Positions 1 to 64,000 of a stretch of DNA of 64,000 nucleotides are shown here, one piece after another. Made by a program: the position numbers and the translations under genes. The notes below the pieces were generated by a model. The model was not told where the DNA came from. It saw only the letters and a program-made list of their open reading frames with translations, and searched no databases. The stretch lies in NCBI GenBank assembly GCA_002254845.1, contig NKPT01000003.1:62001-126000 (forward strand). The letters run 5' to 3'. How positions within the stretch are numbered: position 1 is the first letter of the stretch; every line of letters begins with the position of its first letter. This stretch comes from Chloracidobacterium sp. CP2_5A (lineage in GTDB: Bacteria > Acidobacteriota > Blastocatellia > Chloracidobacteriales > Chloracidobacteriaceae).

Positions 1-16
1 AGCCGAATGATGACAC

Positions 17-550
17 TTAGGCGGTCGGCGCGTCGAGTTCCGCCAGGTCCTCCAGACTCGGCAGCGCGCTGAGGTCCTTGAGGCCGAACTGCACGAGAAA
101 CTCCTTCGAGGTGCCGTACAGAATCGGCCGCCCGACGCATTCTTTCCTTCCCTTGGGCGCGATGAGCTTCCGATCCAAGAGCGTCTTGATGGCCGAAGAG
201 GAGCTGACGCCTCGGATTTCAAGAATCTCGGGAATCGTGACTGGCTGCTTGTAGGCAATCACAGCCAGCGTTTCCAAGGCCGCCAGCGAGAGGCGAGCCG
301 CCGGGCGCGAGCGATGGTAACGCCGGACGTATTCGCTCAACTCCGGGCGCGTCGCCATCTGCCATCCGCCGGCGATTTCGCGCAGTTCCAAGCCGCGCTG
401 CGCGTAGTCGGCGACCAGCGCCGCCAGCGCCGCGGCAATCGCTTCCGGAGCGGCTTCGGGCAGCAGCTCCGCCATCTGCTTGCAGGTCAGCGGCTCCTCG
501 GCCACGTAAATGAGGGTTTCCAGAATCGGCTTTAGGGCTTCAGGCGTCAT
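17..550 (-). CDS. scpB: Segregation and condensation protein B
   Basis: ScpB is the winged-helix kleisin-associated subunit of the SMC-ScpAB condensin that compacts and segregates the chromosome. The 177-residue product starts MTPEALKPILETLIYVAEEPL and carries the family stretches around LETLAVIAYKQPVT and RGVSSSSAIKTLLDRKLI. I chose the ATG at 550 because it overlaps the scpA stop as ATGA, a typical translationally coupled arrangement. The reading frame stays open upstream to 673, but that extension has no family resemblance and lies inside scpA. The gene is the last of the scpA-scpB pair. Confidence 0.93.
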   Translation of the reverse strand: MTPEALKPILETLIYVAEEPLTCKQMAELLPEAAPEAIAAALAALVADYAQRGLELREIAGGWQMATRPELSEYVRRYHRSRPAARLSLAALETLAVIAYKQPVTIPEILEIRGVSSSSAIKTLLDRKLIAPKGRKECVGRPILYGTSKEFLVQFGLKDLSALPSLEDLAELDAPTA

Positions 551-1332
551 ACGACAGGGACGGCCTCCATCGGGGAAAGCGCGCGCTCGAGATGAATCGC
601 GCCAAAGGGCTCCGTCTGAATGAAACGCGCCACGCCTTCGCGGAGAAGCTCTAAAATAGCGAGGAACAGACAAACCATCTCGCGCTTGCTGCGAGCGGCT
701 TCAAAAAGCGGGGTGACATTGAGGCGGGGCTGCTCGTCAAGCAGCGCGCGAAGCTCGGTCATCTTTTGGGCCTGAGTCATCGCTTCGCGGGCAATCGCCA
801 TTTCAAGCTCCTGCCGGCGGCGATCAAGGATGCGCTTGAAGGTTTCCAGCAAATCAAAAACCGTGATGGCGACTTCCTCAGCCGCCGACTCCGCGGACGG
901 GCGGACGTAAACCCCCTGCTCTATCTCGTAGCGCGCCCATAGCTCCTGGGCCGCCGCCCGGTAACGCTGATGGTCGAGCAACTGCCGGACCAACTCCGCC
1001 CGCGGGTCATCCGTCAGGGCGGCGGCCGACGCTTCAGCCGTCGCCGGCAGCAGCATCCGCGACTTGATGTGAATCAGCGTCGCCGCCATGACCACAAACT
1101 CGCCGGCAACGTCAAAGTCCAGGTCGCGGAGCGCCTGAAGGTAAGCCAAATACTCCGCCGTGATGCGCGCCATGGGAATGTCGGCGATGTCGAGCTCGTG
1201 ACGCTTGATCAGATGCAGCAGCAGGTCAAGCGGCCCTTCAAACGCTTCGATCCGGACGCGGTAATCGCCCGCCGCAAGCGCGGGCGACGCGTCGGCGGAC
1301 GAAGCTTCAGCGGTTGGCGGGGTGACAGACAC
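547..1332 (-). CDS. scpA: Segregation and condensation protein A (kleisin)
   Basis: ScpA is the kleisin that bridges SMC heads. The product of 261 residues contains the conserved N-terminal block FEGPLDLLLHLIKRHELDI (about residues 30-48), then EYLAYLQALRDLDFDVAGEF and IKSRMLLP, and a C-terminal winged-helix region (VCLFLAILELLREG). The GTG at 1332 is the first usable start in this frame but has no clear ribosome binding site. A better-placed GTG at 1370 overlaps the upstream metalloprotease stop as GTGA, yet it is thrown out of frame by a run of nine C on the coding strand (1344-1352). The true N-terminus is therefore uncertain. Confidence 0.92.
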   Translation of the reverse strand: MSVTPPTAEASSADASPALAAGDYRVRIEAFEGPLDLLLHLIKRHELDIADIPMARITAEYLAYLQALRDLDFDVAGEFVVMAATLIHIKSRMLLPATAEASAAALTDDPRAELVRQLLDHQRYRAAAQELWARYEIEQGVYVRPSAESAAEEVAITVFDLLETFKRILDRRRQELEMAIAREAMTQAQKMTELRALLDEQPRLNVTPLFEAARSKREMVCLFLAILELLREGVARFIQTEPFGAIHLERALSPMEAVPVV

Positions 1333-1366
1333 AACGCGACTCAGGGGGGGGGCTCGGCGGACAGAT

Positions 1367-2077
1367 TCACAGAAAGCTAAACAGCAAGAGGATAAAGAAC
1401 CGCATCAGGGGCAGGTAAATCTGCGACAACAGTCCCGTGAGCGACGCGATGATGATGATGAAAAAACCGTACGGGCGCAGGCTCTCGTAAGCTTCCATGA
1501 GGGGGATGCTCGCCACGCTCAGCAGACTCGACAAAATATGGCTCCCGTCAAGCGGCGGAATGGGAATCATATTGAAGATGGCAAGGAGCAAGTTGACGAT
1601 GATCATCATCCGCAGGAAAATCAGCAGCGGCTCGGCGAAACCGAACAGCGCCTGCGGATTGGCCGGGCCGTCGCCGGTAAACATGCCAAACACATCGCCC
1701 CGCCCGACAGCGCCGCTCACGATGAGCAGCTTGAGCGTCAGCGCCGCGCCAACCGCGAGCAGGAGGTTGCTGAAGGGGCCAGCGGCGGAAACGGTGATAT
1801 TCGCCACGACCTTGTTTTTCCAGCGATTCGGATTGACTTCCACCGGCTTTGCCCAGCCGAAGATGAAGCCGCCGCCAATCAAGCCAATGAGCGGAAACAG
1901 AATCGAGCCAATCGGGTCAATATGGGCGCGCGGATCGAGCGTAATGCGCCCTTGGTAGCGCCCCGTGTCGTCGCCGAAGCGCTCGGTGGTCCAGGCATGA
2001 GCGAACTCATGGACGCAGAGCGAGAAGAGGAAAGCTACAAAGCCAAGCACAATATTGCCAAGCTGGATCCCTTGCAT
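1367..2077 (-). CDS. Site-2-protease-type (M50) membrane metalloprotease
   Basis: The 236-residue multi-pass membrane protein has the zinc motif HEFAH (about residues 23-27) in the first membrane helix and a second metal/active-site motif NMIPIPPLDG near residue 170, the hallmark of the short M50B (YwhC/YdgP-like) site-2 protease group. It also shows the conserved AAGPFSNLLLA stretch. It probably cleaves substrates within the membrane, but the substrate is unknown. It sits directly upstream of scpA, a neighbourhood I recall from many bacteria (tryptophanyl-tRNA synthetase is often nearby but is not visible here). The ATG at 2077 gives a hydrophobic N-terminus. Confidence 0.88.
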   Translation of the reverse strand: MQGIQLGNIVLGFVAFLFSLCVHEFAHAWTTERFGDDTGRYQGRITLDPRAHIDPIGSILFPLIGLIGGGFIFGWAKPVEVNPNRWKNKVVANITVSAAGPFSNLLLAVGAALTLKLLIVSGAVGRGDVFGMFTGDGPANPQALFGFAEPLLIFLRMMIIVNLLLAIFNMIPIPPLDGSHILSSLLSVASIPLMEAYESLRPYGFFIIIIASLTGLLSQIYLPLMRFFILLLFSFL

Positions 2078-2104
2078 GCACAGGCCTCGCCAAATTTTGG
2101 GGCG

Positions 2105-3148
2105 TCAAGCGCGACTAGGGTCATAGCCGATGACCCCAACCGAAACGCGATAGATTTCGTGGTTGGAAGCGAGAATCGCCGCTCCCTTGCCGTCAAACGC
2201 CAGCCCGACGAGGCGCGTTCCGGCAATAAACAGCTCGGCGTCCCGCCCATCCGGCGTGATTTTGACCACGCCCCGCAAGCCGTCGAGGCTTGCGCAGACA
2301 TAGGCATTGCCCGCCTGATCAAAAGCCAGTCCCTGCGGGCGGCCCAGGCCGACATGCCACCGCTCAACCTTGCCGGTCGGCGTCACGCGATAGACCGCCT
2401 CGCGGGTGCCAGCGGTCGTTGGCGCGGTGACGTAGAGGTTGCCGTCGGGCGAAAAGGCCAGATGGTAAGCCGCCAAGCTGGCTTCAAGCCGCGCATGGGG
2501 CGTGACATCGCCCAGCGGCGTCACCCGATAGATGACGCCCTGCCGGTCGCCCACAAAGAGGTTGCCCGCTCGGTCAATGGCCAGCCCAGTGGCGATCCCC
2601 AGGTTCTCGGCAAAGGGCACCACTTCGCGGAATGGGGAAATGCGATACAGAATGCCGTCGTGGCGGCTTGTGATGTAAAGCGTCCCGTCGCGGTCAAAGG
2701 CCAGGCCGGTCGGGTTCATAATGTTGTCGAGAAAGGGCGTCGCTTTGCCGTCCGCGCCAATCCGCCAGACCGAGACCTCGACTTTTTTGCCGCGCGCCCC
2801 GGAGATGGTCGTGAAGATCGCGTCGGTTTCGGGATCGTAGGCTGGATTGGCGACAGGATGAAGATTCTCCGCCAGGCGCTTGGCGATGCAAAACGGCGCG
2901 CGCGCGCTAGCCTTGCCGGACGACACAAGCTGCACATCCGTCGGTCGGTCGCGCTCCGTCGCGTCATCGGGGACGGTGACGAGCACCCGCTCCGGCGAGG
3001 CGCTCACAATGCGCCCCGGCGTCTCGCCAAACAATACCTCGCAGGTTGCATAGTCCGAAGTGTCAAACCCTTGGCAGTCAATAACGATCAGGCTGCCGGG
3101 CGCGCCCGCCTGCGGTCGGATACGAAGAATTTCAGACATGCGCGGCAT
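2105..3148 (-). CDS. IPT/TIG plus NHL-repeat (SMP-30-like) beta-propeller protein
   Basis: The 347-residue protein begins with about 85 residues resembling an IPT/TIG immunoglobulin-like fold (GAPGSLIVIDCQGF, then VLVTVPDDATERDRPTDVQLVSSG). It continues with repeated propeller blades of the form NPTGLAFDRDGTLYITS, IATGLAIDRAGNLFVGD, YHLAFSPDGNLYVTA and PQGLAFDQAGNAYVC. Such NHL/SMP-30-like propellers bind ligands or other proteins or act as lactonases; nothing here fixes a catalytic role. No signal peptide is evident, so a cytoplasmic location is likely. A second ATG three codons downstream could also serve as start. It lies 27 bp upstream of the M50 protease gene. Confidence 0.7.
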   Translation of the reverse strand: MPRMSEILRIRPQAGAPGSLIVIDCQGFDTSDYATCEVLFGETPGRIVSASPERVLVTVPDDATERDRPTDVQLVSSGKASARAPFCIAKRLAENLHPVANPAYDPETDAIFTTISGARGKKVEVSVWRIGADGKATPFLDNIMNPTGLAFDRDGTLYITSRHDGILYRISPFREVVPFAENLGIATGLAIDRAGNLFVGDRQGVIYRVTPLGDVTPHARLEASLAAYHLAFSPDGNLYVTAPTTAGTREAVYRVTPTGKVERWHVGLGRPQGLAFDQAGNAYVCASLDGLRGVVKITPDGRDAELFIAGTRLVGLAFDGKGAAILASNHEIYRVSVGVIGYDPSRA

Positions 3149-3199
3149 TCATTGCTGTTCTAAGTTTGAGGTCGTGGCGGTCAGTGAAGAGGCAGGGCG

Positions 3200-3784
3200 T
3201 TATGAAGGCGAACGCTTCTCATTCGCCACTGGAAGCGCCGGAAGCCGCTCCAGCTCTTTGCGCGCCTCGCGGACCAAGTCGCTTTGGGGGAAACGCTCAA
3301 CCAGTTCTGAAAAGTACCGCCGAGCTTCGGCGTCGCTGGCCGTCGCCTCTTCGGACTTGCGCTGCGCCGCCTCGCTCTGATTCCGTTTCAGCAGTCGCTT
3401 CGCCTCGTCTTCAAGCAGTCGGCGCTGACCGAGGTGATATCTGCCCAGCAGGAAAAGAATTCGGTCAAAGCGCGTAAACTGCGGGTAAACCTCATAGATT
3501 TCCATCAGCCGATTGATGGAAGCCCGAAAGTTTCTTTGGCGAGCGTAGAATTCCGCGACTTCAATGTTCTTCCGCGCGCGCTTTTCCAAGAGCGGATCGC
3601 GCGTTCCCAGCTCGCGCGGATCCTCGGTCTCATCCCGCTCGTCCAGGTCGGGAGCGGAATTGGGCTTTCGCTCGACTTGAGGGCGGGGCGCCGAACCGGC
3701 GGATGACCAAGGCGGAGACGCGTCCGCGGGCGCCGGGGCGAATAACCAAAGCCAACTGCATAGAAGGAAACAGGCGCTCGACAT
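3200..3784 (-). CDS. Secreted TPR protein, BamD-like
   Basis: The 194-residue protein has an N-terminal hydrophobic signal segment (about residues 3-22) ending near ADAS. A charged proline-rich linker follows, then helical repeats typical of outer-membrane assembly lipoprotein BamD/YfiO (EVAEFYARQRNFRASINRLM, then YFSELVERFPQSDLVREARKEL). The usual lipobox cysteine is not evident; the only nearby cysteines sit inside the hydrophobic core. It is shorter than full BamD (about 240 residues), so a BamD-like periplasmic helper is as likely as true BamD. It stands 51 bp upstream of the NHL gene and may be cotranscribed with it. Confidence 0.6.
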   Translation of the reverse strand: MSSACFLLCSWLWLFAPAPADASPPWSSAGSAPRPQVERKPNSAPDLDERDETEDPRELGTRDPLLEKRARKNIEVAEFYARQRNFRASINRLMEIYEVYPQFTRFDRILFLLGRYHLGQRRLLEDEAKRLLKRNQSEAAQRKSEEATASDAEARRYFSELVERFPQSDLVREARKELERLPALPVANEKRSPS

Positions 3785-3814
3785 CAGTAAGCTAACTCCT
3801 CGCGTTCCCGCGGG

Positions 3815-3833
3815 GACGGGCGAGTCGCCCGTC
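3815..3833. other. Hairpin in leader of the BamD-like gene
   Basis: GACGGGC and GCCCGTC form a perfect 7-bp stem around a 5-nt loop, about 31 nt 5' of the minus-strand start at 3784. It has no T-tract, so a terminator role for the upstream Sia operon is doubtful. The rest of the 245-bp gap 3785-4029 shows nothing further that I can assign. Confidence 0.35.
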
Positions 3834-4029
3834 TAAGGACATCGTCCAAAAGATCACCATCGGCGCTTTCGCAGGCCGCGGGGCAAGCAATGCGCCCAAC
3901 GACTATACCAAGGTCAAGGATAGGCGGAAACCCGGCGCCGGCGAGCGAGGTTCCGGCTCCCGTAAGAGTTCCGGCAGGATCGAGCGAATAAAGCCCAATG
4001 GATAAAGCTTTTAGAAGCGGACGGCGCGG

Positions 4030-5037
4030 CTAGCCCTCTAACGCCATCATTTCCGCGGGCGCAGGCGGCAAGGCGACAGTGAAGCGCGTGCCCTGTCCCA
4101 CGCGGCTCTCGACGTAAATCGCGCCGCCATGGGCCTCGGTAATGCGCTTGGCGATGGCGAGACCCAGCCCGACGCCGAGATTTTTCTTTTTGGAAGACTG
4201 CACCTGACGATATGGGTCAAAAATGTGCGGAAGGTCTTCTTCAGGAATGCCCTCGCCGCTATCCTCAACCTGGATGACAACCGATGTCTGCTGCGGGTTT
4301 TCAGGATCGCTTTGCGCCTGACACCGCAGCGCGATCGCGCCGCCAGCCGGCGTGAACTTGATGGCGTTTGACGTCAGATTCGTCAGCACGCGCCGGAGCT
4401 TTGACCAATCGCCAAGCACCGGCGGCACGCGGTCGCAATCCAGGGTGACTTGAATTTGCTTCGCATGCGCCGCCGCTCTCACCTCTTCAACGAGTTCAGC
4501 CAAACAGACAGGCAGCTCCAGCCGCCGACTTTCCAGCGTGATTTCTTGGCTCTCCGACCGGGCGACATCCAGCATCTCGTTGATGAGCGCAAGCATCGTC
4601 TCAGTGCTATGACTGGCCGCCGTCACCAGTTGGGCGTAGGCGCCGGCGAGCACGCCGGGGTCCTCGGCGAGGAGTTCCAGCGTGGCCTTGACGACGCTCA
4701 GTGGCGATTTTAAATCGTGAACCAGCATGGCCGTGAAAGCGGCCTTGACGCGATCCAGCTCCCGTAGACGGTCATTTGCATTCCGCAGCTCGGCGTTGCG
4801 CGTATCGAGTTGCGCTTGCGTCCGAATGAGCCGGCTTTGAATAGCGTCCCCAGACCCGGTAATCTTGATAGCCTGGCGGAGTAGCGTCTCGTATTTCTTG
4901 AGCAGCCTCGCGTAGTGAGCTTGCCACTCTTGGGCTGAGAAGTCGCCGCGCTGAGCGATTTCCCGAGCGACACTCACTAGCGCCCGCTCATCCGCAAAAA
5001 GCTCCAGCGCATTGGCATGGTTTGAGTCTTTTATCAT
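4030..5037 (-). CDS. Sensor histidine kinase with SiaD-like N-terminal stalk
   Basis: The 335-residue soluble kinase has an H-box HDLKSPLSVV (His near residue 112), N-box NLTSNAIKFTPAGG, G1 box DSGEGIPEEDLPHIF and G2 GVGLGLAIAKRI, so it should be active. No membrane segments are seen. Its first ~96 residues form a predicted helical/coiled-coil module that aligns without gaps to the N-terminus of the diguanylate cyclase encoded two genes upstream. It is the last gene of the siaC-siaD-siaB-kinase operon, 49 bp after siaB. By inference it may read the same SiaC partner as the cyclase. No dedicated response regulator is encoded nearby. Confidence 0.9.
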   Translation of the reverse strand: MIKDSNHANALELFADERALVSVAREIAQRGDFSAQEWQAHYARLLKKYETLLRQAIKITGSGDAIQSRLIRTQAQLDTRNAELRNANDRLRELDRVKAAFTAMLVHDLKSPLSVVKATLELLAEDPGVLAGAYAQLVTAASHSTETMLALINEMLDVARSESQEITLESRRLELPVCLAELVEEVRAAAHAKQIQVTLDCDRVPPVLGDWSKLRRVLTNLTSNAIKFTPAGGAIALRCQAQSDPENPQQTSVVIQVEDSGEGIPEEDLPHIFDPYRQVQSSKKKNLGVGLGLAIAKRITEAHGGAIYVESRVGQGTRFTVALPPAPAEMMALEG

Positions 5038-5086
5038 GGCGGATCGAAAGCCTTAGCGAGAGACAGGCGCTCGGTCAGCGGCTTGA

Positions 5087-5656
5087 TCAGGACGGAAGCG
5101 TCTTGGCAATCCGCGCCGTTAGCACGAAGAAGGCTCGCCCATCGACAATTGGGCGGATTTCATAATCCAGAGGGAAATCCGCCTTGCGCGCAATATCTAT
5201 CAATCCCAACCCCGCGCCCTTGCTTCCCGCCAGGGACTGGCCGGCTTTGAGCCGCTCATCGTAATACTGCTTGAGCTGATCAGCATCCAAGCCATGAATG
5301 CGCTCGCACTGCTCGCGTAAATAAACCATCTGATCAGCAGTCACGACATTGCCGGCGGATACGGAGTAGTCATCCGCCGATTCCGAGACCACAACCACGC
5401 CAACGCCGACCGGATGCGCCGCGCCGTTGCCGCCAAAGGGGATAGCTTCAGTTTCCGCCGAGTAATGAAGGATGTTTTGGGTCATCTCAATGAAAACGGC
5501 GAAGACCCTTTTCACTTTGCGGTCAAAGACCGACTTGTTTTTGAGCAGCGTGCCAAGCTCGACCAGGACATCTTGAGAAATAGCGCCCTTGAAAGCCAGC
5601 CAAATCTTGCGCTGGCTCATGTCCTGATAAAGCCGAAATAGGTCTTCTGCCATCAT
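5087..5656 (-). CDS. siaB: SiaB-family (DUF6272) protein kinase
   Basis: SiaB-type proteins are GHKL-fold kinases that phosphorylate the SiaC partner in the Pseudomonas SiaABCD network. The 189-residue product shows an N-box-like FIEMTQNILHYS (about 55-66) and a glycine-rich lid GSKGAGLGLIDIARKA near residue 145, and it lacks an H-box domain. A GGAGG ribosome binding site at 5661-5665 precedes two consecutive ATG codons. It lies 37 bp downstream of the diguanylate cyclase and 49 bp upstream of the histidine kinase. The symbol is given by family resemblance and operon context. Confidence 0.8.
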   Translation of the reverse strand: MMAEDLFRLYQDMSQRKIWLAFKGAISQDVLVELGTLLKNKSVFDRKVKRVFAVFIEMTQNILHYSAETEAIPFGGNGAAHPVGVGVVVVSESADDYSVSAGNVVTADQMVYLREQCERIHGLDADQLKQYYDERLKAGQSLAGSKGAGLGLIDIARKADFPLDYEIRPIVDGRAFFVLTARIAKTLPS

Positions 5657-5693
5657 TGCGCCTCCAGGATTAACGCCAAACAGCTCCCCTTAG

Positions 5694-6515
5694 TTATTTG
5701 GCAGAAGAGATGGTCGCGAGCGACACTCGATTGCGTCCCGCTTCTTTCGCGGCATAAAGCGCGTTGTCCGCCGCCGCGATGAGATCGCCAACGCGATGTC
5801 GCTCCAGGGGGACTGCCGTCGCAGCGCCAATGCTCACGGTGAGGACGCCGTATGGCGAAGCTTGATGCGGAATGCCCAAATTAGCAATTGTCATGCGGAG
5901 GTCCTCGGCAAAGGTCATCAGCCAGTCCGATTGAGCTTCTGGCAAAATGACGGCAAACTCCTCGCCGCCGTAGCGAGCGACGAGATCGCCAGCCCGCCGA
6001 ATGCTTGTCATCAGCGCCGCCCCCACCTTCCGGAGGCACGCATCCCCGTGCTGGTGCCCAGCTAAGTCGTTAAGCCGCTTGAAATGGTCAACATCCAGCA
6101 TCAGCAGCGAAAGCGGCGACTGCTTGCGCAGGGCGCGGCGCCATTCCTGGTCAAGATACTCATTAAAGCGCCGTCGGTTGGCGACCCCTGTCAGAGCGTC
6201 CGAATAGGACAGCTGATGAAGCGCCTGGTTGGCTTCCTCCAGACGGGACTGCGCCAGCTCAAGCTCCGCGTTACGTCGCTCAAGCTCTTCCTGAGCTTTC
6301 AGCAGCTTGTTCTGAAACATGTCGCTCACATGCGTGAGCTTGATCAACTGGCGGATAGCGTGACGATATTTCTGGGCCAAAAACCGATAGCTTTCGCGTA
6401 GCTTGTCCGGCGTCAGGGCCAGGTTGTCGGCAACTTGGGCTGCCTCAGCCGCAATAGCTTCCTCTTCAGCGTAAATCGCTTCCGCATTGCGCTTGATGGT
6501 CGCTTCAGTTGCCAC
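5694..6515 (-). CDS. siaD: SiaD-like diguanylate cyclase (GGDEF)
   Basis: The 273-residue protein has an N-terminal helical stalk (about 18-97, ending in a coiled coil) and a GGDEF domain that makes cyclic di-GMP from two GTP. The active site reads GGEEF and is preceded, five residues earlier, by RAGD, an intact inhibitory I-site (RxxD). In the Pseudomonas Sia system the SiaD stalk binds unphosphorylated SiaC, which activates the cyclase. The gene follows siaC by 62 bp, which fits that partnership. No sensory or membrane domain is present, so regulation by SiaC is the natural reading. Confidence 0.85.
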   Translation of the reverse strand: MATEATIKRNAEAIYAEEEAIAAEAAQVADNLALTPDKLRESYRFLAQKYRHAIRQLIKLTHVSDMFQNKLLKAQEELERRNAELELAQSRLEEANQALHQLSYSDALTGVANRRRFNEYLDQEWRRALRKQSPLSLLMLDVDHFKRLNDLAGHQHGDACLRKVGAALMTSIRRAGDLVARYGGEEFAVILPEAQSDWLMTFAEDLRMTIANLGIPHQASPYGVLTVSIGAATAVPLERHRVGDLIAAADNALYAAKEAGRNRVSLATISSAK

Positions 6516-6577
6516 GAGCTTGTGTCAGAATCGCGCGCGGGCGGGACAAATCCAGCCCGCCGCGGCTTAGGAAACTA

Positions 6578-6952
6578 TCAATGCTTCACAAATTGAAAAG
6601 TCAGGCTCAGATCTTCCGCGAACTCCTCTCCGCTTTCCCGAATGTCTTCGTCATCTTCACGGTAGTGCCAGTGTAAGCTCACCTGTCGCCCATTGCGATT
6701 GGCTTCCTCAAGCTTTTCCAAAATGTTGAGAATGCACTTTGAAGAACTGGTGTTGAAATACGACAGCTTGAAGTGGAATGTAATCGGCTGCGTCGTGCGC
6801 TGAATAAAGTCATCCAGCCACTTGAAAACCGGCTGGTAAAACTGGAGCGAATGCTCTGGGTAGGAATCCCCCGCAATTTCAAGAACGCCATTCGCCGCGT
6901 CAAAATGAACGGCGGGCGTCACCTTGGTGGCCTCAAATACCAGATTATTCAT
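6578..6952 (-). CDS. siaC: SiaC-family regulator (DUF1987)
   Basis: The 124-residue protein matches the SiaC/DUF1987 family: EATKVTPAVHFDAANGVLEI at the start, then SYPE, and YFNTSSSKCILNILEKLEE in the middle. Residue 68 is a threonine within NTSSSK, the same number as the phosphorylated Thr68 known from Pseudomonas SiaC. In that system SiaB phosphorylates and SiaA (a PP2C phosphatase) dephosphorylates SiaC, and the unphosphorylated form activates the cyclase. It is the first gene of this minus-strand operon. No SiaA phosphatase is found in the window. Confidence 0.82.
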   Translation of the reverse strand: MNNLVFEATKVTPAVHFDAANGVLEIAGDSYPEHSLQFYQPVFKWLDDFIQRTTQPITFHFKLSYFNTSSSKCILNILEKLEEANRNGRQVSLHWHYREDDEDIRESGEEFAEDLSLTFQFVKH

Positions 6953-7050
6953 TCCCGCTCCCTTCGAGAACCCGTAGCGTCTTGCCCCGCGGCGCGCTGT
7001 CTAGAAGCTTCGAAGCCGCCGCCAAACTTAATCTTCCACAGCCAAAAGGC

Positions 7051-7078
7051 TTCGACTGCTTTATTTCGACTGCTTTAT
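7051..7078. repeat. 14-bp perfect tandem duplication
   Basis: The unit TTCGACTGCTTTAT occurs twice head to tail in the 244-bp spacer upstream of siaC. It belongs to a group of similar short duplications found in other spacers of this window. The rest of 6953-7196 shows no gene. Confidence 0.85.
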
Positions 7079-7196
7079 CTAGAGCGTTTCAGCCTTAGCT
7101 AGCGACTATATCATCCCGCCCGAGCGCTTCCAAGCCCGTTGTCGGGGTGATCGCTTCAGGTCGCTCTCAACCCGCCCGGCGCGCTCCGGCTGGCGA

Positions 7197-7835
7197 CTAC
7201 AGACGCGGGCTGGCATACGTCATCACCAGATAGGCAACAGTCTCCGCCTCGCCGGGATTGGCATAGGCATGCGGCACATCCGCCCGGAAGTAGGCCGCGT
7301 CGCCAGCAAACAGGTCAACGGGCGCGCGGTCGCCGACCGTCAGCCGCAAGCATCCTTGCTGCACAACCAGATTCTCGTACGTCCCCTCGGCATGCGGCTC
7401 GGCCCGCTCAACGCAGCCAACCTTCAGCCGCAGCTCGTAAAGCTCCGCCCGCCGCTCGCGGTCAAAGGGAAACAACGCCCGGCTCTCAAACTGACCGTCC
7501 TGCGAGCGAAGCGCCTTGGAGGCGGACCGTGGCAGGATCACCACCGCTTGCTCGGGCTCATCGCCCAGTAGGTCGGCAAACCGCACGCCCAGCCCCCGCG
7601 CAATTTTCCACAGGACGGCGATCGTCGGCGCGCTTTCGCCAGCCTCGATCTGGCCCAGCATGGCCCGACTCACCCCGGCCCGCGCAGCGAGTCGCTCAAG
7701 GCTCAGTCCCCGCTGGCGACGCAGCAGCTCCAGATTCTCCCCTACCCGGCGCTTCAGCTCAAGGGCTTCAGATTCAACGACTTTTGACCTTGGCTTCACG
7801 TTCCATCGAGCGCTTGCGAGCAAGCCGAGCGCCAT
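7197..7835 (-). CDS. XRE-family transcriptional regulator with C-terminal cupin
   Basis: The 212-residue protein joins a helix-turn-helix domain (about 30-85: GENLELLRRQRGLSLERLAA, then GVSRAMLGQIEAGESAPTIA) to a small cupin (about 125-205: EPHAEGTYENLVVQQG and DVPHAYANPGE). This is the usual layout of small-molecule-sensing repressors such as the PuuR/SutR group. It is transcribed divergently from the Rrf2/suf cluster with a 114-bp shared promoter region, and lies behind the Sia operon promoter region. Ligand and targets are not deducible. The ATG at 7835 lacks a strong Shine-Dalgarno sequence, and a GTG 12 codons downstream is an alternative. Confidence 0.85.
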   Translation of the reverse strand: MALGLLASARWNVKPRSKVVESEALELKRRVGENLELLRRQRGLSLERLAARAGVSRAMLGQIEAGESAPTIAVLWKIARGLGVRFADLLGDEPEQAVVILPRSASKALRSQDGQFESRALFPFDRERRAELYELRLKVGCVERAEPHAEGTYENLVVQQGCLRLTVGDRAPVDLFAGDAAYFRADVPHAYANPGEAETVAYLVMTYASPRL

Positions 7836-7860
7836 TTCGGCAGCCGTCGGGGAGACATTG

Positions 7861-7890
7861 TTGACGAAAAAGTAAAGTATTCAGTAAGGT
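7861..7890 (+). promoter_or_regulatory. Candidate sigma70 promoter of the rrf2-suf operon
   Basis: TTGACG (7861-7866) is followed after 18 nt by TAAGGT (7885-7890), about 60 nt upstream of the rrf2 start. The same -10 hexamer with an 18-nt spacer appears upstream of the aroF leader. This is a pattern match only. Confidence 0.45.
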
Positions 7891-7906
7891 AGAAAGCGTA
7901 AATCCA

Positions 7907-7928
7907 GCCAAGGCTTCCACGCCTTGGC
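7907..7928 (+). promoter_or_regulatory. Perfect inverted repeat in the rrf2 leader
   Basis: GCCAAGGC and GCCTTGGC face each other across a 6-nt loop, ending 21 nt before the rrf2 start codon. In RNA it would form a stable hairpin. As DNA it lies just downstream of the candidate promoter, where an autoregulatory operator could sit. Confidence 0.45.
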
Positions 7929-7949
7929 GGCAACCTGAGTTTCACACTG

Positions 7950-8429
7950 ATGCGAATCACCGCGCAAGAAGAATATGGGCTCCGCTGCCTCATCCAGCTT
8001 GCCCGCCAGACAGACGGACAGGGGCTCACGCTCAAGCAGATTGGCGAGCGCGAAGGCATCTCGACGGCCAACGCCGGGAAAATCCTTTGGCTGCTGAGCA
8101 ACGCCGGCATTGTGAAGTCAGCGCGCGGCATCAAGGGCGGCTACATGCTGGCGCGCCCGTCCGATCAAATCACGGTGAGCGACATCATCAGCGTCTTTGA
8201 AAACGCCGACCTGGAAGAGCACTGCAAAAGCTTTTCCGGCATTCAGGAAGTTTGCGTCCACAACGCCGACTGCGGCATTCGTCCTGTGCTGCAAATCCTC
8301 AATGAGACCGTCAAGCAGGTGCTGAGCCAAATCACGCTGGCCCAACTCGTCCACCACGAGTGCGAAGTGAGCCAGCGCTTGTTCCAGCTTCAGCGCGCCG
8401 CCCCGACAACGGCGGCGATGTCGGCTTGA
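7950..8429 (+). CDS. Rrf2-family Fe-S regulator of the suf operon
   Basis: The 159-residue protein has the Rrf2 winged helix-turn-helix ([12 protein letters not shown], then [20 protein letters not shown] and [12 protein letters not shown]). It carries three cysteines at 92, 102 and 108 (C-x9-C-x5-C), placed like the [2Fe-2S] ligands of IscR/SufR-type sensors. IscR itself uses x5-x5 spacing, so the cluster geometry may differ. It is the first gene of the cluster, 76 bp before sufB, which supports autoregulated control of Fe-S assembly by cluster status. Another cysteine lies in the N-terminal helix (Cys13). Confidence 0.88.
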
Positions 8430-8505
8430 AGCTGGGCTGTCATTGAGCGAAGCCGGCGATGTTATTCGAACGATTTTTTGTCAAGCACGAGGAAGGAACC
8501 CTACG

Positions 8506-9942
<1,437 letters not shown>

Positions 9943-10001
9943 CGGCATCGCTCGGCGGCAGGCTCGATATTCAGCCAGAGATCAGAACCAAGGAATGCAC
10001 C

Positions 10002-10775
10002 ATGCTTGAAATCAAGAATCTCCACGCGGTCATCGAGGATCGCCCCATCCTGCGCGGCGTGAGCCTCACGGTCAACGCCGGCGAAATTCACGCCATCATG
10101 GGACCGAACGGGTCGGGCAAGAGCACGCTGTCCAAGGTGCTGGCTGGACATCCCGACTACACGGTGACGGAAGGCGAAGTTCTGTATTTCGGCAAAAACC
10201 TGCTCGAGCTCGAACCCGATGAGCGCGCCCGCGAAGGCATCTTTCTCGCTTTTCAATATCCGATTGAGATCCCAGGCGTGAGCAACGCGACGTTCCTGCG
10301 GGCCGCTTACAATCAGCTCCGCAAGCATCGCGGCGAAGAGGAGCTGGACCCGCTCGAATTCGACGACTTGCTTCAGGAAAAGATCAAGATCGTCGAGATG
10401 GACAAGGCGTTCATTGAGCGCTCCGTCAACGAGGGCTTTTCGGGCGGCGAGAAAAAGCGCAACGAGATTTTGCAGATGGCGCTTTTAGAGCCGAAGCTGG
10501 CGGTGCTTGACGAGACCGATTCCGGCTTGGACATTGACGCGCTGCGAATCGTGTCAAACGGCGTCAACCGGCTGCACACCGCGGACAACGCCATTATCCT
10601 CGTCACGCACTACCAGCGGCTGCTGGAATACATCCAGCCGGATTTCGTCCACGTGCTGCTCAACGGGCGCATGGTCAAGTCGGGCGGCAAGGAGCTGGCG
10701 CTTGAGCTTGAGCAGCGCGGCTACGATTGGATTCGGGAGGAAGTCGAGTCCAAAGCGGCCGGAGCGGGGGCATGA
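10002..10775 (+). CDS. sufC: Fe-S assembly ATPase SufC
   Basis: SufC is the ABC-type ATPase of the SufBCD complex. The 257-residue product has Walker [10 protein letters not shown], the signature region [11 protein letters not shown], Walker [13 protein letters not shown] with the SufC-typical D-E-T-D-S-G-L-D run, and the switch-region H-loop [10 protein letters not shown]. The ATG at 10002 is preceded by AAGGA at 9990-9994 and gives the canonical start [17 protein letters not shown]; the open frame further upstream overlaps sufB and is not coding. Its stop overlaps the sufD start as ATGA. Confidence 0.97.
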
Positions 10776-12094
10776 CGGCGATGAAAGCGGAAGTTGCCAA
10801 GGTTCCAAATCCATTCGCCGACGCTTTCGCGGCGCTCGGGCTTTCAGCGCAGGCGGATTGGCGCGGCGCGGCCTTTGCCGCCTTTGAGCGGAGGGGGATT
10901 CCCACGGTCCAGGAAGAGGCGTGGCGCTACACCAACCTCGCTCCGCTAACGAAGCAGGCTTTTCGCCTGGCGACCGCCGACGGCCTTGACGCCGTCGCGC
11001 TGGAGCGCTCGATTCCCTTCTTTGACGAATCGGCGACGACGCGCCTGGTGTTTATCAATGGCGTCTTTCAGGCGGCGCTCTCGGACGTGAGCGGCGTGCC
11101 GGCCGGCGTCGAGGCGGCGCCGCTAGATGACAGCTTTCAGCCGACGACGTTCGGAGAAACGCCTTTCCGGGCGCTCAACGCCGCCTTTTCGCGCGCTGGC
11201 GTCAGGATTCGCCTGCCGCGCGGCAAAGCCGTCGCGGCGCCGATTGGTCTGTTTTTCGTGACCGCGCCGACGGTTGATTTCACCATGACGCACCCGCGCA
11301 TCATCATCGAGCTTGACGAAGCCGCCATCGCCACCGTCGCTGAAGTTCACACGGTGCTGTGCGACGAGGAAGGGCGGTTCGGCGCGCATCCCTACCTGAC
11401 CAACGCCGTAGCGGATATTCATCTCGGACAGAGCGCGAATCTGACACACATCAAGCTTCAGACCGAAGGCGCGCAGGCTTACCACATCGCCGATTTGCAG
11501 GCGGTTGTCGGTCGGGGCGCGTCCTTCACAAGCCACGCCCACGCCTTGGGCGGGCTGCTTTCGCGGCAGGAGCTTCACGCCCGGCTCACGGACGAAGGAG
11601 GCGAGTGTCGGCTCTACGGCTTGCAGGCCGTCGCCGGGCGCCAACTGGCCGACACCCACGTGGTCGTGGACCACGCCGCGCCGGACTGCGCGAGCGAGAT
11701 TCTGTATAAGGGCGTCTTTGACGGTCAGGCGCGCGGCGTCTTTGATGGGCGCGTCCTGGTGCGCCAGGGGGCGCAGCGCGTCAACTCCGTCACAACCAAC
11801 AAAAACCTGCTACTCTCGACGACGGCGCGCGCTGATACGAAGCCGCAGCTTGAAATCTTCGCCGACGATGTCAAGTGCGGTCATGGCGCAACGGTCGGAC
11901 AACTTAACCAGGATGAAATTTTCTATCTGCGCAGCCGCGGTCTGACGGCCGCCGAGGCGCGGCGGCTGCTGACGTTTGGCTTCGCCCGCGAAGTCAGCGA
12001 AAAACTCCCCATCCCTTCGCTCAAGGTTCGGCTTGAAGGCGCGCTCTCGACTCGGCTCGAGCCGCCTCCGTCGCCTCACGGAGATTCCGTATGA
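10772..12094 (+). CDS. sufD: Fe-S assembly protein SufD
   Basis: SufD is the SufB paralogue that completes the SufBC2D complex and is linked to iron acquisition for the cluster. The 440-residue product shows [11 protein letters not shown] near the N-terminus, the beta-helix core ([12 protein letters not shown], then [20 protein letters not shown]), [19 protein letters not shown], and the C-terminal [27 protein letters not shown]. That block includes the family's conserved C-x-H in KCGHGAT. The ATG at 10772 overlaps the sufC stop (ATGA) and follows GGAGCGGGGG. An in-frame ATG at 10781 is an alternative. Confidence 0.95.
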
Positions 12095-13344
12095 CAGCTC
12101 AGGCAGCATTAGCCACCCCTTCAACGCTCGACGCGGCGGCGCTCCGGGCGGACTTCCCGACGCTCCGGCGCGTGATCAATGGTCGTCCGCTGGTCTATCT
12201 CGACAGCGCGGCGACGAGTCAGAAGCCGCAGGTCGTCATTGATCGCATGAACCAGTTCTACGCCGAGGAATACTCGACGGTGCGGCGCAGCATTCATCTG
12301 CTGTCCGCCAAAGCGACCCAGGCCTACGAGGACGCGCGCCGGACGGCCGCGCAGCTCCTCAACGCCCCGGAAACGCGCCAAATCATTTTCACGAAGGGGA
12401 CAACTGAAGCGATTAATCTTGTCGCGCACAGTTATGGGCGGAAGTTTGTCGGCGAAGGCGACGAAATCATCATTTCGGCGACTGAGCACCACGCGAACAT
12501 CGTTCCGTGGCAGATGTTGTGCGAGGAAAAAGGCGCGCATTTGCGCGTCATTCCGGTGGACGACCGGGGCGAGCTGATTCTGGAAGCGTACGAAAAGCTC
12601 CTGACCAACCGGACCAAGCTGGTCGCGGTCGGGCATGTCTCGAACGCGTTGGGGACGATTCATCCCGTCGAGGACATCATCCGGCTGGCGCGCGCTCAGG
12701 GCGTACCGGTGTTGGTGGACGGCGCGCAGGCGGCCCCGCACATGCCGGTGGACGTGCAGGCGCTGGACTGCGATTTCTACGCTTTTTCCGGTCACAAGGC
12801 CTGCGGGCCGACGGGCATTGGCATCCTCTACGGCAAGGCGGAATGGCTCGAACGGATGACCCCCTTTTTGGGCGGCGGCGACATGATTGAGACCGTCACG
12901 TTTGAGAAAACGACCTACGCGCCGATTCCGCACAAGTTTGAGGCCGGGACGCCGGCCATCGCCGAAGCCATCGGCTTGGGGACGGCGCTTGAGTACCTGC
13001 GCAACATTGGGCTGGCGGCCATCGCCGCCTATGAGCGCGAGCTGCTCGACCAGGCGACGGCGCGACTGGAGGCCATTCCCGGCGTCAAGATCGTTGGCGC
13101 GGCGCGGCGGAAGGCCGCGATTATCTCGTTTACCGTTGACGGCATTCATCCCCATGACATCGGCACGCTGCTCGACCAGGAAGGCGTCGCCATTCGCGCC
13201 GGCCACCACTGCGCGCAGCCGGTCATGGCGCGGTACGGCGTGCCGGCGACGGCGCGGGCGTCATTTGCCTTCTACAACCTGCCGTCGGAGATCGAAGCCC
13301 TTGGCGCAGCGGTTGAGAAAGCCATCGCCGTCTTCGCCGTGTAG
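12091..13344 (+). CDS. sufS: Cysteine desulfurase SufS
   Basis: SufS is the type II PLP-dependent cysteine desulfurase that supplies persulfide sulfur for Fe-S assembly. The 417-residue product has the PLP lysine in FSGHKACGPTGIG, the histidine pair in EHHANIVPWQ, DGAQAAPHMPVD, and the active-site cysteine in RAGHHCAQPVM. The start at 12091 overlaps the sufD stop (ATGA), so sufC, sufD and sufS are all coupled. The partner SufU is encoded 15 bp downstream. Confidence 0.97.
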   Translation: MTAQAALATPSTLDAAALRADFPTLRRVINGRPLVYLDSAATSQKPQVVIDRMNQFYAEEYSTVRRSIHLLSAKATQAYEDARRTAAQLLNAPETRQIIFTKGTTEAINLVAHSYGRKFVGEGDEIIISATEHHANIVPWQMLCEEKGAHLRVIPVDDRGELILEAYEKLLTNRTKLVAVGHVSNALGTIHPVEDIIRLARAQGVPVLVDGAQAAPHMPVDVQALDCDFYAFSGHKACGPTGIGILYGKAEWLERMTPFLGGGDMIETVTFEKTTYAPIPHKFEAGTPAIAEAIGLGTALEYLRNIGLAAIAAYERELLDQATARLEAIPGVKIVGAARRKAAIISFTVDGIHPHDIGTLLDQEGVAIRAGHHCAQPVMARYGVPATARASFAFYNLPSEIEALGAAVEKAIAVFAV

Positions 13345-13359
13345 GCGCGGACAACCACT

Positions 13360-13809
13360 ATGAGCAACAAAAGTCTTTACGGCGAGCAAATCATTTACCT
13401 GAGCAAGCACCCGAAGAATTTTCGGCCGATTGAAAACGCCCGCTACATCTGCGAGGGCGCAAATCCGCTCTGCGGCGACCGGGTGACGGTTTACGTCAAC
13501 GTCGGCGACGACGAGACGTTAGAGGACGTCGCGTTCCAGGGCAGCGGGTGCGCCATTTGCATGGCGTCGGCCTCAATGATGACCACCAGCGTGAAGGGCA
13601 AGAAACGCGCTGAGGCGGAACAGCTTTTCGACGAATTTCACCGGCTGGTCAAGGGGGAGCTGGACCCGGCGCGGGAGGAAAACCGCCTCGGCAAGCTGAC
13701 GATGTTCGAGAACGTCAGCCACTACCCGGTGCGCGTCAAGTGCGCCAGCCTGCCGTGGCACGCCCTGCACAACGCTCTCGAAAACAAGGGCGTCGCCTCA
13801 ACCGAGTAA
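13360..13809 (+). CDS. sufU: Sulfur-transfer zinc protein SufU
   Basis: SufU activates SufS by accepting its persulfide on a zinc-bound cysteine. The 149-residue protein carries the three conserved Cys sites in NPLCGD, GSGCAICMAS and RVKCASLPWHAL, plus the loop between the second and third sites that separates SufU from IscU scaffolds. It closes the sufBCDSU operon. Having SufU instead of SufE is usual for Firmicutes and Actinobacteria and also occurs in other phyla. Confidence 0.95.
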   Translation: MSNKSLYGEQIIYLSKHPKNFRPIENARYICEGANPLCGDRVTVYVNVGDDETLEDVAFQGSGCAICMASASMMTTSVKGKKRAEAEQLFDEFHRLVKGELDPAREENRLGKLTMFENVSHYPVRVKCASLPWHALHNALENKGVASTE

Positions 13810-13817
13810 GCGCGCGC

Positions 13818-13845
13818 CTGAAACGCCTGGACTGAAACGCCTGGA
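13818..13845. repeat. 14-bp perfect tandem duplication
   Basis: The unit CTGAAACGCCTGGA is present twice head to tail, starting 9 bp after the sufU stop codon. It has the same period as the duplications at 7051 and 26638. Confidence 0.85.
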
Positions 13846-13860
13846 AAAGCCGTCCTCGGG

Positions 13861-13940
13861 CGCCCCTAGGCGCGGCCCGCCCAGGCGGCGCCCAGGCTCG
13901 GCTTGAAGCGACAGCGCCGCCAAGGCCGCGCCTAGGGGCG
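13861..13940. repeat. Nested inverted repeat between convergent genes
   Basis: The arms 13861-13877 (CGCCCCTAGGCGCGGCC) and 13924-13940 are perfect 17-bp reverse complements. Inside them GGCGGCGC (13884-13891) pairs with GCGCCGCC (13914-13921). The structure fills the space between convergent sufU and the serine hydrolase gene. No T-tract follows, so it is at best an unconventional bidirectional terminator. It could also be a copy of an interspersed palindromic element. Confidence 0.7.
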
Positions 13941-13946
13941 TCGCCT

Positions 13947-15068
13947 TCAAGCCTGGACGCGACGCAGGGCGCGCAGCGAGCCGAATGGGTAAAGACACAT
14001 CGCCTGCCCTGCGTCATCCATGAGCGCGACAATCTCCGACGGCTTGTCCGGCAGCGGCAGGGCGATGGCGAGCTGGGTTTCCGTCGCTTGCACGAGCGGA
14101 ACCCGCGCGCCCTGGCGCTCAAGGTAAAGCGTATCGTCGCCGCTGACGATGCGGAGCTTGCGCGGGCCGTTCGCGTAATCGCCTGCGTAGCGCGCGTGTA
14201 TTTCGCGCGACGCGCGCGCCAGCTTGACGGCCGCCGCGGCCGGCGGCGGGCCGAGCCAGGCGGCTTCGATCTGATCCAGCGTCCGCCGCAGACGGCGCGG
14301 CCAGCCCCTCGTCAGCAAAGCGTAGCCCCAGCCCTCGTCAGGGACAAGACATGCCGCGCAAGCCGCATCGCCTGTGAAGCCCTCATGCTCAACCAAGCGA
14401 ATACCGCCGCGCCGCCGTTGAAAGCAGCCGAGGCCGGCGACCGTCGCCAGACGACTCGGCACGGCGACCGGCGTTTCAAGAAGCGCGGCGAGATGGTCCG
14501 GATGGCGGAGCAGCCCGGTCAGCAGCCGGGCCGCATCCGCCGCCGTCGCGGTCAGCCCGCCGGCCGCCGCCGCCAGGCCGTTGTCCAAGGTCGCCCCGGA
14601 GATACCATAGGGCGCGAAAACCGCTTGCCGGGCTAGCTCGCGCAGCGGCTGCCCCGTCAGATGCTCAAGTTGCGCGCCAACCACGGCGAAGCCAAGGTTA
14701 GCGTAGGAAAACGCCGCGCCCGGCGGCAGCCAGTCCGACGCCAGCGCCGCCGATAAGTCGAGCGCCGCCGGCAGGGCGTCATCCGGCAATCCGGCGGCGT
14801 GGGTCAGCAGGTGTCGCAGCGTCACGGAGCGGGACGGCAAAAGTGGCGCGTCAAGCGTCAGCCGGCCCTCGCGCGCAAGCGCGCTAACGACCAGCGCCGT
14901 AACGAGCTTCGCCACCGAGCCAAGCTTGAAGCGAGTCGCGGCGACGTCCGCCGATCCGATGGTTAGATATCGGGCCGCGCCGTCGGCCGTCGCCAAGCAC
15001 AGAATGGCGCAGGCTTCCGATGAAAGCTCCGCTGGAGCGATTTCAGGCCAATCAACTGGAAGGGCCAT
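13947..15068 (-). CDS. Class C beta-lactamase-type serine hydrolase
   Basis: The 373-residue protein has the penicillin-binding-like fold motifs: SVAK (nucleophile and lysine) in KLGSVAKLVTALV near residue 52, YAN in FSYANLGFAVVGAQLEHLTG near residue 123, and a third-motif equivalent HEGFTGD near residue 230. The family covers beta-lactamases, esterases and D-amino-acid peptidases, so the substrate is open. The N-terminus shows no signal peptide, unusual for a cell-wall enzyme, so a cytoplasmic esterase-like role is possible. A small C-terminal beta domain (about 295-373) follows the catalytic part. It sits 12 bp downstream of the lytic transglycosylase gene. Confidence 0.78.
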   Translation of the reverse strand: MALPVDWPEIAPAELSSEACAILCLATADGAARYLTIGSADVAATRFKLGSVAKLVTALVVSALAREGRLTLDAPLLPSRSVTLRHLLTHAAGLPDDALPAALDLSAALASDWLPPGAAFSYANLGFAVVGAQLEHLTGQPLRELARQAVFAPYGISGATLDNGLAAAAGGLTATAADAARLLTGLLRHPDHLAALLETPVAVPSRLATVAGLGCFQRRRGGIRLVEHEGFTGDAACAACLVPDEGWGYALLTRGWPRRLRRTLDQIEAAWLGPPPAAAAVKLARASREIHARYAGDYANGPRKLRIVSGDDTLYLERQGARVPLVQATETQLAIALPLPDKPSEIVALMDDAGQAMCLYPFGSLRALRRVQA

Positions 15069-15080
15069 GAGCGAGCCAGG

Positions 15081-16400
15081 CTATGGGCGCTTCCGGCGAG
15101 CTAGGCGCGTCCGAACCGCGCCGCCGGCGTTTTGCGGCGTCGCCTGCATGGCCGCGAGCGCGGCTTGCACGCCGCCGCGCAGCCCCGGCGGCACGCGCAA
15201 GCGATAGTTGGCTGGCGCCAGGCAGGTCAGTAGTTCGGGGTTATATCCGCGCAGGACTTCGAGCGACACGCCGGACTGGCCCGCCACGGCGCGCAAGTCA
15301 ACCGCGGCCGTTACCGGCAAAACGTCGTACCGAAGCGGCGCTTCGCGCGGGATATTGTGGAAGCCGTACAGCTCCGGGTGCTTGGCGATGAGGATCATCG
15401 AAAGGATGATCGGCACGTAGTTTTGCGTCTCGCGCGGCAGCAGCCCCTGCCGCTGAAGCGACCAGAAATCGCTGTAGCGGCTGCGCGCCAGCGCCCGCTC
15501 GACATTGCCTTCGCCGCAGTTATACGCCGCCATCGCCAGCAGCCAATCGCCGTTGAAGCGTCGGTTGAGCCATTTGAGATAGCGGGCGGCGGCGCGCGTC
15601 GGCTGCTCGATGCCGCCCCGCTCGTCTATCCAGGCGTTTTGGGTCAGGCCAAAGCGCGCGCCCGTGGAAGGGATAAACTGCCAGATGCCATAGGCCGCCG
15701 CCGGCGACAGCGCCCCCGGGCTCCAGCCGGATTCCGCCTGCGCCAGCCATACCAAATCCTGCGGCACGCCCTCCTCGGCGAAAATGCGGCGCGCGATATC
15801 AAGGTAACGGCCGCTCCGCCGCAAGCCGTTGGCTATGGTGGCGCGCCCGCCGCCGCGCGTGAAATAAGCGAGAAAGCGCCGCACCTCCGGCGTCGCCGCC
15901 ACGGCCGTAAAATCCAGCTCGCCGCGCACCTCGACTCCGGCGATGTCAGCGTCCGAGACGTCGACATCCCGCAGCAAGTCCAGCGGCGACGGCGTGAAGC
16001 GCTGCTCGCCCCAGCCAGCTTCCGTCTGCTGCATTTGCAGATCGTAGTAGCGAATGCGCTCAATCAACTGGCGGTAATAGGCGTTGAGCGCCGGATGCGC
16101 CCGCGCGCCAGTCGGGGATTCAAGCAGCACGTCCAGCGCCAGATTAAAGTATTCCCGCGCGGATTCTGAGCGGTTGGCGTCAAAGGCGCGCGCGCCAAGG
16201 GTAAAGTAGTTTTCAGCGCGCTCCATCAAGGGGCGCGCCCACTCTGGCGGAGGCTCGTCGCCGGGCAGGCTCAGGTTCGGGAAAACCAAGTCGCGCGGCG
16301 GCGCGGGCGGAAGCGAGGCTTCCTGCGCCGCCGCCGCGCCCGTCAGAAGCGCCAGCCCAACGCACCACAAGCGCCCAAGCTGCCAAAGCCTTTTACTCAT
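15081..16400 (-). CDS. MltD-like membrane-bound lytic murein transglycosylase
   Basis: The 439-residue exported protein begins MSKRLWQLGRLWCVGLALLTGA, a clear signal peptide ending at AAAAQE. The SLT (family 1E) domain contains the catalytic glutamate in LAQAESGWSPGALSPAAAYG, then GIWQFIPSTGARFGL and MAAYNCGEGNVERAL. A C-terminal region with VAGQSGVSLEVLRGYNPELL looks like a LysM-type or related wall-binding stretch. It should cleave peptidoglycan glycan strands in the periplasm. I start it at 16400 because that places the signal peptide at the N-terminus; the frame extends to 16454. Confidence 0.9.
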   Translation of the reverse strand: MSKRLWQLGRLWCVGLALLTGAAAAQEASLPPAPPRDLVFPNLSLPGDEPPPEWARPLMERAENYFTLGARAFDANRSESAREYFNLALDVLLESPTGARAHPALNAYYRQLIERIRYYDLQMQQTEAGWGEQRFTPSPLDLLRDVDVSDADIAGVEVRGELDFTAVAATPEVRRFLAYFTRGGGRATIANGLRRSGRYLDIARRIFAEEGVPQDLVWLAQAESGWSPGALSPAAAYGIWQFIPSTGARFGLTQNAWIDERGGIEQPTRAAARYLKWLNRRFNGDWLLAMAAYNCGEGNVERALARSRYSDFWSLQRQGLLPRETQNYVPIILSMILIAKHPELYGFHNIPREAPLRYDVLPVTAAVDLRAVAGQSGVSLEVLRGYNPELLTCLAPANYRLRVPPGLRGGVQAALAAMQATPQNAGGAVRTRLARRKRP

Positions 16401-16427
16401 CGACTCTTTACTCGCCCGCTTCTCGCT

Positions 16428-16455
16428 AAGCGGCAGACACCAAGCGGCAAACATT
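16428..16455. repeat. Decayed 14-bp tandem duplication
   Basis: AAGCGGCAGACACC is followed directly by AAGCGGCAAACATT (11 of 14 identical), just upstream of the lytic transglycosylase start. I read it as an older member of the 14-bp duplication group. Confidence 0.4.
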
Positions 16456-16496
16456 AGACGGCCTGCGCGACCAAGACCATTCAGCGTTCCCCCAAG

Positions 16497-17105
16497 CTAC
16501 ACGGATTCGCCTTGCGCCTGCAAGTCGCTTGCCGCCATCGCGTTGGGCTTGACGACTTCGAGCGTGGCGTGGATGTCGCGCGCGCGAATGACGAAGCTGA
16601 GATACTCTTCCCAAGCTTTACGGAAAATTCGCCAGCGCGGGTGGCGGTTGACAGCGTTGACGAGCCACGCCCAGCCCAGCCGCCGCCACAAGCGCAGAAA
16701 CGTGATTTCAACCGCGAGCAAGCGAAACCCGCCGCCGGCATAGTAGGATCCCGGATGCCCGCCGGCGAAATACTCAAAGCTGTAGGCGCTGAAGTGCCAC
16801 CGGTGCGTCGGGTCGCTCCAGGAGCCAAGCGAGGAGTAGTGCGGCGTCGCGATGTAGAGCCGCGCGCCCGGCGCGGCGATGCGGTGGAGCTCAGCCAGAA
16901 AATCCGGCACAGAGGCGACATGCTCGATGACGTGCCGGGCATAAATTTCATCAAACGCGCTATCGGGAAACGGATAGGGGAATAGGTCGAGGTCATGAAC
17001 GACATCTACGCCGGGCAACGCGACGCGATCCAGTCCAACCGCGCCCGGCTGCTTGCGCCGGCCGCATCCGACATCGAGCCTACGGAGCGCCCGCTCGTCC
17101 GCCAT
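16497..17105 (-). CDS. Class I SAM-dependent methyltransferase
   Basis: The 202-residue protein has motif I LDVGCGRRKQPGAVGLD (about residues 9-25), the acidic post-I segment VVHDLDLFPYPFPDSAFDEI and the ARHVIEHV segment typical of methyltransferase-11/UbiE-like enzymes. The early DVGCG motif and the predicted substrate-binding C-terminus (FEYFAGGHPGSYYAGGGF) resemble methyltransferases of surface-polysaccharide clusters, but the substrate is unknown. The ATG at 17105 lies 2 bp after the stop of the helicase gene, implying co-translation. The longer frame to 17309 is inside that gene. Confidence 0.82.
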   Translation of the reverse strand: MADERALRRLDVGCGRRKQPGAVGLDRVALPGVDVVHDLDLFPYPFPDSAFDEIYARHVIEHVASVPDFLAELHRIAAPGARLYIATPHYSSLGSWSDPTHRWHFSAYSFEYFAGGHPGSYYAGGGFRLLAVEITFLRLWRRLGWAWLVNAVNRHPRWRIFRKAWEEYLSFVIRARDIHATLEVVKPNAMAASDLQAQGESV

Positions 17106-17107
17106 GG

Positions 17108-18751
17108 TCAGTCTTCGACTGGCGGACGGCGAATGGCGTAGATAGCCGCCCGCGCCTGTTCGGCGAGCTTCGGATGCGACGCCGCCAGTCCGGCCAACTG
17201 GCCGAGCATGTCCGAGGTCCGCAACAACAAGCGCGCGACATCGCCCTCCACGGCTTCCGTCATCGCCAGCAGGCTTTCCCACGCGCACTGGCCATCGGCC
17301 CAGGCCCACAGTAGACGCCCAGCGTCATAATCAATCGTCATGGCGCAGTAGTTCTCATAGCGCGCCTGAACATCGGCAATCGCATAGGCGATGCCGCGCA
17401 CCCGCTTGAGCGGGCGAAGATACTCGGCGCGCGTCTCATCATAGAGCGGAAACTCTCGGTCCTCAGCTGCGATCGCCCCGCATAGCGCAGCCAGGTGACG
17501 CGGGCTCTCGACATCAAAAATGCCGGCGCGAATCAGCTCGCCGACGAAAACGGCATTGTCCACGCGCAACTGCGCAGCCCACTTCCCGTCGGCGGTGGGG
17601 CGCCACTCGTGGTCGAGATAGTCATACCGCTGGAGAACGGCGACGCACTTCTTGAAGCGATCCCACAGGCCGTTCTCGATTTCGGAAAACCGCTGGGCAA
17701 GCTGGTCGTAAAGCTGACTCGTCTCAAGCATTTCCGCGGCGCGCGGCGCGCAGTTCGTCACCTGCGGGCAGGTAAAGCAGGCAAAGCTGCCGGCTTCGGC
17801 TTCAAGCCGCTGCGCCGTCGCCACGGCGGCGGCGTAATCAGCCCGCGTATCGGGGTCATCCAGATCGAGCTGACGCTTGGCGTTTTGCCAGCGGCGCAGT
17901 TGCTTGCGCGCGGCGGATAGCTCCCGCCATACCGGGCGGTATGCCGCAAACGTCCTTGCCCGGTCGCCGGCCGGGCAAACCTTGGCGTCGGCGTCGAGAA
18001 TGGCTTTGATTTCGTTGAGTCGCGGGCGCAGGCGGTCAGCGAGCTTGCGATTCTGAAAGTGCCGAAAGCTGCGCTCGATGAGACTGCGCGCGGCCTCGGG
18101 CGACATTTGCTGAAGCAGATTGAGCGCCATGGTGTAGTTGGCGTCAAACGCGCTCTCGACCGGCTCCGGCGGGCTGAGCAGCTTTTCCGCGATGACGCGC
18201 ATGTCCTGAAACGGCCCCGGCACGAAGATGGCGAAGCCAACTCGGTCACGCCCCCGCCGACCAGCGCGCCCGGTCATCTGGGCCAGCTCAAAGGCCTTGA
18301 TGTCGCGGTGACCATCATCCGACCGCTGGCTGGAAGCGGTGATGACGACTGATCGAGCGGGCATGTCAATGCCGGCCGCGAGCGTCGAGGTTGCAAACAC
18401 GGCGCGCAGCGCCCCAGCCGCCATGGCGCGCTCAACAACGTGTTTCCAAGCGGGCAACTGCCCGGCATGGTGCGCCGCGACGCCCTTGCGCAACAACAGA
18501 GGAAACTGCCGGTGCTGCTCGACATAGGGGGCTTCGTCGGGATACTCCGCCACGATCTGAGCGATGCGCCGCTGGTGGTCGTCGGGCAAGTCCGGCAGGC
18601 GCATCCGGCGGAAGCTGTCCACCGCCTCGTCGCAGCCGCGCCGACTTGGAAGAAAAATAATCGCGGGCGTGAGGTCATACTGGAGCAAGGTGTCCAGCAC
18701 GTCGGGAAAGGAAGCTGGTTCAAACGGAAGCCGCACGTCGTAACCCCGCAA
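17108..18751 (-). CDS. Ski2/HelY-type RNA helicase lacking RecA domain 1
   Basis: The 547-residue product has helicase domain 2 only: motif IV region PAIIFLPSRRGCDEAV (about 29-44), GVAAHHAGQLPAWK, motif V ATSTLAAGIDMPA (120-132) and motif VI QMTGRAGRRGRDRVG (158-172). A long helical and C-terminal region follows, like HelY/ISE2/Mtr4 relatives, with a Cys cluster CFTCPQVTNC. The ATP-binding domain with Walker A and the DExH box is absent. The frame is open only to about 18808 upstream, so no room exists for it. The start is uncertain: TTG at 18751 is the only candidate and has no strong ribosome site. It may be a truncated remnant or half of a split helicase; its reading frame is otherwise intact. 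Confidence 0.8.
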   Translation of the reverse strand: MRGYDVRLPFEPASFPDVLDTLLQYDLTPAIIFLPSRRGCDEAVDSFRRMRLPDLPDDHQRRIAQIVAEYPDEAPYVEQHRQFPLLLRKGVAAHHAGQLPAWKHVVERAMAAGALRAVFATSTLAAGIDMPARSVVITASSQRSDDGHRDIKAFELAQMTGRAGRRGRDRVGFAIFVPGPFQDMRVIAEKLLSPPEPVESAFDANYTMALNLLQQMSPEAARSLIERSFRHFQNRKLADRLRPRLNEIKAILDADAKVCPAGDRARTFAAYRPVWRELSAARKQLRRWQNAKRQLDLDDPDTRADYAAAVATAQRLEAEAGSFACFTCPQVTNCAPRAAEMLETSQLYDQLAQRFSEIENGLWDRFKKCVAVLQRYDYLDHEWRPTADGKWAAQLRVDNAVFVGELIRAGIFDVESPRHLAALCGAIAAEDREFPLYDETRAEYLRPLKRVRGIAYAIADVQARYENYCAMTIDYDAGRLLWAWADGQCAWESLLAMTEAVEGDVARLLLRTSDMLGQLAGLAASHPKLAEQARAAIYAIRRPPVED

Positions 18752-18851
18752 GAAGCGCCAGCCCGCCGCCAGCGTGCTGCCGCGTACAGTGTATTTTGGG
18801 CCTTCCAGTCAAGAGTGGGCGAAGCTTATCCCAATTCGGGAAGGAACGGCG

Positions 18852-19142
18852 ATGGAAATCCTGACGTTGCAGAACCCCGACATTCAACACAACTGCACGG
18901 TCAAGAAGGTGGACGACAAGGGCAAGGAAAGCGTCTGCGGCGGACACCTTCGGGAGTGGCTGACGCCGCCGGATAGCCTGCGCGCGCAACTGGGGGCAGG
19001 CGAGACCTATTATCGATGCCGGCGGTGTCAGGCGGTTTATCGCGGCCCGATTCGCCGCCATCTGCGGGGCGTTAAGATCTCGAATCAGGCTCTCGTTCCG
19101 CAGCCGGCGCTCCCGACGCAGTTTCCAGTGGTCAAAGCGTAG
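18852..19142 (+). CDS. Small Cys-containing protein, possibly zinc-binding
   Basis: The 96-residue protein starts at an ATG preceded by GGGAAGGAA (18838-18846). It has two cysteines spaced C-x14-C (CTVKKVDDKGKESVCGGHL), a Cys pair YRCRRCQAVYRG in the style of a zinc ribbon knuckle, and a basic C-terminus. I do not recognise a family. It is divergent from the half helicase. Transfer, RNA binding or regulation cannot be judged. Confidence 0.55.
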   Translation: MEILTLQNPDIQHNCTVKKVDDKGKESVCGGHLREWLTPPDSLRAQLGAGETYYRCRRCQAVYRGPIRRHLRGVKISNQALVPQPALPTQFPVVKA

Positions 19143-19580
19143 CCACAGGTCAACCCGCTCTCGGCTTTCAGCGCGCCGCTCGCCGAAGCCAAGACGCTCG
19201 CTAAAGCCCAAGCCAGGCGTCTGACTTGAAGTCGCCCGCCCGGAGGTCTTCACCATCCTGGAAGCGAATGCTCCGCAGGCGCTTCTCGCGGTCATTGTCT
19301 CGCGAGCGGCGCGCCTGACGACCTGCCGGCGAGCTTTGCGAGTCAATGTTTACTGAGTCAATTTTTTGGCGGAAGCCAGGGGCTACGGATACCCCGCCGA
19401 GAGCTTCAGTCCAGCCCCAAGGAAAAGGCGCTGCCGAGTTAGGCGGAGGCCAGGCGCGAGCGGGCGCGATAACCTTTCAACAGGCTTTGGACGGAGAGAC
19501 CGCTTCACGGAAGGCCCTGACCGCCGCGCCCGATCAGAAAGCGCGGGGCTTCTTTTATCCCGTTAGGCCGCGGCCGCGTC

Positions 19581-19606
19581 GCCTTCAAGCAAAGCCTTCA
19601 AGCAAA
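19581..19606. repeat. 13-bp perfect tandem duplication
   Basis: GCCTTCAAGCAAA occurs twice head to tail, immediately beside the cytochrome-operon terminator. On the minus strand it directly follows the terminator T-tract. Confidence 0.8.
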
Positions 19607-19634
19607 AAAACGCGGGCAAGCAAGGCCCGCGTTT
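19603..19634 (-). terminator. Rho-independent terminator of the barrel-cytochrome operon
   Basis: On the minus strand AAACGCGGGC (19634-19625) pairs with GCCCGCGTTT (19617-19608) around a 7-nt loop. A run of T follows, 40 nt after the cytochrome stop codon. The stem is a perfect 10 bp. Confidence 0.85.
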
Positions 19635-19673
19635 CCTGTGGATGCGCGGCGCCGGGGAGCGAGCGCCAAATGG

Positions 19674-22600
19674 TCAGCGGCGCTTTCGCCAACGAAGCGC
19701 GAAGGGCGTGATCACGGCAAAGAGCGCCAGCCAGCCGAGCGGCCACCAGGACGCCGCTTTCGGCTGCGCTTCCTGAGCTTCGGCATACCAGCCCTTGGTC
19801 GGGCCCTTCGGGACTTCGTTCGAGACAGTGTACACCGTGCCGTCCGGCTTGAGATACAGCCGCCGCATTTCGTCCAGCTTGAACGGCCGCGCGCCGCGCC
19901 GGCCGAACACAACCAACTGGTGGCCGCTTTCGTCCACCCCCCGGTCGCGGTCAAGGCCCTTCGAGATGGCCAGCGATTCGCCTTTCGTCGGATGCGTCGC
20001 AATGAGACGCGGCTCTGGGCGCGGGCTGAAGCCGGCGCTGGTCGCCATGGTTTCCGGCGAGGTCAGTTGCACCACGCGCAAGCCATTCTTGCCGTCGGCG
20101 ATGTAGGCGAACGCGCTGGCGTTCGTCATGCCGACCTTCACATCGCGCGCGTCGTTGATTGCGCCGCCGGCCGTGAAGATTTGGTCAATCTTCGGCTGCT
20201 CCGGCCGCTCGACGTCAATAATCGCCAACCCCTGCTTGCCGCCCGCGACGTAGGCGTAGGTCCGCGCCACATAAACCTGATGGGCGTCTTCCAGCGGCAC
20301 GGTCGCGCCCGGCACAAGCCGCGCTTTTTCAGGGAGCGTGATGTCCACGACGTGCATGCCGACGGCATCCGTAACAAAGGCGTACCGGAACTGAACGGCG
20401 ATGCCCTTAGGCTTCTTGAAGCCCTCGACGACCGCGACGACCTTCGGCGCGGCAGCGTTGGCGATGTTGACAATGACCAATCCACGGTCACACAAAATGT
20501 AGGCGTGGTCGCCCGCCACCGTCAGATTTTCCGCCCCATTGAGGATGCCGTTCGGGTTGAACGCGTAATCCTTCTTGATGAAGTTGTTGGTCGGGTCGCC
20601 GTCAAGCAGCGTGGCGGCATTAATCATCACCAACCCTTCCTCGCGGTCGCTGACGTAGAGATAGGCATAGACCAAGCTAATTGGCTGCTCCTCGTTTTCC
20701 GGGAACCGCTGCCGGGTCGGGTCGACGCCCAGCGTCGTCGGCGAGGCAATGGCCGTAGCGTACTTTGTCTTGACGTAAAACTTCTGTCCTAGCGGGGACA
20801 CCGGCGCGGTCGTGATGCGCTCGGAGAAATCCTTGTTGTCAATATTGGCGATATCGTAGATGTGAACGCCGTGCTCGCCTTCCGCCACATACAGGTACTC
20901 GCCGCGCATCTGGATGCTTCGCGCCTGGCCATGGTGGTGGTAATGCTCATGGAGCTTGTCGCCGCCCGCCTTGTGCTTCTTGTATTCCTTTGGATAGGCC
21001 AGCTCGTGGAGCGCGCTGCCGATGACGGCCTGCGGCTCGCTTCGCTCCGTCACCACGACGGCTGAAATGCCATGGTGGCCTTCGGCGACATAGACGTAGC
21101 GGCCAAGAAAGTTCACATAGTTGGTGCCCAACAGCAGCAACTGCGCCATGATGGCGTTGTTGTCGTTGTCCTTGGAGATGTGACAATCCGTGCAGCCCTT
21201 GGTTTCGCGCGCCCGCACCGTGTGCGGCACATGCGTGTTCATCGCCTGCCCCGAATAGCCCTCTGATGAAATCGTCTGCTGTTGCGAGTAAAGCCACAGC
21301 CGGTTGGCGTTTTGCGAGCCGACGATAACCGCCGACGACGAGCGCACCGGCGCAATGCGGTTGCCGGTCGCCGTGCCGTCAACGCCCAGCATGAACACGT
21401 CGTCGCGCAGCACCTGGAAGTTGTAGGAAGTCCAGTTGCGCGTCTCCGGCCCGCCCTCGTTGTGATTCATCGGGCGCTTCCGGTTGGCCACCATCGGCAA
21501 GTGACAGCCGAAGCAACTTGTCATCCAGGCCGAGTGGCACGAGTAGCAAGTCATCTTCTGGTCGCTGTGGGCCAGCTGACCGTCCTTGCTCTCGTCCGGC
21601 GCGGCCTTCGGATCCCAGACATCGCCCTTCATGAGCATCTTCGCATAGTGGGATTTCTCGCTGTAATGCTCGTGGCCGGGCGTCACGGAGTCCTTGGTCT
21701 GAACGACCACCCAGAACTTCTCCGGGTCCACCATCGAGTACTGGATGACCTTGCCCTTGTAGGGTCCCGACGTCGGAATCTCGAGGACGGACGCTTGGCG
21801 GAAGCCGCGCGGGCGACGCTTGGATGGATCGCGGTCATAGACCGTCCGCGTTTTGTAGCCGTCCAGCGAGTTGCTCCCGCCCGGCGCTTCCTCCTCGGTC
21901 TTGTTGCGCGCCGTGAACTTGCCGGTCACGAGCGCGTCATCGGCGCTCTTCTTGCGCGCGCCGCCGGCAAAGCCGCTGGTCAGCGACTTCGGCTTGGCAT
22001 AGGCGTAGATCGAGCCGTGGCAGTCCTGGCAGCTAATCTCAATCGAGGCGCGCGGCTCGCCGTAAATGAGCCGGTCGCCGTGACCATCCTGCGAGAAATG
22101 GCAATCCACGCAGTGCATGCCTTTCTCAAGGTGGATGTCCTTCAAGTGAACCGGCACACCGCTGCGCGTCGTCTTTTTGTTGACTTCGACGCCGTCCGAC
22201 GTGTGCGCCACGGCCTCGCGCAGCGCGTCGGAAGTGACGTTCGCCACCGGCTGGTCGTTTTCATCCAGGTAGCGCCCCTTGCGGTCCTGCTTGAAGACGG
22301 CGCGGTAAATCCAGCCGTGACCATGAAAATCAGCGAACTGCGTCCGCTGCGCCTTCGGATTCACCTCCGTCCAGACTTCGCCTAGAAACGCCCGGTCGCC
22401 CCACTTGCCGCGCTGGGCCGAGCCTTCCGGGTTGTGCCGAGCGATGTTTTCGAGCTCTTCGTCGCTGCGCTTGAGCGGCGTTTCGGGATACATCAGGCGG
22501 CCGTCGGTTTCGTTATCCCACCACATGAAGCCCTGGTAGGTGGTGAGCATGTTCGTGCCGGGGTGCATGTGACAGACCATGCACTGGCTGGTCGGCATGG

Positions 22601-23894
22601 CGTTGGTCAGGACGTGGCGCACGGGGTGCCCCGGCTCGTCCTTGGGAATTGTCGGATCGTCCGTCTTGGTCGTGCCGCGATTCGTATGGGCGTAGTCAAA
22701 CTTCGCGGACGAATGCACCGTCGAGCGGTCGTTGGCGTAGGGCGTGTGGCAGGCCGTGCAACCGCTGGAGCGATAGTCGCCCGGATGGTCGTTCGTGCCC
22801 ATCATGGACGTGAGCGGATCGAGCAGGCGCGTCTTCTGCAAGCCCAAAAACACCGGGTCGGTGCGTAAAATCGTCCCAAAGCCGCGCGGACTGAGCTTTA
22901 CTTCGGGCAAGCCGGCCAAGTCGGCCTCTGGGAACGGATTGCCGACTTCCGACTGCTTCCGCCCGCCGCGTTCAAACACGCGCAGAATGTTCCCCGGCTG
23001 CGTCACTTCCCAGCGCGCCAGCGGCGTGACAAACGGAATGATGCCCCGGTATTTCCGCTCGGACGGCGTCGGCGGCTTGATGGACATAATCGCCTGCGGC
23101 GCGCCGTCCTCGTTGTAGCTTTCGCCCCAGCGCGTGTCCTTGTACGGGTAGGCCCCGTTGTTGTAGAGGGCCGCGCCCCACAGCATCGCGCCGTGGGTCA
23201 TCATGCTGGTTTTGACCTTGTCCACGATGAAGGCTTGGCCGTCGAGCCGGGCGTCCTTGTTGTGGCACTCGCCGCAGGTGACGTCCGCCACGCGCAGATC
23301 GCCCGGATTGACGAAGCGGACAAAATCCAGGTTTTCCCTGAGCAGCGCGGTATAGGAAAGCTCCGGGTTGGACGATTTCGCCGAGCCGTCCTTGCGCTTC
23401 CAGAGCCGCGGGTTGTTCGGCTGCGGGTGAGCCTCGTTTTGAGCCTTGATGTATGCCGCCTGCCCCTTGTCGCTGCCAGCCGGCTTCATCACTTCGCCAT
23501 TCCCGCCGTGACAATAGACGCAGGTAATCTTGCGCCCAATCTCCAGGGCGCTGCCGTCGGGCGCGATGTGGGCGGTTCGATAGCCGCCTTCGTAGCCGGT
23601 ATGACAACTGAGGCAGCCGGCGTCATTGGCGTTTTGGAGCTTCCAGTCGTCTTCGGTTTTATCCTTGGCGGCGCGGTACACTCGCCCGCGCGCCGTCGCC
23701 GGATCAACTGACGCAGCCGGCTTGGCGGCCGGCGCGCCCTCCTGTCCGGCAACCGGCGCGGTGGCCGCCGGGCGCGCAGCCGCCGCGTCGTCGCCAGCCA
23801 CCGGACGCAGCGCCGGCAGCCCGCTGACGCCAAGAAACGCGGCGACAACCGCCGCGCTGAGAACGAACGCCTTGAGTCTGAAAGCCGTTGCCAT
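19674..23894 (-). CDS. Deca-heme c-type cytochrome with LVIVD beta-propeller
   Basis: The 1406-residue exported protein has a signal peptide (hydrophobic segment about 8-26). It carries ten CxxCH heme-binding motifs between about residues 94 and 905 (CLSCH, CVYCH, CGECH, CTACH, CMVCH, CVDCH, CQDCH, CYSCH, CFGCH, CTDCH). A propeller of LVIVD-type repeats follows at about 930-1330 ([53 protein letters not shown]). It ends in one hydrophobic helix plus RWRKRR, a membrane anchor or C-terminal sorting signal. It should carry electrons in the periplasm or at the surface. It lies 59 bp downstream of an outer-membrane barrel gene. The protein family beyond these domains is not identified. Confidence 0.9.
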
Positions 23895-23953
23895 TGCTGT
23901 GCCCTTTCGCGCCGGAGGCGAGAGGCCTGGGACTTTCGCCGGCGCGAGTTTCG

Positions 23954-25843
23954 TCAGAACGTGAAGATCGCCTTAGCGTAGAGCGAAAACAGGAAGCGCG
24001 ATTGCGCTCCGCAATTCAGCCCGGAACAGTTTGACGTGAAGATGTCCTTGAAGCCGTCTAACGGGTGCATCACCGAGAACCCGCTCTTGACGATCATATT
24101 TTCGCTCAGCAGCGGCCGATAGACGACGCCCGCGCCATAGTCAATCCCAATGTTGTTGCGGATTTGGCGCTGAAAGGTCAGCAGTTGCAAGGACTCCGTA
24201 TGGTGAAACCGCAGGTAGTTGAGGTTAGCCAAAAACTTCAGCTTGGGCGTCACGTTGGCTTCATAGCCGACATTGGCCACGATAATGCCCGGATTGACGA
24301 AGTTGGCCTGCCCCTGTAGCTTGCTGCTGCGCAGGTTGGGGATGAGGCTTTCCTGGGTGACGAGCGCGACGCCGGCGCGGGTCAGGCGAATTTCCTGGCT
24401 GTTCCAAAAGCTGTTTTCGCCCCCGGCGAAAAACTGCTTATCGAGGATGGAGTCGAAGCCGCGCGCCACGCGGTCAGTCGGATTCGAGTCGCCGGACGAG
24501 AAAAAGCCCGACACCTGAAAGCGTTGCCAATCGCGGTCATAGGAAAGCTCCAGCGCGGCGAGTTGCGCGTTGATGCGCGTCGGACGCCCGGCGATCGGTT
24601 GCAGCGAATCGCGCCCCAACGCCTGGTAAAAGGCATGATTGACGTTGATGCGCCGGAAGTGTCCGTTGCCGGTCCAGCCGATATAGCCAGCCTTGACGCT
24701 GTGCGGGGTGACGGGTCCGACTTGAACCGGGCGCACCAGAAAGCGGTTCTGGTCAAACTTAATGCTCGGCTGGTCGTCGTTGTAGTGAACGCTCAACTGC
24801 ATCGTGTAGCCCGGCTTGATGAAGTCCTGCCGATAGAGGTTGGCAATCCACACGCGCTGGTTGCGCTGGTCAAAGGTGTTGATGCCGCTGTTGGTGTCTT
24901 TCTCCAGCATGTAGAAAAACGCCGCGTTGAACTGCCATTTGTTGTCGCGGAAGTTCCCGAACAGGCGCGCGCCCAGGTTGAAGTCGTCGAAAATCAGCCC
25001 GCGAAAGTCGCTGTTGAACGGCTGAATGCCGACGCGCAGCGAGGTCGAGTCGAAGAACGGGCTGTGCCCAGCGCGACTGCCCTTGCCGCGCAGAAAGGGA
25101 AAGAGCTTGGTCGTGTCGCCTAGCCGGACTTCGGCAAAGGCTTCCTGGAAGCCAATGTGCGTGTCAAATCGGGTCGTCCCCTTGCGCACGTCGCGGTTGA
25201 CGATGCCGTTTTCCCGCGCGGCGAGGTAGTTCAGGTTAAACACCGGCGTGAACTTGATGCGCCAGTCCGGCGGCTTGAACGCGGTGTCCCCGTGGAAGAG
25301 TTCCACCGACGCGATGAAGTTCTGTTGGTTGAGAAATTGGCCGCCGCGCCCGAAAAACTCCGCCGCGCCGGGCCGCCGCGCGTTAATGTCTTGCGGCAGG
25401 GGCGTTCGGCGGCCGTCCACGAAGGTAAAGCTCTCAAAAGTCAGGACCAGAAAGGTGTGCTGTCCGATGATGGGGTAGTCGCCCTTGAGGACGTTGAGCC
25501 GATAGGGGTTCAAGAGGCTTCCCTTCTCGTAGCGGTTCCATTCGGGAAAGCCAATGCGCCAGCGGTCTTCAATTGGCACGCCAACGTCGCTGTCGCGCCG
25601 CTCGCTGCGCGGCCTGACGCCGCTCGGCCCTTCCGCGCCCGGCACGGTCAGATCGCGCAAGTCGGGGATGTCGGCGGCCGCGCGCGGGACGCGCGAGGCG
25701 TCCTGTCCGGCGCGCGCTTCCTGCGCCACCGCCACAAGGACGGCTTCTGACGCGGTCGCGAGATTTTGCGCGGTCGCGGCTAAGCCCGACCACCCAGTCA
25801 ACCACCCGACAACGAGAGCGAACGAACGGCAGGCGAGATTCAT
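23954..25843 (-). CDS. Outer-membrane beta-barrel (porin-like) protein
   Basis: The 629-residue protein has a signal peptide ([20 protein letters not shown]) and a variable linker to about residue 100. Alternating aromatic/polar strands typical of a large outer-membrane barrel follow, ending in the C-terminal aromatic FTF expected for BAM recognition. AGGAG at 25851-25855 precedes the ATG. It is the first gene of a two-gene unit with the deca-heme cytochrome, so it may be the porin of a porin-cytochrome conduit. It does not show the CxxC N-terminal motif of MtrB, and its similarity to known porins of such systems cannot be tested here. Confidence 0.75.
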
Positions 25844-25952
25844 GCCGAAACTCCTGTTAGGTCTTCAAGGAGCGCAATGCCACCGTGACGAGGGGCGCTG
25901 CGCCGGAGGCGCCGGACGACAGAGGCGACGTCTTACCTTCAAGAAGATCTGT

Positions 25953-25981
25953 AACGAATCACACCTTTCGCGAGGTGTCAA
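25953..25981 (-). promoter_or_regulatory. Candidate promoter with operator palindrome for the barrel-cytochrome operon
   Basis: On the minus strand TTGACA (25981-25976) overlaps a perfect interrupted palindrome ACACCT-TTCGCG-AGGTGT (25961-25978) lying between the -35 and a weak -10 (TTCGTT, 17-nt spacer). A regulator bound there would block transcription. The start codon is 110 nt downstream. Confidence 0.4.
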
Positions 25982-26362
25982 AACTTTTATTCGCCCGTCA
26001 ATCGCGGATGACGCCCGCCGCGAGAGGCTTGAGCGCGGCAATCCGGTCCAGGGCGGCGGCGGACGCGCGTTCCCGACGCGGCGCGGAGCGCCGCGCCCGC
26101 GCTTGCCCTGGCCTTGCCAGGGCTTTGACTGGGACGCGCCGGATTTCCCCAAATAAGCTCGATAAGCTCGCGTCAACGCCAAGTTGCGTCGCCAACGGCG
26201 CGGGCGAGCCGCTCGAAACGCGCCTTGCCAAATCACAGAGGGAGTCAAAATGAAGAATGCCGACTCGCCTTTGTCATTCCGGAAGCGTTGCAGCCGTCAG
26301 CGCGGCGGCGTTTCGCGCGCCGCGCCCTCTATTTGCGATTGCTAGACGGGCAATTCGTCTTA

Positions 26363-26386
26363 TGACGTCTCGAGTGACGTCTCGAG
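26363..26386. repeat. 12-bp perfect tandem duplication
   Basis: TGACGTCTCGAG is present twice head to tail in the gene-poor spacer. Confidence 0.8.
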
Positions 26387-26637
26387 ACCAACCGCGCGAC
26401 GCCAGGCGGGAGGGCGGCGTCAACCAGCTCTTCTGGCCCAAAGCCATTCTCATCCTGCATTGTCGCCGGGGACTAAGCGATTTGCTGAACGCCGCTCGAA
26501 AAACAAGCGTTCGCGCAACTCGGCGACCGCCTTGGCGCAGCGGAGCTATTTTTCCCGCCGCCCGCGCTGACGGATGCCGACATCGTGACGCTTTGTCGCG
26601 ATGCCGGCGCGCCGCGCCGCCGATTCGCAACGAGCCA

Positions 26638-26693
26638 GCCGAGCGGCAAGCGCCGAGCGGCAAGCGCCGAGCGGCAAGCGCCGAGCGGCAAGC
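26638..26693. repeat. Four perfect 14-bp tandem copies
   Basis: GCCGAGCGGCAAGC occurs four times without spacing or mismatch. It is the longest of the short tandem arrays in the window and the most likely to vary in copy number between strains. Confidence 0.9.
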
Positions 26694-26851
26694 TAAGCCG
26701 CCGCGAGGAGCGGGTTGGGCAAGCAGTCGGTCGCCGGCTAACGCGCTTGAAGGAGCGCAAGGCTTTTCCATTTTCCATTCGGCGCCAGGAACCAGCTATG
26801 ATGGGGACGGCGTCCCCTATGTCGAGCCTTCGTCGAAACCTATCAAACACC

Positions 26852-27397
26852 ATGAACACCGCGCCTGACCTATCGCGCGCAGCGCTGACCGACTCGCTGA
26901 CGCGCAGCCTCGATTCGGCCGTCGCCGAGCTGACGGCGCTTTCCGCCGACCAGCGCGCCCGCCCCCTCAAGCCCAGCCGCGCCAACCCCGACATCGTTTG
27001 GACGCCCTGCGATCATTTCGCCCACCTGATTGGCGTTGAGCGATATTTCAATCGGGCGATCGAAAAAGCCCTTGCGGAACAGCCCGGCGCCGCGCCGCAA
27101 CCGCAAGCCGACGCGCCGACCGGTCCGCGCGAGGAGGCGATGGCGGCGGTTCATGCGCTCAACGACCAGTGGATTCTGAAACAGCGCGACAAATCCTTTG
27201 ACGAGCTCGTGGCTATGGCGCAGGCGACGCGCGCCCAAACGCTCGCCCTGCTTGAGCGCGCCGCCGACGCGCAGTTGACGCGCCGCCTTCCCGCGCCATG
27301 GGGACTGGCGACCGTGGCCGAAATCTTCGCCCTGCACGCCCGCCATACGGACCTGCATTTGGGCTTCATCCGCGCCGGCCTGAGCGGAACGGCCTGA
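26852..27397 (+). CDS. DinB-like four-helix-bundle protein
   Basis: The 181-residue protein resembles the DinB/YfiT metal-binding family. It has a long N-terminal helix (LTRSLDSAVAELTALS), a conserved helix with aspartate/histidine (WTPCDHFAHLIGVERYFNRAI) and a C-terminal histidine helix (EIFALHARHTDLHLGFI), giving a likely three-His-type metal site. Members include thiol-transferases and DNA-damage-induced proteins of unknown activity. Start choice is weak: in-frame ATGs at 26798 and 26819 also exist. It ends 7 bp before the MFS gene and probably shares its transcript. Confidence 0.68.
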   Translation: MNTAPDLSRAALTDSLTRSLDSAVAELTALSADQRARPLKPSRANPDIVWTPCDHFAHLIGVERYFNRAIEKALAEQPGAAPQPQADAPTGPREEAMAAVHALNDQWILKQRDKSFDELVAMAQATRAQTLALLERAADAQLTRRLPAPWGLATVAEIFALHARHTDLHLGFIRAGLSGTA

Positions 27398-27404
27398 CAA
27401 CGGC

Positions 27405-28646
27405 ATGACTTCGCCGCCGGTCGCGTCCCTGGTCGCCGTCCTGCTTGGCAACGCGCTCATGCGCATTGCCGGGGCGACCGGCGGCATCCTCATTGGCTTT
27501 TATCTGGCAGCGCTCGTCGCCCAAGGGCGAGCGCTCGACGCTGGCCTCGTCGGCGCGCTCACGGCGGTCGCGTTTGGGGCGGAACTCGCGGGCGCGCTGC
27601 CGATGGGCATGCTGGCCGACGCCCGGACGCCGCGCGCCATGATGGCGTCTGGGGCGCTCCTGGGCGCGCTCGCCGCGCAACTGTTCGGGCTGAGCAGTTT
27701 CGTCCCCGCGTTCTTTCTCGCCCGGGCCCTTGAAGGTCTGGCTGTCGCCGCGACGACGCCTTCGGCGCTGGCGTTCCTTACCGAGGCCACGGCGGATGAC
27801 GCCGCCTGGCGCGGCAAAGTCATGAGCTATTTCGAGATATCGCTGCTGGGCGGGCTGGCCTTTGGCGGCGTGCTGGCAAGCGCGCTGTGGAAGACCGTGG
27901 GCGCCTGGGGCTTTTCAGCCGCGGCCGGATTGTATGTCGCCGCGGCCGGGCTGTTTGTGTACGGCGCGCATGGACGCGCGCGACCCATCAACGCCTGGGA
28001 GGGGCTGCGCGGCGCGCTAGCCGCGCCGATGCTGCGCCGTCTGGCGCCCGCTTGGGTCTGTATCAACGCGATAGTCGGCGTCTGGCTGGGGTCGACGCTG
28101 CCGTTTTTGCTGACGCTTCCCGAACGACGCGGACAGTTTCTCACCGGGGTTTTCGCCGACAATCCCGACGGCGTCGGCTGGGCGCTGTTTGGGTACGCCG
28201 TGATTTTCGCCGCGGGCGTCACCGGGTGGAGCTTCATTCTGCACCGGCTGCGGCGCATCACGGCGCTGCGCATCGCGCTCGGCGGGCTTTTCATCGCCTG
28301 TCTTGGCTTCTATGCGCTTAATCACGCCGGGGAGCAGCCGGCGGTCGTTCGGTGGCTCATCGGCGGCGGCATGGCGCTAGCCATCATGGTTGAAAGCGGC
28401 TTCACGCCGACGGCGCTGGCGCTTCTCGCCGAAGCGGTTGGGGAACAGGCCGGGCGCGGGGCTACGATGGGCGTCTATTCGGTTCTGCTGGGCGTTGGCG
28501 CCGTGACCGGGGCTATCCTCGGCGGCATTGGGGCCAAGTGGGCGGCCATGGATGGTCTCATTGCCGTGACCGCGCTGCTGGCAATTGCAGCGACCCTGGC
28601 AGTCGAATGGCTGGCGCGGCGCCCAGACCAGCCAGCGACGGCCTAG
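27405..28646 (+). CDS. Major facilitator superfamily transporter
   Basis: The 413-residue protein has about twelve hydrophobic helices and a loop after helix 2 (PMGMLADARTPRAMM) matching the MFS signature G-x3-D-x2-x-R. Substrate is unknown. It is seven bases downstream of the DinB-like gene and converges with the first Oar-like receptor. Confidence 0.85.
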   Translation: MTSPPVASLVAVLLGNALMRIAGATGGILIGFYLAALVAQGRALDAGLVGALTAVAFGAELAGALPMGMLADARTPRAMMASGALLGALAAQLFGLSSFVPAFFLARALEGLAVAATTPSALAFLTEATADDAAWRGKVMSYFEISLLGGLAFGGVLASALWKTVGAWGFSAAAGLYVAAAGLFVYGAHGRARPINAWEGLRGALAAPMLRRLAPAWVCINAIVGVWLGSTLPFLLTLPERRGQFLTGVFADNPDGVGWALFGYAVIFAAGVTGWSFILHRLRRITALRIALGGLFIACLGFYALNHAGEQPAVVRWLIGGGMALAIMVESGFTPTALALLAEAVGEQAGRGATMGVYSVLLGVGAVTGAILGGIGAKWAAMDGLIAVTALLAIAATLAVEWLARRPDQPATA

Positions 28647-28671
28647 CGCGCCTTCCGAGCCGGCGCAGTCG

Positions 28672-28765
28672 CTTCCCGGACGGCGCGACCGTCGTCCGGG
28701 AAGGGCTGGATCGACGTGGCAAGCCAACCCCAAAACCGGGACGGGCGACTTGGCGTCCCCGTCCC
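28672..28765. terminator. Two GC-rich hairpins between convergent genes
   Basis: CTTCCCGGAC (28672-28681) pairs with GTCCGGGAAG (28694-28703), and GGGACGGG (28738-28745) pairs with CCCGTCCC (28758-28765). They lie in the short gap between the MFS gene and the receptor gene on the other strand. Neither has a T-tract, so termination is inferred from position. Confidence 0.45.
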
Positions 28766-28793
28766 TGGAAGGCGTTGCGCGCGAACCCCGCGC

Positions 28794-31700
28794 TCAGAAG
28801 TTAAACTTCAACGCGAACTGAATCTGACGCGGCGGCGCGGCGAGCGTCGGCGCGCCGCTGAACTGGTAGCTCGGATTGATTTCCGTGACGTTGACGCGGT
28901 TGGCCACGTTGAACATCTCGAAAATAAACTCCAGATTGCGCGCCGTCACATCGGCGTCGCGCGAGAAGTAAAACTTCCGCGCCAGCCGGAAGTCCACCGC
29001 GATGAAGTTCGGACCCGTGAAGGCGTTGCGTCCGACGTTGCCCACGAAGGTCGAGAGCGGCAGCCCGAAGTTCTGCGCCAGGCGGCTGTCGGGCGGCAGG
29101 GTCAGAAAGCCGTTGCCGCGCGGCGATGGGAAGCAGGTCAGCCCGGCCGTCCCCGGCGGGCAGGACTGCACGAAATTCGGCCGCGCCGTCGAGGAGCTGT
29201 TGACCTGCGTTTGATCCACGCCGATGAGCAGCGTGTAGGGCCGCCCCGCGCCCGCCTCGACAATCGGCGCGAACGTCCAATCCGCCAGCAAGTAGCGGCC
29301 CGGGCCCTCGTTGCGCTTGAAGGGGCTGGTCACGACGGCGCTAAAGATAAAGCGGTGCCGCTGGTCGAAGTTGGAATTCGACCGGTCAAGCCGGGCGTTG
29401 CTGTTGTCCTGCGGCTCCTGAAGCGTTTGCACGTCAGTCGAGTCATCGATGGCTTTCGACCAAGTGTAAGAGGCCAGGAACTGGAAGTTATTCGAGAAGC
29501 GCTTGTTCACGCTCAATGTCAGGGCGTGGTAAATCGAGCTTCCGGTGGACTCGTAGTTTTTCACGCTGCCAAACGGCACGAAGGGGTCGCCTTGCAAGCG
29601 CGGCAGGTTGAACCGATTGGTCAAGGCGGTCAGCAGTTGCTGCGCGGCGGCGACCGGAAGGTTGAGCGTCGCCGCCGTGTAGAGCAGGTTCGGCCCGGTG
29701 CGTCGGAAATCGTTGAACAGGAAGCGCCCCACCGGCGCGACCTGGGACGGCAGCCCCGAAAGGCCCGGACCCAGGCTATTCGGGAGCGGATTGTAGAGGC
29801 CGGCGAGCGGCCCCGTCCCGAAGAACCCGACCGTCTGCCCGCCAACCACGATGGGGTTGGTTTGCGCCTGCGCATTGGCTTGCAGCAGCGCCAGGTCCTG
29901 CTGGTTGACGTTGCGCGGGCGGACAAGCTGCAAGCCGCGGATGTAGCTGTAGGTCGCGTTGACCGTGATGGCGCGCCCAAACTGCCGCTCGATGGAAAGG
30001 TTGCCCTGCTGCGTGTAGTCAAACTCGAAGTCGCGGTTGATATGCAGCGTCTGGGACGTGATGGGCGAGAAAAGCAGCGACCGAATCGGGCCGCCGTTGA
30101 GAATCTCAAAGCCCGGATCAAGCGGGTTATACCGCTGTTGGCCGACCTGATACCCCGGCAGCGCTGGCACGGGGATGTTGACCCGCTCGTTGCGGAAAAT
30201 CGCCCCGCCGCCTAGCAGGCCCGGAAAGACGAGGAAGGGCGATTGCGCGCCGTCCACCACGTCGGAGAGGAAAATCAGACCAGCGAGCGGCGTGCCGTAA
30301 AACAGCCCGTAAGCGGCGCGCACGACGGTCTTGCCGTTGTTGAACGGATCCCAGGCGAACGCCACGCGCGGAGCGATGTTGTTGTAGTCGCGCGGAAAGC
30401 CCTGCTGAATGCCGAGAATGCGCTCGCCAGCGCCGAACAGATTCGGCATGTTGATAGTTCCGACGTTGCCCGGAGCGACGAATGGCTCAGGGCGCAACGC
30501 CGCGATTTGCTTGGTATACTGCACGTCGTAGCGCAGGCCGTAGTTGAGCGTGAAGTTCGGGCGAATCTTCCAGCTGTCCTGGGCGAAAACGCCCAGCACC
30601 GGATTGTTGAAGTCGCTGTTTGGGTTGCCGACGTTCTGCACATAGGATTCCGGCAGCCCCAACCCGTAAGCCTGCACGCCGTTGAACGCCGGAAAGCCCT
30701 GCGCCGCCGGGAAGAGCTGGTTGGGCGGAAAGGCGTAAACGCCGCCAAAGTTAACTTCAAACAGCGCGTTGTAAAGCAACAGGTTGAAATCCGCGCCGAA
30801 CTTCAGCGTGTGGTTGCCGGCAATTTTGGTGAGGTTGTTCGTCACCTGCCAGCGCTTTTCAACGCGCCGCGTGGGCGAGAACGGCTCGCGCCCGAACGAG
30901 GCGACGCCCGGCACCTCGACGCCGACAATCTGGCTCTGCGGGCCATAGTCCACGCCGCGCCGCGAGAACTGGAAGCGCGACTCGTTGATGAGCGTCGGGC
31001 TGATGGCGGCCACGTTCTGCGCTACGAAGGCGATGTCGCGCGTGCCCTGGAAGCCCGTGCGCGTGAAGTTGTTGAGCGCCGTCGGCTGGTTTTGCCCGTT
31101 GGACGGAATCCCGCGGATGGTCGAGGGCGACACGCTGAAGCGCGCGAAGAACTGGTGAATGTTGTTAAAGCGATGGTCAATGCGCAGCGCCGGCAGGAAG
31201 GTTCGCTCGCGAGTCGTGTAATTGCCTAGCAGCGTGTTCATCGGGCGGAAGCTGCCGTTCGCCAGCGGCACCGGCGAGCTGAAGCCGGGATTGGTCACGC
31301 CCAGCGCGGCGAGCGTCGGGAAAATAGCCTGCCCGTTGGTCTGGCGCCCGGTCAGCCCGACGCTGGAGCCTTCGCGGGCAAGGAAGTAAAACGTGTTGAG
31401 CGCCTGGAAGGTCGCGTTGGTCAGCAGCGCCGTTTGCACCGGCGCGGGCAGCGCGGTGAAGGGCGTCGAGAGGGGAATCCCCGTCGCCTGCGATAGGCTG
31501 TTCAGCGCCGCGTTGAGAAATGCGACCTGCTGCGGGGTGACTTGCGCCGCCTGTCCGCCAATCGGCACGAAAATCCCGGCCGGCAAGTTGGACAGCCCCA
31601 GATTGGGCGAGGTCGCCAGCAGCGCTGGCGGCGTAAAGGTCGTGAAGCCAAAGCCCTGGCGCCCGGTGATGTTGAAGCCCGTGCCATTGAGGTTCTGCGT

Positions 31701-32636
31701 CTCAAACGAGAGGAAGAAAAACGTCTTGTCCTTGACAATCGGCCCGCCGAGCGTGAACCCGCCCTGGAAGCGGGTTTCCGGGTACTCCCGAACGCCCGCG
31801 AAAGCGTTGTTGGCCGAATAGGCCTGGTCGCGCAGGAAAGCGAAGACGTTGCCGCGCAGCTCGTTGCCGCCGCCCTTGGACACAATGTTGATGACGGCCG
31901 AGGACGCGCGCCCGAACTCCGGCGCGAAGCTGTTGGTTAGGATCTGGAACTCCTGCACGGCTTCCTGCGAAACCGTCGCCCGGACGCCGTTGACGGCGGA
32001 ATCAGTCGCGTCCGCGCCGTCAATCGAGACGTTGTTGGCGCGCGCGCGCTGACCGCCGAAGTTCAGCCCCGACGTGGGCGCGACGCCAAGCTTAGGCTGG
32101 TTGTCGCGGGTAGTCGTCGAGGTCAGCAGCGTAAAGCCCACATAGCTGCGGCTGCTCGTCGGCAAGTTGTTGATTGCCCGCTGGTTAATCGTTTCAGACA
32201 CCGACGTGCGCGAGCCTTCGATCACTTGCGTGTCAGCCGTGACGACAACTTCCTCGGTCGTTTCGCCGACGCGCAGCGTGAAATCAAGCTGCGCCGCCGC
32301 GCCGATGGTCAGCGTGACATTGCGGTTGACGGCGCGGGCGAAACCGGCCGCCTCAACGCTAATTTCATACGATCCGGGCGGGAGCGCAATGAACTGATAG
32401 ACGCCGAGATCATTCGTCGTTGCCTCGCGGGTGAAGCTCGTGCGCTCGTCGCGCGCCATAACCTTAGCGCCCGCAATAACCTTACCGCTATCATCGCTAA
32501 CCGTGCCGCGCAGGTCGGCCGCGTTGACTTGCGACTGGGCGAACGTCGTTGTCGGAACGAGCAACGACGGTGTAATCAGCGAACAAGCGCCAAGACATAA
32601 TCCAACTAGACCGCGGCGCAGGTGATTCAGCAGCAT
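28794..32636 (-). CDS. Oar-like TonB-dependent outer-membrane receptor
   Basis: The 1280-residue protein starts MLLNHLRRGLVGLCLGACSL with AGGAG 9 nt upstream, and has a signal peptide ending near TTFAQ. An N-terminal carboxypeptidase-regulatory-like domain (about 38-125: LRGTVSDDSGKVIAGAKVMA, then YQFIALPPGSYEISVEAAGF) precedes a plug (DSAVNGVRATVSQEAVQEFQ, then NIVSKGGGNELRGNVFAFLR) and a large barrel ending in KFNF. This is the Oar/CarboxypepD-TonB type that is abundant in Acidobacteriota. The transported ligand is unknown. The frame extends to 32744 but the start at 32636 is well supported. Confidence 0.9.
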   Translation of the reverse strand: MLLNHLRRGLVGLCLGACSLITPSLLVPTTTFAQSQVNAADLRGTVSDDSGKVIAGAKVMARDERTSFTREATTNDLGVYQFIALPPGSYEISVEAAGFARAVNRNVTLTIGAAAQLDFTLRVGETTEEVVVTADTQVIEGSRTSVSETINQRAINNLPTSSRSYVGFTLLTSTTTRDNQPKLGVAPTSGLNFGGQRARANNVSIDGADATDSAVNGVRATVSQEAVQEFQILTNSFAPEFGRASSAVINIVSKGGGNELRGNVFAFLRDQAYSANNAFAGVREYPETRFQGGFTLGGPIVKDKTFFFLSFETQNLNGTGFNITGRQGFGFTTFTPPALLATSPNLGLSNLPAGIFVPIGGQAAQVTPQQVAFLNAALNSLSQATGIPLSTPFTALPAPVQTALLTNATFQALNTFYFLAREGSSVGLTGRQTNGQAIFPTLAALGVTNPGFSSPVPLANGSFRPMNTLLGNYTTRERTFLPALRIDHRFNNIHQFFARFSVSPSTIRGIPSNGQNQPTALNNFTRTGFQGTRDIAFVAQNVAAISPTLINESRFQFSRRGVDYGPQSQIVGVEVPGVASFGREPFSPTRRVEKRWQVTNNLTKIAGNHTLKFGADFNLLLYNALFEVNFGGVYAFPPNQLFPAAQGFPAFNGVQAYGLGLPESYVQNVGNPNSDFNNPVLGVFAQDSWKIRPNFTLNYGLRYDVQYTKQIAALRPEPFVAPGNVGTINMPNLFGAGERILGIQQGFPRDYNNIAPRVAFAWDPFNNGKTVVRAAYGLFYGTPLAGLIFLSDVVDGAQSPFLVFPGLLGGGAIFRNERVNIPVPALPGYQVGQQRYNPLDPGFEILNGGPIRSLLFSPITSQTLHINRDFEFDYTQQGNLSIERQFGRAITVNATYSYIRGLQLVRPRNVNQQDLALLQANAQAQTNPIVVGGQTVGFFGTGPLAGLYNPLPNSLGPGLSGLPSQVAPVGRFLFNDFRRTGPNLLYTAATLNLPVAAAQQLLTALTNRFNLPRLQGDPFVPFGSVKNYESTGSSIYHALTLSVNKRFSNNFQFLASYTWSKAIDDSTDVQTLQEPQDNSNARLDRSNSNFDQRHRFIFSAVVTSPFKRNEGPGRYLLADWTFAPIVEAGAGRPYTLLIGVDQTQVNSSSTARPNFVQSCPPGTAGLTCFPSPRGNGFLTLPPDSRLAQNFGLPLSTFVGNVGRNAFTGPNFIAVDFRLARKFYFSRDADVTARNLEFIFEMFNVANRVNVTEINPSYQFSGAPTLAAPPRQIQFALKFNF

Positions 32637-32809
32637 GGAAGTAAACTCCTTTTTTTTTCCATAGATTGCTTCATGGCGTTCGAGTTGCTGGCGGCCGCCG
32701 ATGCCTATACAGGTCAAGACTCGATGCCCACGGGGCGCAAACATACCCGTTACCCGGCTGCGCTCGATGCCTGAGCCGCCGTCACGAAGGCACTTTAGAG
32801 GGAAAAGTG

Positions 32810-34012
32810 ATGAGCTTTCAGCTTATTAGCACGTCAAGCGCCTGCCGCGCAAGCGCGCGTCAAGCGCGTCAAACCATCGCCGGACAACATTTTGCAGCGC
32901 GTCATAGGCGCCAGAGAATAACCTTTCGGCTCATTCTGGCCGGCATTTTTACCCTAGGCGGCTTGTTCCAGGCGAGTCCGCCCGCCCGCCCGCTGCCGGA
33001 CCCGCCGGCGCAGGAGATAGAAGTCGGCGCGGCGTCCTGGCGCTTCTCGGCGACCGAGCCGCCCCTGCGCGCGGCGGAGATCGAGGCGCGCGCGCGCGAG
33101 GCTTACCAGCGCAACCGCGAAGTGGACGACGTGGCGGCGGATGTTGATCGCCGCGGCATCAGCTTTGAAATGACCGAAGCCTTTGGGCGCAAAATGCGCT
33201 TTCTGCGGGCCGCTCAGGTTGAAAGCGCGCTCTGGCGGGCTGACGAGCGCCGCCAAGCCGTGACCGCGCAGCCGCAGCGCCCGGTGGCGCCGCTAACGGA
33301 CAATCCCGCCGCGCCGCTGTACAGGGAGGAACAGCCGTTTATCGAGCAGGTTCGCGCTGTCGCGCGCGCTTATGTGGCGGGCCTGCCGGATTTCACCGCG
33401 CGCCAGCGCGTGCAGCGTTACTACCGGCTTGGCGGCAACCCCTGGCAGCTTGGCGACTACCTTGAAATTGCGATTGCCTATTCGGCGGAAAAAGGCGAAA
33501 AGCTTGAACTCAAGCTCCAGAACGGCGTCTCGACCTCGCTGGCGCTGGATGAAGTCGGAGGACTGACCTCGACTGGGCAGTTCGCCGGACTGCTCAAGTC
33601 GCTCTTCGACGACGAATCGCAAACCCGGTTTCGCGACGCCGGGACGACCAGCTTCTACGGTCGCGCCTGCCGCGCGTTTGAATACGCGGTTGAAACGGCC
33701 TACTCCCGCCAAACCTTGCAAATCGGCCAGGCTCGCGCGATCGCCGGCTATCGCGGGCGACTTCTGGTTGACCCCGATACGCGCCGCATTGTCCGACTCG
33801 AGTCGGAATGCGTTGATTTGCCCCGCGACTTTCCAGTTTCGGAAGCGATCTCAATTGTGGAGTTTGGCTGGGTGACGGTGGGGGAAAGCGATTACCTCAT
33901 GCCGGTCGCCGCGCGCGTGGCGCTGACCGACCGCAAGAATCGGATGACCTCGCTGAACTGCATTGCCTTCCAGAAATACGGCAAGTTCGAGACGACGGTC
34001 GTCGTGGAGTGA
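32810..34012 (+). CDS. Secreted protein of unknown function between two receptors
   Basis: The 400-residue protein starts at the ATG at 32810, with AGAGGGA at 32797-32803. A basic N-terminus (residues about 1-43) precedes a hydrophobic segment (FRLILAGIFTLGGLFQA), consistent with export. The body has stretches such as QRVQRYYRLGGNPWQLGDYL, GQFAGLLKSLFDDESQTRF and GRLLVDPDTRRIVRLESECVDLP, which look like an outer-membrane or periplasmic beta-rich protein. I do not recognise a named family. It is divergent from the upstream receptor and 207 bp upstream of the second one. Its N-terminus carries a 9-bp in-frame tandem duplication (32855-32872). Confidence 0.7.
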   Translation: MSFQLISTSSACRASARQARQTIAGQHFAARHRRQRITFRLILAGIFTLGGLFQASPPARPLPDPPAQEIEVGAASWRFSATEPPLRAAEIEARAREAYQRNREVDDVAADVDRRGISFEMTEAFGRKMRFLRAAQVESALWRADERRQAVTAQPQRPVAPLTDNPAAPLYREEQPFIEQVRAVARAYVAGLPDFTARQRVQRYYRLGGNPWQLGDYLEIAIAYSAEKGEKLELKLQNGVSTSLALDEVGGLTSTGQFAGLLKSLFDDESQTRFRDAGTTSFYGRACRAFEYAVETAYSRQTLQIGQARAIAGYRGRLLVDPDTRRIVRLESECVDLPRDFPVSEAISIVEFGWVTVGESDYLMPVAARVALTDRKNRMTSLNCIAFQKYGKFETTVVVE

Positions 34013-34097
34013 GTTTCGCGCCCGGGCTGGGTTTGGAATTTTTTCCGAAGTCCTGGATTGACGCGTTGGCGGGCGCGACGTATGCTCCGCGTCAAAG

Positions 34098-34127
34098 TTG
34101 TTCAAAAGGCTTGATTTTAGTTATAAC
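34098..34127 (+). promoter_or_regulatory. Candidate promoter of the second receptor gene
   Basis: TTGTTC (34098-34103), an 18-nt spacer and TATAAC (34122-34127) lie about 90 nt upstream of the chosen start. The -10 is good, the -35 weaker. Confidence 0.35.
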
Positions 34128-34219
34128 GCGCAACGTTTTCATGACGCGCTGCAGTAGAACTGGAGTTGAGCCCCCTGAGCTTCCCAGCTGAAATAATATT
34201 CAAGGTGCAGGTGCTCGCC

Positions 34220-37200
34220 ATGACCTCTGAGCTGTGTGACCTCGTCTTCCGTCAGAGCTGGACGGGAGGCAGCGCGCTGCGTTTCCGCGCTCGCCCGATG
34301 CCGTCAGACGTCGCCTTTGCGCTGGGGCGGCGCGCGCGGGCCAGCGCGGCGATGGCGGCGATGATAGCCTTCATTATGTTGATTTGTGGCGCCGCGACCG
34401 GCTGGGCGCAGTCGGCCAGCACCGGGCAATTGCGCGGCGTCATTCGCGATCCGCAGGGAGCTGTGGTCAGCGGCGCCTCGGTCACGCTCACTGAGCAGGC
34501 AACGGGAAGCAAGCGCGAGGCGACCACGGGCGGCAGCGGCGACTTTACGTTCACGCTGCTTCCGCCAGGCAAATACCGACTCGAAGCGCGCGCCACGGGC
34601 TTCAAGACCAGCGTGACGGAAAACATCACGGTCAGCATTACCGGCGTGACGACCAACGACGTCGCGCTCGAAATCGGCGAGGCCGCCTCGGAGGTCGTCA
34701 ATGTCTCCGGCGAGGCGCCGCTGATTCAAGCCGACTCGGCCGCGCACGGCCGCGTCGTGGATGAGCGAGGCATCCGCCAGCTGCCGCTCCCGACGCGCAA
34801 CTTTCAACAGCTTCTCGCGCTGTCGGCTGGCGCGGCATCCAACATCTTTAACACTTCGGAAGTCGGGCGCGGCGACACGGCCATCAACGTCAACGGACAG
34901 CGCACGACCAGTAACTCCATCCTTATCAACGGCATTGACGTGAACTCCATCGGCACGGGGTCGTTCGCCAACCTGGCCGTGCCGGCGACCGACACGCTGC
35001 AGGAGTTCATCGTGCAAACCAGTCAGTACGACGCCTCCGCCGGGCGGAACGTGGGCGGCATCGTGGCGGCCATCACCAAAAGCGGCACAAACGAGCTTCA
35101 CGGCAATGCGTACTTCTTTCTGCGCGACCAGGCGCTCAATGCCAACAACTTCTTTCTGAAGCGCGCTGGCATTCCGCGTCAGGCCAACAACCGCAAGCAG
35201 TACGGCGGGACGATTGGCGGCCCGATTGTCAAGAATCGGGCGTTTTTCTTTGGCTCCTACCAGGGCACGCGCGAAACCAGCGGCACGTCGACCAACAACA
35301 GCATCGCGCCCTTCAACCCGGCCCCGGACTTGACTGATGACCGGTCGCTGGCCTCGATTCGAGCGATTGCGCTGAGCCGCGCGCCAGGGTTCGCGTCGTT
35401 CATCAACTCGGCGGCCTTTGCCGCCTCGCCCCAAGCGAGGCTCCTCCAAGCCCGCTATCCTGACGGGCAGTTTGTCATTCCGAGCGGCAACGGGCGCACC
35501 ACTGGCGTGCGGGTAGCGGAGTCCACCTTCCGCGAAGAGCAGTTCAACGCGAACGGCGACTGGCAGATCAATGACAACAACCGCGTGTCGGGCAAGTTTT
35601 TCTTCGCCAACAATACCGTCCAGCAGGGGCTGTTTCGGCAGTTCGGGGGCGGTAACGCGCTCCAGTTGCCGGGTTATCCCGTGGACGCCATTACGAACAA
35701 CCGCGTCACCGCCGCTTCCTGGACGAGCATCCTTCGCCCAACGCTCATCAACGAGTTTCGCTTTGGCTACAACCGATTGATCACGGAAGGCAAGCCGACC
35801 GAGCCGCTGCGCGCGGCTGACTTTGGCATCAGCTCGCCGAGCGCCGCCCGGTTTCCGGGCCTGCCGGGCTTTACCTTCTCGAACATGTTCTCGTTCGGGC
35901 CAGCGACGACTTCCGATAGCTTCAACACGACCGAGGGCTTTACGTTCAACGACACGCTTTCGCTTACCGCCGGCGCGCATTCGATGAAATTCGGCGGCGA
36001 GCTGCGCCCCTACCGGCAGCGGGTATTTTTCAATGTCGGCGCGCGCGGGCTGATTCAGTTCACGGGCGGCTTCGCCAACGCAGCCGGACTCGGCGCGTTC
36101 GCGGCGCTGGGGATCCCGCCCGGCTCGGTCAATCGCGCGCCACAGTTCCTGCCGACGCTGCCTTTTACGGAATTTCTCATCACGGGCGTCAATCCAGGCT
36201 TGTCGTCCACGGCCGGCGGGCTGACTTCGCCGTTTCTGTCGGTCATTTCGCCGGGCGGAGCCAAGCGCGACTTCCGGGCCAACGACTTCACGCTGTTCTT
36301 TCAGGACGATTGGAAAATCAGCGACCGGCTGACGGTCAATCTCGGCTTGCGCTACGACTACTTCGGTCCCTTCTATGAAAAAGACGGACTGATGGCGACC
36401 TTTGACGAAGGCGTGGCGCGGGCCGCGGTCGGCATTGGCGCGAATGGCGTTTCCAACTTGGCTGGCACCTTCGCCGGCTTCTTCGTGCCGTCCAACAACC
36501 GCGCCGGGCTGCCGGGCATTACGCGGGATAGTCGGCGGGGCTTCACCGAGCCGGACTGGAACAACTTCGCGCCGCGGATTGGGATGGCTTTCAAGCCGCT
36601 GCCGACGGATCGGTTTGTCGTCCGGGCCGGGTACGGGCTTTACTACGACCGCTTCAACGCCCGAACGGTCATCAACTCCAGCTTCAGCTTCCCAGTCTTT
36701 CCGCTCATTCCGTTCTTTCCGGCGGTGGCTGGGGGCGGCTTTGCCAACCCATTCGCGCCGATTCCGGCGACGCAGGGTCCGATTGACACAGGCAACGCGT
36801 CGTTCTTTCCCGGCACAAGCTGCGCCGGGGCGGCCGGCCCCAACCGCGGGCTGCCGTTCTGCCTGGGCGGGCGGCAGGTCGCCGTGCAGGGCATCTATCC
36901 GGGACGCAACCTGCGCACGCCTTATGTGCAGCAGTATTCGTTCGGCTTCCAGTGGGAGTTCATCAAGGATACGCAGCTTGAAGTGAGCTATGTCGGGTCG
37001 CAGACGCGCAAGCTGCAACGCTTCAAGAACGTCAACCAGCCGTTCGCGCCCAACGGCACGGTCAGCCCGTTCGGCACAATCCTGTCGCAAATCACCCAGC
37101 CGGGGCTGAACTCGTTTTCGGTGACGGTTCAGGAATCATCGGCCGTAGCCAGCTACAACTCCCTTCAGGCGACAGTCACGCGCCGCCTGTCCAAAGGGCT

Positions 37201-37876
37201 CCAGGCGCTGGCGAGCTACACTTGGTCGCACGCGATTGACGAATACTCTGGGCAACTGACGTCGCTCGGCACGAGCGACGTGTCGCCGGACTTTGGCAAT
37301 CAGGCGACGTTCCAGGGCAATCGCGCCACGGCGGATTTTGACCGGCGGCAGCGGCTTGTCGTCAGCTTCGTCTATGACCTGCCGAAGTTTTACGACGGCG
37401 ACCGCTTCGCCCTTAAGGCGCTAGCCAACAACTGGCAGGTGTCAGGCGTCTCGATTTTTCAGACCGGGCTGCCCTTTACCATCGCCAGCAGCACGGGCCT
37501 GAGTGACGGCGCGCGCGCCTCCTATGCCGCCGCCGGACAGGGCAACGGCAGCTTGTCCGGGGATGTTCGCCGGCGGCTTGACCGCTACTTTGACACCAGC
37601 CGGTTTGTCGCCTCGACCGGCGTTGGGAACTTCGGCACGGTCGGGCGCAACACCTTGCGCGGGCCAGCGCAGGCCAATACCGATTTCTCCATCATCAAGT
37701 TGTTGATTTTCCAGGAGCGGTATCGGGCGGAATTCCGGACCGAGTTCTTCAACATCTTCAACCAAACGAACTTCGCCAATCCCGGCAACGTTGTCGGGAC
37801 GCCCAACTTCGGGCGGATTCTGGAAGCGACGACGGGGCCGCGAATCGTGCAGTTCGCCTTCAAGTTCGCCTTCTAG
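34220..37876 (+). CDS. Oar-like TonB-dependent outer-membrane receptor
   Basis: The 1218-residue protein (from the ATG at 34220) has an extended basic N-terminus and a hydrophobic signal core IAFIMLICGAATGWAQ. The carboxypeptidase-regulatory-like repeat (LRGVIRDPQGAVVSGASVTL, then TFTLLPPGKYRLEARATGFK) is followed by the plug (QLPLPTRNFQQLLALSAGAA, then NVGGIVAAITKSGTNELHGN) and a barrel ending in KFAF. It shares the architecture of the receptor at 28794 but little direct sequence, so it probably takes a different ligand. Other possible starts are TTG at 34166 and ATG at 34298. The stop codon lies inside a 16-bp tandem duplication. Confidence 0.88.
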   Translation: MTSELCDLVFRQSWTGGSALRFRARPMPSDVAFALGRRARASAAMAAMIAFIMLICGAATGWAQSASTGQLRGVIRDPQGAVVSGASVTLTEQATGSKREATTGGSGDFTFTLLPPGKYRLEARATGFKTSVTENITVSITGVTTNDVALEIGEAASEVVNVSGEAPLIQADSAAHGRVVDERGIRQLPLPTRNFQQLLALSAGAASNIFNTSEVGRGDTAINVNGQRTTSNSILINGIDVNSIGTGSFANLAVPATDTLQEFIVQTSQYDASAGRNVGGIVAAITKSGTNELHGNAYFFLRDQALNANNFFLKRAGIPRQANNRKQYGGTIGGPIVKNRAFFFGSYQGTRETSGTSTNNSIAPFNPAPDLTDDRSLASIRAIALSRAPGFASFINSAAFAASPQARLLQARYPDGQFVIPSGNGRTTGVRVAESTFREEQFNANGDWQINDNNRVSGKFFFANNTVQQGLFRQFGGGNALQLPGYPVDAITNNRVTAASWTSILRPTLINEFRFGYNRLITEGKPTEPLRAADFGISSPSAARFPGLPGFTFSNMFSFGPATTSDSFNTTEGFTFNDTLSLTAGAHSMKFGGELRPYRQRVFFNVGARGLIQFTGGFANAAGLGAFAALGIPPGSVNRAPQFLPTLPFTEFLITGVNPGLSSTAGGLTSPFLSVISPGGAKRDFRANDFTLFFQDDWKISDRLTVNLGLRYDYFGPFYEKDGLMATFDEGVARAAVGIGANGVSNLAGTFAGFFVPSNNRAGLPGITRDSRRGFTEPDWNNFAPRIGMAFKPLPTDRFVVRAGYGLYYDRFNARTVINSSFSFPVFPLIPFFPAVAGGGFANPFAPIPATQGPIDTGNASFFPGTSCAGAAGPNRGLPFCLGGRQVAVQGIYPGRNLRTPYVQQYSFGFQWEFIKDTQLEVSYVGSQTRKLQRFKNVNQPFAPNGTVSPFGTILSQITQPGLNSFSVTVQESSAVASYNSLQATVTRRLSKGLQALASYTWSHAIDEYSGQLTSLGTSDVSPDFGNQATFQGNRATADFDRRQRLVVSFVYDLPKFYDGDRFALKALANNWQVSGVSIFQTGLPFTIASSTGLSDGARASYAAAGQGNGSLSGDVRRRLDRYFDTSRFVASTGVGNFGTVGRNTLRGPAQANTDFSIIKLLIFQERYRAEFRTEFFNIFNQTNFANPGNVVGTPNFGRILEATTGPRIVQFAFKFAF

Positions 37877-37892
37877 CAAGTTCGCCTTCTAG
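37861..37892. repeat. 16-bp tandem duplication spanning a stop codon
   Basis: CAAGTTCGCCTTCTAG is present twice, and the first copy contains the last codons and stop of the receptor gene. The second copy repeats the stop in the same relation. Confidence 0.85.
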
Positions 37893-37967
37893 CGCGCTTT
37901 CCGAACGAGCGCCGTGGACTGGCAAGGGTCGTTATCCGCGGCGACCCCAGCTAGGCCGCCGCGACAG

Positions 37968-38022
37968 CCGCTTGGAAAGCGCGCTGACCGCGCTTAACTA
38001 GCTTGGCGCGCTTTCCAAGCGG
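37968..38022. terminator. 17-bp inverted repeat, likely bidirectional terminator
   Basis: CCGCTTGGAAAGCGCGC (37968-37984) pairs perfectly with 38006-38022 across a 21-nt loop. The right arm lies inside the last codons of the minus-strand membrane protein gene (residues around EAAWKAR), so gene end and hairpin share sequence. It sits between convergent genes. Confidence 0.6.
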
Positions 38023-38536
38023 CTTCGAGTTGACCTTTGGCGTAAAAGATAATCGCCAGCACGAGCAGCGTCGTGGTCAAGCTTTCCACCGCGACGGCCA
38101 CCGCCGCAACTGAGAAGGAAGCGCCTTCCAGAATGTCGAGCTGGATGGCAAACCACCGCTGGGCTAATTCGCCGGTGACGCGGGCCAACGCTAGAAAGAC
38201 GACGCCGGAAACGAGCGTGCCAAAGCAAAACTGCGCGACCTGGGTCCAGTTGCCGGCAAAGCGGCCATCGAAATCGCCATGCGTCATCGTGCCGGCATGC
38301 GGACGGACGAGGTTTGAGGCGATCCCGATCAGATTGCCGATGACCAGCGCCGCGCCAAGATAGACGCCGAACCAAAGCAAAAGGTGGCGCACGTTGATGA
38401 CGAATGTCCATTGCGGGCGAGCGACGGCAAACGCTGTCAAACACATAAAGAAGTAAGCGATAGCCCAGAAGCCGGTGAAAATTGAGAAACGCGCGACGAT
38501 ATCGCCAAATCTGGCAGCGACTTTAGGTTGCTCCAT
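37994..38536 (-). CDS. Small integral membrane protein, unknown function
   Basis: The 180-residue protein starting MEQPKVAARFGDIVARF shows about four hydrophobic segments (near 25-45, 55-80, 105-125 and 145-170). I recognise no domain. The frame is open up to 38698, but that extension is not membrane-like. It diverges from the coiled-coil gene at 38768. Confidence 0.62.
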   Translation of the reverse strand: MEQPKVAARFGDIVARFSIFTGFWAIAYFFMCLTAFAVARPQWTFVINVRHLLLWFGVYLGAALVIGNLIGIASNLVRPHAGTMTHGDFDGRFAGNWTQVAQFCFGTLVSGVVFLALARVTGELAQRWFAIQLDILEGASFSVAAVAVAVESLTTTLLVLAIIFYAKGQLEAAWKARQAS

Positions 38537-38767
38537 AGCGCTCAATATCCGTTGCACAGCGGAGAGAGGATGGGCGGGGCTGGCCCGATTATGCGCTTTT
38601 GCGCCCCGCCAAAGCGTGACACAGCGCACGCCGCGGCCCGTGAGCGGCGGGCCCCGGACGCCCCGGAGCGACTTGTGCGGCGCGCCGCTTTCCACCACAA
38701 TAAGCGCGCGTCAAGAATACAGTTAATTTCAGGCGCGCCTTGAACCCCAAGGCGCTACGAGGCACCA

Positions 38768-39451
38768 ATGAGCAACGGAACTGGCATGCTCGGTAGAATC
38801 TTTGGCTCAAAACCGGAAAACAATCGCGAGGAACGCGATCGTCGCCCTCAGGATGAGCGCCCCCAGGAACCGCCGCCTCCCGAAGACCCTGCGCCGCCGC
38901 ATCTGCGCAGCTTTGACGCCATCTATCGCAGCGCGCGCCTTCCGGTCTCGCCCTGTGGCGTTGACGAGCTGGAGAAGATGATCGCCAACCCCATCATTGC
39001 CAACGCGCCGCCCGAAACGCGCGTTATCGCGCTCAAGTTCGCTCTCGACCGCGAAGGCCATACCATTGAGGAGCCCAAAAGCGACGCCGCCCGCAAGGTC
39101 AAAGCCCTTGACGCCTACCATGGCACGCTTCTAAGCCGCGCCGGTAGCCTTGAGCGGCGCAATGCCGAGCGCTTCCAGGAAATGGAAGCCGAGCGACTGG
39201 AGTTTATTCGGCGGCAAGAAGAAGAGCGGGAGCGGCTTGTGCAGGAAGCGCAGGAAGCCGAGCGCCAAGCGCGGGAGTTTGAAGCCCGCCTCAATGCTGA
39301 GCGTCAGCGTCTTTCAGAGCTGTTGCGACCGTTTGTCGGAGAGCTGGACTTCACGGAATCCGACTTGGATTCCGTCTTGTCGGATGTGACGCCGCCAGAC
39401 GCCCCGCCCGCGCCGTCATCTTCAGTGATGGTTGACCCAAGCGTGCGCTGA
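38768..39451 (+). CDS. Coiled-coil protein of unknown function
   Basis: The 227-residue soluble protein has a charged Pro/Glu-rich N-terminal segment (about 14-45). A globular block follows (YRSARLPVSPCGVDELEKMI, then NAPPETRVIALKFALDREG, about 53-100), then a long Glu/Arg-rich coiled coil (about 125-195) and an acidic Pro-rich tail. The pattern of a linker plus coiled coil suggests a protein-interaction scaffold. I do not recognise a family. Its spacing from its divergent neighbour is 230 bp. Confidence 0.65.
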   Translation: MSNGTGMLGRIFGSKPENNREERDRRPQDERPQEPPPPEDPAPPHLRSFDAIYRSARLPVSPCGVDELEKMIANPIIANAPPETRVIALKFALDREGHTIEEPKSDAARKVKALDAYHGTLLSRAGSLERRNAERFQEMEAERLEFIRRQEEERERLVQEAQEAERQAREFEARLNAERQRLSELLRPFVGELDFTESDLDSVLSDVTPPDAPPAPSSSVMVDPSVR

Positions 39452-39472
39452 CGCCAAGCCGCGGATAAGCTA

Positions 39473-39515
39473 AAAGCGGCGGGCTGGACTCTCGCGGCCC
39501 TTCGCCCGCCGCTTT
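39473..39515. terminator. Bidirectional terminator
   Basis: AAAGCGGCGGGC (39473-39484) and GCCCGCCGCTTT (39504-39515) form a perfect 12-bp stem with A and T flanks between convergent genes, serving the coiled-coil gene and korB. Confidence 0.75.
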
Positions 39516-39536
39516 CTTCACGTTAGCGGAGCCCGG

Positions 39537-40580
39537 TCACTCAACCACCCAGGTATCCCCGCTGTTGAGGAGCTTTTCCAAGCTGCCCTTCCCGTGCGCC
39601 ATCGCGGCTTCGATTTGCTGGGCGGTCAGCTCTTCGAAGGTCGGCTTGAAGACATTTCGAAAAACGCCCATCGGCACGGGGAAATTGGGGAAATCCATTT
39701 GGGTGAGCAGGTAGGCGAGGGTCGGGTCGGCGGCGCTTTCGTCGTGAACAAGCAAGTCGCCCTCGGTCACGCCGTTTTCCCCGATGGTGACAACCTCCGG
39801 CTTAATGCCGTTGAGCCGAATGCCCTTGTTGCGGTCCTTGCCAAAAATCATTGGCTTGCCATGCTCCAGATAGAGCATGTTCTCCGCCCGCACTTCCTTG
39901 TCGCTAATGGGCTTGTAGGCGCCATCGTTGAAAATGTTGCAGTTCTGGTAAATCTCAATAAACGACACGCCCTTGTGCCGCGCCGCCCGCTCGATGGTCG
40001 CTGCCAAGTGCTTGGTATCCACGTCAATCGAGCGCGCGACGAACGTCGCCTCGGAGGCGATCGCCAGGCATAGCGGGTTGATCGGGCGCTCAATGCTGCC
40101 CATCGGGCTTGACTTTGTTTTCTTGCCAAACTCCGAAGTGGGCGAATACTGCCCTTTCGTCAATCCGTAGATGCGGTTGTTGAACAGTAGAACGTTGACA
40201 TCCAAGTTGCGCCGCAAGACATGGATAAAGTGATTGCCGCCAATCGAGAGGCCGTCGCCGTCGCCGGTGATGATCCATACCGAGAGGTCGGGATTGGCGA
40301 CTTTGATGCCGGTGGCAATCGTGGGCGCGCGCCCGTGGATGGTGTGAAAGCCGTAGGTGTTCATGTAGTACGGAAATCGGCTGGAGCAGCCGATCCCTGA
40401 CACAAAGACGAGGTTCTCGCGCGGGATGTTCAGCTTGGGAAGCACCGACTGCACCTGAAAAAGAATCGAGTAATCCCCGCAGCCCGGGCACCAGCGAACT
40501 TCCTGGTCGGAGATAAAATCTGTCCGTTGCAGGTTGAGCGGCGTCTCTGACGCGCCGGCAATTTTGAGTGGCTCGGTCAT
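39537..40580 (-). CDS. korB: 2-oxoacid:ferredoxin oxidoreductase, beta subunit
   Basis: The 347-residue subunit binds thiamine pyrophosphate and the Fe-S cluster. It has the Cys motif WCPGCGDY, the cysteine in SGIGCSSRFPYY, the TPP signature GDGDGLSIGGNHFIHVLRRN continuing to NNRIYG, and YQNCNIFNDG. It pairs with the alpha/gamma subunit encoded 67 bp upstream. The enzyme decarboxylates 2-oxoglutarate (or a related 2-oxoacid) to the acyl-CoA, reducing ferredoxin. The 2-oxoglutarate assignment rests on KorB-like sequence and is less sure than the enzyme class. Confidence 0.9.
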   Translation of the reverse strand: MTEPLKIAGASETPLNLQRTDFISDQEVRWCPGCGDYSILFQVQSVLPKLNIPRENLVFVSGIGCSSRFPYYMNTYGFHTIHGRAPTIATGIKVANPDLSVWIITGDGDGLSIGGNHFIHVLRRNLDVNVLLFNNRIYGLTKGQYSPTSEFGKKTKSSPMGSIERPINPLCLAIASEATFVARSIDVDTKHLAATIERAARHKGVSFIEIYQNCNIFNDGAYKPISDKEVRAENMLYLEHGKPMIFGKDRNKGIRLNGIKPEVVTIGENGVTEGDLLVHDESAADPTLAYLLTQMDFPNFPVPMGVFRNVFKPTFEELTAQQIEAAMAHGKGSLEKLLNSGDTWVVE

Positions 40581-40647
40581 GGTTGTTTCGCCCTATGGGC
40601 GCCGCGCCGGGGGCGGCGGCGCTCAATGTAAAGTCAATCGCCAAAAA

Positions 40648-42501
40648 TCACAGCAAAGCCTTGCAGCGGGCGATGAGTTCCGAAATCTTGAACGGCTTGC
40701 CCGCCACCTTGTTGATGCTCACGGTGTCCACGAGAAAGGCGCTCCGAATGAGCAGATTGAGCTGTCCCAAGTTGAGTTCGGCGACGGCGACGCGCTTGAA
40801 CCGCTTGAGAACGTCGCCCAGATTGCGCGGGAACGGATTGAGGTAGCGCAGGTGAGCGTTGGAAACGCGATAGCCCTGCCGGCGCAGCTCTTCCGTAGCG
40901 GTAGCGATGGCTCCATACGTCCCGCCCCAGCCCAGGAGCAGCAAGTCGCCCTCCGGGTCGCCTTCCACCGACAAGTCGGGAATATAGTTTGCAATACGGG
41001 CGATCTTCTCGGCGCGCAGGCGCACCATGAAATCGTGATTCGCCGGGTCGTAGCTTACGTTCCCCGCGCGATGCTGCTTTTCCAACCCGCCGATGCGGTG
41101 CTCCAGGCCCGGCGTGCCCGGCACCGCCCACGGGCGCGAGAGCGTTTGCTCATCCCGCTCATAGGGCAGGAAGCCGGTTGGGTCCTGACGCAAAACCTGC
41201 TTCATCGCCGGCAATTCGGATAGTTGCGGAATCTTCCACGGCTCAGCCCCATTGGCGATGTAACCATCTGAAAGATAAAAAACCGGCGTCATAAAAGTCG
41301 CGGCTAAGCGGACCGCTTCCACCGCCATGTTGAAACAGTCGCTAGGCGACGAGGGAGCCACGACCGCGACCGGACACTCGCCGTTGCGGCCATAAAGCGC
41401 CTGAAGCAAATCCGCCTGCTCGGTTTTGGTCGGCAGCCCCGTGGACGGGCCGCCGCGCTGAACATTGATGATGACCACCGGCAGTTCCGTCATGACCGCC
41501 AGCCCGATGGCCTCGCTTTTGAGGCAGACGCCGGGGCCGCTCGTGCCCGTCAGCCCGATGTGCCCGGCAAAGGCCGCGCCAATCGCCGCGCCCATGGCGG
41601 CAATCTCGTCTTCCGCCTGAAAAGACTTGATGCCGAAATTTTTGAGCCGCGACAGCTCGTGCAGGATATCGGAGGCCGGCGTGATGGGATAGCTGCCATA
41701 AAACAGCGGTCGCCCAGTCAGCTCCGCGGCGGCGACAAAGCCCAGCGCCGTCGCTTCGTTGCCGGTGATCTTACGGTACTTGCCCGGCGGCAAGCTGGCT
41801 TTGCGCACCCGGTAGTGCGTGGTGAAAATCTCAGTCGTGTCGGCGTAGTCAAAGCCGGCCTTGAGCGTGCGCCGATTGGCTTCGGCAACTTCGGGCTTCG
41901 CGCCAAACTTCTGATCAATCCACTGGTAGGTCGGCTCCAGCGGGCGATCAAACAGCGCGAAGACGATGCCCAACGCGAAAAAGTTTTTACATCGCTCCTT
42001 GTTGCGCTTGGTCATCTCGATTTCGGTCAGCGCGTTGTAGGTCAGATCAGTGATGGGAATCGAGATGAGCCGGTAGCCCTTAAGCGAGCCGTCCGTCAGC
42101 GGATTCGAGGCATAGCCCGCCTTGTCGAGGTTGCTCTTGATAAACTCGTTTTCGTTGACGATGAGAATGCCGCCCTCATGCAGGTCCGGCAAGTTGACCT
42201 TGAGCGCGGCCGGGTTCATAGCCACGAGAACATCCGGCTCGTCTCCCGGCGTGCGAATGTCCATGCTTGAAAAGTTGACCTGAAAGCCCGACACCCCCGG
42301 CAGACTGCCCTGCGGGGCGCGAATTTCAGCCGGAAAATCAGGCAGCGTGCTGATGTCGTTGCCCAGCAGCGCGGCCGTGTTGGTGAACTGCGTGCCGGTC
42401 AACTGCATGCCGTCGCCGGAGTCGCCCGCGAAGCGAACGGTGACAGAGGTCACTTCCTGAATCTTTTCTTCGGTATTGCCAAGAATGGCTGTGGATGACA
42501 T
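40648..42501 (-). CDS. korA: 2-oxoacid:ferredoxin oxidoreductase, fused gamma-alpha subunit
   Basis: The 617-residue protein carries an N-terminal gamma domain (about 15-200: [18 protein letters not shown], then [20 protein letters not shown]). The alpha (pyrimidine-binding and CoA) part follows ([54 protein letters not shown]). I chose ATG 42501 because GGAGC lies upstream; the frame is open to 42585. The gene heads the korAB pair, 119 bp after a CBS-domain gene that may belong to the operon. Confidence 0.92.
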
Positions 42502-42620
42502 CGGGTTATGCTCCGAGCGTTTCTGAAGCCTTTTCAAAAAGGGGTTCTGGTTCACAATGGGCTCAAGCGGCCCGCGGGGACCCAACTAGACGGCGTGGGA
42601 GCGGCGGCGGGCGATGAGTT

Positions 42621-43088
42621 TCAGCCGCCCTCGACCGTGAGGCTCTTCTGATCAAGTTTTGGCGGGAGGTTGACAACATCCTGCGGGAAATGCTCGACAA
42701 TGAAGCTGATAATGTGCCGCGTGGAAATCACGCCGAGAATGCCGCCGTCCGTATCCAGCACCGGCAAGTGCCGGTAGTTCCCGGCATCCATCAGGCGCAT
42801 GGCTTCGACAATCGTGGCGTCTTCGTGAATCACCGTTGGGTTAGGCGTCATCACGCTCTTTGCCGGAGCGTCATAGCTAACGCCCAGGCCAATGACCTTG
42901 AGCAGGTAGTCCCGCTCAGTCACGATGCCCAGCAAGCGCCCTTCCTCGCCAACAAAAGCGTAGCCGGCGCGCTCCGCCATCATAGCTTTTATGGTTTCAG
43001 CCAGCGAGGTCTCCGGCGCGACGATAACCGGGCGCGAAGGTTCCAGGTGACGGACTTTCCAATCACGAATGATGCGTTCAAGAGACAT
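42621..43088 (-). CDS. Tandem CBS-domain protein
   Basis: The 155-residue protein MSLERIIRDWK... consists of two CBS motifs (about 25-75: AETIKAMMAERAGYAFVGEE, then GIVTERDYLLKVIG; and 85-140: VMTPNPTVIHEDATIVEAMR, then RHLPVLDTDGGILGVISTRHI). A Bateman module of this kind senses adenosine nucleotides. It sits just upstream of korAB, so it may tune 2-oxoacid oxidoreductase output or another partner; this is inference. The frame extends a further 19 codons upstream without support. Confidence 0.85.
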   Translation of the reverse strand: MSLERIIRDWKVRHLEPSRPVIVAPETSLAETIKAMMAERAGYAFVGEEGRLLGIVTERDYLLKVIGLGVSYDAPAKSVMTPNPTVIHEDATIVEAMRLMDAGNYRHLPVLDTDGGILGVISTRHIISFIVEHFPQDVVNLPPKLDQKSLTVEGG

Positions 43089-43286
43089 GTTCCGCAACGT
43101 CCGGCGCTGCTTGAGCATCCGCCGCGCTCCAGGGTGGGATGGCACTACAATAGGCGACTGGCGAGGCGCGTCGCCAGTTGCGGACGGATGCTATGTGAGA
43201 AACATTACTTTTGGCAATTCCTTGCCTCTTGGATTGCTAGGCGGCCGGCAACTTTCGGCTCGGCCGCCTCAGGAGCGGCCGCTGAG

Positions 43287-43820
43287 CTACGCCGTGGCGA
43301 TCTGGTCGCGGGCCGCGGCTGGCGCAAGCGCGCCCCCGAGCAGATCGCCCAGCAGCGTCGCGTTGAGATGCGTCGCCAGCGAGGCGGCCTCATCCGCGTC
43401 AAGGTCGTTCAGCAGCGGAAGCTCTTCGCCGCCCCGGCGAACCCCGATCACGCCCCACGCGCCGAAGAAGCGCGTCGCGGATGCATCATAGGCTTCGCCA
43501 AAAACATATAGGCGGTCGCCGGATCGCTCGACGACCAACTCCGGCAGCCCGGCAATCGCGCCCATTGCGCGCCGGAACAGCAGCCACGTCGTGTAAAGCC
43601 CGGCGACGCCCGCGACGAGCACAATGAGCCGGTCCGGCGAGAAACCCTGCGCCAACCCAGCCGCCGCCGCCATCGTGGTCACAAAGGAAACCGTCGCGAA
43701 GCCGACGGCGATCAGCGACTTTAGAACATCCAATAGCTCGCCGTTGCGCGTCAGCCAGAGCTTACGGTCAGTCAAGACAAGGCCTCGACCATTGGACAAC
43801 AAGTATGATTCGCGTTTCAT
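43287..43820 (-). CDS. Uncharacterised membrane protein
   Basis: The 177-residue protein has two close hydrophobic segments (about 33-60 and 62-85), preceded by a short cytoplasmic-type beta region (YLLSNGRGLVLTDRKLWLTRN). A soluble C-terminal domain (VVERSGDRLYVFGEAYDAS...) follows. The layout resembles small PH-like membrane proteins, without a firm match. It is 155 bp upstream of a larger uncharacterised gene in reading direction. Confidence 0.55.
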   Translation of the reverse strand: MKRESYLLSNGRGLVLTDRKLWLTRNGELLDVLKSLIAVGFATVSFVTTMAAAAGLAQGFSPDRLIVLVAGVAGLYTTWLLFRRAMGAIAGLPELVVERSGDRLYVFGEAYDASATRFFGAWGVIGVRRGGEELPLLNDLDADEAASLATHLNATLLGDLLGGALAPAAARDQIATA

Positions 43821-43975
43821 AACAAACCCTCGCGAGCCGCTGTCGCGGAGGCGGGCTTGTGGCGCGCCCGCGACGCATCCGGGACGCCTTTAGTTGTGCG
43901 CTTGCGGGACCTCAAAGTCAACGCTTTTCAACAATTCCTCGCCGTCGCCCCCGAAGTCGCGGTCAGCGCAGCGTC

Positions 43976-45049
43976 TCAGCCCAGCGTCAGCGCCAAGTGT
44001 TCAATATAGGCGCGCGGCCCTGGCGCGCCGCCGCGTCGGCGGCGCAGCGTTTGCAAACAGGCTTCAAGGGCGCGGGTCACGATGGCGGCATCCATTTCGC
44101 GCTCGACATTCTCGCGGTGAATCTGCCGACACAAAGCGACGCCTTCATCAATCGCCTGAAGAATGAAAGCGACCGCCGGCAAGTCATGCTCAAGCGGAAT
44201 CTCAGCCGCGGAAGCCGTCGCCGCGAGCGCCATAGCCAGCGCCTGCTCGACGTCGGCGTCCGCGATGGAAGGATTGGGCGCGGCGGCGTCAGCGATATGG
44301 CGCTCGATGGAAAACGTCGCGCCGCGCGTTAAATCCTGCGTCATCGCCAGCCCGACAGCGTCTTCGATGCCTTCCAGCGGGATGGCCCGCGTGGGCGTGT
44401 CCCAGCCCGGCGGACACAAGGTCAAGCGCTCCGACTCCATCAGCGCCGTCCGATATCGAACGTGGCTCGGCAGCGCATAGCGCGGGTGGCGCGCGCCAAG
44501 CTGCTTTTTCTGCGCCCGGTCGGAGATGTAGTAAGCGTCCACGCCGCCAAGCGCGTTTTTCTTGATTTGCTCCGTGTAAACGCTGGGCAGCGGATCGTCC
44601 GATACCGGGCAGAAAAACGCGCCTGGCGGCAGCGATACAGTCGGCAAGTCGTCAAACCGAGCGATGAAGTCCGTGAAGTTATCGGGAGGCGGCTTCTCGA
44701 TGTATTCGTTGATGCGCTTGCCGTAAGCGATCACGCGCGCCGCCTGAATCTTGTCGGCCGGCAGCCAGCGAAAGGGCGCTTCGTCCAATCGCCGGCTGAG
44801 CGCATCCGCCGTCAATCGCTCGAAAAAGACCTTGATGATGCCGTCGCGGATTTCATCAATACACAGCAGGGCGACATCCAGGGAGTCAGCCTCATCCGGT
44901 ATCGCCTGAAGCAGGAAGCGAAGTCCCGCATAACGCCCCCAGACCATGCGGGGCGCGGCCGCGGCAGTCGCGGAAGCGGCCGCGGGCTGCGGGCCGCGGG
45001 ACTGCCGCTGTTGCGCGCGAAGCTTTTGGGCTTTGGTTTTCTTTGGCAT
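43976..45049 (-). CDS. Uncharacterised protein, basic N-terminus
   Basis: The 357-residue soluble protein begins MPKKTKAQKLRAQQRQSRGP, a basic low-complexity tail followed by an Ala-rich stretch (about 22-33). A globular alpha/beta body starts at about residue 35. Notable stretches are GRYAGLRFLLQAIPDEADSL and PPGAFFCPVSDDPLPSVYTE. I recognise no domain or function. Confidence 0.6.
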   Translation of the reverse strand: MPKKTKAQKLRAQQRQSRGPQPAAASATAAAAPRMVWGRYAGLRFLLQAIPDEADSLDVALLCIDEIRDGIIKVFFERLTADALSRRLDEAPFRWLPADKIQAARVIAYGKRINEYIEKPPPDNFTDFIARFDDLPTVSLPPGAFFCPVSDDPLPSVYTEQIKKNALGGVDAYYISDRAQKKQLGARHPRYALPSHVRYRTALMESERLTLCPPGWDTPTRAIPLEGIEDAVGLAMTQDLTRGATFSIERHIADAAAPNPSIADADVEQALAMALAATASAAEIPLEHDLPAVAFILQAIDEGVALCRQIHRENVEREMDAAIVTRALEACLQTLRRRRGGAPGPRAYIEHLALTLG

Positions 45050-45128
45050 AAGGCAAGTGACAAGCGAACAGGCCGGCCGCGGGCGACGAGCGCGATCGCC
45101 GGCGCAGCCTGGCTTGGCCGCGCGGTGT

Positions 45129-45151
45129 TACGTTTGAGCTTCTACGTTTGA
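45129..45151. repeat. Decayed 14-bp-period duplication
   Basis: TACGTTTGA recurs with a 14-bp period (45129 and 45143), while the intervening bases have diverged. It is in the 129-bp gap between two minus-strand genes. Confidence 0.35.
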
Positions 45152-45178
45152 AATCGGGAGCGCCGCCCCAAGCTTGAG

Positions 45179-45628
45179 TCAGGCCAAGGGCGGCGGCGTT
45201 GGCCGATTGAGCACGGCAATGGTGAGACGACTCGCGCACGCCAGCCGCCCATCGTCATCGCGGATTTTGATGTCCCAGACGTGCGTGCTTGAGCCAATGT
45301 GCAGCGCCGCCACCGTCCCGTGGACGTAGCCGTCGCGAACCGCGCGAATGTGGTTGGCGTTGATTTCCAGCCCGACAATCATGCGCTCCGGCGACACGAG
45401 GTGCGACGCAACGCTGCCAAGGGTCTCCGCCAGCGCGACGGAAGCGCCGCCGTGCAGCAGTCCAAAGGGCTGCTTTGTCCGTTCATCAACTGGCATGCGC
45501 GCCCGCAGAAACGTCGGCGTCACCTCGGTAAACTCAATGCCGAGATGCGCCGCCAACCCAAACCGCGCCGAGCTCAGCGACGCCGGGTCGGCACCGGCGG
45601 GAAAAACAGACAGTGGTGACTCGCTCAT
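45179..45628 (-). CDS. Hotdog-fold acyl-CoA thioesterase (PaaI/YdiI type)
   Basis: The 149-residue protein has the HGGASVALAETLGS stretch of PaaI/YdiI thioesterases, preceded by TKQPFGLL. The conserved catalytic Glu/Asp in this helix (LAETLG) is present. YdiI-like members hydrolyse 1,4-dihydroxy-2-naphthoyl-CoA (menaquinone synthesis), while others act on phenylacetyl- or enterobactin-type thioesters. The sequence cannot distinguish these. The gene precedes no menaquinone gene in the window. Confidence 0.8.
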   Translation of the reverse strand: MSESPLSVFPAGADPASLSSARFGLAAHLGIEFTEVTPTFLRARMPVDERTKQPFGLLHGGASVALAETLGSVASHLVSPERMIVGLEINANHIRAVRDGYVHGTVAALHIGSSTHVWDIKIRDDDGRLACASRLTIAVLNRPTPPPLA

Positions 45629-45725
45629 AGACAGCTCGCTCAGGCTCTAGAGCAAGTCGCGGCGCGCCGAGCCGGCCCGCCTGACTCGCTCGCTTTGGAA
45701 AATGGATATGGCGGCAGCCGAGGAG

Positions 45726-46895
45726 TTACCGGTTGCGCCCGTATTGCTCATGGCTCGATACCCAGTCGTGGGAGCTAATGGCCGAAGCCAGCGAAAGCTC
45801 GCCCGCCAGAACGACCGCCGCCACGATTTCGGCAAGCTTATTGACGTTGCCGGGGCCGTCGCAGCCAAGCAGCTTTAGACACTCTTTCTGAGTCGGCAGC
45901 GAGGTCCCGCCGCCATAGGTCGCCACGATGAGGGACGGGATCGTGATGGAAAGATAGAGCGCGTCTTCCGGCGTGCGCTCGCAGTAGAGAATGGCGGCCG
46001 ACGACTCCGATACGTTGGCCACATCCTGCCCCGTCGCGATGAACATCGCCGTCACGCCATTGGCCGAGTGCGCGCCGTTGTTGTTGACGCCGGACAGGAA
46101 CCCCCCAATGGACTGCACCTGGAAGTGATAATGCAGCGACTCCGGCGAGGTGCGCATGACCTCCCGCAGCAAGTCGCCGGGGATGGTCGCTTCCGCCGTG
46201 ACGCGCTTGCCCCGCGTCATGATGCTGTTGATTTGCGAGGCTTTTTTATCCGTGGCGAAGTTCGACTCCAAAAACCACCGGACGACCTTGCCGTGGTTTT
46301 GCACAATCCACTGGCAGGCGACATAGGTGGCGCGCCCAACCATGTTCTGCCCGGCGGCGTCGCCCGTTGCGTAGTTGAAGCGCGTGTAGAGAAATTTGTT
46401 CGACTGGTAAAACTCAATATTGAGCAGCTTGCCGACCCGCGTCGTGGACTCGGCCGCCGCCTTGACCTGATCGAAGTTTTCACGCAGCCACTTGGCAAAA
46501 TCGCGGGCGTCGCGGGCGTTCTGGAAAATAAACACCGGGGCGCGCTGCATTTGATCGGCTGAGACCGTGCAGAGCACGCCGCCGGCCATCGTCAGCGTTT
46601 TCATGCCGCGGTTGTAGCTCGCCACGAGCGTCCCTTCCGAAGTCGCCAGCGGCACGAGAAACTCGCCCTGCGCATGCTCGCCATGGATGAGAAGCGGCCC
46701 GGCCAGGCCAATCGGCACCTGCGCGACGCCAATAAAGCTTTCGACATTGCCGCGACATACATGCGGGTCGAAGGAATAGCGGTTGACGTGCTGGAGCGGC
46801 TCGCCAGTCCGCTGCTGAACCAAGTCCTGCCGCTGCCGAATGATTTCATCGGCATAGTCATCTTCTTTACTGTATGGAACGCGCACAGAGGCCAT
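45726..46895 (-). CDS. Hydroxymethylglutaryl-CoA reductase, class I-like
   Basis: The 389-residue enzyme reduces HMG-CoA to mevalonate, the committed step of the mevalonate route to isoprenoids. It shows VPIGLAGPLLI, the catalytic Glu region in ATSEGTLVASYNRG, the DAAGQNM cofactor motif, a Lys in DKKASQINS, the catalytic Asp in ATGQDVANVSES, and the late histidine in SSHEQYGRN. NADPH-dependent class I-type and class II bacterial enzymes differ mainly in N- and C-terminal ends; this fits class I better. AAGGAG lies just upstream of the ATG. No other mevalonate-pathway gene is in the window. Confidence 0.92.
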   Translation of the reverse strand: MASVRVPYSKEDDYADEIIRQRQDLVQQRTGEPLQHVNRYSFDPHVCRGNVESFIGVAQVPIGLAGPLLIHGEHAQGEFLVPLATSEGTLVASYNRGMKTLTMAGGVLCTVSADQMQRAPVFIFQNARDARDFAKWLRENFDQVKAAAESTTRVGKLLNIEFYQSNKFLYTRFNYATGDAAGQNMVGRATYVACQWIVQNHGKVVRWFLESNFATDKKASQINSIMTRGKRVTAEATIPGDLLREVMRTSPESLHYHFQVQSIGGFLSGVNNNGAHSANGVTAMFIATGQDVANVSESSAAILYCERTPEDALYLSITIPSLIVATYGGGTSLPTQKECLKLLGCDGPGNVNKLAEIVAAVVLAGELSLASAISSHDWVSSHEQYGRNR

Positions 46896-47212
46896 AGTTG
46901 GATTCTCCTTGGTTGAAGCATGCTAAGCTCGAGGAGCGCATACGTGAGCAGCGCGCGTTATACATCACCGCCGTTGCGCGTCAACCCCGATTCATCGGTA
47001 AGCGTGGACGCTGGTCGGAAGCGGCTGCTCTTTCACCTTGACCGTCGTTTGACAAACCCAAGACGGCTTGTCAGCATCAAGGCTTCGTTGGATTTCCGCA
47101 CTAAGCGGCTTTAGACGGCTTCCGACGCGTCCTAATTCGGAGCGCCGCTTGCCGCGCGGCCGGCCCGCTAACCCCATCCATTGAACCACTTTCAAGGAGA
47201 CCCTAAGTTGCC
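46896..47212. other. 317-bp divergent promoter region
   Basis: This space separates the HMG-CoA reductase gene (leftward) from the TPR gene (rightward) and contains promoter-like elements for each, but no gene. A weak rightward pair is TTGACA (47049-47054) with CAGCAT 17 nt later. Confidence 0.5.
46957..46984 (-). promoter_or_regulatory. Candidate sigma70 promoter of the HMG-CoA reductase gene
   Basis: Leftward TTGACG (46984-46979), a 16-nt spacer and TATAAC (46962-46957) place a transcription start about 55 nt upstream of the ATG. An AAGGAG ribosome site follows, making this one of the better promoters in the window. Confidence 0.5.
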
Positions 47213-48199
47213 ATGAAGACTGTTTCGATTGCCGTCCTGAGTCTTGCGCTAGCCGCAGGGCCGCTCAGTCCCGCCGCTATCGCTCGCGAAGCTTGGGTGG
47301 CGCCTGAACAAGATAACGCCGCCAAGCAGCGCAAAGAGTACGATGACTATAAAAAAATCGAAGCCGAGCAGGACCCTGTCAAAAAGCTTGAGATGGCGCG
47401 CGCTTTCTTTGAGGCCAACCCGACGCCAACCTATGTGAAGTACGTGCAGGGACAAGTCAACGCCGCCCGCTACTCGCTTTTCACGCGCTACAAGGAAGCC
47501 GGCGACTTGGCGAATGCCACCAAAATTGCGGATGAGTATGTCGCAGCCGTGCCCGAAACCGACTTGTACTTCGCCTTTCAGTTGACGGCGCTGGCGGAAA
47601 GCAAGGCTCTCAAGAAAGGCGTTTCGGCGGCCGCGGCGGCGGAATGGGCTGAGGCCGCGAAATACGCGACCAAATCGCTCCGGCTGGTGGTGGAGGAAAA
47701 CAAGAGCGAGGCGATGCTGTATGACGCCAAGTCCACGACGTGGGATAAGGTCAAGCCAGGCTTCATCGCTTATTTCTATCGCCTTCAGGGGCTCGCCCAC
47801 TTTACGGCTAAGCGCAGCGAGGACGCCGAAAAATCGCTGCTGGCGGCTATCGAGGCGAAGTGTGACGCCTACCCCGACGCGTACTTCCTGCTGGGACAAA
47901 TCCACAATGCGCGGTACGACGAGAAAGCTCAAGTCTTCAATAAGATGGACGCCGAAACGCAGTCCGGGGAAAAAGGGCGGGAGCTTTTGCAAGCAGCCAA
48001 GGACGAAGCCAAGAAGGCGTCTGAATTTTTCGCCCGCGGCATCCTCGTCGCCGAGGCGTCGCCCAATAAGGACGCCTACAAAGCCGTGGTCGCCAGCGCC
48101 CGCAAGGAGCTTGAAGACGCCTACGAGATTTGGAATGACGGCAATAAAGACGGGCTGGCCGATTATGCGGCGAGCTTCAAGTCAAGCTGCCAGCCATAA
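47213..48199 (+). CDS. Secreted TPR-like repeat protein
   Basis: The 328-residue protein has a signal peptide ending near AIAREA, and helical repeat sequences throughout (AARYSLFTRYKEAGDLANATKI, EAAKYATKSLRLVVEE, AYPDAYFLLGQIHNARYDE). It is periplasmic or cell-surface by inference. An AAGGAG site (47194-47199) precedes the start. The role is not recognised; periplasmic TPR proteins often act as envelope assembly partners. Confidence 0.68.
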   Translation: MKTVSIAVLSLALAAGPLSPAAIAREAWVAPEQDNAAKQRKEYDDYKKIEAEQDPVKKLEMARAFFEANPTPTYVKYVQGQVNAARYSLFTRYKEAGDLANATKIADEYVAAVPETDLYFAFQLTALAESKALKKGVSAAAAAEWAEAAKYATKSLRLVVEENKSEAMLYDAKSTTWDKVKPGFIAYFYRLQGLAHFTAKRSEDAEKSLLAAIEAKCDAYPDAYFLLGQIHNARYDEKAQVFNKMDAETQSGEKGRELLQAAKDEAKKASEFFARGILVAEASPNKDAYKAVVASARKELEDAYEIWNDGNKDGLADYAASFKSSCQP

Positions 48200-48241
48200 G
48201 CTGGAGCGGGCTTCGCTCCGGGCAGCGCGTGGTGACAACCG

Positions 48242-48976
48242 ATGAAGCGCGGCGGTCAAGCGTTCAACGCTCAAATGGCTCAGCTTGAAAGCAAGCTGGG
48301 CCATTCGTTCGCGCGGCGCGAGCTGCTCGCGGAAGCCATCACGCATCGATCCTACGCCGCGGAACATCCGCCCGCCCCGCACAACGAGCGTCTGGAGTTT
48401 CTCGGCGACGCTGTGCTGGGTTTCATTCTCTGCGCGTGGCTCGTGGAACAGTTCCCAAGCGCCAGCGAGGGCGAGCTGGCCAAAGCCAAGGGGCACTTAG
48501 CGGCATCGGCTCAGTTAGCCCGCGCCGCGGAGCGCATTGGGCTTGGCGAAGCCCTGCGCATCGGACGCAATGAGGAGCAGCAGGGCGGTCGCCTCAAGCA
48601 AACCATTCTCGAAAACGCTTTTGAGGCCGTGGTCGCGGCGCTCTATCTCGACGGCGGCATCGCGGTCGCCACGCAGGCGACGCGAAAAATTTTCGCCGAG
48701 GATATCGCCGCGCTCGATTTTGCGCGCATCGCCGCGCTCGACGCCAAAACCGCGCTTCAGGACTGGCTGCGCCTCCATCGGCGGCCGCTGCCGAACTACG
48801 AGACCGTCGCGGTTGAAGGGCAGTCGCACCAGCCGACCTTTTACGTTACCGCCTCGATCGAGGGGCGCCTGCTTGGCGAAGGACGCGGCCCAAGTCGCAA
48901 AGCGGCGGAACAGGTCGCGGCGGACATGGCCCTGGCGCGGCTCAAGGCCGAGGCTGAAGCCGATGTCAGCCGCTAA
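48242..48976 (+). CDS. rnc: Ribonuclease III
   Basis: RNase III cleaves double-stranded RNA in rRNA and mRNA processing. The 244-residue product has the signature NERLEFLGDAVLGFILCAWL with catalytic acidic residues, a second acidic site in ENAFEAVVAALYLDGG, and a C-terminal double-stranded-RNA-binding domain (TALQDWLRLHRRPLPNYETV, ending RKAAEQVAADMALARL). Its end overlaps the next gene by 14 bp. Confidence 0.95.
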   Translation: MKRGGQAFNAQMAQLESKLGHSFARRELLAEAITHRSYAAEHPPAPHNERLEFLGDAVLGFILCAWLVEQFPSASEGELAKAKGHLAASAQLARAAERIGLGEALRIGRNEEQQGGRLKQTILENAFEAVVAALYLDGGIAVATQATRKIFAEDIAALDFARIAALDAKTALQDWLRLHRRPLPNYETVAVEGQSHQPTFYVTASIEGRLLGEGRGPSRKAAEQVAADMALARLKAEAEADVSR

Positions 48977-50270
48977 GCCACAGCCGGGTTCTTCGGCGTC
49001 GCGCCGCTGGCGGCGGCTGGCGCTGGTCGGGGCGGTCATCCCGCCGCTGTTGTTTTCGCTTCTCTTCGCCGCGCCGCGGCTGATTCCAAGCGGATGGCTC
49101 ATCCCTCGTCTAGAAAGCCTGCTGGGACAGGCGCTTAGCGCGCCGGTTCGCATCGCCAACGCGCAGGCGACGTCGTTTCTTCCGCTCACGGTTGCCATCC
49201 AAGATGTCACGCTGGGACAAAACCGACCCGACGACCGCCTTGCCGGCGTCATTCGCCGCGCCGAGTTTGGCATTGGCTGGCTTGATCTTTTCCGCCGTCG
49301 CCCGTCTTTCACCCACTTGACGGTGACCGAAGCCGATCTCCGGCTGGCGAGCGGCGCGGCGAGCGCGGCGGCGCGGCGCTTGTCTCAAGCCGAATCAGCG
49401 GTCATGACGCTGTGGGTCCGCGCCGACGCGCCAACCGGCAAAGCGGACGAGGCGCTCGCCATTGAGCGACTCCAGGTGCGAAACAGCCGGCTGCAGTGGA
49501 CGAATACCCCGCTCGCTTTTGAGCGCCTGGAAACGGAAGGGCGCGTCGCGGGGCGCGAAGTCGCGCTGGGGCGAACAACCGCCGCCTGGCTGGGCGGCGC
49601 GCTGGACGCTGCCGCCATCCGCCTAACCTTTGAGCCGGCGCGACTCGGCTTTGCCGTCACAGGGCGACTGGCGGACATCGCGGTTGAACAACTGACCAGT
49701 CCGCCGGAGAAGCCTGCCGCGGTTGGCGCAGGAACGTTTCGGCTGGACGTCACCGGACAGTACGCCTACGAGAAGCAAGCCTTTGAAGACCTCGGCGGCT
49801 CTGGCGACGCGGCGCTTCGCAACGGTCGCCTGACTCGCGTCCGACCGGGAACGATTGGGCGCGTGATGGAAGCGCCTTCGCTCCCGGCGCGGATTGGCGG
49901 CTTTGATCTGAGCCCGTTGCGCGAGCGATGGCTGGGCGCGCCATCGGCGCCGGCCGCGCCGCCGGCGGCCGACGAAGGGCTGGCGTTTCAGCAGTTGGCA
50001 TTTCGCTTCGCGCTGGAAGGAACGACCGTCAAGCTCAGCGGACTGACCTGCGATCTTGAGAAAGAGCGACAGGTCACGGGACAGGGGACGATTTCGCTGG
50101 CTGAGCGTCCCTCGCGGATTGACTTTGACCTCCAGTTTCCGCTGACGTTTCTGACCGGAGGCGGAACGCTGCCGCTGCTGGATGCGCTAGGCGAGCGACA
50201 GATCGTCCCCGTCCGCGTGACGGGAACTTTCGAGCGTCCGGTCATCGAAATTCTGGGCTTGCGAAGGTAA
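48963..50270 (+). CDS. AsmA-like membrane-anchored protein
   Basis: The 435-residue protein starts MSAAKPQPGSSAS with a single N-terminal membrane helix (about 17-38). A large periplasmic beta-rich domain follows, with AsmA/YhdP-like blocks (LTVAIQDVTLGQ, FERLETEGRVAGREVALG, then LSGLTCDLEKERQVTGQGTI). AsmA-like proteins move phospholipids or assist outer-membrane homeostasis. It begins inside the last codons of rnc (14-bp overlap), so the pair is translationally coupled, an unusual gene partner. Confidence 0.65.
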   Translation: MSAAKPQPGSSASRRWRRLALVGAVIPPLLFSLLFAAPRLIPSGWLIPRLESLLGQALSAPVRIANAQATSFLPLTVAIQDVTLGQNRPDDRLAGVIRRAEFGIGWLDLFRRRPSFTHLTVTEADLRLASGAASAAARRLSQAESAVMTLWVRADAPTGKADEALAIERLQVRNSRLQWTNTPLAFERLETEGRVAGREVALGRTTAAWLGGALDAAAIRLTFEPARLGFAVTGRLADIAVEQLTSPPEKPAAVGAGTFRLDVTGQYAYEKQAFEDLGGSGDAALRNGRLTRVRPGTIGRVMEAPSLPARIGGFDLSPLRERWLGAPSAPAAPPAADEGLAFQQLAFRFALEGTTVKLSGLTCDLEKERQVTGQGTISLAERPSRIDFDLQFPLTFLTGGGTLPLLDALGERQIVPVRVTGTFERPVIEILGLRR

Positions 50271-50276
50271 GCGCTT

Positions 50277-50900
50277 ATGCTTGACATCGCGCAGTTGCCG
50301 CCGGAAGCGTTTCGGCGCTGGGATGAAACGCCAGACGCCTGGTTTTACGCCGCGCCGCGCTTCGTCACGCACATTGACGCCGGAGCGATAGCCGCGGTCA
50401 CGCAGCTTTACCGCGAGCTTTTCCCGCCCGGCGGCGGCATTCTGGATGTCTGCTCAAGCTGGGTCAGCCATTTGCCCGAGGAAGTCGGCTATCGCGAGGT
50501 GGTCGGGATTGGGATGAACGCCGCCGAACTCGCCGCCAATCCGCGCTTGACCCGGCGGCTCGTTCACGACCTGAACGCCGACCCGCGGCTACCCCTTGCG
50601 GATGCCAGCCTGGACGCCGCGGGACTGTGCGTCTCGGTGGATTACCTGACCAATCCGGTCGCCGTCCTGCGCGACATCGGGCGCGTTTTGCGTCCCGGCG
50701 GGCCGCTCGTCATCACGTTTTCCAACCGCTGCTTTCCGACCAAGGCCATCGCCATCTGGCTAACGCTTAACGACCCTCAACGCTGCCGGCTGGTTGAAGG
50801 GTGCCTTCAAGCGGCTGGCCTCTGGCGCGACATCCAGACGCTTGACCGCAGCCCCGGCGGGGGCGATCCGCTCTATGCCGTGGTCGGGAGGCGCGCATGA
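50277..50900 (+). CDS. SAM-dependent methyltransferase-like protein
   Basis: The 207-residue protein has a Rossmann-type methyltransferase pattern: GGGILDVCSSWVSHLP (about 51-66), VVGIGMNAAELAANPRL, the acidic DLNADPRLPLADASLDAAG stretch, DIGRVLRPGGPLVITFSNRC. The glycine-rich motif I (LDVCSSWVSH) lacks the usual G-x-G. It may therefore bind S-adenosylmethionine atypically or not methylate. It overlaps the epimerase gene by ATGA. Confidence 0.7.
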   Translation: MLDIAQLPPEAFRRWDETPDAWFYAAPRFVTHIDAGAIAAVTQLYRELFPPGGGILDVCSSWVSHLPEEVGYREVVGIGMNAAELAANPRLTRRLVHDLNADPRLPLADASLDAAGLCVSVDYLTNPVAVLRDIGRVLRPGGPLVITFSNRCFPTKAIAIWLTLNDPQRCRLVEGCLQAAGLWRDIQTLDRSPGGGDPLYAVVGRRA

Positions 50901-51829
50901 GCGTCCGCTGTCTTGTCACCGGCGGCGCGGGCTTCATCGGAAGCCACATCGCGGAACGGCTCGTCCGCGACGGCCATCGAGTGCGCGTCGTGGACAACCT
51001 CAGCACCGGCTTCCGACTTAACCTGGCGGCTGTCGCTCAGGATATTGAGTTCATCGAGGGCGCGCTCGAGGATCCGGCGGTGGCGGCGCGCGCCGTCGCG
51101 GGCGTCGAGGCGGTGTTTCATCAGGCGGCGCTGCCGAGCGTGCCGCGCTCGGTGCTGAACCCGTTCGCCTCGCAGCGGTGCGGCGAAGTGGCGACGCTGA
51201 CGCTGCTTCATGCGGCGGCGCGCGCCGGCGCGCGCCGCGTCATTTACGCCTCATCATCGAGCGTTTATGGCGACACGCCGACGCTGCCCAAGGTCGAGAC
51301 GATGCCGCCCCGTCCGCTCAGCCCCTACGCGGCGACCAAGCTGGCGGGCGAAGGGTACATGGCGGCTTATGCGGCGTTGTCCGGCATGGAGACGCTGTGC
51401 TTGCGTTACTTCAATGTCTTCGGTCCGCGGCAGGACCCGACCAATCAGTACGCCGGCGTCATCGCCAAGTTTGTCGCCGTCATGGCGAGCGGCCAGCACC
51501 CAACCATTTACGGCGACGGAACGGCGACGCGCGATTTTACGCCCGTCGCCAACGTGGTGGCGGCCAATCTGTTGGCCATGACGGCCTCTGGGCGCTTTCA
51601 AGGCGATGTGTTCAACATCGCCTGCGGTCGCCGGATCTCAATCGCCCTCCTGGTGGAACAGCTCAACCGGTTGCTCGGAACCAGCCTTGAGCCAAGGCAC
51701 GCCCCGCCCCGGCCGGGCGATATCGCCCATTCGCTGGCCAATATTGACAAGGCCCAGCGCGTTCTGGGCTATGACCCGACCGTGACGTTTGAAGATGGGC
51801 TAAGCGAGTTGGTCGCTACGCATCGTTGA
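50897..51829 (+). CDS. NAD-dependent sugar-nucleotide epimerase (extended SDR)
   Basis: The 310-residue enzyme has the NAD-binding motif VTGGAGFIGSHIAERL and the YAATKLAGE catalytic Tyr-x3-Lys of extended short-chain dehydrogenases. It shows S-S-S-V-Y-G upstream and NVFGPRQDP, RDFTPVANVV downstream, as in UDP-glucose/UDP-GlcNAc 4-epimerases. The exact sugar is not determinable. It overlaps the preceding methyltransferase gene (ATGA) and runs 14 bp into the convergent diiron gene. Confidence 0.85.
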   Translation: MSVRCLVTGGAGFIGSHIAERLVRDGHRVRVVDNLSTGFRLNLAAVAQDIEFIEGALEDPAVAARAVAGVEAVFHQAALPSVPRSVLNPFASQRCGEVATLTLLHAAARAGARRVIYASSSSVYGDTPTLPKVETMPPRPLSPYAATKLAGEGYMAAYAALSGMETLCLRYFNVFGPRQDPTNQYAGVIAKFVAVMASGQHPTIYGDGTATRDFTPVANVVAANLLAMTASGRFQGDVFNIACGRRISIALLVEQLNRLLGTSLEPRHAPPRPGDIAHSLANIDKAQRVLGYDPTVTFEDGLSELVATHR

Positions 51830-52994
51830 GCAGATCCTGCGCCGTCAGCTCCGGCGCGGCGCGCTCGTTTTCAAAGGCCAGCAAACCGAGTTGGGCGTAA
51901 TGGGGGCGAATGCGGTCGCTGAGCAAGCCAATCCGTTTCAGATTGGGGACGATGCGCCGGAACATCGTGCGCCGGAACATCGCCATCATGTCCGAATGCA
52001 GCACCAGTCGGTTCCATTGCGACCGGCGAATCCGGTGGGCGAAATGCTCGTCGTAGATTTCGTGCAGCAGAAAGCGATTGCGCAGCAGCACGGCCATTTC
52101 AAAAGCCCAGTCCTCGCGATCGCGGCGCTCGCGCTCGCTGACTTCCTTCAGGTAGAACTCGCCCAGCGCGAGGACGCCGAAGTGCACATGCCGGGCTTCA
52201 TCGGTGATGACCATCTTGAGCAAGTCGCGCAGCAGCGGCTCGCCCGAAAGCTGACGCAGCGTCGTGAACGCCCCCAGCGCCAGACCCTCGATCATGATCT
52301 GCATCCCCAAAAACTTCACATCCCAGCGCGAATCCGTCATGAGGGCGTCAATGACGACGTAGAGGTTGTCGTTGATGTCGTAGAGTTTTTCGAGTTTCGT
52401 CGTCAGGTAGGCATGAAACGCCTCGACGTGGCGGCTTTCATCCATCACCTGCGTCCCGCCGTAAAGCTTGGCGTCTAGCCACGGCACGGCCGTGGTCGTC
52501 AACGCGGCGGCGTAGAGCGCTCCCTGCTCGCCATGCAGAAACTGGCTCAAAAGCCAACTGGTCAGGGCGTGAACCTGCGCGCGGCGCTCCCGCTCGGTCA
52601 GCTTCGCCCACAGCGGCAGCCAGTATGCCGGATGAAACTTCTCAGGGAGCAACTCAACCGTCGGGTCATGAGGGTCAACTGACTGGTTCCAGTTTAGGTC
52701 AGCGGTCGCATTCCACTGCGCGGCTTTGGCGGCTTCCGCGAGCCGTCGAATTTCGGGCTGATTGCGCTCGTAGCGCCAGTCAAAATTGGCCGGATAGCCA
52801 ACCGGCAGGGCGGTGGCGCCTGCGCGCTTACCGCGCTTCTGAATGAGGCCGCGGTAGGCCGGACCGAGCAGACCGGCCAAGACGCGCACATTCCCGTTAG
52901 CGGTCGCTTGACAAAGCAGCGATCCCTGTTGAACAAGGGCGTCCAGCTCGGACAAAACGCGCTCTCGCGTGGGCAGACGAAGCATAAACAGCAT
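51816..52994 (-). CDS. Ferritin-like diiron protein (AurF-type)
   Basis: The 392-residue protein shows diiron-ligand pairs in the ferritin-like pattern: Glu in FLHGEQGALYAA, E-x2-H in MDESRHVEAFHAY, Glu in IEGLALGAF, and E-x2-H in TDEARHVHFGV. The closest known type is the p-aminobenzoate N-oxygenase AurF group and related oxygenases, but the substrate is unknown. It converges with the epimerase gene, overlapping it by 14 bp. The C-terminal part contains a 15-bp in-frame tandem duplication. Confidence 0.75.
   Translation of the reverse strand: MLFMLRLPTRERVLSELDALVQQGSLLCQATANGNVRVLAGLLGPAYRGLIQKRGKRAGATALPVGYPANFDWRYERNQPEIRRLAEAAKAAQWNATADLNWNQSVDPHDPTVELLPEKFHPAYWLPLWAKLTERERRAQVHALTSWLLSQFLHGEQGALYAAALTTTAVPWLDAKLYGGTQVMDESRHVEAFHAYLTTKLEKLYDINDNLYVVIDALMTDSRWDVKFLGMQIMIEGLALGAFTTLRQLSGEPLLRDLLKMVITDEARHVHFGVLALGEFYLKEVSERERRDREDWAFEMAVLLRNRFLLHEIYDEHFAHRIRRSQWNRLVLHSDMMAMFRRTMFRRIVPNLKRIGLLSDRIRPHYAQLGLLAFENERAAPELTAQDLLNDA
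51953..51982. repeat. 15-bp in-frame tandem duplication within the diiron gene
   Basis: TGCGCCGGAACATCG occurs twice, adding five residues so that the protein reads MFRRTMFRRIV. As the unit is a multiple of three the frame is kept. Confidence 0.85.
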
Positions 52995-53087
52995 GCCTCC
53001 TCATGGCGGACGGTGGTGACGGGGGTCGCGTCACGCTTCCCGCAGCGTACCCCCGCGGAACGCGCCTGAAAAGCGCTCTACGCCCGC

Positions 53088-53113
53088 TGTAGCCCAAAGT
53101 TGTAGCCCAAAGT
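53088..53113. repeat. 13-bp perfect tandem duplication
   Basis: TGTAGCCCAAAGT is duplicated head to tail, with a shortened third copy (GCCCAAAG) directly downstream. Confidence 0.85.
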
Positions 53114-53271
53114 GGCCCAAAGCCGGGTCTTGCCGGACAGCGACAACCTATCGCGCGCTCAAGAACCTGAAACCAGACTCAAAATTTCCCAACTGGCCCT
53201 GCGCGGCAAGGCAACTTGGATGAAGAGCGAGAACGCCGCCGCTTGGCGTCCCCGCGGCTTGCGCCGCTCGC

Positions 53272-53664
53272 TTGAGCGCGAGCGTCCGTCATTTTCCTTC
53301 CTTGAGGCAGGGGCGCCACGATATTCGCGGGCTTGCGTTCCTGAGCGAAGAGGGCCACGTCGTCGCCACGCCGGCGCGCCCGCCGATTGCCGATCCGGAC
53401 GCCCTGCCCCCGGACTGGAGCGTATTGGACTGGCGCCAGTCCAGCGACATTCCGCTCAATGCCCCGCGTCGCTGCGCCGAACTTCGCGCGCGACTGGCCG
53501 CTCGCCTGTCGGCTCTGTTCGCAGCGGAAGCTCTGGCGCAAGCGCCGCGCGCGCTCGACTCAGCCTTCGGGGCGGCTTATTGCCGGCGACCTCAGGGACG
53601 GAGGCCGCTAGAGCTTGGCGGCGGAGCTGGAGCGCGGGCCGTTTCGGTTGGACAATCCGACTAG
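53272..53664 (+). pseudogene. Possible gene remnant of unknown function
   Basis: The frame from the TTG at 53272 reads 130 residues. Its central part (HDIRGLAFLSEEG, RPPIADPDALPPDW, then LNAPRRCAELRARLAA) has codon choice like the real genes around it. The first 17 and the last 30 codons look random and no ribosome site is seen. It could be the eroded remainder of a former gene or a short true gene. I recognise no homologue. Confidence 0.3.
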
Positions 53665-53746
53665 CCGAAGGCGGCGCAACCGGTTAGACTCCCCGCCTTC
53701 TCAGCCCCAGGTCGCTTCGCGCGCCCCCGCGGCGCTGTCTTCCCTC

Positions 53747-57445
<3,699 letters not shown>

Positions 57446-57483
57446 AGCTTTCTCGCGCGGCCTTTTCCAGCGCCTGTTCGGGC

Positions 57484-57510
57484 GGCGGCGCAAGCCTGGC
57501 TGGCGCCGCC
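57484..57510 (+). terminator. GC-rich hairpin after metH
   Basis: GGCGGCGC (57484-57491) pairs with GCGCCGCC (57503-57510), 38 nt after the metH stop. The downstream sequence lacks a T-run, so termination is only suggested. Confidence 0.35.
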
Positions 57511-57601
57511 GGCATAGCCTTGCCTGCCGCGCGCGAGCTGCGGCGCCCAGGAGCGACCCGATGACGACGCCCGGTCCGAATTCTTTTCCCTAGGAAACGC
57601 T

Positions 57602-58651
57602 ATGGTTCACCGACTGCTGGCTCGCGGCGTCAACTGGGTTGGCGACAGCATCATGACTTTGCCCGCCCTGCGCGAGCTGCGGCGCGTCTTCCCGGACGCG
57701 CGCCTGACGCTGATGGCGCGGCCGTGGGTCGCCGATCTCTTCGCGGATACGCCGTTGGCCGACGACCTGCTGCTTTACGACAGCCGCGAGGAATCTTTCC
57801 TTTCCGGCGTCGCCAAGCTGCGCGCCCGCCGCTTTGACGCCGCCATTCTCTTCCAAAACGCTTTCGAGTCCGCCGCCCTCGCCTTTGCGGCGCGCATTCC
57901 GCGCCGCATCGGCTTCGCCACCGAAGCGCGCCGGTGGCTCCTGACGGAGGCTGTTCCCATCACGCCGGCGACGCGCCGCAAGCATCAGATTTACTACTAC
58001 CTCGATCTGGTGGCGCAGCTGGAAGCCCGCCTGACCGGAACAACCCAGGTCAACTATGAAGCCCTCGACTATCGTCTTCCGGTCGCGCCGTCCGCTGTCG
58101 CCGCGCTCGACGCCAAGCTCCCCAACCTGGGGCAAAGCGCCCGTCCGGTCGCCGTCGTCCCCGGCGCGGTCAACAGCCGCGCCAAGCAGTGGGCGCCGAC
58201 GTCGTTTACGGACTTGCTCGACCGCCTAGCCGACCATGCCGACCTGGAGCTGTTTCTGGTCGGCGCGCCCGACGAGCGCCCGCTGTGCGAGTCCATCCGC
58301 CAGGCGATGCGCCGCCCCGCGCGGGCGACCGTCCTGGCCGGCGCGCTCTCGCTCCGCGAGAGCGTGGCGTTTTTATCGCGCTGCGCCGCGGTCATTAGCA
58401 ATGATACCGGGCCGGCCTACATTGCGGCGGCGCTCGACCGTCCCCTGGTAACCATCTTCGGCCCGACCGATCCCGATCAGATTTCGCCCTTTTCGCCGAC
58501 CGCGCGGATTGTCCGCAAGCTCGTTCCCTGCGCGCCCTGCCTGCTCAAGGAATGCCCGATTGACCACCGCTGCCTGGCCGGCGTGACGCCGGAAACCGTA
58601 TATCAAGCCGCCTGTCGCGCCCTCGGCTTCACAAAAGCCTTGCCAACCTGA
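57602..58651 (+). CDS. waaF: ADP-heptose:LPS heptosyltransferase II (GT9)
   Basis: The 349-residue enzyme transfers L-glycero-D-manno-heptose to the LPS inner core. It has the WaaF pattern: N-terminal LLARGVNWVGDSIMTLPALR, VVPGAVNSRAKQWAPTSFTD, then VISNDTGPAYIAAALDRPLVTIFG and CAPCLLKECPIDHRCLAGVT. It lies 156 bp after metH with a clear AGGAAA upstream of the ATG. Its presence argues for an LPS-bearing outer membrane. Confidence 0.9.
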   Translation: MVHRLLARGVNWVGDSIMTLPALRELRRVFPDARLTLMARPWVADLFADTPLADDLLLYDSREESFLSGVAKLRARRFDAAILFQNAFESAALAFAARIPRRIGFATEARRWLLTEAVPITPATRRKHQIYYYLDLVAQLEARLTGTTQVNYEALDYRLPVAPSAVAALDAKLPNLGQSARPVAVVPGAVNSRAKQWAPTSFTDLLDRLADHADLELFLVGAPDERPLCESIRQAMRRPARATVLAGALSLRESVAFLSRCAAVISNDTGPAYIAAALDRPLVTIFGPTDPDQISPFSPTARIVRKLVPCAPCLLKECPIDHRCLAGVTPETVYQAACRALGFTKALPT

Positions 58652-58669
58652 CGGCAAACAAGCTAAGGT
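58640..58669 (+). promoter_or_regulatory. Candidate promoter of the aroF-trpEG leader
   Basis: TTGCCA (58640-58645), an 18-nt spacer and TAAGGT (58664-58669) would start RNA near 58676, giving a 25-nt untranslated lead before the leader peptide. The -35 overlaps the waaF 3' end. Confidence 0.4.
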
Positions 58670-58700
58670 CGCGCCCAGTTTTTCCTCTTTCGTCGTTTTT

Positions 58701-58799
58701 ATGCACGCGCGCAGCTTTACGTTTAGCGGCTATTGGTACTGGCGGAGCCCCTCCGGGAAGGCTTCGACCGGCCGGCCGGCGCGCGCGATTGACCACTGA
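58701..58799 (+). CDS. Aromatic-amino-acid-rich leader peptide
   Basis: A 32-codon open frame starts at ATG 58701 and ends TGA 58797-58799. Residues 6-14 read FTFSGYWYW: two Phe, two Tyr and two Trp codons in nine. Such clusters make a ribosome stall when aromatic aminoacyl-tRNA is short, the basis of trp- and phe-type attenuation. A strong intrinsic terminator lies 26 bp downstream and aroF begins at 58901. The sequence 58739-58748, covering the second Trp codon, can pair perfectly over 10 bp with 58806-58815. No clear Shine-Dalgarno site precedes the ATG, and expression is unproven. Confidence 0.7.
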   Translation: MHARSFTFSGYWYWRSPSGKASTGRPARAIDH

Positions 58800-58824
58800 G
58801 CCAACGCTCCGCCAGCTTTTTTAG

Positions 58825-58869
58825 AGCCGCCGACCTTCCCAAGCTAGGAGGTCGGCGGCTTTGTTTTTG
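58825..58869 (+). terminator. Intrinsic terminator, probable attenuator
   Basis: AGCCGCCGACCT (58825-58836) and AGGTCGGCGGCT (58849-58860) form a perfect 12-bp stem, followed by TTTGTTTTT. It lies 31-76 nt upstream of aroF. No promoter can fit well between it and the aroF start, so transcripts must read through it. GGGAAGG (58755-58761), just after the Trp codons, can pair with CCTTCCC (58834-58840), which overlaps the 5' terminator arm and is a possible antiterminator. Confidence 0.8.
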
Positions 58870-58900
58870 GTCATTTTTTCAACCGTGAGGAAACGCCACG

Positions 58901-59731
58901 ATGCTTGCTCGCCGAAGCTCTCCGTCGCATCACACAACCGTCGCCATCGCGGGCGTCCCCGTTGGGGAGCAGCCGCTTGTTCTCATTGCCGGCCCCTGCG
59001 CCGCCGAATCCGAAGCTCAACTTTGCGCCGTCGCGGAGTCGCTCGCATCGCTTGGCGTTCGCCTGCTGCGCGCCGGCGTCTACAAGCCGCGCACCTCGCC
59101 CTATAGCTTTCAGGGCTTGCAGGATGAAGGGCTTGAGCTGCTCGGCAGCGTGAAGCGGGCGTACGGCCTAGGCGTAGTCAGCGAGGTAATGTCGGTCGCC
59201 CAGCTCGAAAGCGCCTACGAAGTGTTTGACTGCTTTCAGGTCGGCTCGCGCAACATGCAGAACTTCGAGCTGCTGAAAGCTCTGGGGCAGGCGCGCAAGC
59301 CAGTTCTTCTCAAGCGCGGGCTGGCCGCGACCATCGAGGAATTCCTCGGCGCGGCGGAATACATCCTCGCGGGGGGCAACGCGCAGGTCATCCTCTGCGA
59401 GCGCGGGATTCGGAGCTTCGACCCGGCGACGCGCAACGTTCTGGACCTTGGCGCGGTCGCGCTGCTCAAGCGCCTGACGCACCTGCCGGTCATCGTCGAT
59501 CCAAGTCATGCCACCGGACGCCGCGACTTGGTGCTGCCGGCGGCGCGGGCGGCGGTCGCCGTCGGCGCCGACGGTCTCATCGTGGAATGCCATCCCGCGC
59601 CGGAACAGTCGGTTTCGGACGCGGCGCAGGCGCTGTCGCTGGATGATCTGGCGCAGCTTGTCGCCGAAACGGCGGCCGTCGCGCAAGCCGTGGGACGCCG
59701 ACTGCCTTACCCGATGGAGCGCGCGGCATGA
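58901..59731 (+). CDS. aroF: 3-deoxy-7-phosphoheptulonate synthase, type I-beta (DAHP synthase)
   Basis: The 276-residue enzyme joins phosphoenolpyruvate and erythrose-4-phosphate in the first shikimate step. It has [77 protein letters not shown] and [19 protein letters not shown]. It is the short form without a chorismate-mutase or ACT domain. Located first in the aroF-trpE-trpG operon, behind the leader-peptide attenuator; its stop overlaps trpE (ATGA). Confidence 0.95.
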
Positions 59732-61194
59732 GCTTTCTGACGGTCCTCTCGGACGCCGTCACGCCGGCGGCGCTTTACAATGAGCTGGCCGCCGGCTCGG
59801 ACGTCGCTTTCCTGCTTGAAAGCGCGGAAGGCGACGCGCGCCTGGCGCGGTATTCCATCATCGGCATCGAGCCGCGCCTGGTGACGGCGTTTTACGGCGA
59901 GCGCGTGACGGTTTACGACCTGTGCCGTCAAACCGAGCGACACACCCAAACTAATGACCCGCTGCGGTTTTTACGCGAGCTGCTCGAGCGCGAAAGCGCT
60001 CTCGTCGCCGACCAGCGCCAGGCGCTGCCGACGCTGCCTTTCTGCGGCGGCTTTGTCGGCTACTTGGGTTATGGCGCGACGGCGACGCTCGCCAACATTC
60101 CCCTGCAACCGACCGCGCCCTACGCCGCGCCGGACGGCTGCTTCGGTCTCTACGACACATTTGTCGTCTTTGACCACCTGTACCGCAAGCTGCACATTGT
60201 GTCCTACGGCGGCGACGCCATCGTGGAACAGGTTTACGAGCGGACGCGCCGCCGGACGCCCCTGCCGCCGCTGCGCGACGCCGCGGACGCGCTGCGCGGA
60301 CGCGATGTTTTCGCCGATGTTGACACGACGCTGGATGACGCGGCGTTTGCGGCGCTGGTTGAACGCTGTCGGGACTACATCGCCGCCGGCGAGGCGTTTC
60401 AGATTGTTCCCTCGCGGCGCTTTTCGCGGCGCGTGACCGCCGCGCCCTTCAACATTTACCGGGCGCTGGTGGCGCTCAATCCTTCGCCTTACGCCTACTG
60501 TCTCAAGTTCGGACGCTTCACGGGCGGGCCCGGCTTTACCTACATCGGCTCATCGCCGGAAACCTTTGTCGCCGCGCGGGATGGCGTAGTGACGTTGCGC
60601 GCCCTGGCCGGCACGCGCCCGCGTGGCGAAACGCCCGAAGAGGACGAGCGGCTGGCCACGGCGCTACGCGCCGACGAAAAGGAGCTCGCCGAACACCGGA
60701 TGCTGGTTGATTTGGCGCGCAACGATGTCGGACGGATTGCCGCAGTCGGCACGGTAGCGGTTGGAGAAATCGCGCGGATCGCGCGCTACACCCACGTCAT
60801 GCACCTCGCCACGGATGTCACCGGACGACTGCGACCCGGACTGACAGCTTTTGACGCGATGCGGAGTTGCTTTCCGCGCGGGACGGTGACCGGCGCGCCG
60901 AAAATCCGCGCCATGGAGCTGCTAGCTCAGCTCGAGCCCGAACGGCGCGGCCTTTACGCCGGGATGGTGGGCTACATTGACTTTGCCGGGCAGGCCGATA
61001 GCGCCATTGCGATTCGCTCGGCGCTTCTCCAAGACGGCGTTGCCCACGTCAACGCCGGCGCCGGCGTCGTTTTTGACTCGCAGCCGCAACTGGAAGCCGA
61101 CGAAACGCGCAACAAGGCGCGCAGCGTCATCACGGCGCTGCATCTGGCGGAAATCTCGCATCCTGCATCCGTTCGCCATGCTGATCATTGTTGA
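59728..61194 (+). CDS. trpE: Anthranilate synthase component I
   Basis: TrpE makes anthranilate from chorismate with ammonia delivered by TrpG. The 488-residue protein carries the tryptophan feedback site near residues 30-50 (LLESAEGDARLARYSIIG) and the chorismate-binding block (FKYIG-like FTYIGSSPETFV, then LAGTRPRGETPEEDE, CFPRGTVTGAPKIRAMELL, and NAGAGVVFDSQPQLEADET). Overlap with aroF by ATGA and with trpG by 17 bp shows tight coupling. Confidence 0.95.
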   Translation: MSFLTVLSDAVTPAALYNELAAGSDVAFLLESAEGDARLARYSIIGIEPRLVTAFYGERVTVYDLCRQTERHTQTNDPLRFLRELLERESALVADQRQALPTLPFCGGFVGYLGYGATATLANIPLQPTAPYAAPDGCFGLYDTFVVFDHLYRKLHIVSYGGDAIVEQVYERTRRRTPLPPLRDAADALRGRDVFADVDTTLDDAAFAALVERCRDYIAAGEAFQIVPSRRFSRRVTAAPFNIYRALVALNPSPYAYCLKFGRFTGGPGFTYIGSSPETFVAARDGVVTLRALAGTRPRGETPEEDERLATALRADEKELAEHRMLVDLARNDVGRIAAVGTVAVGEIARIARYTHVMHLATDVTGRLRPGLTAFDAMRSCFPRGTVTGAPKIRAMELLAQLEPERRGLYAGMVGYIDFAGQADSAIAIRSALLQDGVAHVNAGAGVVFDSQPQLEADETRNKARSVITALHLAEISHPASVRHADHC

Positions 61195-61768
61195 CAACTA
61201 CGATTCGTTCACCTTCAACCTCTACCAGATGCTTCAGATGCAAACGACCGAGGAGGTCGTCGTCGTCCGCAATGACGCGGCGGATTTGCCGACGCTGGGC
61301 GCGTGGCAACCAACGCGGATTGTGTTGTCGCCGGGGCCGGGGCGTCCCGACAACCCGCGCGATTTCGGCGTTTGTCGGGACATCCTCAACGCCGCCGCGA
61401 CGCTCGCCGTCCCGATTCTGGGCGTCTGCCTGGGACACCAGGGGATTGCAGCGGCTTATGGCGGGCGCGTTGTCTGCGCCCCGCGGATTGTTCACGGAAA
61501 AGCCTCCGAAATTGTCCTGACGGCGGACTCGCCGCTTTTTGAGGGACTGCCGAAACGCTTCTCGGCAATGCGTTACCATTCGCTCATCGCGGACGAGGCG
61601 ACGCTGCCGGACTGTTTGACCGTCACGGCCCGCGCCAGCGACGATGGGCTGGCGATGGCCGTCGCGCACCGGGAGCTGCCAGTGTATGGCGTTCAGTTTC
61701 ACCCGGAATCCATCGGGACGCCGGAAGGCGGCAAAATCCTGGCCAACTTTCTGCGGCTTGGCCGTTAG
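61178..61768 (+). CDS. trpG: Anthranilate synthase component II (glutamine amidotransferase)
   Basis: The 196-residue class I amidotransferase has the catalytic cysteine in GVCLGHQGIAAAYGG, the PGPG motif in LSPGPGRPDNP, and His-Glu in FHPESIGTPEG. The start at 61178 (ATGCTGATC...) is inside the last codons of trpE. It could also serve p-aminobenzoate synthesis, as TrpG/PabA enzymes are often shared. Confidence 0.95.
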   Translation: MLIIVDNYDSFTFNLYQMLQMQTTEEVVVVRNDAADLPTLGAWQPTRIVLSPGPGRPDNPRDFGVCRDILNAAATLAVPILGVCLGHQGIAAAYGGRVVCAPRIVHGKASEIVLTADSPLFEGLPKRFSAMRYHSLIADEATLPDCLTVTARASDDGLAMAVAHRELPVYGVQFHPESIGTPEGGKILANFLRLGR

Positions 61769-61789
61769 CGGCGCTTTTCGCGGAGGCGC

Positions 61790-61885
61790 CGCGCCATCCC
61801 CATGGCGCGCTGCCCCGCGACAGCCCGGGCGCCAGGTTGGCCCAGCGGCGCGGGCGGCGCGACCGAACATCGCCCGCGGGGCGAT
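61790..61885. terminator. Hairpins between convergent trpG and monooxygenase genes
   Basis: CGCGCCAT-CCCC-ATGGCGCG (61790-61809) and ATCGCCC-GCG-GGGCGAT (61869-61885) are perfect hairpins in the 118-bp gap. The first lies just after trpG and the second at the end of the leftward gene. Neither has a T-tract. Confidence 0.45.
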
Positions 61886-61886
61886 C

Positions 61887-63194
61887 TTAGACGGTTTGGG
61901 GCGGCGTCCAGAGCGGAAGGGTCGCGGCGCGCGCGCGTAGCCGCCGCTCCTTGCGCGCCAGCAGCGGAAGCAGCCGTTGCGCCAGCCACATGCGCCGCAG
62001 CGCCGCGTGCGGATCAACCAGATGCGTCGTCGGCAGCTTTTCCCCGCTCGCTTCAAACACGACGCTCAACGGCAAGGTCATTTCATCCTGTAGGCGAATG
62101 AGGCGGGCGAGCAAATCTGCCGCCGGACTCGCCAGCGGGCCAAAGCCATAGCGCGGCTGCGTCGTGCCGAAAATGTAGAGATTCCGCGTGCGCGGCGGCA
62201 CGAGCCCGGCATAAAGCTGCGCCACGCTGCCTTTGACCGTCACCAGCCCCGGCGGCAAAAACGGAAAGCTTACGTGGAAGCCCGTCGCGCAGATGACCAA
62301 GTCGTAGTCGTCGGCCGTCCCGTCAGCGAAATGCGCGGTCCGCCCGTCGAAGCGCGCAACGTCGGGCCGCGGCTGAATGCGTCCGTGCTTAAGATAATGG
62401 AGCAGCTCCGAGTTGACCGTCGGGTGGCGCTCGAAGATGTTGTGATCCGGCTCCGGCAGGCCATACTGCGTATAGCGCCCGACAATGACGCGCAGCAAGG
62501 CGCGCAGCAGGAGGCGCTGCGCCGGCACGGGCAGCCACCCGCGCATGATTTCCACCGTCGGGATGCCGAACATCGTCTTGGGTAAAAACCAATAGCCGCG
62601 CCGCAGGCTGAGATGGCTACAGACAGCGACGCGCGCGGCTTCCGAAGCGATGTCGCAGGCCGAGTTGCCGCCGCCAATGACCAGCACCCGCTTCCCGACC
62701 AACTGGTCGGGCCGCTGGTAGTCCTTGGAATGCATCCACTCGCCCGCGAAGCGGACCGGATAGTCAGGAAAGCGCCGATCCCAGTGATGGCCGTTGCACA
62801 CCACGACGCCCTTGTAGCGCCGCTCGGCCCCATCGGCGAATCGAACGCGCCACGACCAGTCCTCAAGCGGCGTCGCGAGGGTCGCTTCGCGCCGAAACTC
62901 GATGCTTTCGCGCAGCCCGAAATGGCGGGCATAGTCGCTCAGGTAAGCCAACATCTGGGCGCGGCTGGGAAAATCCGGGTAGCGCTCGGGCATCGGGTAT
63001 TCGGGAAACGACGTGGTCTTGCGCGACGAAATGATGTGCGCCGTCGCATAGACGCCATGCCGCCAATTGCCCCCGACATCCTCATCGGCGTCCACTTGGT
63101 CATACGGCAGGGCGGCCTGCTTGAGCGCCCGCGCCACGACCAGTCCCGTTGGGCCGGCCCCAATGACCAACAGGCGATTCGCGCGGTTTTCCAT
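61887..63194 (-). CDS. Flavin-dependent monooxygenase (FMO-like)
   Basis: The 435-residue protein starts MENRANRLLVIGAGPTGLVV, with an N-terminal FAD-binding GxGxxG. It has the NADPH-binding GKRVLVIGGGNSACDIASEA near residue 170 and the FMO-type stretch around WMHSKDYQRPDQLVGKRVLV (FxGxxxHSxxY-like). The C-terminus has the ATG motif LVICATGFHVSFPF. Flavin monooxygenases oxidise N- or S-containing metabolites. Substrate unknown. The start at 63194 removes an 11-codon unsupported extension. Confidence 0.85.
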   Translation of the reverse strand: MENRANRLLVIGAGPTGLVVARALKQAALPYDQVDADEDVGGNWRHGVYATAHIISSRKTTSFPEYPMPERYPDFPSRAQMLAYLSDYARHFGLRESIEFRREATLATPLEDWSWRVRFADGAERRYKGVVVCNGHHWDRRFPDYPVRFAGEWMHSKDYQRPDQLVGKRVLVIGGGNSACDIASEAARVAVCSHLSLRRGYWFLPKTMFGIPTVEIMRGWLPVPAQRLLLRALLRVIVGRYTQYGLPEPDHNIFERHPTVNSELLHYLKHGRIQPRPDVARFDGRTAHFADGTADDYDLVICATGFHVSFPFLPPGLVTVKGSVAQLYAGLVPPRTRNLYIFGTTQPRYGFGPLASPAADLLARLIRLQDEMTLPLSVVFEASGEKLPTTHLVDPHAALRRMWLAQRLLPLLARKERRLRARAATLPLWTPPQTV

Positions 63195-63230
63195 CGCCGT
63201 GATGCCCCTTCTGAGCGTACCCCCCACGCA

Positions 63231-64000
63231 TCATGCCCCAACCGGCGCAATGGTCAAGCGCTGGTGCGGACTCCAGCCCAAATCCCGCGTATGCAGCTCC
63301 AGCCGGTACACGGCGGACGCGCGCAGCGGATGCCAGGCGTAAATTTCGCCCGCCTGCGCCCGAATCAATCGCTCGATGAACAGGGTCAGATGCGCGAAGG
63401 TTTCGTCCATCGTCGCCGCGCTCAGGCGATAGCCCCAATCCAGCTCCAGCAAGACGTGAAACAAATCCGCGTTTATCGACAAGCGCGACTCGCCGCCCTG
63501 CGACGAGCGATGCGTCAAAAAGGCCTGCCGGTGCAGCCCGCGCCGGCCGGGATTATCGGCGTCGAGCAGGGCGGTCGGTTGTAAGTCGGCTTCGAGGCGG
63601 AAGTCAGTCAGCCGCGCTTCAACCCAAAAAACCGTTTCAGTCGGCGCGCGCGGCGAGAGCCGCAGCGGAACCGCGCCGGCGCGCGCGTAAGCGACCGCCG
63701 GCAACGACTCGACCCGCGACAGCCCGTGGCACAAGCGCCTCAGCAGTTCCCGCTTTTCCACTTCAGAAAGAAAGGGCAGGCGGCGCAGCCAGTCAAGATG
63801 CCGACCGCGCGCGACATCGAGCCGAGCGCCAGGGCCTCCGGCGTGGGCCGCTTCGGCGTCTGTCCACTCGAAGTACGCTCGTCGCCGCGCATCCGCGAGG
63901 TCCCGCGCAAACCCCTGCCGCACCTGCTTGAGCAGCGCCCGGTCAAGCCGCGCGTCCGCCTCAAGCGCCGGGTCAAACAGGCTCAGCTCTTCCAACAGGC
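63231..64000 (-). CDS. Uncharacterised protein, 5' end beyond the window
   Basis: The frame continues to the right edge without an ATG, so the true start lies outside. The visible 250 or so residues are soluble and rich in Arg/Glu/Leu, with stretches such as HLDWLRRLPFLSEVEKRELL, THRSSQGGESRLSINADLF and FAHLTLFIERLIRAQAGEIY. I recognise no family. It precedes the flavin monooxygenase by 36 bp in the same direction. Confidence 0.55.
   Translation of the reverse strand, partial: LLEELSLFDPALEADARLDRALLKQVRQGFARDLADARRRAYFEWTDAEAAHAGGPGARLDVARGRHLDWLRRLPFLSEVEKRELLRRLCHGLSRVESLPAVAYARAGAVPLRLSPRAPTETVFWVEARLTDFRLEADLQPTALLDADNPGRRGLHRQAFLTHRSSQGGESRLSINADLFHVLLELDWGYRLSAATMDETFAHLTLFIERLIRAQAGEIYAWHPLRASAVYRLELHTRDLGWSPHQRLTIAPVGA

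Follow-up and report, generated by a model that had tools for sequence, protein, structure and literature searches.

A putative SiaC-docking stalk shared by a diguanylate cyclase and a histidine kinase in a Chloracidobacterium sia-type operon

The literature presents Pseudomonas SiaC as an activator devoted to a single diguanylate cyclase. In the 64,000-nucleotide stretch of Chloracidobacterium sp. CP2_5A DNA analysed here (the window), a siaC gene is followed on the minus strand by genes for a diguanylate cyclase, a SiaB-like kinase and a histidine kinase (HK), which raises the question of whether a single SiaC could govern two signalling enzymes with different outputs. Domain models verified that all four are real genes in the predicted order, siaC, cyclase, siaB and HK, between positions 4030 and 6952, with intergenic spacings of 62, 37 and 49 bp. 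The features to which we refer are as follows.

6578..6952, minus strand: siaC, SiaC-family regulatory phosphoprotein, 124 aa (PF09345, 155.8 bits against a cut-off of 24.5, 4.5e-46)
6749..6751, minus strand: codon of SiaC Thr68, the phosphorylation site by homology (gap-free alignment with P. aeruginosa SiaC T68)
5694..6515, minus strand: diguanylate cyclase with putative N-terminal SiaC-docking stalk, 273 aa (GGDEF, 172 bits, 1e-50)
6261..6488, minus strand: cyclase stalk module, residues 10-85 (profile A4)
6297-6341, minus strand: predicted cyclase docking motif K59..D65..Q68..K73 (contact positions)
5087..5656, minus strand: siaB-like SiaC kinase, 189 aa (NF038262, 171.2 bits against a cut-off of 85; DUF6272, 4.6e-39)
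4030..5037, minus strand: cytosolic HK with putative N-terminal SiaC-docking stalk, 335 aa (HisKA 4.9e-13, HATPase_c 5.3e-31)
4786..4998, minus strand: HK stalk module, residues 14-84 (73.8 bits with profiles lacking HKs; AlphaFold helix 35-124)
4822-4866, minus strand: predicted HK docking motif K58..D64..Q67..R69..R72, within the HK stalk module
4717..4719, minus strand: HK phosphoacceptor His107 (H-box VHDLKSP; docking Asp64 plus 43 residues, 1 mod 7)

Judged by these models, the operon members are SiaB- and SiaC-family proteins and not equivalogs of the Pseudomonas proteins, with no adjacent SiaA. SiaC missed its equivalog model NF038265 (124 versus 150 bits), the SiaB-like protein met the general model NF038262 and missed the Pseudomonas equivalog NF038264 (121 versus 225), and the cyclase scored 171 bits against the SiaD equivalog model, under its cut-off of 290. 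Thr68 of SiaC and the I-site of the cyclase had been called intact and both are, with N67-T68-S69 present in the former and an RxxD motif (RAGD) lying ahead of GGEEF in the latter. SiaC residues N67, T68, S69, E79, D103, E110 and D114 occupy SiaD-contact positions. The SiaB-like protein, encoded by the sole siaB match in the genome, has the N-box residues Glu57/Asn61 and GAGLGL, and the H, N and G boxes of the HK are intact, with H107, N220/N224, D259 and GLGL invariant among relatives. The same order is found in three related Chloracidobacterium/Blastocatellia genomes or loci (G096, L007 and L008), and the spacing of siaC, cyclase and HK is the same in two more (G123 and G165), so the four genes form a conserved group. 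The HK is 65-81% identical to four orthologues from these relatives, and SiaC is 90% identical to that of its closest named contig, "uncultured Chloracidobacterium". Scans for promoters and terminators found nothing above chance.

The original prediction rested on an alignment of the cyclase and HK N termini, and its count of 27 identities in an ungapped alignment (cyclase 18-97, HK 17-96) is correct, although these fall in 80 columns and not 77. In 20,000 heptad-preserving shuffles, chance identities averaged 10.6 and peaked at 22, so that 27 was never reached, and BLASTP alone gave E=8e-10 with 44% identity over 52 aa. A failed profile comparison had been named in advance as grounds for abandoning the shared stalk; the stalk passed, with hhalign aligning HK stalks to GGDEF stalks at a probability of 99.7 (E=3e-25) and to Ser/Thr-kinase stalks at 99.9. 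The window HK scored 73.8 bits against a profile built without any HK, 63.2 against one of GGDEF stalks only, 89.3 against Ser/Thr-kinase stalks only, 49.3 against nucleotide-cyclase stalks only and 52 against a Spirochaetota-dominated profile, where no more than 26-28 bits was reached in 10,000 shuffles that preserved the heptad register. On these comparisons of sequence, we conclude that the HK and cyclase stalks are homologous.

The crystal structure of the SiaC-SiaD complex indicates where such a stalk could be bound: SiaC Thr68 projects into the gap between two stalk helices, where S82 and Q86 are its bonding partners, with further SiaD contacts at K77, D83, R84 and D91 (PMC8457831). When profile A3, which includes no SiaD, was run against 177,635 PDB sequences, the best match was SiaD itself (7e6g, solved with SiaC; E=4.7e-5), in an alignment covering both of its SiaC-binding motifs. 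This match has only 26.7 bits, within reach of heptad-preserving stalk shuffles, and it and the weakest stalk matches (G410, L118 and L119) therefore depend on structural evidence from the crystal or on siaC adjacency and not on score. SiaD K77/D83/Q86 correspond to K58/D64/Q67 in the HK and K59/D65/Q68 in the cyclase, and these K, D and Q positions are conserved in alignments of HKs alone. At the position of SiaD S82, the cyclase has Ser (S64), and the HK and Ser/Thr kinase have Gly. Each window stalk carries one docking motif versus two in SiaD, from which we infer two SiaC molecules per effector dimer and not four. The stalk thus includes the motif through which SiaD binds SiaC, in the absence of binding data for any stalk except that of SiaD.

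If the stalk is a SiaC-docking site, it should be found where SiaC is found, and an HMM search for the stalk across 969 genomes from three phyla, the check proposed at the outset, detected SiaC in 39 of the 41 stalk genomes. The association is not invariable, the exceptions being G410, in which a weak 27-bit match lies on an HD-GYP protein, and the draft genome G882. In Acidobacteriota (396 genomes), SiaC and stalk occur in the same 15 and no others (hypergeometric P=2e-27); full-length SiaC, stalk and both are present in 13, 11 and 10 of 198 Spirochaetota (P=2e-13) and in 19, 15 and 14 of 375 Bacteroidota in the GTDB sense, Chlorobia included (P=2e-20). These P values are overstated, since the genomes are not independent, yet the pattern repeats in three phyla, and the Spirochaetota and Bacteroidota surveys are close to independent of the profile, which was built mostly from Acidobacteriota sequences with one each from the other two phyla. 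Within stalk genomes, most SiaC genes adjoin a stalk gene. SiaC also occurs without a detectable stalk (in Bacteroidota, 5 of 19 genomes in one survey and 6 in another search), so SiaC has other partners too, and several Bacteroidota SiaCs seem to use them; in two Spirochaetota without a detectable stalk (G428 and G542), a hybrid kinase adjoining siaC bears a weak motif.

The interface provides a further, covariational line of support. Pseudomonas SiaC R103 forms a salt bridge with SiaD D91 in the crystal (PMC8457831), and in the window the charges are swapped, with SiaC D103 facing R72 of the HK stalk and K73 of the cyclase stalk. Among 36 nonredundant adjacent pairs, positions 103 of SiaC and 91 of the stalk are D with K/R in 18, R with D/E in 3 and of like charge in 1 (permutation test, P=1.5e-4), and of the 793 column pairs with varying charge, 103-88 comes first and 103-91 fourth. 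Since the sample carries phylogenetic structure, the covariation is support and not proof.

The distance from the docking motif to the active site is also constrained. From docking Asp to HK His it is 22, 29, 43 or 50 residues in 16/16 kinases, all 1 mod 7, and from docking Asp to the GGDEF DxLTG it is 20, 27, 34, 41 or 55 in 13/13, all 6 mod 7; SiaD has 20 by PDB alignment and the window cyclase 41, in the same phase. In Ser/Thr kinases the corresponding distance is 53 or 60. Bacteroidota loci added later keep the rule for HKs (43, 50) and diguanylate cyclases (27), and the cyclases of these loci have 67, 81 or 88, all 4 mod 7; two nucleotide cyclases (L014 and L085) have no common phase with the anchor used. 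In the AlphaFold model of the HK (pLDDT 81), two short N-terminal helices are followed by an unbroken helix, 35-124, running into the DHp domain, an N-terminal arrangement like that described for SiaD. Foldseek with this model returned DivL, HK853 and ZraS as top matches, mainly to the catalytic half and not to the stalk. The heptad spacing shows that stalk and active site are functionally coupled. It is no proof by itself of control by SiaC, because many coiled-coil effectors have linkers with such spacing.

With stalk homology, the SiaD docking-motif match, SiaC co-occurrence, interface covariation and phase conservation demonstrated, we read the operon as a SiaC partner-switching node with two outputs, the HK being the second, and assign this reading a probability of roughly 77%. 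The suggestion that SiaC may regulate both enzymes is in this respect supported by the homology, the motif and the co-occurrence; SiaC-HK binding, the direction of the effect, the phosphatase and the target of the HK are inferred. We hypothesize that SiaB would phosphorylate SiaC at Thr68 and so take it out of action, and that a PP2C phosphatase encoded elsewhere, of inferred identity, would restore it. Unphosphorylated SiaC would then dock on a dimeric effector at the motif K-hydrophobic-x-x-x-(S/G)-D-x-x-Q, the Thr68 end of its helix 2 wedged between the paired stalk helices (for the HK, both binding and its loss on phosphorylation are inferred). Because cyclase and HK bear the same docking stalk, one SiaC pool would set both c-di-GMP synthesis and kinase autophosphorylation, in a direction that is likewise inferred. 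The signal may travel down an uninterrupted coiled coil, which differs in length up to the active site of each enzyme only by seven-residue steps. Against this reading stand the lack of binding data for any stalk but SiaD's, the Gly of the HK at SiaD S82, one of two Thr68 hydrogen-bond partners, and the single motif of the HK versus two in SiaD.

The stalk could instead be a mere dimerisation coiled coil acquired by domain shuffling, with SiaC binding the cyclase and the HK only co-resident in the operon. Many HK and GGDEF domains are preceded by coiled coils, and heptad spacing is general in such linkers; we nevertheless think the idea improbable, as the exact SiaC-contact K, D and Q are conserved in alignments containing only HKs, siaB-siaC-HK operons without any cyclase exist (L010 and L155), and pairs of SiaC with an HK show swapped charges as well (R103-D91 in L118, D103-R72 in the window). 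It is also opposed by the 922 genomes that lack full-length SiaC and are full of ordinary HKs and cyclases, in which there were only two stalk matches. The broader possibility of generic coiled-coil similarity was rejected on the basis of the same two-match result together with the heptad-preserving shuffles.

Docking of SiaC to the HK, our preferred reading, gains in scope when the rest of the source genome is considered, in which exactly three stalk proteins and two SiaC genes are detectable. The second siaC lies on another contig and is directly followed by a gene whose product, a Ser/Thr protein kinase (Pkinase, 9e-48), bears this stalk too. That HK and cyclase have a stalk in common holds, but it is not special to them, given this third carrier in the source genome and the nucleotide cyclases, hybrid kinases and phosphatases that have it in other genomes. 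The outputs downstream of the stalk comprise GGDEF, HK, hybrid HK, Ser/Thr kinase, class III nucleotide cyclase and PP2C domains, with carriers in other genomes including receiver-domain hybrid kinases, class III nucleotide cyclases (some with GAF, some without), a LytS-type kinase and PP2C/SpoIIE proteins; across three phyla, at least five kinds of signalling enzyme carry the stalk. In Bacteroidota, proteins of 85-101 aa that consist of a free-standing stalk lie beside siaC (L176, L177, L179 and L208). The stalk is not covered by any Pfam family. A tree of 69 stalks, built on 77 columns and poorly resolved, requires 23 changes of output domain. On this evidence the docking site is a portable input module that has moved in evolution between most classes of bacterial signalling enzyme. 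Given this spread and the near-confinement of the stalk to genomes with SiaC, SiaC seems to be an all-purpose plug-in controller and not a switch for c-di-GMP alone.

The presence of two SiaCs allows that the HK stalk reads the second one, beside the Ser/Thr kinase, leaving the operon SiaC dedicated to the cyclase. Both SiaCs retain T68 and D103, one SiaB serves the genome, and the HK stalk is nearer to the Ser/Thr-kinase stalk than to the cyclase stalk. Related genomes, on the other hand, keep the HK in the operon of the first SiaC, and the contact residues barely discriminate the two SiaCs except at positions 75 and 107, so we regard such a division of labour as about equally improbable. Slightly less likely again is that the HK acts upstream or sideways, as a SiaC sink or stalk-based sensor tuning cyclase activation and not as an output: the free-standing Bacteroidota stalks beside siaC resemble sinks or adaptors, and no recognisable receiver-domain gene adjoins the HK in the window or in L151 (reading frames only, not every neighbour being domain-scanned), yet the HK catalytic boxes are intact and conserved and its docking Asp-His distance is phase-locked, which a mere sink would not need.

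Returning to SiaC as a controller of stalked enzymes, we lean towards a wider interpretation, held with less assurance than that of the operon itself, in which SiaC is a phylum-crossing soluble hub, a STAS-fold protein that is gated by phosphorylation, clamps a transferable stalk and controls any enzyme fused to it: c-di-GMP cyclases, histidine, hybrid and Ser/Thr kinases, cAMP/cGMP-type cyclases and PP2C phosphatases. Free-standing stalks would compete, and SiaB in Chloracidobacterium may set three second-messenger/phosphorylation outputs at once. This would give a function to a previously unnamed N-terminal region of signalling enzymes and predict which Acidobacteriota, Spirochaetota and Bacteroidota kinases and cyclases answer to Ser/Thr phosphorylation. 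The stalk also offers a defined, phase-locked coiled-coil input that is testable.

The closest known system, SiaABCD of P. aeruginosa (PMC8457831, PMC7647112), shares a SiaB-family kinase, SiaC Thr68, a stalked cyclase with a SiaC-binding motif, the N-terminal helical hairpin and the heptad phase of the motif-GGDEF distance. Beyond its divergent family members, missing adjacent SiaA and single motif per stalk, the Chloracidobacterium system differs in that the HK is also stalked and a second SiaC is paired with a Ser/Thr kinase. Other STAS/PP2C/kinase partner switches acting on diguanylate cyclases (HsbA-HsbD and BgrV-BgrR, discussed in PMC8457831) likewise use a phosphorylatable STAS-fold protein that binds and controls an enzyme, but have one cyclase effector, whereas here a transferable stalk would fit one switch protein to several enzyme classes. 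Light-regulated cyclases (PMC9587094) also have a coiled-coil signal path whose length matters in heptad steps; their input is a fused photosensor, in place of a protein bound on the coil. DUF1987 proteins have been suggested to commonly modulate adjacent proteins (PMC8457831). We found no report of SiaC control beyond SiaD, be it of an HK, Ser/Thr kinase or nucleotide cyclase, in a literature search that did not extend to subscription papers, including the original 2020 network study. What is new is a SiaABCD variant with a histidine kinase carrying the docking stalk.

The absence of a SiaA PP2C, also predicted, proved to be local only. No SiaA PP2C gene adjoins the operon, either in the window or in G096, a near-complete genome of two contigs, but the source genome has genes at other places for more than 10 SpoIIE/PP2C proteins whose catalytic regions are SiaA-like. 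None of these exceeds the SiaA cut-off, and with so many candidates the attempt to assign one particular PP2C to the operon failed. Two relatives (G051 and G063) have the arrangement siaB - siaC - stalk-Ser/Thr kinase - FHA-GAF-PP2C, which suggests the type of phosphatase involved. The Spirochaetota genome G577 has siaB, siaC and a stalk-PP2C after a SiaA-like PP2C that bears a Cache-type sensor region.

The genes downstream of the siaC operon in the window encode, in order, the following five proteins.

3200-3784, minus strand: small helical-repeat protein
2105-3148, minus strand: beta-propeller-like protein
1367-2077, minus strand: site-2-protease-like protein
547-1332, minus strand: ScpA
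17-673, minus strand: ScpB

Their order is identical in L151, a related locus that also carries the operon, indicating that the operon's neighbourhood is conserved.

The second siaC of this genome, on contig C195, is immediately followed by a further stalk-bearing gene.

L152:8683-9873: Ser/Thr protein kinase with docking stalk

The same arrangement occurs in loci L153, L149, L150 and L090. An FHA-GAF-PP2C phosphatase follows the stalk-bearing kinase in genomes G051 and G063, its place being taken in Chloracidobacterium by a 740-aa repeat-rich protein. We note that a stalk similar to that of the Ser/Thr kinase, adjoining siaC in L095 (G402:C16:52642-52821), ends early, at 116 aa; either the gene is disrupted or the assembly is faulty at this point.

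The SiaC-docking stalk is also found on PP2C/SpoIIE-like phosphatases in Spirochaetota (L158:5352-6389) and Bacteroidota (L178). In the Spirochaetota locus, siaA-like, siaB, siaC and stalk-PP2C genes are consecutive, suggesting that this second phosphatase may be under SiaC control.

Stalks without an attached enzyme adjoin siaC in four Bacteroidota loci (L176, L177, L179 and L208), as free-standing proteins of 85-101 aa that may act as SiaC competitors or adaptors; residue 68 of the neighbouring SiaC is Ser. In L180 (genome G762), also beside siaC, a short stalk is followed by apparent membrane helices.

While the tandem docking motifs of SiaD are closely spaced, the two docking motifs of the L042, L046 and L048 cyclases are parted by a Cys-rich segment (F.PIC..CK.IR.D.G.W....Y...H....FSH..CPECA). 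A stalk-like HD-GYP protein (L105) and a stalk-bearing nucleotide cyclase (L174) occur in genomes G410 and G882, respectively, in which SiaC was not detected.

Follow-up and report, generated by a model that had tools for sequence, protein, structure and literature searches.

The leader that precedes aroF-trpE-trpG in the window (the complete 64,000-nucleotide stretch of DNA that was analyzed) is, in our view, very probably a ribosome-mediated transcription attenuator that senses Trp and Tyr, and probably also Phe. This reading is comparative and computed throughout; what we observe is the anatomy of the leader (Table 1), its conservation, selection on its control codons, and a conserved alternative pairing. 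A preliminary description of the window had proposed an attenuator that senses Phe, Tyr, and Trp; the architecture, conservation, and selection support that proposal, in which Trp and Tyr, and probably Phe, would be the signals. The leader is distinctive in having codons for all three end products and in serving aroF and trpEG as one unit, that is, a single control point would govern both the enzyme that opens the entire aromatic pathway and the Trp branch. The closest relatives with a name, L032 (uncultured Blastocatellia bacterium) and L040 (uncultured Chloracidobacterium), place the window in a Chloracidobacterium-type member of the Acidobacteriota (Blastocatellia).

Anatomy of the leader and its operon

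The leader open reading frame (ORF) begins with the ATG at 58701 and stops with the TGA at 58797–58799; it encodes MHARSFTFSGYWYWRSPSGKASTGRPARAIDH, in which six of nine consecutive residues in the control segment are aromatic (Phe6, Phe8, Tyr11, Trp12, Tyr13, and Trp14). The 32-codon ORF at 58701–58799 and its six aromatic positions had been noted in the preliminary description and are correct on direct reading, as are all of its coordinates when compared with the sequence. Short ORFs of this composition are rare: among those of 10–60 amino acids on both strands of the 64-kb window, the leader is the only one with at least six F/Y/W in nine residues (at least two of them W), and 20 dinucleotide shuffles of the window produced nothing comparable; when the intergenic region was shuffled, an aromatic short ORF appeared on the + strand in 8 of 20,000 trials. 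The leader element is single-copy in the genome (3.4 Mb), in which TATTGGTACTGG is found once and TAYTGGTAYTGG also has one occurrence. The leader peptide has no Pfam match. None of 200 shuffles folds as well as the leader of 225 nt (z = −3.4).

Table 1. Features of the leader region and the operon (positions are those of the window).
Feature	Position	Strand	Supporting observation
Predicted sigma-70-type promoter, TTGCCA-18-TAAGGT	58640..58669	+	Motif kept in 7/7 genus genomes
Leader peptide ORF, 32 codons plus stop	58701..58799	+	Kept in 7/7 genus genomes
Control codons F T F S G Y W Y W	58716..58742	+	Substitution rates, codons 6–15
Region 1	58740..58749	+	Pairs with 58806–58814 (long-range stem) or, as 58743–58749, with 58760–58766 (local hairpin)
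Region 2, antiterminator 5′ strand, GGGAAGGCTTCGACCGGCC	58755..58773	+	Pairs with terminator 5′ arm
Long-range stem 3′ arm, GCTCCGCCA	58806..58814	+	Pairing counts
Intrinsic terminator with T-run	58822..58869	+	98.9% of cells paired, 7 genomes
Region 3, terminator 5′ arm and antiterminator 3′ strand	58825..58840	+	GCCGCCGACCTTCCC invariant in 7/7
aroF, class I-beta DAHP synthase without N-terminal regulatory domain	58901..59731	+	TIGR01361 and PRK08673 above cut-off
trpE, anthranilate synthase component I	59728..61194	+	PF04715 and PF00425
trpG, anthranilate synthase component II	61178..61768	+	PF00117 and TIGR00566

A predicted promoter of the form TTGCNN-17/18-TANNNT (−35 and −10 elements) is found in all seven genus genomes at a near-constant distance from the leader ATG; from this conserved motif the transcript is predicted to start near 58676. 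None of the seven genus members has a Shine-Dalgarno sequence at the leader ATG (aroF has one), and the case for translation of the leader ORF is weakest here. For ilvBNC of Corynebacterium, a title cited in PMC4046766 reports that a leader peptide forms without a ribosome-binding site. We also observed a pyrimidine-rich stretch before the leader ATG (58676–58700 in the window) that is found in the same place in L003–L007 and L040.

The assignment of the downstream genes as aroF-trpEG in the preliminary description is backed by the profile matches in Table 1, with trpE overlapping aroF by 4 bases. The operon appears to contain the main anthranilate synthase of the genome, because the only other TrpE-like protein found is just 29% identical. 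The PRK08673 profile aligns to the aroF product only from position 72 of 338. In class I-beta enzymes, feedback inhibition resides in the N-terminal domain; because this regulatory domain is absent, control by tRNA charging may substitute for feedback inhibition in the domain-less DAHP synthase.

Conservation, selection, and competing pairings

The 32-codon ORF, the terminator, and the competing strand occur in all seven genus genomes, which are close relatives. In the six genus genomes other than that of the window, the ORF contains FTFSGYWYWW (YWHWR in one); the species of the window and one other have Arg (CGG) at the position of the third Trp (TGG) in the rest. Two other genera of the family encode diverged W/Y-rich peptides (MNTQFFTAQYWWYYWFSPPVACPIVST and MSMTFSVAQKWQYKAWWIRTNGLPRLCTQLKR), each followed by a terminator and aroF-trpE; the aroF-trpE order is retained in both and in all genus genomes with a contig long enough to show it. 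The preliminary description had pointed to related genomes for comparison: the aromatic cluster, the terminator, and the competing strand are kept throughout the genus (7/7) and, in altered sequence, in the two further genera, and no relative was found that has the terminator and lacks the aromatic cluster.

The terminator stem contains 12 perfect Watson-Crick pairs (58825–58836 with 58849–58860; 17 pairs when G-U and end pairs are included) and is followed by TTTGTTTTT, so the 12-bp terminator and T-run proposed earlier are borne out. Region 1 is located at and just past the last Trp codon; across the seven genomes, its pairing is retained in 95.2% of cells for the long-range stem and in 91.8% for the local hairpin, and the 10-bp stem (58739–58748 with 58806–58815) in the preliminary description is perfect. 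That description also suggested that GGGAAGG might compete for the terminator arm. The motif (58755–58761) is indeed perfectly complementary to CCTTCCC (58834–58840) in the terminator 5′ arm, a pairing retained in 100% of cells in the seven genus leaders; however, the antiterminator is longer than GGGAAGG, with full duplex energies of −21.3 to −26.1 kcal/mol in the genus leaders. The terminator arm does not vary inside the genus, which leaves hardly any compensatory covariation; with both arms nearly invariant, covariation is uninformative there. In the two other genera, the antiterminator is GGCCTGC:GCAGGCC instead of GGGAAGG:CCTTCCC, that is, both arms have changed together with retention of the pairing.

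Differences per site, taken across every pairwise comparison of the seven genus leaders, indicate that purifying selection is strong on control codons 6–15 only (synonymous, 0.259; nonsynonymous, 0.029), with the rest of the peptide unconstrained (0.202 and 0.238, respectively, for codons 16–32; 0.167 and 0.196 for codons 1–5). Constraint on the control codons with drift in the remainder is the pattern predicted for a control-codon cluster. Three species have a one-base deletion after codon 21 and a compensating insertion a few codons later; these paired indels alter the peptide and leave both the antiterminator RNA (CGACCGGC) and the position of the stop codon unchanged.

These observations bear on three other explanations for the leader. 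Its position, with waaF on the + strand ending 50 bases before the leader ORF, is compatible with a plain waaF terminator and a chance ORF; however, the codon-level selection and the conserved ORF and antiterminator make this scarcely credible, as does the occurrence of the element at aroF in genera in which no waaF match is located upstream. Because waaF, the upstream neighbor in the genus, is unmatched at the aroF-trpE loci of the two other genera, the leader travels with aroF-trpE. Second, the element could be a riboswitch, a T-box, or a protein-bound attenuator instead of being sensed by a ribosome, since a terminator/antiterminator architecture is common to these classes; the in-frame codon constraint, together with the lack of a match to Rfam families at gathering score in the window and 15 related loci, renders this very improbable. 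Third, the leader might act in trans in addition to acting in cis, through its peptide or its released RNA, by analogy with the reported trans action of peTrpL of Sinorhizobium meliloti (PMC7298713). Termination would free a discrete small RNA of ~190 nt, but only the control-codon segment is conserved and codons 16–32 are free of peptide constraint, so we regard a trans function as improbable.

Proposed mechanism, specificity, and precedents

From the features of the leader we infer the transcription start, translation of the ORF, ribosome stalling, and the amino acids that are sensed. RNA polymerase would start near 58676, with a ribosome trailing it along the leader ORF. When tRNAs charged with Trp or Tyr (and probably Phe) are scarce, the ribosome would stall at codons 6–14 and its footprint would mask region 1 downstream, which could then pair with neither 58806–58814 nor 58760–58766; region 2 (58755–58773), so freed, would pair with the 5′ arm of the terminator as it emerges, allowing read-through into aroF-trpE-trpG. 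If the aromatic tRNAs are charged, the ribosome would advance or depart and the region 1 hairpins would return, sequestering region 2; the 12–17-bp terminator would then halt transcription before aroF.

We modeled the folding of the nascent RNA without the terminator 3′ arm, with pairing barred under a ribosome of ~29 nt; the predictions are equilibrium energies for a partial transcript. With the A-site at Tyr11, Trp12, Tyr13, and Trp14, the window leader is expected to form 11.5, 8.9, 12.6, and 12.6 antiterminator pairs, respectively; past the cluster, the expectation is 2.0 pairs on the next codon and 0.1–1.0 on the following five, and the ribosome-free leader has 3.2. The leaders of the relatives have an antiterminator peak at the matching position. 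In seven of eight leaders, the stalled value observed is attained in only 0–3 of 200 trials in which the codons downstream of the cluster are shuffled; G007 is the exception, with a stalled value no better than those of its codon-order shuffles. Most leaders in the genus have little predicted antiterminator when ribosome-free; in G006, the ribosome-free state fails to suppress it. With a ribosome on the stop codon, the model again favors the antiterminator in the window leader (10.5 pairs) and in most genus leaders, so termination must depend on ribosome release or fast refolding.

The same model bears on the involvement of Phe. The attenuator might respond to Trp and Tyr only, with the Phe codons as passengers that are too far upstream to free the antiterminator reliably: a ribosome stalled on Phe leaves region 1 beyond the assumed footprint, and in G001 and G004 stalls at Ser9 or Gly10 give almost no antiterminator, which is strong only at the Tyr/Trp block. 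However, Phe6 and Phe8 are invariant in all seven genus leaders despite a synonymous TTT/TTC change in one, a stall with the A-site at Phe8 in the window leader gives 11.3 expected pairs, and the G009 leader likewise has an upstream Phe-Phe. We therefore consider restriction to Trp and Tyr unlikely, although it deserves serious weight, and retain Phe as a probable third signal of the attenuator.

The trpL leader of Escherichia coli and other Proteobacteria is the classical trp leader attenuator. The window leader shares with it a short ORF with clustered control codons located upstream of anthranilate synthase and a mutually exclusive antiterminator and intrinsic terminator. Unlike trpL, the window leader would control aroF first, carries codons for Tyr, Trp, and Phe, lacks a Shine-Dalgarno sequence, and has its antiterminator strand inside the ORF, with the stop codon ~36 bases past GGGAAGG; in addition, a ribosome on the stop codon favors the antiterminator in our model, which differs from the E. 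coli trp leader.

The preliminary description knew of no such attenuator with DAHP synthase first in this lineage. The part concerning the lineage stands (we found no earlier report of such an attenuator in Acidobacteriota), but precedents exist for leaders in front of DAHP synthase genes, so the window leader is a known attenuator type in a new phylum. In Corynebacterium glutamicum, a leader-peptide attenuator with Phe-Tyr-Phe is predicted at the DAHP synthase gene aroF (PMC4046766); its leader likewise has aromatic residues, but the phylum is different and the trp operon has a separate leader with three Trp (PMC4046766). In Acholeplasma, the uORFC-13-1 motif upstream of aroF includes a uORF with at least one Phe codon and a terminator (PMC8632094); the gene downstream encodes the same enzyme as in the window, but the phylum and the sequence differ. 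Leader control of E. coli aroF has also been hypothesized, as cited in PMC8632094.

DAHP synthase families and their leaders

In a tree of 57 DAHP synthases, the enzymes of this family are sister to those of filamentous cyanobacteria (support, 100/98), and the other acidobacterial DAHP synthases fall elsewhere; among 247 sampled acidobacterial genomes, matches with >61% identity are found only in this family. The DAHP synthases elsewhere in Blastocatellia and the wider phylum (~50–61% identical) mostly have no aromatic leader by our criteria, so the element does not characterize the Acidobacteriota as a whole. In L011 (family f5, another Blastocatellia family; reverse complement), a possible leader ending in AAAIFWVFYFFNAFYFCPYKRAMVR is located 267–129 bases upstream of the match; our terminator scan accepted no terminator at this locus.

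In all 24 cyanobacterial loci (L033–L057 without L040), a leader such as MFATRSYFYFWYWKVRPE is followed by a terminator; in 20 of these, a second leader such as MTLFSNWYYGFYFWPRRSSG and a second terminator occur before the gene. The leaders are located ~100–460 bases before the gene for DAHP synthase; tandem leader-terminator units are present in at least 20/24 loci, with one unit recognized in the rest. In the folding model, most of the cyanobacterial antiterminators are stable with the ribosome early in the cluster and gone once it is past. These patterns suggest that serial attenuators before cyanobacterial DAHP synthase genes are possible. The cyanobacterial arrangement differs from that in the window: two units are in series, the likeness of the leaders is limited to aromatic content, and trpE is not adjacent to the DAHP synthase gene in the loci examined.

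It is conceivable, although we put this forward tentatively and as somewhat less likely than its opposite, that a gene-plus-attenuator module was shared or exchanged between the phyla and, in cyanobacteria, expanded into a series of two attenuators before one gene. A terminator sequence, GAACCGCAG...CTGCGGTTT, is common to G007 and cyanobacterial leader 1; the resemblance is suggestive of homology but may be convergent, and we do not claim homology. Korolev et al. (2016) stated that reliable data on attenuation in cyanobacteria were absent (PMC4833913), and in the open literature (subscription papers were outside our scope) we found no description of it. Together with the three-product codon mix and the joint aroF-trpEG unit, the tandem cyanobacterial cousins lift the finding above the routine; the tandem attenuators are open to testing in culturable strains.

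Among the loci read, leaders accompany the short-form DAHP synthases (those of this family and of the cyanobacteria) but are missing from most long forms; because each short-form group is a single clade, the pattern is no more than suggestive. Long forms with leaders nonetheless occur in L058, L059, L073, L089, L090, and L091. In L058 and L059 (other classes of Acidobacteriota), a long-form DAHP synthase is preceded by the leader MVANYYSFRFWFWPASSRVASA or MVANYYFFRFWFGPTSNRVASA and a strong terminator, ~430 bases upstream of the match. Aromatic leaders at DAHP synthase genes may be widespread. Aromatic-rich short ORFs, most with a terminator, also precede the gene for this enzyme in several further phyla (L063, L067, L073, L089, L090, L091, and L099).
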